A stretch of DNA of 41,580 bases from Tissierellia bacterium (GTDB lineage: Bacteria > Bacillota > Clostridia > Tissierellales > Peptoniphilaceae). The notes below the pieces were generated by a model. The model ran no database searches. It was not told where the DNA came from and saw only the letters and a list, made by a program, of their open reading frames with translations. The translations under genes and the position numbers were made by a program. Below are positions 1 through 41,580 of this stretch, one piece after another (position 1 is the stretch's first letter; every line of letters starts with the position of its first letter). Where the stretch lies: contig JAAYNG010000054.1 of assembly GCA_012520935.1 (NCBI GenBank), positions 1-41,580 of the forward strand, written 5' to 3'.

Positions 1-1454
1 ACTGTTACTGTATAGTCTTTGGTTCCTGACATCGCTGTTGCCAGAGTTAAAGTAACAACTTTTGTTGTTGTGTTATATGAAGGTGCTCCAGTAAGGTTTA
101 CTGTTTTTCCTTCCCCATCTTTTACAACATATTTTGAAGCTGTTTGGGCTGATGCTTGTTTCATATCAGTTGAGAATGTAACTTCTATTGTTGTATCTGT
201 TTTGGCTTTGACACCTGTTACTGTAGGAGCAGCATCAGCAGTTACTGTGACTTTTTCACTATATCTGTTGGTAGCAACGTTACCAGCTATCGGGTTACCG
301 TTGAAGTCTCTAACATCCTTTACAAAGAAATGTACCTCTCCTGCTGGAAGTGGATTAGTAGTAAAGGTAATTTCAAAAGTGTTGGCATCAATTTTCTTTT
401 GTGCATTGGCCGGTTTGGCAACATCAGAAGCCATTCCAGTTGTATTCCAGTAGAAATCCCCAATGTTAGCGTTGGTAATATTCATTGGTTTACTAAAAGT
501 AACCTTAACTTTTGTCTGAGACAATACTTCAATGGAGCTGACCTGTGGTAATGCAGTGTCCTCTTCAACTGTAAACTTAAGTTCCTTAGCTGGCACTAAT
601 AGATTAGCGTAATCCCTTAGATCTAAAGTTCCGTCAGCAAAAACTGCAACTTTATGTTCACCAGGTACTAAGTCTGCAGGCAGAACAAGGGTTACTTTGG
701 TATCAAAAGCACTAGCTGTTGCTGTGCTGGTATGAACAACATTATCAATCTTATAGTTACCTACAGTTGCAAGATTCTGTATGGGCTCACTAAAAGTCAG
801 TTCCAATGTAGCTGAACCCAGGGGTGTTACCGATACCAGGGTAGGTATTGTGGTATCAACAGGTTTAATTGTGGTGTTGTATGCTTGCATTACCTTGCCA
901 TCGGCAGATTTAACGTTGACAATAGTAATTGGATAGTCTTGATACTGTACCAATGTGGCCCCAAGGTTCAATATTACAGTTTTGTTATCGCTTTGTAATA
1001 CTGCACCGTTTGGAGTAATAGATAAACCACCGTAGTTGGTAATGGTTTGTGCTGTTGTTTTATCTACAGCAGTGTTAAATTTAACTTCAACTTGTCTAAG
1101 GTTAATAGCACTTACTGAAACAACTTCTAGAGCATCTGGTGCTGGTGCTGGTTTTGGTACATCTTTACCAGCTAGTGAGTTAATTGCATCTATAAAAGAA
1201 GCCTCTGGGTTTGCATCTAAATAATCTTGTACATCCTGTACATTGTAATATAATCCATTGTGTTCGATAACATACTCAATCATGTGGTCTGCCACATAAC
1301 TAAATGCATCATCTTTACCTACGAATTCATCAAAAGTGTAGTCTCGCGACCCATCCAATTTAACCTTGTTAAAAAGATCCATATCAGCCGCAAAAACTGA
1401 ACCACTTCCTAAAATTAGCAGAATCGCAAGTAATAACGATACTACTTTTTTCAT
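1..1454 (-). CDS. Secreted Ig-like (SbsA/Big_5-type) surface protein, C-terminus beyond window
   Basis: This frame is open from an ATG at 1454 to the window edge, so at least 484 residues are present and the C-terminus is missing. An AAGGAGG ribosome-binding site lies just upstream. The N-terminus is a classic signal peptide: MKK, a leucine/isoleucine-rich core, then VFAAD as the likely cleavage site. After about 100 residues of unique sequence come repeated units of roughly 90-100 residues. These carry phrases such as PTLVSVTPLGSATLELTFSE and VSSIEVLSQTKVKVTFSKPM, typical of the bacterial Ig-like folds found in S-layer-associated proteins. No SLH domain is visible in the part seen; one could lie beyond the edge. 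The gene lies directly downstream of the S-layer gene on the same strand, which suggests a cell-surface role. The exact ligand is unknown. Confidence 0.8.
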   Translation of the reverse strand, partial: MKKVVSLLLAILLILGSGSVFAADMDLFNKVKLDGSRDYTFDEFVGKDDAFSYVADHMIEYVIEHNGLYYNVQDVQDYLDANPEASFIDAINSLAGKDVPKPAPAPDALEVVSVSAINLRQVEVKFNTAVDKTTAQTITNYGGLSITPNGAVLQSDNKTVILNLGATLVQYQDYPITIVNVKSADGKVMQAYNTTIKPVDTTIPTLVSVTPLGSATLELTFSEPIQNLATVGNYKIDNVVHTSTATASAFDTKVTLVLPADLVPGEHKVAVFADGTLDLRDYANLLVPAKELKFTVEEDTALPQVSSIEVLSQTKVKVTFSKPMNITNANIGDFYWNTTGMASDVAKPANAQKKIDANTFEITFTTNPLPAGEVHFFVKDVRDFNGNPIAGNVATNRYSEKVTVTADAAPTVTGVKAKTDTTIEVTFSTDMKQASAQTASKYVVKDGEGKTVNLTGAPSYNTTTKVVTLTLATAMSGTKDYTVT

Positions 1455-1491
1455 AAAGTTTTAACCTCCTTAAATTTCCCAATTTTGGTAT

Positions 1492-1518
1492 AACCGATTG
1501 GGATTAACCCAATCGGTT
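1492..1518. other. Perfect 11-bp inverted repeat between S-layer gene and downstream gene
   Basis: AACCGATTGGG (1492-1502) and CCCAATCGGTT (1508-1518) form a perfect stem with a 5-base loop in the 114-base gap. Read on the minus strand (the direction of both genes), the stem is not followed by a T-run, so it is not a classic intrinsic terminator in that direction. On the plus strand it is followed by a T-rich stretch. It could be a processing or attenuation hairpin that protects the 3' end of the abundant S-layer transcript, or an operator. Confidence 0.6.
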
Positions 1519-1568
1519 TACCTTTTTATTATATTATGCTTAACTTTTATTTAGTTCTTTATTCCATA

Positions 1569-4500
1569 TTATGGAAGAACTACTTTAATAACTTCTGATC
1601 CTATTGTTAGTTCAACATAGTCTCCTGCTTGAGGTGTATCTAAGTTTCTAACTAGGAAATTATCTGTTGTGTTAGTTAGTAAAGCTGCAGTATCATAGCT
1701 TATAGGAGTTGCCATTGCGGTTGCATCACTATGGAAACCTTTAATAGCTGTTACTTGATTAGCCTTTGCTCCAACTAGAGTTATCTTGTATGAGGTTACT
1801 CCCATTACTTTCTTATCAAGAACAGCTGTTCCTGATATTACTAGTGGTGGAAGGTTAGTCTTCATTTGTTCAAGTTTAGCTTTTTCAGCTGTTAATAATG
1901 CTTGAACTGCTGGGTCTAAAGCTGCAAATTCTGTTAATGCCTTGTCAATAGCTGCCCTGTCTGCTTCTGGTGTAGGATTAGATACTGGTTTAGCAAGAAT
2001 TGTTGCATTTGCTAATTTCCACGCATCTGCTGCTGCTTGGTTAGGATTTGCTCCTGGTGCTGTCAAGCTTATAACTTGTACAACTCCCGGCCTCCAGTTG
2101 TTGTCGAATGTGAAGCTCACTCTATATGCACTTGTTGCTAAGTTGATGTTTGCAATATCGCTTGCACTTGGTGCATTTGTGCCATCTGCTATATAGTTAG
2201 CATCTGTTAATGGCATTCTGTAGAATACATCTACTCCCGGGTGGATATTATATTCATCTTTTACTGCCCATTGTGCCAATCTATCTTTGTCTGCTTGATC
2301 GAAAGCAACAAAGTCTACATATGGCATTCCGCCAAGTCTTACCATGATTGGGTCATATTGTCCAAATTTGTCACCCATATATCCGAAGTATCCCATGTTT
2401 CCACTATAGAATGGGTTAATTCTTAATACGTCGAATGCTCCGAAAGTTCTGTCAATATTTGCTGTTGGTGAACCTGTTCCTCTTACTGAGATAGCACGGA
2501 TTGAACCACCATTAGCAAATGGATTGTTAGGAATTCTCTTAGGAGTTACTCTGTGAGCTCCTACACTGTCAGGTACTAACAAATCTTGTGCATCTTTGTC
2601 AACTTGCACTATTGATTGAGGAGTTAGTCTACCAAATAATTCGAAGTCGTTATCTAGATAGATTTCATATAGGTCGCCATTACCGTCTTCTAGTGTGATT
2701 ACTCTATAACCATATCCTGCCCATGAATCGAATGATCTACCATCCAGCAATACAACTCTGAATGTTGGGTCGTTTCTTCCTATCAGTAAGTTTTCTCTTA
2801 CTATTGGGTTACCTTCTTCTGACTTAATTGCCCAGAATTCGTATACATCGTTTGCATTAGCGTTTCTGATGTGGTTAACTTGGTTGTACATGAATCTGTC
2901 AAGGTCTATTACTCTCTTGAAGTCTACTGCTCCGTTTCTGTTATCTGATAATTTACCTTCAACTGTTGTAGGGTTGTATGATACACCCTTAGTTAATCTT
3001 ACTACAAAGTCTGCATTTCCTACACTTGCTCTTGCATCGTTAACAAATACGATTGTGTGAGCAATGTCTTTTCTGTTTGAGAATGAAGTGTAGTAGTGAG
3101 TTCCTCTGTATTCACTACCGATACCGCCCAAAGCTTTCTCTATTCCCAGAGCTGTTCTTAACACATTGTTAACTTCAAAGTCTGAGAATACTACAACTTT
3201 TTGTCCTGTATCGCCAAGTATGTTTTTACCTAAGTCTGATTCTGAAAGGCTTCCTGGCAATGCTCCTGATCTGATATATCTTCTGTCTGCATCGATGTTA
3301 AAGATATTTGTTCTTGGAAGCACTGTATAAGTTGTAGTGTTAACATTCATTTGTTGAAGTGTTCCGTCATTCCATGCAAGTGCTCTGTTAACAACTGCAT
3401 TTCTTTGGAATTCTTCTGTATTTACATCATGCTTGTAAGCTGTTGATCCTGCCGGACCTGCTGCATTCATTGCTACAACGATTTGTCCGCCACCCTTGTA
3501 GAAGTAACCGTATCCGTTATGTGCAGTGTTGTCATTGTATAGGGTTGACATTTGTGGCCAAGTAGCTAATCTTAATATAACATTGATATCTTGTCCTTGT
3601 TCTCCTAGAACATATACAAGGTCGGCCCTGTTAAGTTCGCTTAAAGCTGACTTGATAGTCATTCTTGAAGGAGTTGCTGCTGTTGTATTGTTCAATAAGT
3701 CTGATGCATCTAGTATTTGTGTTCTCCATGATTCTGATAGGTTAGCAAATTTATTATCTCTTCTTAGGAACTTAGCGTCGCCCTTTGAAAGAAGTTCATA
3801 AACGATTGCCGTGTTATCTGTATATTCGAAACCTGATTTGATTAGTTGTAGGTGTCCGAAGATGTCTCTTAGAACTGTTGTTTCTTTGCCTTGGAATGGC
3901 TTTAATACTGATGGTGATTCTGAATCTATTAATGTTCTGAATGCTGATCCATCTGTGTTAGCCGGTCCGCCAGTTGAGTAAACCGGTCTTCTCATTAATG
4001 CTGTGTGAATTCTGAATTTACCAAGGTCGCCCTTTAATACTGCATAGTAGCTTCCTGTTCTTTCTACAAAGTCGAATTCGCCTTGTACTAGAGCGTCTTT
4101 TCTAACGATTCCACCAGTGCCATATGCATGGATTACATCATTAGGAACGATATCGCCTTTTTCTACTCTTGTGAATTTAATATCTTTGCTTCCGTCAAAA
4201 GCAATTACATGGTCTCTTGGATTTAAAGTTTCGATTTGTCCGTCAACCTTGTCTGACCATACTCTGATAGCCTTGTCAGATTCTCTGATAGATTCTACCG
4301 GTGCTATGTCTTCAAAAGCAAATGAGTCGATGAATACTAATTTACCATTTTTAACTGTTGCCTTTGCAAAGTCAACTGGGTAAATTAATGCTCCAAGTCT
4401 GTCTTTAGCGTTGAATTCTTTGTATTCCATCGGCTTGTCGTTTCTGTAAGTTCTGAAGATTCTGTCGTCTCTCTTTTCGAAACCTTCGCCTAGGTCTACT

Positions 4501-5507
4501 GTATATTCTTTGTCACCAACTTCAAATCTGTATAGTGAGCCAGGTCTGTCAACTTGTCCTGCTGCACCAAATACATAGTCATAAGTTTCGTCAATCTTAA
4601 TTTGAACTACTTGTTCTGGTTTGTCTTTTAGTCTGTTGTCAAGTGTTACATAAGCAACTTTACCAAGTAGGTGTTCAACTTCCCAGTGAGGCTTTTTGCC
4701 TACAGGGATAGTAAGCTTAAGTTGAGTTCCTCTTGAGTATTTTTCTTGGTATTCTCTTGATTCTTTTACATAGTTTGCTCTTTGTTCAAGAGTCATGATT
4801 TCAAGAACCATTTCGTCAGCTTTCAATAGAGATTCAGTTCTATCGTTTTCAATGAAGATACCTTTAACTACTGTGTGCTCGCCATATTCTTCGTCCATTA
4901 GGTAGTTGTAAACCATTTTGAAAACATTTTCTCTTGTTGCCATTTCTTGGAAATTAGCAATGTTTACACCTTTTAATAGACCTATTTCTTTTGCTTTGTT
5001 AATGTATGAATATGGGTAGTTAGCATTTAGTAGGTCGTCTTCTGCTTTTGTTAGAACGCCTGTAGCTCTTACGATCATTGTAACCGCTTCAGCGTTAGAG
5101 ATATTTCTTGCCGGCATGAATTTGCCATTTGTATATCCTTTGATAATGTTGTCGCCTACTGCTAGGTTAACATAACCGTTTGCCCAGTGTCCTACATACA
5201 TATCTGAGAATCTTGAAGGAACGCCTTTAAGACCGTCAGCTGCTGATTGCTTGTCTTTTGCTCTAACAAGAATTGTAGCCATTTCCGCTCTTGTAATGTT
5301 CTTTTCAAGTCCCATTGTTCCGTCTTCATAACCTGTTACATAATTCTTTTCTTTTAGGTAGTCAAGCCATTCTTGACTTGCTTCCGGTGCTTCTGTTGCA
5401 ACAGGTTCTGTTTCTGCCGGAGCTGTTTCGCCTTCAGCGAATGCTGCTCCTGCCATACCTAATATCATAACCATAGCTATGATTAAGGATAATACTCTTT
5501 TCACCAT
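1569..5507 (-). CDS. S-layer protein with three N-terminal SLH domains
   Basis: This 1312-residue exported protein begins with a signal peptide (MVKRVLSLIIAMVMILGMAG, cleaved near AFAEG). Three SLH units follow at about residues 45-90, 100-150 and 160-205. Visible signatures include NITRAEMATILVRA in the first, GHWANGYVNLAVGDNIIKGY in the second, and a more divergent third (ATRENVFKMVYNYL). The remaining ~1100 residues are rich in T, N, D and G, as in self-assembling surface layers, and I recognise no enzymatic domain. SLH domains bind pyruvylated secondary wall polymers, and a CsaB-type pyruvyl transferase is encoded at 22410-24596. The ATG at 5507 has a strong AAGGAGG site. A near-consensus promoter and a leader with a short inverted repeat (TCCCAAG/CTTGG) precede it, which suggests very high expression. 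Whether it is the main S-layer subunit or an SLH adhesin cannot be decided from sequence alone. Confidence 0.88.
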   Translation of the reverse strand: MVKRVLSLIIAMVMILGMAGAAFAEGETAPAETEPVATEAPEASQEWLDYLKEKNYVTGYEDGTMGLEKNITRAEMATILVRAKDKQSAADGLKGVPSRFSDMYVGHWANGYVNLAVGDNIIKGYTNGKFMPARNISNAEAVTMIVRATGVLTKAEDDLLNANYPYSYINKAKEIGLLKGVNIANFQEMATRENVFKMVYNYLMDEEYGEHTVVKGIFIENDRTESLLKADEMVLEIMTLEQRANYVKESREYQEKYSRGTQLKLTIPVGKKPHWEVEHLLGKVAYVTLDNRLKDKPEQVVQIKIDETYDYVFGAAGQVDRPGSLYRFEVGDKEYTVDLGEGFEKRDDRIFRTYRNDKPMEYKEFNAKDRLGALIYPVDFAKATVKNGKLVFIDSFAFEDIAPVESIRESDKAIRVWSDKVDGQIETLNPRDHVIAFDGSKDIKFTRVEKGDIVPNDVIHAYGTGGIVRKDALVQGEFDFVERTGSYYAVLKGDLGKFRIHTALMRRPVYSTGGPANTDGSAFRTLIDSESPSVLKPFQGKETTVLRDIFGHLQLIKSGFEYTDNTAIVYELLSKGDAKFLRRDNKFANLSESWRTQILDASDLLNNTTAATPSRMTIKSALSELNRADLVYVLGEQGQDINVILRLATWPQMSTLYNDNTAHNGYGYFYKGGGQIVVAMNAAGPAGSTAYKHDVNTEEFQRNAVVNRALAWNDGTLQQMNVNTTTYTVLPRTNIFNIDADRRYIRSGALPGSLSESDLGKNILGDTGQKVVVFSDFEVNNVLRTALGIEKALGGIGSEYRGTHYYTSFSNRKDIAHTIVFVNDARASVGNADFVVRLTKGVSYNPTTVEGKLSDNRNGAVDFKRVIDLDRFMYNQVNHIRNANANDVYEFWAIKSEEGNPIVRENLLIGRNDPTFRVVLLDGRSFDSWAGYGYRVITLEDGNGDLYEIYLDNDFELFGRLTPQSIVQVDKDAQDLLVPDSVGAHRVTPKRIPNNPFANGGSIRAISVRGTGSPTANIDRTFGAFDVLRINPFYSGNMGYFGYMGDKFGQYDPIMVRLGGMPYVDFVAFDQADKDRLAQWAVKDEYNIHPGVDVFYRMPLTDANYIADGTNAPSASDIANINLATSAYRVSFTFDNNWRPGVVQVISLTAPGANPNQAAADAWKLANATILAKPVSNPTPEADRAAIDKALTEFAALDPAVQALLTAEKAKLEQMKTNLPPLVISGTAVLDKKVMGVTSYKITLVGAKANQVTAIKGFHSDATAMATPISYDTAALLTNTTDNFLVRNLDTPQAGDYVELTIGSEVIKVVLP

Positions 5508-5568
5508 AAATGATGACCTCCTTTTTTATTTGTTTGCAAATTCCAAGGGAATTCACATCTTGGGAAAG

Positions 5569-5597
5569 ATTATACCACCAATTTTTTTATCTTGCAA
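5569..5597 (-). promoter_or_regulatory. Sigma-A-type promoter of the S-layer gene
   Basis: Read on the minus strand: TTGCAA (-35, at 5592-5597), a 17-base spacer, then TATAAT (-10, at 5569-5574) preceded by TGG, an extended -10. The predicted start near 5562 leaves a leader of about 55 bases ending in the AAGGAGG site. The leader contains a short inverted repeat around CCAAG...CTTGG. Confidence 0.8.
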
Positions 5598-5736
5598 GCT
5601 TATATCTAGTGATGTAATTCAAATGTAATAATCGGCGATATTACCTTCTACTTTTCCATGATACACTAAAGTGAAGAAAAAATCAATTACAGTTATATTA
5701 CAAATTATTTTCTATTTGAGGTTTTGGGGATGTTTT

Positions 5737-5790
5737 GGGGGGGATTGGATTTTTTTGGGATCCGTCGTTGGGGGGGGATTGGATTTTTTT
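5737..5790. repeat. Two-copy G-rich direct repeat in a strongly G-skewed intergenic region
   Basis: The unit G7-ATTGGA-T7 occurs at 5737-5756 and again at 5771-5790, 34 bases apart. It sits within a stretch (about 5718-5995) where the plus strand carries many G-runs and few C. The region lies between the divergent S-layer and chemoreceptor promoters. Several G-runs of three or more could allow quadruplex formation, but some loops would be long. Apart from the repeats and the two promoters, I see no gene in 5508-6140. Confidence 0.7.
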
Positions 5791-5797
5791 AAGGAAC

Positions 5798-5917
5798 GGG
5801 CGATTGGTAATCGCCCCTACGGGTTGGGGCGGGCGTTGGGGTGTGGATTTTGTTTTTTTCAGGTCCGGCTTTGTTGGTCTGGATTGCCGGGGTCGTTGTC
5901 ACTCCTTCGCAATGACG
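5798..5917 (+). repeat. Dispersed repeat copy A: hairpin module plus CGCAATGACG module
   Basis: The hairpin GGGCGATTGGTAATCGCCC lies at 5798-5816. It is followed about 45 bases later by GGTCCGGCTTTGTTGGTCTG (5862-5881), then GATTGCC, and the end CGCAATGACG (5908-5917). The same two modules recur in the same order at 11330-11440 and 17826-17918. The second module alone forms the right half of copy C (9106-9225). Confidence 0.75.
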
Positions 5918-6056
5918 GGGGGGTGCAGGTGGTTTGGGTGGAAGGGGTGGTTGATAATTGTCATTACTGGGTGGGTGAAGGTGGTTGGGGTGCTTTTAAT
6001 ATTAGTTTTGGCTTCTGCTTCATTTATTAGGATTTATATTATTATTTATTTATCTA

Positions 6057-6086
6057 TTGAATATATTGTCATATGTATGGTATAAT
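6057..6086 (+). promoter_or_regulatory. Promoter of the dCache chemoreceptor gene
   Basis: TTGAAT (6057-6062), an 18-base spacer and TATAAT (6081-6086) with a TGG extension match a housekeeping promoter. The predicted start near 6093 gives a leader of about 48 bases. The leader ends in an AAAGGGGGC ribosome-binding site before the TTG start. Confidence 0.7.
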
Positions 6087-6140
6087 TATTGTGTTAGCAC
6101 TGTAAAGGAAAAACATTTAACTTAAAGGGGGCTATTTAAT

Positions 6141-8120
6141 TTGATTAAAAAGAGTTTGAGCAGGAGATTAAATCTGTTGGTTGTTTTGATTTTATTCTTC
6201 TCAATTGTTATTATTACGATATTGAGTTCTTATTTTAGTTATAGGGCTGCTTATAATATTTATGAGGACTATATCGTGAACATCAGTAAGTCTCAGGAAA
6301 ACAGGCTTGTTGAATTTTTTGCCAAATATGAGCTGGGTGTTAATCAGCTTGCTGAAATGACTGCCATGAAGGGTTTTGATGACCCGGTTGGCAATGAAAA
6401 CCAGAGGGCGGCTTTGGCTTCTATTGAGAATTATTTAAATGCCTACGGGGGTGTTGAGTTGGTTTATTTTGGTAGTGCTAAGCAGGGCAAGGCTATCTTT
6501 TCGCCTCCCTTGGATGTGGATATCGACCCTACTGACAGGCCTTGGTATATTGATGCTGTTAATGAGGGGAAGGTCATCTGGACTGACCCTTATATTGATG
6601 CTATCTCCGGTGGTGTAACTATTACTACTGCGGCCCCTGTTATGAACGGGTCGTCTTTAACTGGTGTTGTGGGTGCTGATATCTCTCTTAATGGCTTGGG
6701 GGATATGGTGTCTATGGTCCATATTGGTAATGATGGTGGGGCTATGGTTGTTGATCCTGTTTCTAAGTCAATTCTTTTTACTAAGATTGAGGGTTTGACC
6801 GGCCAGGAAATCCCTCTAGAGGCCCAGGGGATTTTTGAAAATGAAAATACTGTCTACAGGATGAAGCTTGGTGGACAGGAGTATATTCTTGTTTATAATA
6901 AGTTGGAGAATACTAACCTGGGAACTTTGATTTACCTTCCATTCAAGGAAATTATTGCTGCAGGTATGGGTATTTTTATTACTAGTTTAATTATTATGCT
7001 GGTGACTTTTGTTGTTGCTACTATTATTACCAGGTTTGCCCTTAGGGGAACTGTGAAAGATATTCAGGATGTTTCTGCTGCTATGGAGCATGCCGGAAGT
7101 GGGAACTTTACTGATAGGCTTACCACTCGTCGTGAGGACGAGGTTGGTGCTATGTATGATGCTTTCAACGACATGGTTATTAATGTTTCTAAGTTGGTGG
7201 GGTCGGCTAAGGAGGTTTCCCATAAGGTTTCTAACCTTTCTGACCACTTGGCGGCGATTTCAGAGGAGACTACTGCGACAAGCCATGATGTTACCAGGAC
7301 CGTTGAGGAGATTGCCCACGGGGCGACTTCTCAGGCTATGGAAATTGAGTCCGGTGTTCAGGCTATGAATAATATTGCTGAAAGAATTAAGGAAAATACG
7401 GACTTGGTTTCAAATATACAAAATTCGGCTCATTCTGTTGTGGATAGCAAGGACGAGGGACTGGATATTTTAAAGAATTTGATTGCTAAGAACCGAGAGA
7501 GTAATCAGGCAGCTTCTTTTATGGCTGATATGATTACTAATACGGATGCTGCGGCTAAGAAGATTTCCCAGGCTTCTGAGATGATTGGGGACATTGCTGA
7601 GCAGACTAACCTTTTGGCTCTGAATGCTTCTATTGAGGCGGCAAGGGCCGGGGATGCCGGTCGTGGTTTTGCGGTTGTTGCTCAGGAGATAACTAAGCTT
7701 GCTGATTCTTCTTCGACCTTCTCTGAGGAGATTAAGAGGGTTGTTGATGACTTGACCAAGAGGACTAATGAGGCTGTTTCTACCATGGATAATGTTGCTT
7801 TGATCGCTGATGATCAAGCGAAGTACCTTGGGGAAACGGAAACTGCTTATCAAAATATTTCTGATTCAGTTGATTCAACAAGGAGGGAGGTACAGGCCTT
7901 GTTTGATGCTGCGGATAGTTTGGAGAGGGACAAGGAGGCTATGGTCCGAGTTATGGAGAACTTGTCTGCTGTTTCTCAGGAGACTGCGGCTTCGACGGAA
8001 GAGGTTTCGGCTGCCATGGCTGAGCAAGTGAAGGCGATTGATACGGTGGCAGAGAATGCGACCGAGCTTGCTGTTTTGATTAATGAGTTGCAGGAGAATT
8101 TGAATAAGTTTATTTGTTAG
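6141..8120 (+). CDS. Methyl-accepting chemotaxis protein with extracellular dCache domain
   Basis: This 659-residue transmembrane chemoreceptor starts with TTG preceded by AAAGGGGGC. TM1 spans about residues 11-32. An extracellular dCache_1 sensor covers about 35-265, TM2 about 273-300 and HAMP about 301-352. The cytoplasmic coiled coil has its CheA/CheW-contacting tip at about 483-515 ([20 protein letters not shown]). The sensor contains DRPWYIDAV, then DPYIDA and GVVGADIS. This R-x-W-Y...Y...D pattern resembles the amino-acid-binding motif described for dCache receptors, so an amino-acid ligand is a reasonable inference. There is no CheR-tethering pentapeptide at the C-terminus. No che or flagellar gene lies in the window, so its kinase must be encoded elsewhere. 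It points against the replication direction, has its own promoter, and ends at an intrinsic terminator. Confidence 0.93.
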
Positions 8121-8167
8121 TGGTCAATTAGGGACGGTTATTTTTTGACCAGATCCGGTAATGAATT

Positions 8168-8196
8168 AGGGCGGCTTGGGTGGCCGTCCTTTTTTT
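8168..8196 (+). terminator. Intrinsic terminator of the chemoreceptor gene
   Basis: Stem AGGGCGGC (8168-8175) pairs with GCCGTCCT (8183-8190) with one G-U pair, followed by a run of seven T. It lies 48 bases after the chemoreceptor stop codon. Confidence 0.85.
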
Positions 8197-8236
8197 AATG
8201 TTGGAGATAGTTTTGTTATCGCAAATGTAGACTGGT

Positions 8237-8303
8237 GAGCCATCCCCCCTCGTCATCGCGAGCGTTAGCGTGGCGATCCAGGGGTTTCCCATTAGCTGGG
8301 GGA
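8237..8303 (+). repeat. Dispersed repeat copy B, left direct repeat flanking hicAB
   Basis: These 67 bases match 9106-9172 with three mismatches, in direct orientation. They contain CTCGTCATCGCGAGCGTTAG, GTGGCGATCCAG and GGGTTTCCCATTAGCTGGGG. Only the left half of the palindromic element seen in copy C is present. The HicA promoter begins 45 bases downstream. Confidence 0.85.
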
Positions 8304-8348
8304 GTTAAACAGATGGGACTAAATGCTAAAAACATTATTATGTTAATA

Positions 8349-8377
8349 TTGACTTTATACTTACTTTTGTGTATAAT
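8349..8377 (+). promoter_or_regulatory. Consensus promoter of the hicAB module
   Basis: TTGACT (8349-8354), exactly 17 bases, then TATAAT (8372-8377). The predicted start near 8384 leaves only about 16 bases of leader, containing the GGGAGG site. HicB proteins commonly autorepress such promoters by binding over them. I do not see an obvious operator palindrome here. Confidence 0.82.
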
Positions 8378-8399
8378 ATTATTGTAGGGAGGAATGGGG

Positions 8400-8591
8400 A
8401 TGCCGATGACTTCTAAGGAAATGATTAAACTCTTGGAAAAAAATGGTTTTGTTCACATAAAAAGTGGGGATGGCTCTCATAGGAAATTTAAGAATTTTGA
8501 AACTGGTAGAGTAACTCAGGTTCCTTATCATAATAGGGACCTGTGTAAAAAGACTGAACATATGATATTGAAACAAGCTGGGCTTAAATAG
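8400..8591 (+). CDS. hicA: HicA-family mRNA interferase toxin
   Basis: This small basic protein (63 residues from the chosen start) has the HicA/YcfA dsRBD-like fold pattern: PMTSKEMIKLLEKNGFVHIK, then SGDGSHRKF with the conserved catalytic histidine in GSH, then VTQVPYHNRDL and a C-terminal helix. HicA toxins cleave mRNA and are neutralised by HicB, which is encoded 34 bases downstream. An in-frame ATG at 8394 lies only one base after GGGAGG (8387-8392), too close to be used well. The ATG at 8400 has a seven-base spacer, so I prefer it. The key residues look intact. The module lies between direct repeats, consistent with acquisition as a unit. Confidence 0.88.
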   Translation: MPMTSKEMIKLLEKNGFVHIKSGDGSHRKFKNFETGRVTQVPYHNRDLCKKTEHMILKQAGLK

Positions 8592-8625
8592 CCTATCTTT
8601 AATATGTAAATGAAGGAGGAATTTT

Positions 8626-9045
8626 ATGTTTGTTGTTTATCCTGCAATCTTCTATAAAGACTTAGCTAGCAATGCTTATGTTGTCATTTTCCCTGATCTT
8701 GATAATGGGGCTACGGAGGGGGAAGATATTAATGATGCTTATTTTATGGCTCAAGATTATATTGGAAGCTGGTTATATGATTATTTTATTGAAATGAAAG
8801 AACTCCCAAAGGCTTCTAATATTTTAGACTTGAAATTGGAAGATGATGAATATTCAGATTTATCAAAGAGTTTTATTAGTTTGGTTGGAATCGATCTAGC
8901 TGAATATGTCAAACAAGCTGATAAGAGGACTGTAAGAAAAAATATTTCTATTCCTAGCTATCTGAATGAAATGGGGATTACTAAAGGGGTTAATTTTTCA
9001 CAAATATTGCAAGATGCGTTAAAAGATGAATTTAATATTAATTAA
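8626..9045 (+). CDS. hicB: HicB-family antitoxin with C-terminal DNA-binding domain
   Basis: This 139-residue protein pairs with HicA. Residues 1-70 form the partial RNase-H-like HicB fold (FVVYPAIFYKD, VVIFPDLDNGATEGEDINDA, then an acidic helix). The C-terminal part (KRTVRKNISIPSYLNEMGIT, then NFSQILQDALKDEF) looks like a ribbon-helix-helix DNA-binding domain, used by many HicB proteins to repress their own operon. The start has an AAGGAGG site. It is co-transcribed with hicA from the promoter at 8349, toxin first, the usual order for hicAB. The reading frame is full-length, so the module is probably functional. Confidence 0.88.
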   Translation: MFVVYPAIFYKDLASNAYVVIFPDLDNGATEGEDINDAYFMAQDYIGSWLYDYFIEMKELPKASNILDLKLEDDEYSDLSKSFISLVGIDLAEYVKQADKRTVRKNISIPSYLNEMGITKGVNFSQILQDALKDEFNIN

Positions 9046-9105
9046 GGATGGTCTTTTGGGGAATGTCCTTATTTATATTATGATAGAAGCTTCTTTCATT
9101 ATCGC

Positions 9106-9225
9106 GAGCCATCACACCTCGTCATCGCGAGCGTTACCGTGGCGATCCAGGGGTTTCCCATTAGCTGGGGGATTAAGTTGGGGTCCGGCTTTGTGGGTCT
9201 GGATTGCCACGGTCGCTTCCTTAAG
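9106..9225 (+). repeat. Dispersed repeat copy C, complete palindromic element, right direct repeat of hicAB
   Basis: This is the most complete copy. Its left arm contains CCGTGGCGATCCAG (9137-9150) and its right arm CTGGATTGCCACGG (9199-9212), complementary except for one G-U pair. They are joined by about 48 bases including GGGTTTCCCATTAGCTGGGG. The transcript could fold into one long hairpin. The first 67 bases repeat copy B on the other side of hicAB. There is no open frame for a transposase inside, so it resembles a MITE- or REP-like non-autonomous element. Confidence 0.82.
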
Positions 9226-9241
9226 CTATTTTTAAAACAAG

Positions 9242-9267
9242 AAAAGACCCGGGTGAATGGGTCTTTT
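9242..9267. terminator. Bidirectional intrinsic terminator between hicB and the RCC1 gene
   Basis: AAAAGACCC (9242-9250) and GGGTCTTTT (9259-9267) form a 9-bp perfect stem with an 8-base loop. It has U-rich flanks in both reading directions, and it lies between two convergent genes. Confidence 0.85.
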
Positions 9268-9283
9268 ACTCTTTTACTCTATT

Positions 9284-10510
9284 TTATTTTACTTTTACCG
9301 GGTGGTAATTGTTGCCTTGGCCGCTGAAGCCTAGGCCCAGCTGGCCTTCTGTGTTTTGTCCCCAGGACCAGAGGTTTCCGAAGCTATCAAAGGCATATCC
9401 TGTGTTCCTGCCTGCTCCTATATCTGTCATCCTTGCTGTCCCTGTCTTTACTAGGTAGAAATCTCCCAGTTTTGTTCCTCCTGCTGCAAAGCCAAGTCCC
9501 AGCTGGCCAAAGTTATTATTATCTCCTGAGCTGAAGACCAACCCGTCTTCTCTAAGGGCATAGATTACTCTGTTTTTAAAAATAACTTTGTTGAAGCCCC
9601 TGTCGCCCACATTTAAGCTTATCCTGCCGGCTGGTACAACTACTTGTGGTATGTCCCAAGCTACTATTTGATTCGGTGTGATGGCTATATTGCCTTCATC
9701 GCCAATTTCAAGTCTTTGGACACTTGAAACATCTGTTATTAACTGTGGTGTTCCTTGTCCAAATGGTGATATTTTACCCCACATATAGACTTCGCCATTG
9801 GTGGTTACTATGCCTATTTTATAGCCTCCTGCTGCTACTTGGATTGGAGTCGCTCCTGCAGGTAAGTGTGCCGGTTCTCCCCATTTGCCTGCGTTATTTC
9901 CTCCAACACTTCCTCTACCGTGTTGGCCATATTCATTGCTGCCCTTTACTCTTACTTGGCCACCGGAAGTTAGGATTGCATAGAAACCATCGCCTGCTGC
10001 TATGTTTATTACCCCGTCTACTTCTGTGTCTTGTTGGATATTGTAGCCATCTTCTGACAGCCATAGGTTGCCACCGGCATCCAGTGCTATGAATCCATTT
10101 AATGTTGAGGCTATTTGGATGAAGTTTCCCTCTTTTACAAGGGTTGGGGTCATGGATTTTCTTTGTCCTCCTGTCCCGCCCATCCAATATATTGCCCCGT
10201 CTTTAATAAATACTGTATGGTGGATATTGCCATCTATTTTTTGATTCCAGCTTGTATATTTAATCGGGTTTCTAACTATTGGTATTCTGTCCGGTGTGAC
10301 ATAGGTTGGGTCTACCTGTTCCGGCGGTGTTTCTCTTCCTTGACATGCTATCTCTAAATATACTGTGTCACCTGCCGGGTCAATGGCAGTTATTACTCCT
10401 ATGTCTTCTACATGGGTCATAGCATCATAGTATACTATATCACCAAGCTCTGCATTGGCAAATGGTTGGAGTGGTACTCCTTCATGAGTTCCACATGGAA
10501 CATTAAAATT
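9284..10510 (-). pseudogene. RCC1-repeat protein, 5'-truncated remnant
   Basis: The frame encodes RCC1 beta-propeller repeats: GNLWLSEDG, GEVYMWGKISPFGQG, GLVFSSGDNNNFGQLGLG and GNLWSWGQNTEGQLGLG. Each unit is about 50 residues. The first ATG (10420) has no ribosome-binding site. Protein-like sequence (VPCGTHEGVPLQPFANAELG, then DIVYYDA) continues in frame upstream of it to a TAA at 10511-10513 without any start codon. That stop lies only about a dozen bases after the upstream gene. The simplest reading is that the 5' end, probably with a signal peptide, was deleted and the remnant is not translated properly. RCC1-like repeats in bacteria are usually found in exported surface proteins. Alternatively, it is a 378-residue protein starting at 10420. 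A parS-like site lies inside the truncated 5' part. Confidence 0.7.
10487..10502. promoter_or_regulatory. parS-like site 1
   Basis: AGTTCCACATGGAACA matches the near-palindromic centromere site bound by chromosomal ParB (arms GTTCCAC/GTGGAAC), with one central deviation. ParB is encoded at 40445. The site overlaps the broken 5' end of the RCC1 remnant. Confidence 0.65.
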
Positions 10511-10524
10511 TTATAAGTGCCGGA

Positions 10525-10749
10525 TTACTCTATGGCCATATCGTTTAGTATGTCTTTTAAGTTTACCAGTTCTTCTTCTGTAAAGGTAACTCCTTTTTTC
10601 ATCCTTGTATGGTCCGGATTCCAGTCCCTTATGTCGTACTTTGCAGGATAGTCCCCCCATTTTACAATGTTGAGTTCCTTGGTCCAGTTGTTTTCGTATT
10701 TTTGGATTTCTCCTATGTGTTTTTCAATTTCAAATTTAAAGTCTGCCAT
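10525..10749 (-). CDS. YdbC/PC4-like single-stranded-nucleic-acid-binding protein
   Basis: This 74-residue protein has the PC4-like fold pattern. It has an N-terminal acidic/basic strand region, then LNIVKWGDYPAKYDIRDWNP, a KKGVTFTEEELVNLKDIL stretch, and a C-terminal helix. This matches bacterial YdbC-family proteins related to the human coactivator PC4, which bind single-stranded DNA. The ATG at 10749 directly follows the TAA of mscL (no gap), and its AAGGAGG site lies within the 3' end of mscL. Translation is therefore probably coupled. The cellular role is not well established. Pairing with a mechanosensitive channel is probably only transcriptional convenience. Confidence 0.8.
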   Translation of the reverse strand: MADFKFEIEKHIGEIQKYENNWTKELNIVKWGDYPAKYDIRDWNPDHTRMKKGVTFTEEELVNLKDILNDMAIE

Positions 10750-11184
10750 TTATGCCTCCTTTAATTCCGATGTGCAATTTGGACATCTTGTTGCTTCAAT
10801 ATTAATCTCGCTCTTGCAAAAGGGACATTCTTTTGTTATTACTTCTTCTTCCTCTTCTTTTTTTAGTTTGTTTATGGCTTTTACTACCATAAATATTGAA
10901 AAGGCTATTATTATAAATTCTATAATTGTATTAATGAAGACTCCATAGTTAATTGTTGGTGCTGCCAGTTCCTGGGCTTCTGCCAGGGTCTTATATGTCT
11001 TCCCGTCCAGGCTGATGAACATGTGAGAAAAGTCCACTCCTCCTATTAGTTTCCCCACCACCGGCATTATGATGTCATTGATTAGGCTTGACACGATTTT
11101 CCCAAAGGATCCACCAATGACGACACCCACTGCCATGTCAATCACATTGCCCTTTACTGCAAATTCTTTGAATTCTTTAAGCAT
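10750..11184 (-). CDS. mscL: Large-conductance mechanosensitive channel MscL with C-terminal zinc ribbon
   Basis: This 144-residue inner-membrane channel releases solutes on hypo-osmotic shock. The N-terminus [20 protein letters not shown] is the hallmark amphipathic helix plus the start of pore-lining TM1. A periplasmic loop ([19 protein letters not shown]) and TM2 (about residues 80-105) follow. The end is unusual: after a KKEEEEE linker there is a four-cysteine ribbon (Cys120, Cys123, Cys134, Cys137; CPFC and CPNC). The MscL core does not need this ribbon, though such tails are seen in some clostridial homologues. The ATG at 11184 has an AGGAGG site, with a second AGGAGG about 20 bases further up. 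It is first in a two-gene operon with the PC4-like gene. Confidence 0.93.
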
Positions 11185-11212
11185 TTTTTACCTCCTATAT
11201 TTTCTCCTCCTA

Positions 11213-11241
11213 ATTATAAACTATTTATTCTTGATTGTACA
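11213..11241 (-). promoter_or_regulatory. Promoter of mscL operon
   Basis: On the minus strand: TGTACA (11236-11241), 17 bases, TATAAT (11213-11218). The leader is short and purine-rich and contains two AGGAGG-like sites. Confidence 0.62.
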
Positions 11242-11273
11242 TAGGAAATTTGAAAGTTGGTTTTTATGATATG

Positions 11274-11298
11274 AAAAAAAGGGCGGTTGAAACCACCC
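11274..11298 (-). terminator. Intrinsic terminator on the minus strand
   Basis: On the minus strand GGGTGGT (plus 11292-11298) pairs with ACCGCCC (plus 11281-11287) and is followed by seven T (plus 11274-11280). It would stop transcripts of the 256-residue gene ending at 11499, about 200 bases downstream, before the mscL promoter. Confidence 0.75.
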
Positions 11299-11329
11299 AT
11301 ACCGGTTTTATTATAGGATTTTGAATGTG

Positions 11330-11440
11330 CGGACGATTAGTAATTACCCCTGTAGTTGGAGTCTAGCTTTTGGGTCTGGATTGCCGTCTATAATTGATTA
11401 AGCCTTATTAATGAAGGGGAGGATAATATCCGCCCCTACC
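11330..11440 (+). repeat. Dispersed repeat copy D, degraded
   Basis: A decayed hairpin module (GCGGACGATTAGTAATTACC, then CCTG) is followed by TTTTGGGTCTGGATTGCCG (11368-11386). After a gap comes a CCGCCCCTACCAGTCCTTGC segment (11420-11439). It has the same module order as copies A and E. It fills the interval between the mscL terminator and the end of the next minus-strand gene, in which I see no gene. Confidence 0.6.
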
Positions 11441-11498
11441 AGTCCTTGCAATGGTAAGTGTTGAACAGGCAATCAATAGCTACCGTCATATAAACTCA

Positions 11499-12269
11499 TT
11501 ATAAGTTTTTTACACGAGAATCTAAGACAGTATTCTTTGCATTGGACAGGAAGTCTTCCAGGGCATCGTTTTGGTCTGGTGGCCTTCTTAGACCATTTTT
11601 TTTAATTTCTTCCTTTATCTTTTTTACAAAGAAGTTTTCTTTTATTGACACTATTTTAAATTCACGGATTTCATTTGGCTTGTCTCTCTCTAAATAGAAG
11701 GACTTCCACTCGCTTGGATGGGCCTGTATTAACTCGCCTAAGATTATATCTGCTGACTCTAAGTAGTCATTTAATTTCTTATAGACATCTTTTTTTACGC
11801 TTATTATCTCGTCCAAGCCATAGTAGTCCCCTGTTTCGTCCTCTGCTTCTCTTTTGTCGCATTCTAGATTTATTAACTTTTCTCCATATTCGCCGAAGAA
11901 GCCGGACCTCTTTTCCACTACAAAATTATCGTTTGTATCTGAAAATTTCTTTCCTTGTACCCTTAAAGAGATTACAAAATTGAAGGCTACGGTTTGGATA
12001 TTGTCCTCTGACAAAAAATCGTAGGCTTCTACATGTAGGCTGGTATTGTGAATATTTAACCTCTTTGTTGTGTATTGGTAGCCCTGAGGCTTAACCTTCA
12101 ACGGTCTTTTCTCCTCTGCCTTTTTTTGAGCTTCCTTCCTCTTTTCTTCAAAGCTTTCCTTGCCTTGTTGTTGGTTATGACTCCTTTCGCGAGGGTCGTA
12201 CTTTGGCGTAGCTTTTACTCCACCGATCCCTCTCATAGGCTCTATATACATCCTTGTATTTATTTCCAT
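11499..12269 (-). CDS. Hypothetical protein with charged N-terminal linker
   Basis: I do not recognise this 256-residue protein. Residues 1-25 are polar. Residues about 25-60 are a highly charged, probably helical or disordered stretch (SFEEKRKEAQKKAEEKRPLK). After that a mixed alpha/beta region begins at YQYTTKRLNIHN and contains FNFVISLRVQGKKF, an acidic patch around ECDKREAEDETGD, and a C-terminal helical part. There is no signal peptide and no membrane segment, so it is probably cytoplasmic. The start has a GGGGGTGTGAGGG purine tract. It is transcribed divergently from the FAD oxidoreductase gene with about 100 bases between, containing a TATAAT on the minus strand at 12297-12302. Length, charge and phase suggest a real gene; function unknown. 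Confidence 0.65.
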   Translation of the reverse strand: MEINTRMYIEPMRGIGGVKATPKYDPRERSHNQQQGKESFEEKRKEAQKKAEEKRPLKVKPQGYQYTTKRLNIHNTSLHVEAYDFLSEDNIQTVAFNFVISLRVQGKKFSDTNDNFVVEKRSGFFGEYGEKLINLECDKREAEDETGDYYGLDEIISVKKDVYKKLNDYLESADIILGELIQAHPSEWKSFYLERDKPNEIREFKIVSIKENFFVKKIKEEIKKNGLRRPPDQNDALEDFLSNAKNTVLDSRVKNL

Positions 12270-12353
12270 ACCCTCACACCCCCTTTTCCTTCTCTTATTA
12301 TATCGGCAGAAAATGGTTTTTTTTAATGTTTTAATGGTATTTTAATATTTTTG

Positions 12354-12371
12354 TGGTAGAATATACATATG
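12354..12371 (+). promoter_or_regulatory. Extended -10 promoter placing transcription start at the ATG (leaderless candidate)
   Basis: TGGTAGAAT (12354-12362) is an extended -10 element. Seven bases after it lies the ATG at 12369. There is no Shine-Dalgarno sequence between them and no clear -35. The predicted transcript therefore starts at or within one or two bases of the initiation codon. Confidence 0.5.
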
Positions 12372-13415
12372 TATGATTTAGTAATAGTAGGTGCGGGACC
12401 TGCTGGTTCAAATCTCGCTAGGTTAATTAAAGATAAGAAGGTTCTCATCTTAGAAAGAAGGGATTTTTCCAAAGTGGATGGGAAGTCTTGTGGTGGGCTT
12501 TTAAATGAGGATACGAAGCTCTTTTTGTCACGGCTTGGTATTTCAATACCTAAGGAGGTTGTCAAGGCTCCTCAAACACAGATTTTAAAGGCCTATGACA
12601 TGGATAACAGCCTTCTTGCTTCCTACAGGAAGGACTACTTGAATATTGACCGTTTTGAATTTGATAAATATATGTTAGGACTGGTCGGGGACAATGTGGA
12701 AGTAAAGAGGGCTTCCTTCCAAGATGCCCGTTATTCCTCTAGGGGGCTGGTGGTCTCTTACTTGGAAGATGGGGAGGAGAAAGAGGTCGAATGTAAGATC
12801 TTGGTTGGGGCTGATGGTGGTGCTTCTAAGGTAAGGAAGGAGGTCTTTCCTGAGAAAAAGTTTTCTAGGCGGTACTTGGCCGTCCAATATGACTTTGAAA
12901 AAATTGAAGATGTACCTTATATGGGTGCGGTTTTTTCTAAGGAGTTGACTGACTACTATTCTTGGTTTATTCCTAAAGATGAGTCTATAATCATTGGAGG
13001 TGCCTTTCCTGAGGGGTCTAATGTGAAGAGTAAGATGGAGCTTTTGACCCTGATGTTGAGGGCAAGGGGGCTGGTTTTTGGTGAAAAAGTTTCTTCTTCC
13101 GGGGCTATTTTAATCCGCCCCAGTGTGAGGAGTGACTTGTTCGGGGGCGAGTCTTCTATTGCCCTGGTGGGTGAGTCGGCCGGACTTATAAGTCCCAGTT
13201 CATCTGAGGGGATATCCTTTGCTTTGAAGTCTTCAACTGCCCTGGCTAAGGCGATTTCTAACAATGAAAACTTCTTCTTTGAAGCTTACGGAAAGTTTCT
13301 AAATAAGGAGTGGAGGAGGATTTTCTTGAAGGGCTTAAAGGGGAATCTGATTTATTCAAAGGGGCTAAGAGGGGCCTTTATGAAGACCGGCTTGTTGAAA
13401 ATTGAGGGGATATAA
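12369..13415 (+). CDS. FAD-dependent oxidoreductase, geranylgeranyl-reductase-like
   Basis: This 348-residue flavoprotein has an N-terminal Rossmann motif YDLVIVGAGPAGSNLARLI (about residues 2-20) and ILERRDF after it. A KSCGGLL motif around residues 40-46 is typical of the geranylgeranyl reductase/digeranylglycerophospholipid reductase branch. The second FAD contact ILVGADGGASKVR is near residue 145-157, and the third, SIALVGESAGLISPSSSEGI, around 260-280. These enzymes reduce prenyl chains or similar hydrophobic substrates, but related proteins have other or unknown substrates in Firmicutes, so I keep the call general. There is no Shine-Dalgarno site. The stop overlaps the next start (TAATG), so it heads a four-gene operon with a phosphatase, a sirtuin and a DUF1361 membrane protein. 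Confidence 0.83.
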   Translation: MYDLVIVGAGPAGSNLARLIKDKKVLILERRDFSKVDGKSCGGLLNEDTKLFLSRLGISIPKEVVKAPQTQILKAYDMDNSLLASYRKDYLNIDRFEFDKYMLGLVGDNVEVKRASFQDARYSSRGLVVSYLEDGEEKEVECKILVGADGGASKVRKEVFPEKKFSRRYLAVQYDFEKIEDVPYMGAVFSKELTDYYSWFIPKDESIIIGGAFPEGSNVKSKMELLTLMLRARGLVFGEKVSSSGAILIRPSVRSDLFGGESSIALVGESAGLISPSSSEGISFALKSSTALAKAISNNENFFFEAYGKFLNKEWRRIFLKGLKGNLIYSKGLRGAFMKTGLLKIEGI

Positions 13416-13966
13416 TGCTATATTTGACTAGGCATGGGGAAACTGACTGGAATACAAAGAAAATCTTGCAGGGAAAGAAGGACTCCCCACTTACTGAAAA
13501 GGGGATAGCTGATTTATTGGTCTTGAGGGATGAAATTAGGAACATAGATTTCTTGGAGATTTATTCTTCACCCTTGGGCCGGGCCAAGGAGACTGCTAGG
13601 ATTTTAAATCTTCATAATAAGGAGATTATCCTTGACCCTGACTTGGAGGAGATGGGATATGGCCCTTGGGAAGGGGTGCCCCGAGATTTTTTAAGGGAAA
13701 GATACGGGGAAAACTTTGATAATTATTTCTACCGGCCTGAACTCTATGTGCCTGTTGGGGGTGGGGAGCCCTTTGAAAAGCTATTTATCAGGGTAGACAG
13801 GGCTCTTGGCCGCTTGAGGGAGAGGTCCAGGGAAGGGGACATCTTGGTGGTAAGCCACGGGGTGGTCATAAGGATGATTTACTTGATTTTAGATGGTTGC
13901 GGGATTGAGGACTTGTGGAATATGCCGGCTGTGCCCAATGGAAAGTTGATTGAGATGAGTTTTTAA
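13415..13966 (+). CDS. Histidine phosphatase (phosphoglycerate mutase-like)
   Basis: This 183-residue enzyme of the histidine phosphatase superfamily has the phosphate-pocket motif LYLTRHGETDWN at residues 2-13, with the nucleophilic His in RHGE. A second pocket arginine sits in SSPLGRAKETA (about 49-59), a catalytic acid in LEEMGYGPWEG, and the second histidine in VVSHGVVIRMI. The size fits the CobC/GpmB-like branch of small-molecule phosphatases rather than the ~230-residue glycolytic mutase. The substrate cannot be told from sequence; no cobalamin genes are nearby. Its ATG shares the final A of the preceding TAA (TAATG), indicating translational coupling. Confidence 0.88.
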   Translation: MLYLTRHGETDWNTKKILQGKKDSPLTEKGIADLLVLRDEIRNIDFLEIYSSPLGRAKETARILNLHNKEIILDPDLEEMGYGPWEGVPRDFLRERYGENFDNYFYRPELYVPVGGGEPFEKLFIRVDRALGRLRERSREGDILVVSHGVVIRMIYLILDGCGIEDLWNMPAVPNGKLIEMSF

Positions 13967-13990
13967 CTTTGTTTTTTAAGGAGGTAGACT

Positions 13991-14722
13991 ATGGGAAAAA
14001 TTGATGAACTTAGGGAGATATTAAAGGATTCTGATAATATTGTATTTTTCGGGGGGGCCGGTGTTTCTACGGAAAGCAATATTCCTGATTTCAGGTCAGC
14101 CTCCGGTCTTTATAACACTAAGAGCGGGGTGGGGAAGACTCCTGAATACATGTTAAGCCACACCTGTCTGGTGAGGGATACGGAAGATTTTTATAACTAC
14201 TACAGGGAGAATATTTTACACCCTGAGGCTAAGCCCAATAGGGCCCATGAAGCCCTTGCTAAGCTTGAGGAGATGGGCAAGTTAAAGGCTGTTATCACTC
14301 AGAATATCGATGGTCTCCACCAGCTTGCCGGGTCAAAAAATGTTATGGAGTTACATGGGTCGGTCTTAAAGAATTATTGTGCCAAGTGTGGGAAAAAATA
14401 TGATGTTCATTTTATATATGATTCTGAAGGGATTCCTACTTGCGAGTGCGGCGGTCTAGTAAGGCCTGATGTGGTCTTGTATGAGGAGGCCTTGAATAAT
14501 AAGGCTATGAGCGATGCGGTTGCCTATATTGAAGGGGCTGATACTTTGATTATTGGAGGGACTTCTCTGGTGGTCTATCCTGCTGCCGGTCTTGTCCGAT
14601 ACTTCAGGGGGAAAAATTTAATTCTAATCAATAAGTCACAAACTTCTTATGATAGGATGGCAACTCTTGCCTTTAATGAGAGTATTGGGGATGTATTGTC
14701 GGAGGCTGTAATTGGAATTTAA
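13991..14722 (+). CDS. cobB: Sir2-family NAD-dependent protein deacetylase
   Basis: This 243-residue sirtuin removes acyl groups from lysines using NAD+. All signatures are present: GGAGVSTESNIPDFRS at the NAD pocket (residues about 20-37), TQNIDGLHQLAG (about 97-108), and the catalytic histidine in MELHGS (about 116). The zinc-binding cysteines follow in CAKCGKKYD and CECGGLVRPDVV, and the GGTSLVVYPAAGL motif comes next. It resembles the bacterial sirtuins of the Thermotoga Sir2 class. The ATG at 13991 has an AAGGAGG site. It is 24 bases after the phosphatase and overlaps the next gene by 11 bases. The targets are unknown. Confidence 0.93.
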   Translation: MGKIDELREILKDSDNIVFFGGAGVSTESNIPDFRSASGLYNTKSGVGKTPEYMLSHTCLVRDTEDFYNYYRENILHPEAKPNRAHEALAKLEEMGKLKAVITQNIDGLHQLAGSKNVMELHGSVLKNYCAKCGKKYDVHFIYDSEGIPTCECGGLVRPDVVLYEEALNNKAMSDAVAYIEGADTLIIGGTSLVVYPAAGLVRYFRGKNLILINKSQTSYDRMATLAFNESIGDVLSEAVIGI

Positions 14723-15431
14723 TAAGAGGGTTAAGCGGGGGATTGGGGGGATTTTCTTCCTAATCCTCTTATATATTATAGGTAATTTTTTCATTATGGA
14801 GATGACAAGGCACTTTCATCCATATATGTCTTGGAACTTGTTCCTTGCAGCGGTTCCATTGTTTTTTGCCTGCCTTGTAATATATTTTTTAAGGAAGGGG
14901 TCAAGGTTTTTGGTCGTGGTTTTTTTGGTCCTCTGGCTCTTGTTCTATCCAAATTCCCCCTATATCATCACGGACTATATACATATTTCTAACGAGTTTG
15001 AGATTTTGGTAGATAAGCCGCTTGATGACAACCCTGACCTTAAGCAGAGGGTCTATGTCTTCAATGATGACTTTTACATTTGGGTTGACTTTGTAATTAT
15101 ATCCACCGGGGTCTTCCTTGGTGTGGCTGCCGGTCTTATGTCCTTGAAGCTCTTGGAGCGGCTTGCCATGGAAAGGCTGGGCCGAGGGGTTGCCTTTATC
15201 TTTGTGCTTCTTGTTCAACTCCTTACAGGCTATGCCATTACCATAGGACGGTTTGAAAGGTGGAACAGCTGGGATGTCTTTAACCCAATGAATATTTATG
15301 AGATTCTTGTTACCCATTGGGATATAGGGTCTTTGAAGTTTACCCTCTTGTTTTCCTTTATGAGCCTGACGGTCTATATGTTTTTTTCGATAATAATATG
15401 GGTCTTTGATGGGGGTAATTATAGGAAGTAG
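14712..15431 (+). CDS. DUF1361 integral membrane protein
   Basis: This 239-residue membrane protein has about six or seven hydrophobic segments, beginning with GIFFLILLYIIGNFFIMEM and LFLAAVPLFFACLVIYFL. It carries the family-defining phrase LWLLFYPNSPYIITDYIH (about residues 75-93) and later FVIISTGVFLGVAAGLMSL, GYAITIGRFERWNSWDVF. This matches DUF1361, whose function is unknown. The start is TTG at 14712, six bases after GGAGG (14701-14705), inside the 3' end of the sirtuin gene. Last gene of the four-gene operon. Downstream, 15432-15638 contains only weak hairpins and no gene that I can see. Confidence 0.8.
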   Translation: MEFNKRVKRGIGGIFFLILLYIIGNFFIMEMTRHFHPYMSWNLFLAAVPLFFACLVIYFLRKGSRFLVVVFLVLWLLFYPNSPYIITDYIHISNEFEILVDKPLDDNPDLKQRVYVFNDDFYIWVDFVIISTGVFLGVAAGLMSLKLLERLAMERLGRGVAFIFVLLVQLLTGYAITIGRFERWNSWDVFNPMNIYEILVTHWDIGSLKFTLLFSFMSLTVYMFFSIIIWVFDGGNYRK

Positions 15432-15638
15432 CATTTGTGTGACATGGGTGGCAGAAGTCGAATCCGTCACCTGTTTTTATTAAAACAAATTGAGCATACC
15501 TTTTCAGGTACGCCCTTAACTGTCCTTAACGAATAAGGCTCTATTTACAATCTATTGATATGAGTATCAAAGGTGCAAAATCAATGATTTTCGTAAAGAA
15601 AATTACTTTTGGCAGCTTAATCAAATATTTATAAAAAA

Positions 15639-15878
15639 TTATTCAAAATCTACATCTTCTTTTAATTGCCTATCCATATCTCTTTTTCCATAAATAATAC
15701 GATATATTTTTACTGCTTTTTCTTCTTCATCAATCAAATAAAAAACAATATAGTTTTTCACAGCTAGAAATCTAAGACCTAAATTTCTCCATTTCATAAG
15801 GAGTTCTTCTGAAATGTATTTCACAATTCCAAGTAAATCTTCTTTGGCATTTTTTGAAAATATTATATTATAGTTCAT
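15639..15878 (-). pseudogene. RelE/ParE-family toxin with internal deletion
   Basis: The N-terminus (MNYNIIFSKNAKEDLLGIVK, YISEELL) and the C-terminal core (WRNLGLRFLAVKNYIVFYLI, then YRIIYGKRDMDRQL) are clear RelE/ParE-toxin segments. Family members are about 95-105 residues and carry a second helix and loop between these parts. Here they are joined directly after SEELLMK, giving 79 residues, so about 20-25 residues appear to be missing in frame. The protein is probably inactive. Its ATG overlaps the stop of the adjacent antitoxin gene (ATGA), which is also damaged. Confidence 0.75.
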
Positions 15879-16176
15879 AAATTAAGTTCTGCCTTTACAG
15901 CATTTTCAACCTCATCAATTTCATATGTTCTGTTTTCTATAAAGTCTTCATGGGCCTTTAGCATTTCAATATCAAACTCCTCATCAGTTAAATCAGATGA
16001 AAAAACAGGTTCATTGTTTGGGATTTTTACATCAAAAGGTAGGCCGTTTTGCATAATAACTTGCCTAAAAAATGCTGACTGCATTTGACATTGGTATGCC
16101 TAATTTCTTAAGGACATCCTCTGCTTGCTCTTTAATATGCGGTTCCACTCTTACATATATTTGAAGTTCTTGCCAT
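15875..16176 (-). pseudogene. RelB/DinJ-family antitoxin, frameshifted
   Basis: An ATG at 16176 with a GAGG site begins MARTSNIYVRVEPHIKEQAE and runs through KKLGIPMSNAVSIF to a stop in a run of six T (minus strand, about 16064-16069). The continuation, FRQVIMQNGLPFDVKIPNNE and on to KAELNL, is in another frame. Joined, they form a normal DinJ/RelB protein with the ribbon-helix-helix N-terminus and the LPF(D)VKIPN signature. The break lies in a homopolymer, so it may be a genuine slippage mutation or a base-calling error. Together with the deletion in the toxin gene, decay of the whole module is more likely. The C-terminal piece alone has a possible ATG at 16084. Confidence 0.8.
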
Positions 16177-16265
16177 ATCCTCACTTCCTTTCACAAGTAT
16201 TACAGCAAATTTGATTGCTGCTAGCATTACATTTATAAGTATTTGATAAAAAACTAATTAAAAAA

Positions 16266-16281
16266 TGTTCCACATGGAACA
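16266..16281. promoter_or_regulatory. parS-like site 2
   Basis: TGTTCCACATGGAACA is a near-perfect palindrome matching the ParB-binding consensus (TGTTNCACGTGNAACA) except at one central position. It lies four bases from the stop codon of the gene ending at 16285, in an otherwise AT-rich gap. Confidence 0.72.
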
Positions 16282-16284
16282 TTT

Positions 16285-17442
16285 TTATTGTTTTGCTTGT
16301 TTGGACTGTTCTATTAGGGTTTCCAGTTTAAGGTTAATAAGGTCCTTATCATTTGTTGAAAATTTGCCCGGGTTCTTCTTATGTTCCACAAGTAAGGCTT
16401 CGGCATCTTCAAACTTGTTGTCTATAATTGAAAAATACTCTACTATCTTTGTTACCACCGTATAGTCTGAAAGGTCCTTCTTTGCCTCGTCTACTATGGC
16501 TATAAACCTGTTGAACTCCAGCTCATTTTCTTCTGTAAACCTGCCCAAATACTTTAAAACTATCCTTTTATTATATGCCTCTTTTAAGAAATCCTTGACT
16601 CCAAGGCTGTAGAATTCTTGTGAAACTCCCCTTTCATCAAAGGTCCCATAGGTATCAAAGCCCGGAATAAAGAAGGCCATACTGTCCGGATCCAGCCTTG
16701 AAATGTACTTGTGGACCTCCGGATGGGGCATATTAACCTTGTTTTCCCTCTGTTGCTCTCTGAAAGCATTGATATCAAAGCCAGTGGCCTCTTTTACTAT
16801 CTGGGCTGTTGTATCAATTAAAAAGTCCGGCAAGTTGTTTATTATGGACCTGTAGTCTCCCTTGGAAAAGTTATTTATGTCGTCCCTTTCTGAATACTCA
16901 TACTTCAAAGAATAGTAAATATCGGCTATGGTGGGGTTTATCTTGATTTTATCCCTCTCCAGCCTATCCTTTAATGGGGTTAAAATTAGGCTGTCCACCA
17001 GTTCTTTAAAGAGGTTGCCTTCCCCGGAAGAATAGTAGCGTAAAATTGTGTTATTATACACATCTATAAAGTCAATGGGGTCCATCTTCCTGTGGAGCTT
17101 GCCCTTTTCAAAATTATCCGGAAAAGTTTCCGGTATATCTTCTGCCGAATAGGTGTCTAGGGTTAATCTTCCATCTTTTATAACTGTTTTAGCCTTTAAA
17201 AGGTAGAACCTATTGTCATAGGCTGTATAAACCTGTTGAAGCTTCTTTACCCCCTTATGGACTCCTACTGCCCCTAGGAATGGCAAAAACCATGGCAGGG
17301 AGAGGCCACTTAATGTTACGAAGGCCACAAGTGCACCGGCAAAGCGAACAAGCCCTCCACCTTCTGGGTCCTTATCCTTATAAATGGCGAGGGCGTTTGT
17401 AAATTCTTTTTTATTGTTGGTGTTTACTGTTAGATTGTTCAT
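16285..17442 (-). CDS. Hypothetical membrane-anchored protein in TelA cassette
   Basis: I do not recognise this 385-residue protein. A polar N-terminus of about 30 residues is followed by a hydrophobic stretch (about 32-62, LVRFAGALVAFVTLSGLSLP and on to FLGAVGVHKG) that could form one or two membrane segments. The remaining ~320 residues are hydrophilic and probably cytoplasmic. They include YTAYDNRFYLLKAKTVIKDG, an acidic helical part, and a C-terminal lysine-rich helix. GGAGG lies six bases before the ATG. The start lies 32 bases inside the preceding coiled-coil gene, so the two are probably translated together. With TelA two genes up, a role in envelope stress is a guess from context only. 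Confidence 0.7.
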   Translation of the reverse strand: MNNLTVNTNNKKEFTNALAIYKDKDPEGGGLVRFAGALVAFVTLSGLSLPWFLPFLGAVGVHKGVKKLQQVYTAYDNRFYLLKAKTVIKDGRLTLDTYSAEDIPETFPDNFEKGKLHRKMDPIDFIDVYNNTILRYYSSGEGNLFKELVDSLILTPLKDRLERDKIKINPTIADIYYSLKYEYSERDDINNFSKGDYRSIINNLPDFLIDTTAQIVKEATGFDINAFREQQRENKVNMPHPEVHKYISRLDPDSMAFFIPGFDTYGTFDERGVSQEFYSLGVKDFLKEAYNKRIVLKYLGRFTEENELEFNRFIAIVDEAKKDLSDYTVVTKIVEYFSIIDNKFEDAEALLVEHKKNPGKFSTNDKDLINLKLETLIEQSKQAKQ

Positions 17443-17794
17443 TTATGCCTCCGAGTTCTCCGGCTATATTAAGTCTTGGTATTATGCTTGAATCTATGAA
17501 TGACAACAATTTTAGGTCTTCTTCTTTTAGTCTTAGGATGGCTCTTTTGGTCATTAGTATGTTTGTTTCCAGCCTTTCATCGTAGGTGTCCAGGGACTTA
17601 TATTCTTCTTCTATTTTGTTTAGTCTCTTAAGTAACTTGTCTTCTCGCATTATTGTAAGTTCCAAGTCTTTTTTTACAAAGTTAATATTGGGAGAGTCCT
17701 TGTCGATATTTTTTCTAATTGCCTTGTCCTTGTTTATCCCTTCTAATAAGTTATTTAGTTGTGCTACTTGTTTTATTAGTTTTTTTATGGGCAT
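17411..17794 (-). CDS. Hypothetical coiled-coil protein in TelA cassette
   Basis: This 127-residue soluble protein of unknown family is almost entirely helical. Heptad-like stretches include LKRLNKIEEEYKSLDTYDER and LETNILMTKRAILRLKEEDL. A terminal segment, IIPRLNIAGELGGINEQ, follows. It has no signal peptide or catalytic motif. It lies 140 bases after telA (a gap filled by a dispersed repeat) and overlaps the next gene by 32 bases. TelA itself is a long helical protein, so interaction through coiled coils is plausible but unproven. Confidence 0.65.
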   Translation of the reverse strand: MPIKKLIKQVAQLNNLLEGINKDKAIRKNIDKDSPNINFVKKDLELTIMREDKLLKRLNKIEEEYKSLDTYDERLETNILMTKRAILRLKEEDLKLLSFIDSSIIPRLNIAGELGGINEQSNSKHQQ

Positions 17795-17825
17795 TTTATA
17801 CCTCTTATTGTAGCCTTTTAGATGA

Positions 17826-17918
17826 AGGGGCGGATGGTGTTCTCCCTACTTACTCCTGTGTTTGACTTTTTGAATAAAACTGGATTGCTGCGTCGCTTTG
17901 CTCCTCCCAATGACGGGT
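17826..17918 (+). repeat. Dispersed repeat copy E
   Basis: AGGGGCGGATGGTG (degraded hairpin module) is followed by CTGGATTGCTGCGTCGCTTT and GCTCCTCCCAATGACGGG. This is the same two-module order as copies A and D. It separates telA from the coiled-coil gene within an otherwise tightly packed run. Confidence 0.7.
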
Positions 17919-17934
17919 GGTATACATAATGTAC

Positions 17935-19071
17935 CTAGTTTTGGTATTCTGAAAGTTTTCCTATAAACTCTCCTTCGAGTTTAATTAGCTCTTCGTTTAC
18001 CTGCTTTCTCTTTTCTATTCCTTCTGCTTGGACCTTGATGGCTGAGTCTATGGTTTGAAGTATGTTTTGATTAACTTCTCTTAGGGTTTCTATCTTAATA
18101 ATAGGTTTTTCTGACTGTTTTACTGTTTCTACTACATTGTCCTTCATAAGTCTTGAATTTTCCAGCAAGACATTGTTGGCCAGTTCAGAAACTGCATTAT
18201 TTAATTCTAGGATTTCTTTTTGCCTATTTAAACCTGCTGTAACTGCCACATTAGACCTTACTACCGGTAGTATGGTGTTGATTGTAGTTTGGATATTTTG
18301 TACTAAAAGGACATTATTCCCTTGAATTAGCCTAATTTGTGGGGCTGTTTGGATGGCCAGATGTCTTGTGACCTTTAGGTCTGTTAACTTTTTGTCAAGC
18401 CTATTAAGCTTGTTCTTTAAGTCATTAACCTGTTGTACAGCCATTGGGTCACCGGAAACATTTGCACTTAATTCCAATTCCTTTAGTGTAGTAAGTTCTG
18501 TTTCTTCCTTATACTCTTCACCGGCCTTTATCAAGTGTTCAAGCTCTTGGAACTTTTGCTCATTCAAGTCATATAACTTATTAAACATATCTGTATCCTT
18601 ATATAGGATCTCTATGTTCTTTTCTAATGTCCCCTCTATGTCTGATAGTTGCTTTGCAACTGACTGTATTTCAAGGACCTTTTCATCCTTCTTTTCCCTT
18701 AAAAATCCAAAGAAGCCTTTTTTATCTTCTTCCTTAAGTCCCCTGTCTAGGTTTTTAATTTGAAGGGCAGACTCCTTTAAGGTGTCGCCAATAACCCCGA
18801 TCTCCTTGTTTTTTACATTCTTCAAGACTTCTTCAGATAGGGTATTTGTAGCCTTTTGAGTCTCTGACCCATACATCTCTATCCTGTCAAGGTTTATCTG
18901 GGACTTTATTTTTTCTACCGTGTCCTTATCAATATTAGTTGTGAGGCTTGCCTCTTCAATCTCCCTTGCTATGGCAGAACTTTCTTTATTGACTATTTCA
19001 TTAGCCTCTGCCCCTGCTTCTTCAACTATTTCTACACTTTGGTCTGCTAGATCTTTTTTATTTTCATCCAT
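17935..19071 (-). CDS. telA: TelA/YceH-family toxic-anion-resistance protein
   Basis: This ~378-residue protein has the family signature TRHLAIQTAPQIRLIQGNN around residues 230-260, followed by VQNIQTTINTILPVVRSNVA. The rest is long helices, with GFFGFLREKKDE near residue 120. Family members were named for tellurite resistance, but many appear to act in cell-envelope stress in Firmicutes. The mechanism is not settled. The ATG at 19071 has GGGGGA seven bases upstream and lies one base after the transketolase stop (TAA-A-ATG). The in-frame ATG at 19101 lacks this and would overlap tkt, so I prefer 19071. Usually TelA travels with XpaC-like or Ter proteins; here the companions are two unfamiliar proteins. 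Confidence 0.88.
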   Translation of the reverse strand: MDENKKDLADQSVEIVEEAGAEANEIVNKESSAIAREIEEASLTTNIDKDTVEKIKSQINLDRIEMYGSETQKATNTLSEEVLKNVKNKEIGVIGDTLKESALQIKNLDRGLKEEDKKGFFGFLREKKDEKVLEIQSVAKQLSDIEGTLEKNIEILYKDTDMFNKLYDLNEQKFQELEHLIKAGEEYKEETELTTLKELELSANVSGDPMAVQQVNDLKNKLNRLDKKLTDLKVTRHLAIQTAPQIRLIQGNNVLLVQNIQTTINTILPVVRSNVAVTAGLNRQKEILELNNAVSELANNVLLENSRLMKDNVVETVKQSEKPIIKIETLREVNQNILQTIDSAIKVQAEGIEKRKQVNEELIKLEGEFIGKLSEYQN

Positions 19072-19072
19072 T

Positions 19073-19987
19073 TTAGTTCCCCCATTCCATAGCCGCTTCA
19101 ACTATATCCTTCACACCTAACCCATAATAGTCCAGGAGTTCAAAACCATCTCCAGACCTGCCAAAACTGTCCTTAACCCCAATCCTCTTTAACCTGGTTG
19201 GGTAGTTTTCTGACAGGACTTCGGCAACTGCTGACCCCAGTCCTCCGATAATGTTGTGTTCTTCGGCTGTAATGATGCCCCTTGTCTCCTTTGCTGCCTT
19301 AATTATCGCACCTGTATCTATCGGCTTGATCGTTGAAAAGTTAATGACCCTTGCACTTATCCCCTTTTCCTTCAAAATATCATGGGCCCCCAAGGCTCTT
19401 GAAACCATGACACCTGTTGCGGCTATTGTGATGTCATTTCCTTCCTTCAATGTGGTCGCCTTGCCTATTTCAAATTTACCGTCGGTAACAACAGGAACCT
19501 TTGACCTGCCAAGCCTTACATAAACCGGTCCCTCCATCTCTGCCACTGCCTTGATGGCTGTAATCGTTTCATTATAGTCAGCCGGTGATATTACTGTCAT
19601 ATTGGGAAGTCCCCTCATTAGGGAGATATCCTCCAGCATTTGGTGGCTTGCCCCGTCTTCTCCAACTGTGAGTCCTGCATGGGTTGCCACGACCTTTACA
19701 TTTAGGTTGGGGTAGCAGATGGAATTCCTTATTATCTCATATGCCCTGCCTGTTGCGAAAACTGCAAAGGTGGATGCAAAAGGGATTTTCCCCGATGCTG
19801 CCAAGCCTGCCGCTGTTCCCATCATATTTTGCTCTGCTATCCCCATGTTGAAGAACCTTTCCGGGCAGACCTTCTTGAATTCTGATGTTTTGGTTGACCC
19901 TGACAGGTCTGCATCCAAGACAACGACCCTCTCCTTCTTAGCCAGTTCCTTTAATGCTTCTCCGTATGCATCTCTTGCTGCCTTCAA
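19073..19987 (-). CDS. Transketolase, C-terminal (pyrimidine-binding) subunit
   Basis: This 304-residue half of a split transketolase includes the pyrimidine-binding domain. MGIAEQNMMGTAAGLAASGK (about residue 47-66) carries the activating glutamate, and GLTVGEDGASHQMLEDISLM follows. The C-terminal domain runs from about 180 to the end. The partner is the gene at 19988; together they equal the ~660-residue single-chain enzyme. It transfers two-carbon ketol units in the non-oxidative pentose phosphate pathway. The TTG start at 19987 directly abuts the TAG of the upstream gene, with GGGGGTG upstream. Placement inside a wall-polymer gene run may reflect supply of sugar phosphates, which is inference only. 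Confidence 0.92.
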   Translation of the reverse strand: MKAARDAYGEALKELAKKERVVVLDADLSGSTKTSEFKKVCPERFFNMGIAEQNMMGTAAGLAASGKIPFASTFAVFATGRAYEIIRNSICYPNLNVKVVATHAGLTVGEDGASHQMLEDISLMRGLPNMTVISPADYNETITAIKAVAEMEGPVYVRLGRSKVPVVTDGKFEIGKATTLKEGNDITIAATGVMVSRALGAHDILKEKGISARVINFSTIKPIDTGAIIKAAKETRGIITAEEHNIIGGLGSAVAEVLSENYPTRLKRIGVKDSFGRSGDGFELLDYYGLGVKDIVEAAMEWGN

Positions 19988-20791
19988 CTAAAACACCCCC
20001 AATTCTTCCAATGCCTTGTTTCTTTCTTCTTCATTTGGAGCCTTGCCGTGCCAGCCTGCTTGGTTTTCCATGAAGGAGACCCCCTTGCCCTTGACTGTCT
20101 TTGCTATTATGGCAGTTGGTCCTCCCTTAAGCTTCTTAGCCGTGTTAACCGCCTCTTCTATCTCTCCAAAGTCATGTCCATTTATTGATATTGTATTCCA
20201 GCCAAAGGCTCCTATCTTGTCAGCGATTGGCTCTACATTCATTACATCTTCATTTTTACCATCTATTTGCAGACCGTTGTGGTCTATAAAGATTGTAAGG
20301 TTATCAAGCTTATAGTGGGCTCCTGCCATAAAGGCCTCCCAGCAGATACCCTCCTGCAATTCCCCGTCCCCCAGCAGGACATAGGTCCTAAAACCCTTCT
20401 TATCAAGCTTTTGTGAGATTGCCATACCTATAGATGTGGAAAAACCTTGACCTAATGACCCGGTTGACATATCAACTCCGGGTACTTTAATCACAGGGTG
20501 ACCCTGGAGCATTGAGTCAATCTTCCTAAAGCCGGTTAATTCCTTAGTGTCAAAAAATCCCCTCTCTGCCAGTGTTGCATATAGTAAAGGGGTTGCGTGG
20601 CCCTTTGACAGGACAAACCTGTCCCTGTCTTCCTTATGAGGATTTTCCGGGTCTATCCTCATTTCCTTAAAGTAGAGGTAGGTGAGTATTTCAACGCCGG
20701 ACAAAGACCCTCCCGGATGGCCTGACTTGGCATTAAATACCTCCTCTATAATGTTAACCCTAATCTTCTTTGCGATTGCTTCCAGTTTCAT
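19988..20791 (-). CDS. Transketolase, N-terminal (thiamine-diphosphate-binding) subunit
   Basis: This 267-residue subunit carries the diphosphate-binding part of transketolase. It has [20 protein letters not shown] near the start, [35 protein letters not shown], and the TPP/metal motif [14 protein letters not shown] (about residues 140-153). The first A of its ATG (20791) is the last base of the yitT stop (TAATG), indicating coupling. Two-subunit transketolases are common in archaea and in clostridia. The subunits are adjacent, so a heterotetramer is expected. Confidence 0.93.
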
Positions 20792-21654
20792 TATTCTCCC
20801 CCTTCTTCCAGTTTTGTAAAGCTACCTCCGTAAATCTCTGCCATGTCTGTAACCATAATAAATGCATTTGGATCAGTTTCTTTTATTATTTCTTTAACTT
20901 CTATGAACTGGGACCTTGGCACTACACAGAGGATGACATCCTTCTCTTTCTTTGAGTAAAGACCCTCTCCCTTGAGGCTTGTAAGCCCTCTACCCAGCTC
21001 CTTAAGCAATATATCTCCCAATTCTCTTGGTTTCTCGCTTATGATGAATAAACCTTTCGTGTATCCTCCTCCTGCTCCTAAAATCTTATTTAAGAAAGTA
21101 AATTCAATGAAGATAGTCATAACTGATAAGAGTAGTATCTCTGTAGACCCATTTGCTATACCGTTTAAGATTAATACCAGACCGTCTATTGAATACATTG
21201 CATTTTGAAATTTAATATTGGGGAAGTAGGCGTTGATTATCCTGCCCAGCAAGTCTGTCCCCCCTGTTGTGGCACTTGTGAGAAAGATTAGACCTAGACC
21301 CACACCGCTGATTGACCCTCCAAATACACCTGCAAGGAATTGGTTGTCAGTGAAGGGCTTTATTGGTATAAATTTCAAAAAAATTGCCATCAATATCATT
21401 GAATAAATGGTAAGATAAGCTGTTTTCTTCTTCAAGGTCCTATAGCCCAGAACAAATAATATAATGTTTATAACCAAGTTAGTCACATATACCGGTATGC
21501 CTGTTACCTTCATTAAGACTATTGCAAGACCCCTCACTCCCCCTGATATTACACTGCTTGGTACCATGAAGAAGTTAATGGCAATTGAGGCAATAAGTGT
21601 TCCCACTGTACATAGTAATATATTTTTTGCCCAATCTTGCTTGGTATTACTCAT
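20791..21654 (-). CDS. YitT-family membrane protein (DUF161 + DUF2179)
   Basis: This 287-residue protein has five or so membrane helices in the first ~190 residues, including [20 protein letters not shown] and [20 protein letters not shown], both hallmarks of YitT proteins. A soluble C-terminal DUF2179 domain follows ([20 protein letters not shown], then [20 protein letters not shown]). The family is widespread in Firmicutes; the substrate or function is not established. It overlaps the upstream glycosyltransferase gene by eight bases, has a GGTGA-type ribosome-binding site, and ends overlapping tkt by one base. Confidence 0.87.
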
Positions 21655-22429
21655 TTTTTTTCACCGCCTTGATGGAATTCTTGTTAAAGATTGCCTCCAG
21701 CAAAAACAAGGGGAGGACAATTTGCCTCTTTATCCTTGATGGTTCTTTAACTAGCCTGTAGAACCATTCTAATCCTAGTTTTTGAAAGATTTCCGGTGCC
21801 CTCTTCAAGTCCTTTGCCAATATGTCTATGACCCCGCCGTTACCAATGGCGACCTTGGCTGTGAGCCTGTCCTTGTACCAGTTTATCCAGCTTTCTTGCT
21901 TGGGAGACCCCATGCCTACAAAGAGGATGTCTGCCCCTGAATCTTCTATCTCCTTAAGTATTTTTAAGTCTTCTTCTGAATTTGCTGCCCCTATGTGGGC
22001 ACCTTGAAAGTAGCCTGAGTGGGTCCCGACTACTTGAACACCGAAGTCCTTTTCAACTTCGACCCCTGCCCTTTCAGCAACACCTTCTCCTCCACCTAAA
22101 AGGTAGACCTTTTTGTCTAATTCTTTAGCTAATTTCAATAGTTTCATAGATGTATCAAAGCCTGTAACCCTCTCCTTTAGGGGGCAGCCCCTAATCTTTG
22201 ACCCGATTACAAGGCCGATTCCGTCCGGGATTACAATGTCAAAGGAGTTCAAAAGGTCCCTAAAATCCTTGTCTTTCCTTACATTCATGGCAATTTCTGT
22301 GTTGGGAGTTGAAATAGTCACCAGCCTGTCTCCTGTCAAGGCTTCTTTTAACTCTTCTTCAATTTCCAAAAGGGTGACATTTTGAACTTCTAGGCCAAAG
22401 AAGGAAACCCTATCCCTTGAGGTAGTCAT
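21647..22429 (-). CDS. tagA: WecG/TagA/CpsF-family glycosyltransferase
   Basis: This GT26 glycosyltransferase adds ManNAc-type sugars to lipid-linked GlcNAc during wall-polymer synthesis (TagA/TarA role). Visible motifs are TPNTEIAMNVRKD, the conserved PDGIGLVIGSK with the catalytic aspartate (about residues 68-78), GGGEGVAERAG, and the VGMGSPKQESWINWYKDRL block. The C-terminal amphipathic positively charged helix (KEPSRIKRQIVLPLFLLEAI) is typical for membrane docking. I chose the ATG at 22429 because GGGAGG lies eight bases upstream; an in-frame ATG at 22477 lies deeper in the upstream gene. The gene overlaps the CsaB fusion by 20 bases. Its product probably works with CsaB on the same secondary polymer. 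Confidence 0.9.
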   Translation of the reverse strand: MTTSRDRVSFFGLEVQNVTLLEIEEELKEALTGDRLVTISTPNTEIAMNVRKDKDFRDLLNSFDIVIPDGIGLVIGSKIRGCPLKERVTGFDTSMKLLKLAKELDKKVYLLGGGEGVAERAGVEVEKDFGVQVVGTHSGYFQGAHIGAANSEEDLKILKEIEDSGADILFVGMGSPKQESWINWYKDRLTAKVAIGNGGVIDILAKDLKRAPEIFQKLGLEWFYRLVKEPSRIKRQIVLPLFLLEAIFNKNSIKAVKKNE

Positions 22430-24596
22430 AGAACAACCTCCCATTCTCTCTAGCTGTCTGTATTTTTTCTTCTGCATTCCTGGACAGGGTATCTCTGAAT
22501 TCTCCTGCCCTTGCCTTTAAATCTTCATATTCATTAATAAGTATCCTTCCCTCAATCCCATCAACGCCAATGGCAGGCTTCATCTCCAAGTCCTTTAACA
22601 GGCCGTCAACCTTCGGGTCGTATGAAAGACCAAGCATGGGTGTCCTTGCTATGGCTGCATATATGAGTGAATGGAGCCTCATGCCGATGAGGAAGTCCAG
22701 ACTCCCCATAATACCAATAAGGTCCCTCACATCGTATTCATTTTTCAAAAGGTAGACCCTGTCCCCCCTAATCCTTTCCAAAATTTTAATGTCGTCTGCC
22801 TGGTGCATGGGAATCAACAGGAAGGAGTCAGCCGTTTTTTCTATAAGTTCTTCTATCGCCCCTATGGTTGCCTGGTCATTGTCCCAGGGTCGTAGGGATA
22901 TGCCTGTGAGCCTTACATTTGTTGGGATTTTCTCATTTCTAAATATTTCTTCTACCCTTGCCTTGTCAGTCCCTTCTATGGTAAAGACAGGGTCTTGGGT
23001 GACCTTAACATTTTTATTTTCAACCCCTAGGTCTTTTAGAAAGTCATAGGAGTCCTGGTCCCTAAGTGTAATAAGTCCAATTTTTTCCAGGGCCTTCCTT
23101 GTGAGCCTGCGGTTTTTCTCCCCATCTATGGGCCCCATACCGTTGGCATAGGCCATGGTCTTTTTATTGAGCTTATCGGCAAGCTTTAATGTTGCCAAGT
23201 AGTAGCGGATTGACCTGGTGCTGGTCCTGTCTTGTAGGAGGGTCCCTCCACCAAAAAGGAAGATGTCCGATAACTTCATCCCCTTATAGACATCAAGAGG
23301 GGAAAACCTGTTCAAAGCCCTTATGCCATAGTCCCTTTCCGTTGCACTCGGGGACTTGGAAAGAACTGTCAAGGACAGGTCCTCGTCTATTTTTTTCAAT
23401 TCTGTTGTAATTGCCTCCAATATGGCATCGTCGCCGCTGTTGTCAAAGCCATAGTAGCCTAGAATAAGGACCTTATTCTTGCTTTCTTTAAGGATTTTCT
23501 CATAAATTCTATAATGGGAAAGGGCCATTGCCCTGTTGGAAAATTTCTCTTCAATTTTTTCTCTTAAATTATTACCTAATTTATTGATTATCTCCTTATT
23601 TTTACTGATGTGGATTATAATTTCTGACAGTCTTTTGAAATCGCCTGGCTGGAAAAGGAAGCCTGTATCCTCATCCACAAGTTTGGGGATTCCACCAACC
23701 TCTGTGGAGATGATTGGCTTCTTTAAAAGCCCCCCCTCCAAGAGGGCATAGGGAAAGCTCTCAGATAGAGAGGTTAAAACATTCACATCTATAGCATTAT
23801 AGAAGGAGAATATATCTGTTGTATATCCGATAAAATAGACATTTTTAAGGTCTTTTTCCTTTACATAGGCCCTTAAATTCTCTGACTCGTGACCCTCTCC
23901 TGCTATCAGGTAGGTATTTCCCGGAAAGTCCTTATTGGCTACTTCAACTGCCCTTAGGAAGGTCATATGGTCCTTTACCTGGTCGAGCCTGGCGGAAATC
24001 CCGAAAATAAGACCCTTTGGCAGGTCTATGGAGAAGTTATTTAAAAAGTCTTCCCTTGGGATGAAGTCCCTCTCTTTTTCTGTATCTATTCCATTATATA
24101 CAACAAAATTCCTGTCTGCAGGAAAACCCCTTGAAACCATCATCTCCTTAAAGGTATCCGAAACAGAAATATAGTAGTCAAACCTTTTTAAGGCGAACTT
24201 ATTTACATTGGTGAAGATTATCTTCTTATAAAAGGTATCCTTGAAGTCCAGCTCATAGTCGGAGTGGATTGTGGTGACAAAGGGGAGGTCGACCCGTCTT
24301 TTTAGAAGAAGGGACACGAAATTAGCCCTTGCTCCATGGGAATGGATAAGGTCATATTTTTCTTTTTTTACCTCTTCCTCCAACTTTTTTATCACTGAAA
24401 GGTCGAACCTGGACTTTTGTTCAAAGTATTCAATATTTATTCCTTCAGCCTTGAGGTCTTCGTAGAAGGTATCCTTGATAAAGCAGACCACCTTTGTGTC
24501 TACGAATTCTGCAAGGCCCTTAGAAAGGGCTATAATGTGGGTCTTTGCCCCGCCTGTATCCCCACCGCTTATCAGATTTAAAACTTTTAATTTCAT
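22410..24596 (-). CDS. csaB: Fusion of GT4 glycosyltransferase and CsaB polysaccharide pyruvyl transferase
   Basis: The two domains lie in one 728-residue chain. Residues 1 to about 368 are a GT-B glycosyltransferase of family 4: GGDTGGAKTHIIALSKGL at the N-terminus, VYNGIDTE, and the nucleotide-sugar motif ESFPYALLEGGLLKKPIIST. Residues from about 372 are a CsaB-type pyruvyl transferase: VLILGYYGFDNSGDDAILEA, FGGGTLLQDRTSTRSIRYYL, QDPVFTI, and MRLHSLIYAAIA. CsaB adds ketal-linked pyruvate to the secondary cell-wall polymer that SLH domains recognise, and an SLH S-layer protein is encoded at 1569-5507. Stand-alone CsaB is about 360 residues, so the fusion is full-length at both ends. It overlaps the upstream gene by ATGA. 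I see no stop or frame break at the junction. Confidence 0.92.
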   Translation of the reverse strand: MKLKVLNLISGGDTGGAKTHIIALSKGLAEFVDTKVVCFIKDTFYEDLKAEGINIEYFEQKSRFDLSVIKKLEEEVKKEKYDLIHSHGARANFVSLLLKRRVDLPFVTTIHSDYELDFKDTFYKKIIFTNVNKFALKRFDYYISVSDTFKEMMVSRGFPADRNFVVYNGIDTEKERDFIPREDFLNNFSIDLPKGLIFGISARLDQVKDHMTFLRAVEVANKDFPGNTYLIAGEGHESENLRAYVKEKDLKNVYFIGYTTDIFSFYNAIDVNVLTSLSESFPYALLEGGLLKKPIISTEVGGIPKLVDEDTGFLFQPGDFKRLSEIIIHISKNKEIINKLGNNLREKIEEKFSNRAMALSHYRIYEKILKESKNKVLILGYYGFDNSGDDAILEAITTELKKIDEDLSLTVLSKSPSATERDYGIRALNRFSPLDVYKGMKLSDIFLFGGGTLLQDRTSTRSIRYYLATLKLADKLNKKTMAYANGMGPIDGEKNRRLTRKALEKIGLITLRDQDSYDFLKDLGVENKNVKVTQDPVFTIEGTDKARVEEIFRNEKIPTNVRLTGISLRPWDNDQATIGAIEELIEKTADSFLLIPMHQADDIKILERIRGDRVYLLKNEYDVRDLIGIMGSLDFLIGMRLHSLIYAAIARTPMLGLSYDPKVDGLLKDLEMKPAIGVDGIEGRILINEYEDLKARAGEFRDTLSRNAEEKIQTARENGRLFYDYLKG

Positions 24597-25063
24597 TTTA
24601 CTTCAAAAGGACCCTTCACAAGGAAGAAGCACTTAGTATAGCACCTTGCTCCTCTTCCATCTGACCTTGGGACTATAATATGGTGGTTTTGCCTTAGTTG
24701 GCTCTCTGCCACCAGGTCTACACCGTCAGTGAGGTCTGAAAGGCCATTTACTATACCATTTCGAACTGAAGGTACAGCATAGGCAGTGCCTGACCTTAGG
24801 ATGAGTTCAGCCCCTCCTTTAAGCTCTAAAAAACCGCCGGCCTCAACTTCAACAACCTGCCAAGTGGACTCTTCACCTTGAAAGACCGGTATCATTTGCC
24901 CCTGACCTTGACTTTGATAAATCATGTTACTAAGCCTTGCTATTTCCTCATCCACATAACTCTTTGAAACCAAAGGGTCATTGGAACTGCCCGGCTCAGA
25001 AAAGGAAATCGAAATAGAAACCAGCATTATAAACACTACTATTAATATTAGAAATTTTTTCAT
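24593..25063 (-). CDS. Hypothetical secreted protein heading the wall-polymer operon
   Basis: This 156-residue protein begins with a signal peptide or membrane anchor (MKKFLILIVVFIMLVSISIS, then FSEPG). It continues with a short coiled segment SKSYVDEEIARLSNMIYQ and a C-terminal beta-rich domain containing WQVVEVEAGGFLELKGGAEL, LSDLTDGVDL and HHIIVPRSDGRG. I cannot name the family. I use the ATG at 25063, preceded by GAGGGGGGA, rather than the in-frame ATG at 25093, which lacks a site. The stop overlaps the next start (ATGA). As first gene of the run with csaB and tagA, it may act at the cell surface. Confidence 0.78.
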   Translation of the reverse strand: MKKFLILIVVFIMLVSISISFSEPGSSNDPLVSKSYVDEEIARLSNMIYQSQGQGQMIPVFQGEESTWQVVEVEAGGFLELKGGAELILRSGTAYAVPSVRNGIVNGLSDLTDGVDLVAESQLRQNHHIIVPRSDGRGARCYTKCFFLVKGPFEVK

Positions 25064-25081
25064 ATAATCCCCCCTCAGTCG

Positions 25082-25090
25082 ATTATAGCA
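25082..25090 (-). promoter_or_regulatory. Extended -10 promoter of the wall-polymer operon
   Basis: On the minus strand TGCTATAAT is an extended -10 element, with the hexamer at plus 25082-25087. The predicted start is only about 12-15 bases before the ATG at 25063. No strong -35 is visible. Confidence 0.5.
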
Positions 25091-25209
25091 CAAATAATAG
25101 AAGAAAAATAGGTATTTTATGTTAAATTCAAGGACACTTCTTCTACAAGTTTCTTTAGACCCCTATGTGCAATCATCAAATTAATATTATTAATTCCAAC
25201 TTCACACAT

Positions 25210-25291
25210 CGGCATCGTAAGCGTTGCGAAACAATCCAGTGCCAAAGTATATACTTATGGATTGTTTCGGGCTAAGTCCCTCGCAATGACG
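25210..25291. repeat. Dispersed repeat copy F, palindromic
   Basis: CGAAACAATCCA (25227-25238) and TGGATTGTTTCG (25258-25269) are perfect complements. They are flanked by CGGCATCGTAAGCGTTG on the left and CCCTCGCAATGACG on the right. This is a diverged copy with both arms, otherwise like copy C. It occupies the 348-base gap between the wall-polymer operon and the CZB chemoreceptor; I see no gene in that gap. Confidence 0.72.
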
Positions 25292-25411
25292 AAACTCCAA
25301 GTTTGTGTTAATAAAATGTATTTTATTTATGGATATTATTTATTAAAGTATTATGTTTCTTTGGTCGTTATTTTGGGTAGATTCGTTAAGTGAAAGGGGT
25401 GTTTTAAATTT

Positions 25412-26878
25412 ATGTTTAATCTTTTCAAAAAATCTTCATCTGATGAAGCAAAAAATATTGTTGCCTATCTACATGACAGGATGAATGGAATCGAAACTGA
25501 TTTGCAAAAGGAAGATTATCACATACATAAGGATGTCATTGATGCTGTTGATAATTTACTGATTAATCAAGAAATCCTTAAGAACTCAGCAAAAAATTCT
25601 TTAAATATTGTTTCTGAGCTTTCCAATTTTGATGTTGGTATGGCTCATATTTCTGAGCTTTTAACCAAATACGCCAGTGAAATGAGTGACCTAAGTGAGG
25701 CTAACTTGGCAGTTGTGGAAGAAACTACCGCTTCCATGACCAATGCATCTGAAAATGTTGAAAATATTACAGAAAATATTGAAAAATTAGTCCTTGAAGC
25801 AAATGACCTAAAGGATAAAAATGATGATTCAGTAAACCTTCTTGAGGAGGTTGACGAATACAAGAACAACATGGAAAAAGATACCATGGAACTAAATGAG
25901 AGGATTATTGAATTAATAAGTCTTTCCGGTGAAATTGAAAAAATTGTAGACTCTGTTAAAAATATTGCCTACCAAACAAACCTACTTGCACTTAATGCTT
26001 CAATAGAGGCGGCAAGGGCTGGAGAGGCAGGCAGGGGCTTTTCAGTCGTAGCTGAAGAAATTAGGAAGTTGGCAAATTCTACAAATCAAGAGTTGGAAGA
26101 TATGATGGCCTTTGTTGACAATATCCAACAAGTGGCTGATAAGGGCCAACAAAGTCTTAATTTAACCCTTCAATCAACCAATGACATGAGCAATAAAATC
26201 GACGGAGTAAGGGAGACTGTAAATGAAAATACAATTGTATTAAATCAGATCACAGACTATATTAAAGATGTTTCTTCCAGCATGGACCAAATTAAGGTAA
26301 ATACCAACGAGGTTGCTACTGCGATGGATGCGACCAGTTCAGATGCTGAAAGACTATCCCATGTTGCCCACCTTGTTTCTGAACAGGCTGTTACCAGTAC
26401 ACAATTTACTAATAAGGTTGTAACTATAGATAAGAATATGACCGGAATGGTTGGAGAAATGCTCCATGCAATTTCCGGCACCTGTAGTAGCATTAATAAC
26501 AATGAGTTTTTGGTTATTATTGAAGAAGCTAAGACTGCCCATATCAACTGGGTTAAAAACCTAGAAAAAATGGTAGATAGTATGGAAATAGGTGCCCTGC
26601 AAACGGATTCAAAAAGGTGTTCCTTCGGTCACTTCTACCATGCTGTTGAAATATTGAATCCTGAGGTTAAAAAGGTCTGGGATGCCATTGACCAAAACCA
26701 TATTGAATTCCATAATATTGGGGCAAAGGCCATGGATGCCATAAGGGTAAATAATGAAGCCGGAGCTAGGGAGGCTTTAAACAAGGCCCATCAACTATCT
26801 GAAAAGGTTGTGGGAAGGCTTGACGATGTGGCTAGGCTTGTAAAGGAATTGGATAAAAATGGAGTTAAAGTCCTATAA
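25412..26878 (+). CDS. Soluble methyl-accepting chemotaxis protein with C-terminal CZB zinc domain
   Basis: This 488-residue chemoreceptor lacks transmembrane helices and so should be cytoplasmic. It has an N-terminal helical region of unknown sensing role (1 to ~80) and a methyl-accepting signalling coiled coil. The tip is [20 protein letters not shown] (about 186-205). From about 365 there is a CZB (chemoreceptor zinc-binding) domain: [25 protein letters not shown] and [13 protein letters not shown] supply the expected His/Cys/His/His ligands. CZB domains have been linked to zinc and to oxidant such as hypochlorous-acid sensing. AAAGGGG lies about 13 bases before the ATG, a rather long spacing. 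It points towards the convergent jag operon. Confidence 0.92.
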
Positions 26879-26900
26879 AAAAAGAGCTTCTTACAAGCTC
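26877..26900 (-). terminator. Intrinsic terminator of the rpmH-jag operon
   Basis: On the minus strand GAGCTTGTAAGAAGCTC forms a six-bp stem with a five-base loop, followed by seven T (plus 26877-26883). It abuts the chemoreceptor stop codon on the other strand, 39 bases past the end of jag. Confidence 0.82.
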
Positions 26901-26910
26901 AATTTAAGGC

Positions 26911-26935
26911 TAGGGGCAATTAGTAACCGCCCCTA
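26911..26935. repeat. Hairpin-module repeat (TAGGGGC...GCCCCTA)
   Basis: TAGGGGC (26911-26917) and GCCCCTA (26929-26935) are perfect complements around AATTAGTAACC. The GGGGC..TAGTAACCGCCCCTA core is the same as in copy A and the hairpin after gyrA. Confidence 0.7.
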
Positions 26936-26938
26936 ATT

Positions 26939-27562
26939 TTATTTTCTTACTATTACTACCTTTCTGTAAGGTTCATTTCCTTCACTGTAGGTTTGAATTC
27001 CATTTACTCCTTGCAGGTAAGAATGGATTATCCTTCTTTCATATGGGTTCATAGGTTCAAGTCTCACCGGTCTGTTTGACCTTTTTGCCCTTTCAACCAT
27101 CTTGTCTGCTAATTTTTTCAAGGATTCTTCCCTCTTTTCCCTGTAGTCGTCCACATTGATTGAGACCCTTATATAGTCGTCCTTTCTCTTGTTTAAGACC
27201 AGACCTGTAAGGTATTGCAGTGCATCTATTGTTGCACCCCTTCTACCAATAATAATACCCTTTTCTTCCTCTGGAATCCCAGTTATACTCACAGACATAT
27301 TATTATCTACAATATCTATACCTATGTTAGCTTTCAAGCCCATAAAGGAAACAATTCTAGAAATAAAACTATCAACAATTTCCCTTGGGTTATAAAGTTG
27401 TATGATTTCAATAACAGCGTCTTTTTTTCCAAATCCTAATATACCCTTTGACGCTTCTTCAACTATATTAATAGAGACATCATCCCTCTTGACATCCATC
27501 TCTTTTAATCCAATTTCTATAGCTTCTTCCACTGTTTTTCCGGTAAATGTTTGGCTAATCAT
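26939..27562 (-). CDS. jag: Jag/KhpB RNA-binding protein
   Basis: This 207-residue protein has three domains in the usual order. A Jag N-terminal domain comes first (MISQTFTGKTVEEAIEIGLK, about 1-50). A KH domain follows with its GxxG loop in IIGRRGATIDALQYL (about 105-120). An R3H domain ends the protein (LEPMNPYERRIIHSYL, about 165-185). Jag/KhpB binds RNA, often with KhpA, and influences cell division and elongation. It lies nine bases after yidC, as in most Firmicutes, and ends before a terminator. In many Firmicutes mnmE and mnmG follow; here they do not. Confidence 0.95.
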   Translation of the reverse strand: MISQTFTGKTVEEAIEIGLKEMDVKRDDVSINIVEEASKGILGFGKKDAVIEIIQLYNPREIVDSFISRIVSFMGLKANIGIDIVDNNMSVSITGIPEEEKGIIIGRRGATIDALQYLTGLVLNKRKDDYIRVSINVDDYREKREESLKKLADKMVERAKRSNRPVRLEPMNPYERRIIHSYLQGVNGIQTYSEGNEPYRKVVIVRK

Positions 27563-27571
27563 ATCTACTCC

Positions 27572-28333
27572 TTAATTTTTTCTCTTTCTTATCTTTTCTT
27601 CTCTGCTTTCTTCCAGAGCTTCTTCCTTTTCTTTGTTCACCACATTATTAAAATATTGCTGTTGTACTAGCATAAAGGAATTTGATACTGTCCAATACAA
27701 GGATAGACCTGCTGCTAGGCTCTTTCCCATGAAGAAAATCATTATAGGCATCATGATCATCATATTTTTCTGCATTGCATCTGCCCTTTCTTGGGCCTCT
27801 CCCACTTGGGTTTTAACTTGACCCTTGGATGTCAAATAAGATGTTAAGAAGGTCATAATTGCAGAAAGTAGTGGTAGTATCCATGGGTCCGGAACTTTAA
27901 GGTCCGGAACCCAGAAAAAGTTTAACTGTATGTTTTGAAATGTTCCATCTTGGAAGGCAAATACTTCCGGTTGTTGCAAGACCCTCCAAAAAGCCATGAT
28001 AATTGGAAGTTGAATCAATAATGGCAAACAACCTGCCATTGGGTTATACTTTTCTTCAATCATAAGCTTTTGTAATTTTGCATTCATGGTATTAGGGTCA
28101 TTTTTATATTTTTCTTGAATTTCCTGCATCTTAGGCTGGACCCTAGCCATCTTCCTTGTTTCTTTATTTTGCTTTAAGCCTAAGGGTACCTGTAATATTC
28201 TAAATAAAATAGTTGTAATGATGATTGTTATAGCATAAAATGAAATACTTTCCGGCTCCGGTCCCATAGCAGAAACCAAATCGTATATGTATCTAAAACA
28301 GTATCCGAAAATTCTTCCTAAAAAATTAGTCAT
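27572..28333 (-). CDS. yidC: Membrane protein insertase YidC/OxaI/SpoIIIJ
   Basis: This 253-residue inner-membrane insertase is of the Gram-positive type without a large periplasmic domain. It has TM1 around ITIIITTILFRILQVPLGLK with the functional arginine in the groove, a cytoplasmic coiled hairpin (QPKMQEIQEKYKNDPNTMNA, about 80-105), and YNPMAGCLPLLIQLPIIMAF. Later membrane helices follow, and the tail is basic (EEKIRKRKN). It inserts membrane proteins with or without SecYEG. There is no clear lipobox cysteine after the N-terminal helix. It sits between yidD and jag with short gaps. Confidence 0.95.
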   Translation of the reverse strand: MTNFLGRIFGYCFRYIYDLVSAMGPEPESISFYAITIIITTILFRILQVPLGLKQNKETRKMARVQPKMQEIQEKYKNDPNTMNAKLQKLMIEEKYNPMAGCLPLLIQLPIIMAFWRVLQQPEVFAFQDGTFQNIQLNFFWVPDLKVPDPWILPLLSAIMTFLTSYLTSKGQVKTQVGEAQERADAMQKNMMIMMPIMIFFMGKSLAAGLSLYWTVSNSFMLVQQQYFNNVVNKEKEEALEESREEKIRKRKN

Positions 28334-28346
28334 ATTTCCTCCAAAA

Positions 28347-28559
28347 CTAAACTAAGGGGTCTTCTCCACCTGGATGGAAGGGGTGACACTTCAAAACCCT
28401 CCTTACAGTTAAAAAAGATCCCCTAATAAATCCATATTTTTCATAAGCAGAGGCTGCATATTGAGAACAGGTCGGTCTAAAACGGCAATGAGCTCCTGGA
28501 AGTAGGTAGTAAGATATTTTTTGATAGATTTTTATAAAAACAATCATTATTCTTGCCAT
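28347..28559 (-). CDS. yidD: Membrane protein insertion efficiency factor YidD
   Basis: This 70-residue protein has an amphipathic N-terminal helix ([20 protein letters not shown]) followed by the strongly conserved PGAHCRFRPTCSQYAASAYE with its three cysteines and then LKCHPFHPGGEDPL. It is a partner of YidC-mediated insertion. Its ATG at 28559 lies 13 bases inside the end of rnpA. Confidence 0.95.
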   Translation of the reverse strand: MARIMIVFIKIYQKISYYLLPGAHCRFRPTCSQYAASAYEKYGFIRGSFLTVRRVLKCHPFHPGGEDPLV

Positions 28560-28888
28560 AGTCCTATATCCTTAATTATATCAATAAATATCCCTTCTAA
28601 TTCCGAAAAGCTTAAAGATTCTGATTTATCTCTCATAACTATTACAAGGTCAAATCCCTTCTTAATTTTACTATAATTCTTTCTTATAATTTCCCTCATC
28701 CTTCTTTTTATCCTATTTCTCTTGACAGAATTCCCGGTTTTTTTAGATACAGCAATGCCTATCCTAGTCTCGTCTTTATTATTATCCAAATAGGTCAAGG
28801 TAAAGTAGGGAGAGTTTTTTATAATACCTGATTTATATACAGCTCGGTAGTCTTCATTTTTTTTTATACTTTTATATCCTGGATTCAA
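28547..28888 (-). CDS. rnpA: Ribonuclease P protein component
   Basis: This 113-residue basic protein is the RNase P protein subunit. It contains [14 protein letters not shown] near the start, [20 protein letters not shown] (the RNR signature binding RNase P RNA, around residues 45-65), and FDLVIVMR. It starts with TTG (28888), which overlaps the TGA of rpmH in a TTGA junction. No ATG is available in the first part of the frame, and the start matches family length. The best ribosome-binding site is distant, so translation is probably coupled to rpmH. Confidence 0.93.
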
Positions 28889-29019
28889 TGAGAGAGTCTC
28901 TTTCTTCCTTTCAATCTTCTTCTTCTTAAAACTTCTCTGCCTGCTCTTGAGCTCATCCTCTTCCTAAAACCGTGCTCTCTTTTTCTCTGTCTTACTTTAG
29001 GTTGATATGTCCTTTTCAT
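28885..29019 (-). CDS. rpmH: Ribosomal protein L34
   Basis: The 44-residue protein [44 protein letters not shown] is a canonical bL34. It is Arg/Lys-rich and full-length. The ATG at 29019 is preceded by GGAGGTG. It has a perfect consensus promoter 33 bases upstream. Its last codon overlaps the TTG start of rnpA. Confidence 0.97.
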
Positions 29020-29051
29020 TACTACACCTCCATTCAAAGCTAATTCGTTTA

Positions 29052-29080
29052 ATTATAATCTTATTTTTAAAACTTGTCAA
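29052..29080 (-). promoter_or_regulatory. Consensus promoter of rpmH-rnpA-yidD-yidC-jag
   Basis: On the minus strand: TTGACA (plus 29075-29080), 17-base spacer, TATAAT (plus 29052-29057). Both hexamers are perfect sigma-A consensus. The predicted leader is about 26 bases. Confidence 0.88.
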
Positions 29081-29104
29081 GGATAAAATACTTGATTAAA
29101 TATC

Positions 29105-29322
29105 TGTTGATAAAACTGTTGATAATTTATACTTTTTTTGATATCATAGACAGGGAAAGTAAAAATATGGAATAATATCTATTATTAACATAATAAAGTT
29201 GATTATTTCAGGGGTTAGAAATACTTATTAAGATTATCAACAGCCTGTGGATAACTTGTGGATAAGTATTTTAATTGTAGTTTTTATCCCTGTTTTTTTA
29301 AATTTTAGGATTTTTATCAACA
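29105..29322. other. DnaA-box cluster of oriC upstream of dnaA
   Basis: Six 9-mers of the TTATNNACA type lie in this 325-base gap: TGTTGATAA at 29105 and 29117, TTATCAACA at 29234, TGTGGATAA at 29246 and 29257, and TTATCAACA at 29314. The two TGTGGATAA boxes are perfect (reverse complement TTATCCACA). The rest differ by one base. The surroundings are AT-rich. This is the usual upstream half of a bipartite Firmicute origin and probably also the autoregulatory region of dnaA; I cannot fix a dnaA promoter with confidence. Apart from boxes and the rpmH promoter, I see no gene in 29020-29344. Confidence 0.88.
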
Positions 29323-29344
29323 GTTTAATTAACAAGGAGGCAAA

Positions 29345-30673
29345 ATGGAAGTTAATGACATATGGAGCAAGACTCTTAACTTGTTGTCTATAGAAATTGA
29401 AAGTACCAATTATGATATATGGATCAGGTATGTAATCCCTGTAGAAATTAAAGGGGAATCTATAATATTAATGGTACCTAATGAATTTACTAAAAAAATT
29501 GTAGAAAACCGTTTTACTCGACTCTTACAGAAGTATATCTATAAGGCTACAAGCCTACCATTAAAAGTAGAATTTGTAATTTCTGATGTGGATTATTCTG
29601 AATTAGAGGAAAATTATTTCAAACCTGCACCTGATGAAAAGCAAGAGTTTGCTAGAAAACATAACTTAAACCCAAAATATATTTTTGATAATTTTGTTTC
29701 CGGTGAATCAAACGAACTTGCCTACTCAGCTTCTTTGGCCGTTGCCAATTCACCCGGAGTCCAATACAATCCCCTCTTTTTATGTGGTGGGGTTGGTCTT
29801 GGAAAAACTCACTTGATGCAGGCTATAGGAAATTATGCCCTTTCTATTGACAAAAATAAAAAGATAGTCTATGCTTCCAGCGAAAAATTTACTAATGAAA
29901 TGATAAATTCTATCCAGGAAGGAAAAAATGATGAGTTCAGGAAAAAATATAGGGATGTGGACATCTTACTAATAGATGATATACAATTTATAGCAGGCAA
30001 GTCCGGAACCCAGGAGGAATTTTTCCATACCTTTAATTCCCTATATCAAAATAACAAGCAAATTGTAATTACATCTGATAAGATGCCAAAGGAAATTCCT
30101 CAGATTGAAGAAAGGCTAAGGTCAAGGTTTGAATCCGGTTTAACTGCTGACATTCAACCTCCCGGTTTGGAAACTAGGATAGCCATACTCAGGAAGAAGA
30201 AGTCCATTGAAAACCTTCCTATAGATGATGAAATTATTACTTATATTGCAAAAAATATTACTTCTAATGTTAGAAAGCTTGAAGGGGCCATGATAAGGGT
30301 CAATGCTCACCAGTCTCTCCTTGATAGGATGGACTTGGAAATGTGCGCCAACATTCTTAAGGATATTATTAATGAAGAAGATAAAAAAATTGTTACACCT
30401 AAAATGATCAAGGGAATTGTCTGTGAAAGGTATGATATCACTATAGAAAATATGGAATCTCGTAAGAGAAATACTGAATATGCCTTTCCTAGGCAGGTTG
30501 CCATGTATCTTACTAGGGAACTTACAGATATTTCCTTGTCTAAAATTGGAGAAGCTTTCAACAGGGACCACAGTACAGTTATCCATTCTGTTGAAAAAAT
30601 TGGAAGCATGTTGGAAGAGGACCCAAATTTATTAAAAGTTATCGAAGAGCTCAAGGGAAAAATTGTGGAATAA
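29345..30673 (+). CDS. dnaA: Chromosomal replication initiator DnaA
   Basis: This 442-residue initiator binds DnaA boxes and melts the origin. Domain I spans about residues 1-80 and linker domain II is short. The AAA+ domain III has Walker A GGVGLGKTHLMQAIGN (about 148-163) and Walker B VDILLIDDIQF (about 205-215). Domain IV has FNRDHSTVIHSVEKI (about 405-420), the box-recognition helix. The ATG follows an AAGGAGG site in the AT-rich gap after the box cluster. It is the first gene on the right arm, transcribed away from the origin. Confidence 0.98.
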   Translation: MEVNDIWSKTLNLLSIEIESTNYDIWIRYVIPVEIKGESIILMVPNEFTKKIVENRFTRLLQKYIYKATSLPLKVEFVISDVDYSELEENYFKPAPDEKQEFARKHNLNPKYIFDNFVSGESNELAYSASLAVANSPGVQYNPLFLCGGVGLGKTHLMQAIGNYALSIDKNKKIVYASSEKFTNEMINSIQEGKNDEFRKKYRDVDILLIDDIQFIAGKSGTQEEFFHTFNSLYQNNKQIVITSDKMPKEIPQIEERLRSRFESGLTADIQPPGLETRIAILRKKKSIENLPIDDEIITYIAKNITSNVRKLEGAMIRVNAHQSLLDRMDLEMCANILKDIINEEDKKIVTPKMIKGIVCERYDITIENMESRKRNTEYAFPRQVAMYLTRELTDISLSKIGEAFNRDHSTVIHSVEKIGSMLEEDPNLLKVIEELKGKIVE

Positions 30674-30745
30674 TTCTAATTTTTTAATAGGAAATAAACA
30701 TATTTTTCAAAGGGGAAAATTTGTAAATTTTACTTATAGGGATAT

Positions 30746-30802
30746 TTTTCCACAAATCCACAGGCCCTACTACTGTTACTACTAATTTTATTTATATATA
30801 TA
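30746..30802 (+). other. Probable origin unwinding element with DnaA-trios between dnaA and dnaN
   Basis: TTTTCCACA (30746-30754) and AAATCCACA (30754-30762) are DnaA-box-like. They are followed by a short GC step (GGCC, 30763-30766), then a run of three-base units CTACTACTGTTACTACTA (30767-30784), then an AT-only tract through 30802. DnaA-trio elements are described as repeats read 3'-GAT-5' on one strand next to the last DnaA box. CTA on this strand is their complement. The order box, GC step, trios and AT tract matches the described basal unwinding system. It lies 10 bases before the dnaN ribosome-binding site. Confidence 0.78.
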
Positions 30803-30812
30803 GGAGGTCAAG

Positions 30813-31898
30813 ATGAATATAATAGTCGATAAAAAAACTTTACATGGAGCTGTGAGTATTGTTGAGAAGGCTGTCTCTTCTAAGAATATCAATAGGATCC
30901 TTTATGGTATTTACCTGTCAGCTGATGATGGTCTTACATTAAAGGCTACAGACCTAGATATTTCCATAGAGTCTAAAATAGAGGCTAATGTTATAGAAAA
31001 AGGGGATATTGTCCTAAATTCAGCAATGTTTGCTGATATTGTCAGGAAGCTTCCAGTTGATGAAGTTTCCATGAAAAAGGAGGGTAACCTTGTAAGGATT
31101 TATTCAGGAGATGTTAAGTTTGACTTAAATGTTTTATCAGGTGAAGAATTTCCTGACTTTCCAACTGTAAATAGTGATGAGATTATTATTTTAGATTCCC
31201 AATCTCTAAAGACTGCCTATAATATGACTGTTGGTTATACTTCCCAAGATGATACAAGGCCAACTTTAAAGGGGATCTTGATGGAGTTTGTGGACAACAA
31301 ATTAATTTTTGTTGGTCTGGACGGATATAGGCTTTGCAAGTATACTATTAAAGATGTTAAAAATGAGGAAAAGAAGATTATTGTTCCTGCTAAGACCATT
31401 AGGGAGCTTATAAAAATCCTTCCTGATGAGGGGGAAATTGAAGTTGCTTCTTCTTTAAACCATATTGTATTCAAGTTTGATGGTAATACTATCTATTCAA
31501 GACTAATTCAAGGGAACTACTTTGATTATGACAGGATCTTATCTAAGAATTTTACAGAGAAGGCCTTGATGGATAAGGCAGCCTTTAGGAATGCTGTTGA
31601 AAGGGCTAATATTATGAACAGGGATGGTGAAAACCAGGCTGCTAGGTTTTCCTTCAGCAGGGATGAGCTGGTGGTTGAATTAAAGGGGAGGTATGGGGAT
31701 ATGATTGATAAAATCCCTATTAAGACTGAAACAGGAGACTTGACTATTGGTTTTAATCCAAGATTTATATTGAATGCCCTCTTGTTCTTTGAGGATGAAG
31801 TTCTTATGGAGTTTATAGACCCCTTAAGTCCTGCGATTTTTACTGACCCTTCCAATGATTCCTTCGTCCATTTAATCCTACCTGTGAGGCTTTCATAA
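30813..31898 (+). CDS. dnaN: DNA polymerase III beta sliding clamp
   Basis: This 361-residue clamp has the three-fold repeated clamp domain. It is recognisable in the N-terminus ([20 protein letters not shown]), [26 protein letters not shown], and the C-terminal LILPVRLS. It tethers polymerase III to DNA and is a hub for replication and repair proteins. It starts with an AGGAGG site. Its stop overlaps the next start by one base (TAATG). Length matches the family. Confidence 0.97.
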
Positions 31899-32101
31899 TG
31901 GATATTAAGATTGATACTGAATTTATAAAGTTGGATTCTTTTTTGAAGTTTGCCAATGTGGCTTCCACCGGTGGAGAGGCTAAGTTCCTTATTTCTGAAG
32001 GTTTAGTCCTGGTTAATGGTGAAGTTGCCCATGAGAGGGGAAAAAAATTAAGGCCGGGAGATAGGGTTGAGTTTGACGGTGACCTGTGGAGGATTCTTTG
32101 A
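31898..32101 (+). CDS. yaaA: S4-domain RNA-binding protein YaaA
   Basis: This 67-residue protein consists of one S4 domain: [40 protein letters not shown] and [14 protein letters not shown]. The YaaA family is always found between dnaN and recF in Firmicutes and probably binds RNA or the ribosome. Its start overlaps the dnaN stop. Its TGA overlaps the TTG start of recF. Confidence 0.92.
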
Positions 32102-33171
32102 TTAAGAGGGTTAAGCTTATTAATTATAGGAATTTCTTAGATTTTGATATTGAACTTTCCGGTGGAAACCTTTTCATTTTAGGTGAAAATGCTGCCGGTA
32201 AGACTAACTTCTTAGAATCTATTTACTATGGTATTAAGTCAAGGTCCTTTAGGACTCACAGGGAAAGGGAGATAATAAATTTAAGAAGGAACCAGGCCTA
32301 TATAGGTCTTGAATTTGTAGACAAGGGGATGCATAAGCGGGTTGAATACTTGCTTGACAGGAATAAAAAAAAGAGGGTCAAGTTAAATGGTAAGGAAGTA
32401 AGGTCTTTAAGGGATATTAAAGAGGAAGTGGTGGTTTTTTCACCTGATGACCTTTCTTTGGTAAAGGGGGCTCCTGAAAATAGGAGGAGGTTCTTTGATG
32501 ACTTGTTTTCTTCCATTGATTCTGAATACCAGTATGCTTTAAATTCCTATAACAGGGCCTTATTACAAAGAAATAATATTTTGAAGGAAGGGACTGGGGA
32601 TCCTAACCTTTTAAAGGTTTTTGACTTTGAACTTTTAAAACATGGGTCAGCTGTCCTTTTTATGAGAAATTCTTTTCTTGTGAGGATGGAAGAGATTTCC
32701 AGGTCTATCTTATGGGAACTTTCCGGTGAAAGGGAAAATTTAAAGATAGTATATTGTTCTGATATATGTTTTAATAATATAGATGAGGATGAAATATATG
32801 AGGCTTTTAAGTGTGAATTTTATAAGAATAAGGAAAGGGATATGATTTTTAAGTCCACGACCACCGGACCGCACAGGGACGACTATATATTTTATGTGGA
32901 GGACAAGGACTCCCGGTCCTATTCGTCACAGGGTCAGCAGAGGACCTTGTCACTTGCCTTACTCTTGGCTAAGACCGAATTTTTAACCATAAAAACAGGG
33001 AGCAAGCCTATACTTTTGTTGGATGATGTTTTTTCTGAGTTGGATGAGGCTAGAAGGAACTATTTGATTGAATATATAAGGGGTTTTGAGTCCTTTATTA
33101 CCGGGACTGAAAGACCTGAATTTGTAGACAATATTATTTTAATTGAAAATGGAAATTGGAGGAATCTATGA
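32098..33171 (+). CDS. recF: DNA replication and repair protein RecF
   Basis: This ~357-residue SMC-like ATPase loads RecA on gapped DNA. Walker A is [18 protein letters not shown] (about residues 30-48), the signature motif [20 protein letters not shown] is near 275-295, and Walker [19 protein letters not shown] is near 305-325. I prefer the TTG at 32098 (after GGAGG with a five-base spacer; product begins [13 protein letters not shown], matching other RecFs). The GTG at 32086 lacks a site. The TTG overlaps the yaaA TGA. The stop overlaps the gyrB ATG in ATGA. Confidence 0.95.
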
Positions 33172-35075
33172 CTGAATTTGAAAATAGGCATTATACTGCG
33201 GATGATATACAGGTTTTGGAGGGTTTGGAAGCTGTAAGGGTGAGACCTGCTATGTATATCGGGTCCACTTCTTTAAAGGGCCTGCACCATCTGGTTTATG
33301 AGGTGGTTGACAATAGTATAGACGAGGCTCTTGCTGGGATTTGCGATACTATTGAAATTACCATCGGCAAGGACTTGACCGTTGAGGTTAAGGATAATGG
33401 GTCCGGTATCCCTGTGGAAATCCACCCGAAGACCGGAAAGTCTACTGTGGAAACTGTACTTACTATGCTCCATGCCGGTGGAAAGTTCGATTCAAGTGCC
33501 TACAAGGTATCCGGCGGCCTTCACGGTGTTGGGGTTTCTTGTGTTAATGCCCTGTCAGAAAGGTTGATTGTGGAAGTTAAGAGGAACGGCAAGCTATATA
33601 GGCAGGAGTTCAGCAAGGGTAGACCGGTTAGTGAACTTGAAATAGTTGGCGATTCTGTCGGTCACGGGACTAAGATAAGCTACTTGGCTGATGATACTAT
33701 ATTTGAAACTTTAAATTACGATGCTGATGTTTTAAGGTCAAGGTTCAGGGAAATGGCCTTCCTTAACAAGAGCATAAAAATTATCTTTACTGATGAAAGA
33801 GTTGATAAGACTGAAGTTTTCCACTATGATGGCGGGATTAAGTCTTTTGTTGAATATATAAACAGGAATAAGACCGGTCAAAAGAGTGAGGTTATTTACT
33901 TTGAAGGGAAGGACGAGGGCAAGGAAATTGAAGTTGCCATCCAGTATACTGACTCCTATAGTGAAAATATATATTCTTTTGCCAATAATATAAATACTGT
34001 TGACGGGGGGACCCATCTTTCCGGCTTTAAGTCTGCCTTGACCAGGTGTTTGAATGACTATGGCAGGAAGTTTAACCTTATCAAGGAAAATGAGGAAAAC
34101 TTGTCGGGTGATGATGCCAGAGAGGGCTTGACGGCTATTATTTCTGTAAAGCTTGTGGACCCTCAGTTTGAAGGGCAAACTAAGACCAAGTTAGGTAATC
34201 AAGACATGAGGTCCTTTGCTGATTCTACTACCTATGAGATGCTTTATGCCTATTTGGAGGAACATCCGAAGGAGGCCAAGGACATCTTGGATGCGGCTAT
34301 ACTCTCCCAAAGGGCAAGGTTTGCAGCAAGGAAGGCAAGGGACTTGACCAAGAGAAAGTCTGCCTTGGAAACTTCCACCCTGCCGGGTAAGCTGGTTGAC
34401 TGTAGGAGGCATGGTACGGAAGGGACTGAAATCTTTCTGGTGGAAGGGGACTCTGCAGGTGGGTCTGCCATTGGGGCAAGGGATTCTGAATACCAGGCGA
34501 TTTTACCTCTGAGGGGTAAGATTATGAATGTTGAAAAGGCAAGGATTGATAAGGTCCTTGGTTATGAGGAAATTAGGTCTATGATTACTGCCTTCGGCAC
34601 CGGTATTGGGGATGACTTTGATATTTCCAAGTTAAGGTATGAAAAGATTATTATAATGACCGATGCCGATGTGGACGGTGAACACATTGCTACCTTGTTA
34701 TTGACTTTCTTCTTCAGGTATATGAAGGACTTGATAAAGGCAGGTCATGTTTATATGGCTAATCCGCCTCTTTATAAGCTTTCAAGGGCGAAAAAGGAAC
34801 ATTATTTTTATGATACTGAATCTTATGATAGGTTTATGGCTGAAAATTCAGATGTCAAGTGGGATGTTCAAAGGTACAAGGGTCTTGGTGAGATGGACAA
34901 GGACCAATTGTGGGAAACTACAATGGACCCTGTAACCAGGATTTTAAAGAGGGTTGTATTGGAAGATGAAGTTGAGGCTGATGAAATTTTCACAATGCTT
35001 ATGGGGGAAAAGGTTGAGCCTAGAAGGGAATTCATCGAGGAAAATGCCAGATATGCAACTAACATTGACACATAG
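33168..35075 (+). CDS. gyrB: DNA gyrase subunit B
   Basis: This 635-residue ATPase subunit starts at ATG 33168, five bases after GGAGG and overlapping the recF stop (ATGA); a TTG four codons earlier is unlikely. The GHKL ATPase carries EVVDNSIDEA (about 45), DNGSGIPV (about 78) and GGLHGVGVSCVNAL (about 115). The transducer follows. The TOPRIM domain has EGDSAGGSA (about 425) and DADVDGEH (about 498). With GyrA it introduces negative supercoils. Length and gyrA adjacency indicate gyrase rather than topoisomerase IV. Confidence 0.97.
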   Translation: MTEFENRHYTADDIQVLEGLEAVRVRPAMYIGSTSLKGLHHLVYEVVDNSIDEALAGICDTIEITIGKDLTVEVKDNGSGIPVEIHPKTGKSTVETVLTMLHAGGKFDSSAYKVSGGLHGVGVSCVNALSERLIVEVKRNGKLYRQEFSKGRPVSELEIVGDSVGHGTKISYLADDTIFETLNYDADVLRSRFREMAFLNKSIKIIFTDERVDKTEVFHYDGGIKSFVEYINRNKTGQKSEVIYFEGKDEGKEIEVAIQYTDSYSENIYSFANNINTVDGGTHLSGFKSALTRCLNDYGRKFNLIKENEENLSGDDAREGLTAIISVKLVDPQFEGQTKTKLGNQDMRSFADSTTYEMLYAYLEEHPKEAKDILDAAILSQRARFAARKARDLTKRKSALETSTLPGKLVDCRRHGTEGTEIFLVEGDSAGGSAIGARDSEYQAILPLRGKIMNVEKARIDKVLGYEEIRSMITAFGTGIGDDFDISKLRYEKIIIMTDADVDGEHIATLLLTFFFRYMKDLIKAGHVYMANPPLYKLSRAKKEHYFYDTESYDRFMAENSDVKWDVQRYKGLGEMDKDQLWETTMDPVTRILKRVVLEDEVEADEIFTMLMGEKVEPRREFIEENARYATNIDT

Positions 35076-35091
35076 ACAATAGGAGGAAGAA

Positions 35092-37509
35092 ATGATTGAC
35101 GATAGAGAAATAAACTTAGAGAGGCAGATGAAGGAGTCCTACCTGAATTATTCCATGTCTGTTATTACACAAAGGGCCCTGCCCGATGTGAGGGATGGAT
35201 TGAAGCCTGTTCATAGGCGTATTGTCTATGCTATGGAGGAATTGGGTGTAACTCCTGACAAGCCTTATAGGAAGTCTGCCAAAATCACAGGGGATGTAAT
35301 GGGTAACTACCATCCACATGGTAATGCTGCAATATATGATGCTATGGTAAGGCTGGCTCAGGACTTTAATACCCGATATCCCTTAGTAGACGGTCACGGT
35401 AACTTTGGTTCAATTGATGGGTACGGGGCAGCGGCAGAACGGTATACAGAGGCTAGGATGTCCCACTTTTCTATGGAGCTTTTAAGGGATATTAGGAAGA
35501 ATACCATTGACTTCAAGCCCAATTATGATGGCGAAAGGCTGGAGCCTGTAGTTTTACCTTCAAGGTTTCCAAACCTGTTAGTCAACGGGTCTGCCGGTAT
35601 TGCTGTTGGTATGGCAACCAACATGGCACCTCATAACTTGACCGAGTCCATTGACGGTGTTATTGAAGTTATAAATAATCCTGATGTTACTATAGATGAA
35701 TTGATGAAGATAATAAAGGCACCTGACTTCCCGACCGGTGGGAATATAATAGGTTTTGACGGTATTAAAGAAGCCTATAGGACCGGCAGGGGCAGGGTTA
35801 AGCTAAGGGCAAAGGTTGAAATTGAAGAGGGTAAGAGGGGGAGGACACAGATTGTTGCTACAGAAATCCCCTACCAGGTCAACAAGATTAGGCTCATTGA
35901 AAGGATAGCTGAACTTGTCAAGGACAAGAAGATAGAGGGTATTTCCGGAGTTAACGATGAGTCTGACAGGAACGGTATGAGGATTGTTGTAGATGTTAGG
36001 AAGGACTTCAGCCCTCAGGTTGTTTTAAATAACCTATTTAAGCAAACCCAATTTGAAACCACATTTGGTATCATTAACCTCTGTCTTGTGGACGGGGTCC
36101 CTAAGGTTTTAAATTTAAAGGAACTAATTGAAGAGTATGTGAAGTTCCAAAGGGAAGTTGTAATTAGAAGGACCAAGTTCGACCTGGAAAAGGCTGAGGC
36201 AAGGGACCATATTGTTCAAGGTCTTTTAATTGCCATTGACAATATTGATGAGGTAATTAAGATAATAAGAGAGTCCTATGACGATGCATCCCAAAGGTTG
36301 ATGGACAGGTTTAAGCTTTCAGAAGTCCAAGCCGGAGCAATCCTGGACATGAGGCTTAGGAGGCTTCAAGGTCTTGAAAAGGAAAAGCTTGAGGAGGAAC
36401 ACCTCTTCTTAACTAAGGAAATTGCAAGGTTAAAGGAAATTCTTTCCTCCATGAAGCTGGTTGATGGAATTATTATCCAAGAGATTACTGAGATTAAAAA
36501 TAAATTTGGTGACGACAGGAGGACTGGAATTTTACCTGACGAGGGTGATATTGAGCTGGAAGATGTCATTGAAGAAGAGGATGTTATCATTACACTTACC
36601 CACTTCGGCTATATAAAAAGGACCTCAGAGTCTGAATACAGGGCACAAAGGCGGGGTGGCAAGGGGATAGCAGCCTTGACCACAAGGGAGGAGGACTTTG
36701 TTGAGGATATCTATATCACCTCTACCCATGACAAGATTTACTTCTTTACAAGTTTTGGCAAGGTCTTTGCCAAGAGGGCCTTTGAAATTCCGGAAGGGTC
36801 AAGGACTGCCAGAGGTACTGCTGTAATTAACCTCTTAGACTTGGAAAAGGGTGAAACTATTAATTCCATTGTCCCTATTTCTAAGGGGAGTGATTCAAAG
36901 TACTTTATGTTTATAACTAAGAATGGTCTGGTAAAGAGGACAGAAATCAACCTCTTTGAAAATATCAGGTCTTCGGGTATTATAGCCATAGGTTTAAGGG
37001 ATGGGGATGAGCTTGTGGCTGTAAGGCAGACTACCGGTGATATGAATGCTATTATAGTTTCTGAAGATGGACAGGCCATCAGGTTTGATGAGGATACCAT
37101 CAGGCCATCGGGCAGGACTGCCATGGGTGTTATTGCCATGAGGCTTGATAAAGGGGATGCTGTAATCGGCATGGAGGTAGGTATTAAGGATGCTGAGGAC
37201 ATATACCTTTTGACTATTTCTGAAAATGGCTTTGGTAAGAGAACTCTCATGTCTGAATACAGGACACAAAACAGGGGAGGCAAGGGTGTTATTTGCTACA
37301 AGCCTACCGGCAAGACCGGCAAGCTGGTCGGTGTAAAGGTTGTAACTAATTCCGATGATGTCTTGTTAATTACCAACGATGGTACTATAATAAGGGTACA
37401 CGCCAAGGATATTTCTGAACAAGGTAGGGCAACAAGGGGTGTAACCGTGATGAATACAGAAGATGCAAAGATTGTATCCATTGCAAAGGTAGTGGAAGAA
37501 GAAGATTAA
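35092..37509 (+). CDS. gyrA: DNA gyrase subunit A
   Basis: This 805-residue breakage-reunion subunit starts at an ATG preceded by AGGAGG. The catalytic tyrosine is Tyr118 in [11 protein letters not shown]. The C-terminal beta-pinwheel carries a GyrA-box-like QRRGGKG (about residue 520), supporting gyrase identity. In the quinolone-contact region the sequence is [13 protein letters not shown] (residues 74-86). The position equivalent to E. coli Ser83 is Ala79, while the Asp87 equivalent (Asp83) is kept. The gene is 16 bases after gyrB and is followed by a hairpin repeat, not a T-run terminator. Confidence 0.97.
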
Positions 37510-37515
37510 ATGCGT

Positions 37516-37534
37516 GGGCGGAAACCATCCGCCC
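37516..37534. repeat. Hairpin-module repeat between gyrA and the STAS gene
   Basis: GGGCGGA (37516-37522) and TCCGCCC (37528-37534) are perfect complements around a five-base loop and are followed by CCTAGG. It lies in the 44-base gap between gyrA and the STAS gene. There is no T-run after it, so full termination is unlikely. Confidence 0.7.
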
Positions 37535-37553
37535 CTAGGCTAAGGAGGAAAAG

Positions 37554-37877
37554 ATGGATAAAGTTTATAATGAAGAACTTTGCCAGTGGGAGTATAGGCC
37601 GGTTGGAGATATTGATATTCAAAATTCTAATGAAATAAAAAAAGAAATTTTAGGTGACTTCTCTGAAAAAGAGGGGGACATCTTAATTGATGGTAAAGAC
37701 CTTGAATATATTGATTCCACAGGCTTGGGTGCAATTATAGCCATATATAAAGAGGTCAACGACAGGGGCAAAAAAATTATTTTTACCAATCTTGCCAAGT
37801 TTGTCCACAAGCTATTTAAAATTACTGATATGGATAAGTTGTTTGAAATAAGGGGAGTTGAAAATGGGGAAGATTAG
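37554..37877 (+). CDS. STAS-domain anti-sigma-factor antagonist (RsbV-like)
   Basis: This 107-residue STAS protein has the phosphorylation-loop signature YIDSTGLGAIIAIY (Ser55/Thr56, residues 52-65). The edges are typical of SpoIIAA/RsbV, including the start EYRPVGDIDIQNSNEIKKEI. Such antagonists release sigma factors from anti-sigma kinases, and phosphorylation of the conserved Ser switches them off. The ATG follows AAGGAGG and lies 44 bases after gyrA. It overlaps the next gene by 14 bases, giving an antagonist-antisigma-sigma operon. Its upstream phosphatase is not in the window. Confidence 0.92.
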   Translation: MDKVYNEELCQWEYRPVGDIDIQNSNEIKKEILGDFSEKEGDILIDGKDLEYIDSTGLGAIIAIYKEVNDRGKKIIFTNLAKFVHKLFKITDMDKLFEIRGVENGED

Positions 37878-38211
37878 TTTAACTGTTCCTAAGGGAAAGG
37901 ATTATATTGGAGTTTTAAGACTTACGGCTTCTTCTGTTGCCAACTGCTATAAGTTTTCCTTAGATGAGATTGAAGATATTAAGATTTCCATAGCAGAGGC
38001 TGCAATCCTATATATAGGGTCTGATGTGGAAGAAGACTTGACTACTAGCTTTGACTTTATAGATGGGGAGCTTACTATTGAAATGACCATATCCCAACCC
38101 AGTGATGACAGCTTATCTTTACAAATTATTACTGCCCTTATGGATGAAGCAAGATTTGTAGATGATATTTTATTAATGAAAAAATGCCTAAAGGAAAATG
38201 CTAATGGCTAA
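37864..38211 (+). CDS. RsbW-like anti-sigma factor, degenerate ATP-binding site
   Basis: By position and fold this is the RsbW/SpoIIAB partner, 115 residues from the ATG at 37864 (six bases after GGGGAG; a TTG at 37858 is less likely). The N-terminal part has LRLTASSVANCYKFSLDEIE, and the N-box helix reads DIKISIAEAAILYIGSDV. In active kinases this helix is E-x-x-x-N. Here Glu45 is kept but the Asn position is Leu49. No DxGxG-like G1 box is visible after the ELTIEMTIS strand, and the chain is about 20-25 residues shorter than usual. It may bind sigma factor without phosphorylating the antagonist. Confidence 0.78.
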   Translation: MGKISLTVPKGKDYIGVLRLTASSVANCYKFSLDEIEDIKISIAEAAILYIGSDVEEDLTTSFDFIDGELTIEMTISQPSDDSLSLQIITALMDEARFVDDILLMKKCLKENANG

Positions 38212-38983
38212 GAATAGGACGAAAAAATCCGGTTTTTTGGATAAGGAAGAAGTAAGAGAATACTTCGACAAGTACAAAGAGACCGGTGATAAGGAGGTAA
38301 GGGAGATTTTAATTGAGAACTTCCTCTTTATCCCGGAAATTTTAGCGAGAAAGTATACCAACAGGGGTATCGAATACGATGACATCTTTCAGGTTGCCTG
38401 CATAGGTTTGATATATGCCATCGATAGGTTCGACCCTGACAGGGGTTTTGAATTCTCGTCTTTTGCCACGCCTACAATTATTGGTGAAATCAAGAAGTAC
38501 TTCAGGGACAAGGGCTGGACCATTAAGGTTCCAAGAAGGATTCAAGAGACTTCCAAGAGGATAAACAATGCCAAGTTGGAGCTTTACCAGACTCTGGGCA
38601 GGTCGCCTACGGCTGAGGATATTGCTGATTTTCTTGGCCTTTCTGAAGAGGAAGTCTTGGAAGTTATGGAGGCAAGCAAGGTATATAGTCCTCAGTCTTT
38701 GGATGTTACCTTTGATAGTGGTGAGGAAAACGAAGTATACTTAAGGGACCTGATTGGAGAAAAGGACGACTTTTTCGACAGGATTGACTATTCCGACTTT
38801 CTTATGAAGGCACTTGAAAAATTGTCTTATGTGGAAAGGAAGATTCTTTTGGACAGGTATTTTGATAAGGAGACCCAGGTCAACATAGCCAAGGAGCTTG
38901 GTATTTCTCAAATGACAGTTTCCAGGATTGAAAAGAAGGTATTGGAGAAGCTTAAGAAGGACTTATTAAAGTCTATTAGCTAG
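38204..38983 (+). CDS. SigB/SigF/SigG-family alternative RNA polymerase sigma factor
   Basis: This 259-residue sigma-70-family protein has region 2 in EYDDIFQVACIGLIYAIDRF, FEFSSFATPTIIGEIKKYFR and DKGWTIKVPRRIQE (about 60-115), and region 3. Region 4 has VERKILLDRYFDKETQVNIA, KELGISQMTVSRIEKKVLEK (about 205-250). The VPRR motif is typical of the stress/sporulation group. The ATG at 38204 lies eight bases after AAGGA; the ATG at 38198 is too close to it. It overlaps the anti-sigma gene by eight bases. Its target promoters cannot be determined here, and stress sigma and sporulation sigma are both possible. Confidence 0.92.
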   Translation: MAKNRTKKSGFLDKEEVREYFDKYKETGDKEVREILIENFLFIPEILARKYTNRGIEYDDIFQVACIGLIYAIDRFDPDRGFEFSSFATPTIIGEIKKYFRDKGWTIKVPRRIQETSKRINNAKLELYQTLGRSPTAEDIADFLGLSEEEVLEVMEASKVYSPQSLDVTFDSGEENEVYLRDLIGEKDDFFDRIDYSDFLMKALEKLSYVERKILLDRYFDKETQVNIAKELGISQMTVSRIEKKVLEKLKKDLLKSIS

Positions 38984-38993
38984 GTGAGATAAA

Positions 38994-39566
38994 ATGGGTT
39001 TTTTACAGATAATTGCTATATCCTTTGCCCTAGCCATGGATGCCTTTGCGGTTTCCATATGTCAGGGGATTAGGACAAGGGGAAGGAATTACAAGAAAGC
39101 ACTGGCTATAGGCCTGTTCTTTGGTGGCTTTCAAGCCCTTATGCCTATAATCGGTTATTTTTTAGGTGACTACTTTCATAAGTTCATAATGGATGTGGAC
39201 CATTGGATAGCCTTTGGTCTTCTTGCCTTTATCGGTGGCAAGATGGTCTACGAGTCTGTAAGGTCAATTTTGTATAATGGGACATGTTCCGGCGAAGAGA
39301 GCAATTTGGACTTGAGAGAACTTGTCTTGCTTTCTGTTGCCACAAGTATAGATGCCATGGCTGTTGGAATTACCTTTGGTGTCTTGAAGGTAGGTATTTT
39401 TATTCCGGCCCTGTCAATTGGTATTATAACATTTGCCATGTCATTTTTTGGTGTAATCGCTGGTAATAAGCTTGGGGAGAAGACGGAAATAGCTGCGGAA
39501 ATTCTTGGCGGCCTTGTCCTTATAGGTATTGGGATAAAGATTCTGGTGGAACATTTAAGTGCATAG
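38994..39566 (+). CDS. mntP: Manganese efflux pump MntP-like
   Basis: This 190-residue membrane protein has two related halves of three helices: FLQIIAISFALAMDAFAVSI, then GLFFGGFQALMPIIGYFLGD in the first half, and LLSVATSIDAMAVGITFGVL, SFFGVIAGNKLGEKTEIAAE in the second. The conserved Asp residues in AMDAFAVS and SIDAMAVG match the metal-transport sites of MntP/YtaF. MntP exports Mn2+. The start has an AGGTGAG site 10 bases after the sigma gene; it may be read from the same transcript. No manganese riboswitch is visible. Confidence 0.88.
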   Translation: MGFLQIIAISFALAMDAFAVSICQGIRTRGRNYKKALAIGLFFGGFQALMPIIGYFLGDYFHKFIMDVDHWIAFGLLAFIGGKMVYESVRSILYNGTCSGEESNLDLRELVLLSVATSIDAMAVGITFGVLKVGIFIPALSIGIITFAMSFFGVIAGNKLGEKTEIAAEILGGLVLIGIGIKILVEHLSA

Positions 39567-39578
39567 GGATTGATAGAA

Positions 39579-39594
39579 TGTTCCACGAGGAACA
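39579..39594. promoter_or_regulatory. parS-like site 3
   Basis: TGTTCCACGAGGAACA carries both perfect arms (TGTTCC, GGAACA) of the ParB-binding palindrome with one central deviation (CACGAG instead of CACGTG). It lies 105 bases upstream of parA, where ParB could bind and also influence parAB expression. Confidence 0.78.
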
Positions 39595-39683
39595 TTTAAA
39601 TTTTTTATCCAATTATAATTTTTTTAAATTTAACTTTTATTGTTACAGGTTTTTTGATATCATACTAGGGGGAGGTGTAAGAC

Positions 39684-40448
39684 TTGGCTAGGATTATTTC
39701 TTGTTTTAACCAAAAGGGCGGTGTTGGCAAGACCACAACTGCAGTTAATTTGGCTGCTATGGTGGCTAAGACCGGCAAGAGGACTTTACTTTTTGACTTT
39801 GACCCACAGGCAAATGCCACCAGCGGGGTTGGAGTTGACAAGAAGGATTCTCGTCTTTATGACTTGTTGATTAATAAGTCTAACTTGGAAGAGGCTCTTA
39901 TTGAAACTGAATATAAAAACCTTTTCCTTATTCCTGCCGACAATAGGTTGGCCGGTTTGGAGGTTGAGCTTGCCCTTATGGAAGGCTGGGAAAGGATACT
40001 TAAAGATGCCTTGGCACCCATTAAAGACAAGTTTGAATACATCATCATTGATGCCCCTCCTTCTCTAGGTATACTTTCCATGCTGTCTTTGATTGCATCT
40101 GATTCAATTTTGATACCTATCCAGTCAGAGTATTATGCCTTGGAGGGGGTAAGTGAACTCTATTCTACTTATAATAAGATTAAGAAGAAGTTAAATCCTG
40201 ACCTGGAGATAGAGGGCGTACTCTTAACCATGTATGATTCCAGGACCAACCTGTCCAAGTCGGTAAAGACAGAGGCTGAAAATTTTTTTAAGGACAAGGT
40301 TTATAAGACGACTATTCCTAGAAATATAAAGGTTGCTGAGTCACCAAGCTTTGGAAAGCCTGTAGTTTACTACGATTGGTTGAGTAGTGGTGCTATTGCC
40401 TATAAGAAGCTTGCAAGGGAGTTTTTAAAACGAGGTGAAAAGAGATGA
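39684..40448 (+). CDS. parA: Chromosome-partitioning ATPase ParA (Soj)
   Basis: This 254-residue Walker-type ATPase has the deviant Walker A CFNQKGGVGKTTTAVNLAAM (about residues 7-26), Walker A' DFDPQANATSG (about 39-49), and Walker B YIIIDAPPSLGIL (about 115-127). It starts with TTG six bases after GGGGGAGGTG. It lacks an N-terminal helix-turn-helix, as expected for the chromosomal Soj type. With ParB and parS it segregates origins and can regulate DnaA. The stop overlaps parB (ATGA). Confidence 0.96.
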   Translation: MARIISCFNQKGGVGKTTTAVNLAAMVAKTGKRTLLFDFDPQANATSGVGVDKKDSRLYDLLINKSNLEEALIETEYKNLFLIPADNRLAGLEVELALMEGWERILKDALAPIKDKFEYIIIDAPPSLGILSMLSLIASDSILIPIQSEYYALEGVSELYSTYNKIKKKLNPDLEIEGVLLTMYDSRTNLSKSVKTEAENFFKDKVYKTTIPRNIKVAESPSFGKPVVYYDWLSSGAIAYKKLAREFLKRGEKR

Positions 40449-41281
40449 CCAGAAAGGGGCTAGGCAGGGGTTTAGGTGCCCTTATAGATGATGTGATGGA
40501 TGAGGAATTTGATTCTATACAACTTGTTGATATGGATAAAATTATTCCCAACGAGGACCAGCCCAGGAAGGACTTTAACAAGGAGTCCATTGAAGAGCTG
40601 GCAAATTCCATTGAAGAAAACGGCTTGATATCCCCTATTATCTTGAAAAAAGACGGTATCAAGTTCTCAATTGTTGCCGGTGAGAGGAGGTACAGGGCCT
40701 GCAAGCTTTTGGGCCTTGACAAGATAGAGGCCATAGTCAAGGACTTGGAAGAGCTTGAGGCTAAGAAGCTTGCCATTATTGAGAATGTCCAGAGGGAAGA
40801 TTTAAACCCGATGGAGGAGGCCATGGCCTACAAGTTGATAATAGATGAGTACTCAATGACCCAGGAGGAACTGGCCAAGGGTCTTGGCAAGTCCAGGTCC
40901 CATGTGGCCAATATGCTGAGACTTACAGGTCTGCCTGAAGAAGTAAAGGAAGCTATCAGGGATGGTAATATTTCTGTAGGCCATGCTAAGGTCCTGGCCG
41001 GTGTTAAAGCTGACACAGACAAGCTGGAATTTGCAAGGCAGGTTGAAAGGGAAAAGCTATCTGTAAAGGACCTGGAGGCTGCTATAAGTGTAAAGAAGTC
41101 TAAGCCTCTTGAAAGGCCCAAGCCTGTAAATTACTATTTAAATGATATCGAGGGTCAGTTGACTGAGGAATTGGGTGTAAAGGTGGAGATCAAGGGGTCT
41201 GAATCTAAGGGGAAACTCTCCATTGATTACTATAGCAAGGAAGATTTGGAAGCTATTATTGAAATATTAAGAAGGGGGTAA
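40445..41281 (+). CDS. parB: Chromosome-partitioning protein ParB (Spo0J)
   Basis: This 278-residue CTP-dependent clamp protein begins with TRKGLGRGLGALIDDV, the ParA-activating tail with conserved Arg. The CTPase/N domain has the NEDQPRKDF box and GERRYRACKLLG (about residues 79-90). The helix-turn-helix that reads parS lies in TQEELAKGLGKSRSHVANML (about 139-158). The C-terminal dimer domain is at 215-278. Three matching parS-like sites are in the window. It is last in the parAB operon, with GAGG at the start. Confidence 0.96.
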   Translation: MTRKGLGRGLGALIDDVMDEEFDSIQLVDMDKIIPNEDQPRKDFNKESIEELANSIEENGLISPIILKKDGIKFSIVAGERRYRACKLLGLDKIEAIVKDLEELEAKKLAIIENVQREDLNPMEEAMAYKLIIDEYSMTQEELAKGLGKSRSHVANMLRLTGLPEEVKEAIRDGNISVGHAKVLAGVKADTDKLEFARQVEREKLSVKDLEAAISVKKSKPLERPKPVNYYLNDIEGQLTEELGVKVEIKGSESKGKLSIDYYSKEDLEAIIEILRRG

Positions 41282-41285
41282 TAAA

Positions 41286-41580
41286 ATGTTTTATTCAGGA
41301 GAATTAAAAGGATATGTGGAGGCTGCCGCATCGGGTGAGCCGACACCGGGTGGCGGGTCAGTTGCAGCCCTGGTAGGTGCCCTAGGTGGAGCCCTTACTA
41401 ATATGGTCAATGAACTATCTGTAAATAAAAAGGCATACAAGGAGCTTTCTGACGATGTAAAGAAAGAATTTGAGGCTGCTAATGCAAAGATTGTTGCTTT
41501 GAGACATGACCTTACTAAGTTGATAGACGAGGATACTAAGGCCTTTGATAAGGTTATGGAAGCCTTCGGCATGCCTAAGG
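41286..41580 (+). CDS. FTCD/cyclodeaminase-family protein, start only
   Basis: The first 98 residues lie in the window; the rest lies beyond its edge. The start MFYSGELKGYVEAAASGEPT, PGGGSVAALVGALGGALTNM and later RHDLTKLIDEDTKAFDKVME is the cyclodeaminase/cyclohydrolase domain of the formiminotransferase-cyclodeaminase family. The PTPGGGSVAAL loop binds folate. Stand-alone homologues, around 200 residues, act on formimino- or methenyl-tetrahydrofolate. The ATG has GGGGG eight bases upstream, five bases after parB. Its folate partner genes are not visible. Confidence 0.88.
   Translation, partial: MFYSGELKGYVEAAASGEPTPGGGSVAALVGALGGALTNMVNELSVNKKAYKELSDDVKKEFEAANAKIVALRHDLTKLIDEDTKAFDKVMEAFGMPK

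Follow-up and report, generated by a model that had tools for sequence, protein, structure and literature searches.

A hicAB toxin-antitoxin operon flanked by two near-identical members of a dispersed REP/BIME-like repeat family

Does a hicAB operon that lies between near-identical direct repeats owe its place to recombination through them, or is it an ordinary operon that lies between two members of an abundant repeat family? The locus that raises this question is part of a 41,580-nucleotide stretch (the window; contig JAAYNG010000054.1 of assembly GCA_012520935.1, from a Tissierellia bacterium), where hicAB sits in the gap between two convergent genes along with two members of the family. 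A first-pass annotation had read it as a cassette inserted within, or movable through, a dispersed repeat without a transposase. The features of the locus are:

6141..8120, + strand: methyl-accepting chemotaxis protein (MCP), left neighbour, from domain search
8237..8303, + strand: left repeat copy, an apparently complete B-type unit made up of head, core CGTCATCGCGAGCGTTAGCGTGGCGATCCAG and tail; the DNA after it is non-repeat
8349..8377, + strand: hicAB promoter, TTGACT (8349-8354), 17-nt spacer, TATAAT (8372-8377), read directly
8394..8591 (start 8394 or 8400), + strand: hicA, predicted toxin, 65 aa (HicA_toxin PF07927, E 4.6e-16)
8626..9045, + strand: hicB, predicted antitoxin, 139 aa (HicB_lk_antitox PF15919, E 2.4e-11)
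9097..9225, + strand: paired element of head, B unit and inverted C unit, a strong hairpin with a decayed far end
9106..9172, + strand: right repeat copy, identical to the left copy at 64 of 67 positions
9284..10420, - strand: RCC1-repeat protein, right neighbour, from domain search

Our reading of the sequence confirmed the two 67-nt copies, their shared orientation and their three mismatches as annotated. They are 96% (95.5%) identical, start 869 bp apart, and resemble each other far above chance (E 4e-25 when the left copy is searched against the genome). Read directly, the 802-bp interval between them contains hicAB and its promoter and nothing else. The right copy runs on into a long hairpin (9095-9230, -55.7 kcal/mol in a computed fold), in agreement with the palindromic element that had been described there; the element is slightly decayed and not full, as had been claimed, since its far arm ends ...CACGGTCGCTTCCTTAAG where the family's usual ending is ...CTCGCAATGACG. 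On its inner side the right copy adjoins a family-typical head, TTATCGC, of only 7-8 nt. The left copy has no inverted partner unit, and a T run is absent from both copies. A 23-nt tail is common to the two and identical in no other unit. Upstream, the chemoreceptor gene is followed by a terminator-like hairpin with a T run at approximately 8168-8196.

The complete hicAB with its own promoter reported between the copies was borne out: the HicA and HicB domains lie in one operon, both above the Pfam cut-off, and a TTGACT-N17-TATAAT promoter is legible ahead of them. Judged by its sequence, the module appears to be a standard hicAB type II toxin-antitoxin operon, sharing with such systems the hicA-hicB order, the protein sizes, the HicA GSH motif, the C-terminal antitoxin segment and an own promoter with a palindrome, with no notable difference. 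The HicB C-terminal segment (IPSYLNE...NFSQILQDAL) is conserved in the alignment, and we take it, from family knowledge, to be of the ribbon-helix-helix type. A degenerate palindrome, TATAC-N10-GTATA, overlaps the promoter and resembles an operator when set against TACGTATTA(A)TACGTA, which occurs in the promoters of relatives.

The G+C content of hicA (35%) and hicB (31%) is below that of the neighbouring genes (43-45%). The closest HicB relatives found are ~53-60% identical and patchily distributed (Peptoniphilaceae, Peptostreptococcus at 60%, Gemella at 56%); more distant ones lie on plasmids, and the viral contigs gave one HicB match, at 40%. Horizontal acquisition of hicAB is likely because the operon is AT-rich relative to its neighbours and its HicB relatives are patchy and extend to plasmids and a viral contig. 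According to a review (PMC11594946), hicAB loci occur in prophages and on plasmids and are presumed to spread horizontally. For the RCC1-repeat gene on the right, a search of 100 related genomes at E <= 1e-10 gave no relative, nor did the GTDB 220 candidate stretches.

The description of the repeat as dispersed also held. With the left copy as query, the genome gave 20 matches at E <= 0.01; the core pattern matched 41 sites on both strands, versus 1 for a reversed control pattern, and 43 family units were located in the 2.04-Mb genome and used in the analyses below. These palindromic units stand singly or as inverted pairs and fall into several subtypes, including B units (CGTCATCGCGAGCG..GCGTGGCGATCCAG), C units (CGTCATTGCGAGG..GGCAATCCAGACCC) and a further subtype with longer terminal inverted repeats (TTCAAACTTCGCACAT...). 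Other B units share parts of the 67 bases (the head in L040, most of the tail, GGGTTTCTTATTAGCT, in L041); because head, core and tail recur in this way, the left copy has the look of a complete unit rather than a broken-off half.

The family, intergenic in the copies inspected, is a REP/BIME-like palindromic repeat: dispersed, mostly intergenic and present in many copies. With REP/BIME elements it has in common short palindromic intergenic units in dozens of copies, single or in inverted pairs, and several subtypes. It differs in that we found no Y1/RAYT transposase in the assembly (97% complete; no PF01797 match, in a search that detected the domain in E. coli and four other controls), and some of its subtypes, with their longer terminal inverted repeats, have a MITE-like look. 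Some insertion sequences target REP elements (PMC1525189). None of 129 other genomes from the same taxonomic family yielded a match to these units, the repeat was absent from the viral contigs searched, and the window has no match in Rfam. Literature searches with the core sequence returned string matches only, in papers that by title and abstract concern other subjects.

How unusual is the flanking pair in so repeat-rich a genome? Random placement of the 43 units in 2.04 Mb gave at least one same-strand pair within 869 bp with a probability of 0.34. One half of contig C46 was left out of this estimate because its matches are mirrored: on this 34274-bp contig they repeat end to end (1445- / 32796+, 9837- / 24423+), an apparent assembly palindrome. 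In similarity, the hicAB-flanking pair ranks 1 of 780 pairs, and the next best match to the left copy among B units is 82%. The flanking copies are thus more alike than random family members, a comparison proposed with the annotation, yet hardly above the best unlinked pairs: unlinked copies of another subfamily reach 94%. The same annotation had suggested looking for other genes bracketed by the repeat, and one exists: on contig C15, a housekeeping-type gene, alkaline phosphatase (named from its own sequence, without a family-library search), lies between a same-strand pair that is 89.6% alike and ranks 6 of 780. Both ranked close same-strand pairs are therefore among the six most similar, while a third same-strand pair, within 3 kb on contig C10, was left unranked. 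That two close pairs are so alike suggests that neighbouring repeats were duplicated or converted locally, with or without passage of hicAB, although a firm claim would need more than two such pairs; independent insertion alone does not explain why the hicAB pair is both closest-matched and near neighbours. The genome's second hicAB, on contig C19, has a family unit 3' of the module and none upstream. This second module (L058:1963-2613) reads as a single open frame of 216 aa, apparently a HicA-HicB fusion or a read-through.

Across Clostridia, direct repeats of at least 25 bp, located at most 400 bp away on each side, bracketed 12 of 92 hicAB loci, compared with 5 of 175 control gene blocks from the same loci. 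The difference persisted when both gaps had to be at least 60 bp (9/54 hicAB versus 3/106 controls, one-sided p 0.003), 100 bp (7/41 versus 3/68, p 0.03, one-sided) or 150 bp (7/24 versus 1/37, one-sided p 0.005). In a further sample, 8 of 66 hicA loci and none of 65 mscL loci were bracketed (p 0.003). Among the eight, L186 coincides with L094 from the first set, and L165 and L223 both lie in a single genome; mscL, being a core gene, is a control that cannot separate hicAB from mobile genes at large. The enrichment looks real, with the qualification that the loci are related and the thresholds were set after the first data.

The bracketing repeats themselves are terminators in L089, L094 and L132, other hairpins in L100, L130, L145 and L161, the 3' end of a tRNA-Thr in L096, an integrase-gene fragment in L107 (whose region L101 shares), and attC-like arrays in the genomes G492 and G475. 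With terminators, hairpins, a tRNA end, integrase remnants and attC-like arrays among them, no single bracketing mechanism follows. A general law of hicAB cassettes, considered because 24 bracketing pairs were counted where 6.8 were expected, was weakened by this mixture of unrelated kinds. We view as distinctly improbable the broader proposal that hicAB in Clostridia is recurrently captured between short, mostly hairpin-forming repeats and moved or lost by recombination that needs no dedicated recombinase, of which the window would be one instance with a lineage-special family.

The reading we favour, with a probability of roughly 0.6, is that an ordinary AT-rich hicAB lies between two members of a dispersed family whose likeness reflects a shared source or local duplication or conversion. 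The operon would have been acquired horizontally, and the single B unit on its left and the B unit with inverted C unit on its right would both belong to the genome's own family, flanking hicAB because the family is abundant in intergenic DNA. The close match of the copies would stem from recent spread of one source unit, or from local duplication or gene conversion. The repeats would be dispensable for hicAB function and have no role in mobility, although the right one may function as a 3'-terminal hairpin of the hicAB transcript. This reading is supported by the chance probability of 0.34, the bracketed alkaline phosphatase, the one-sided second hicAB and the 94% unlinked pairs; against it count the rank of 1 in 780, the exclusive 23-nt tail, the missing RAYT and the commoner bracketing of hicAB across Clostridia.

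The same observations bear on whether recombination placed the operon. A hicAB circle or donor fragment with one B unit could have undergone a RecA-dependent, reversible single crossover with a resident B+C element, giving B-hicAB-B+C. A single crossover would yield precisely the observed order, B ... B+C, the flanking pair is the best-matching of the family, and the interval holds hicAB and its promoter alone. The chance probability of such a pair is nonetheless about one in three, an ordinary gene has a comparable pair around it, the other hicAB is flanked by the repeat on just one side, and the left copy seems to be a complete family unit and not one side of an interrupted element. Efficient RecA recombination usually calls for homology longer than 67 bp, and since the family was not detected in the 129 same-family genomes, a repeat donor would need very close kinship. 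On balance, we regard this crossover as unlikely. Insertion of hicAB into a B unit with duplication of a 67-bp target is, in our estimate, very unlikely. Long-target-duplication insertion of restriction-modification genes in Helicobacter pylori was reportedly described by Nobusato et al. in 2000. The likeness lies in an addiction-type gene pair and long direct repeats with no transposase, and the near-identical direct copies, of a length untypical of transposons, fit tightly around the two-gene module. The repeat here is, however, a unit of a dispersed family; the ends of homology coincide with the apparent ends of that unit, and the family-like head TTATCGC on the inner side of the right copy, short at 7-8 nt, would if genuine not be a product of target duplication. 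The H. pylori precedent is cited in both PMC1643837 and PMC2654758.

A functional alternative would make the repeats insulator hairpins on both sides of hicAB that block read-through and so guard the toxin:antitoxin ratio. In several relatives the bracketing repeats are indeed terminators or hairpins (L089, L094, L132, L100 and L145), but at this locus the left copy stands without its inverted partner, neither copy has a T run, and the chemoreceptor gene already has a separate terminator-like hairpin at its 3' side, which leaves insulation with little credence. Integron gene cassettes offer a further comparison, in that they too can place a toxin-antitoxin operon with its own promoter between repeats. 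The repeats here do not, judged by eye, look like attC sites and form no array, and a search for integron integrase (TIGR02249) in this genome gave no match at E <= 1e-20.

If hicAB had truly moved through the repeat, toxin-antitoxin genes could spread without a transposase, and findings made on restriction-modification genes would hold for them as well. As matters stand, the locus serves as a caution: in a repeat-rich genome, near-identical bracketing copies do not by themselves demonstrate mobility. The two gene samples in which repeat-bracketed hicAB is enriched provide a lead testable with strain-level data.

Arrays with hicAB among their cassettes were observed in two other genomes, and by eye the family core is unlike their attC-like repeats. 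In the clostridial genome G492, 18 kb (L303; G492:C1:1746000-1764000) contain 21 repeats of ~120 bp (TAACGTTCCC...GTGTTA) with mostly single genes between them, an integron-like arrangement in which two cassettes are hicAB (L165 and L223). The best integron-integrase match of this genome lies away from the array and may not be IntI, since it skips model positions 181-235. A smaller attC-like array in G475 (L304; G475:C1:2113000-2130000) has 7 matches of a 150-bp repeat; hicAB occupies one of its intervals, and ORFs resembling tyrosine recombinases and transposases lie close by. Separately, the hicAB modules of L101, L103 and L107, at two places in one MAG and one in another, are 96-98% alike. 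L103 shares 723 bp with L101 and L107; the shared segment has sharp edges, ~70 bp ahead of hicA and ~30 bp past hicB, which may be read as a sign that a minimal unit moved recently.
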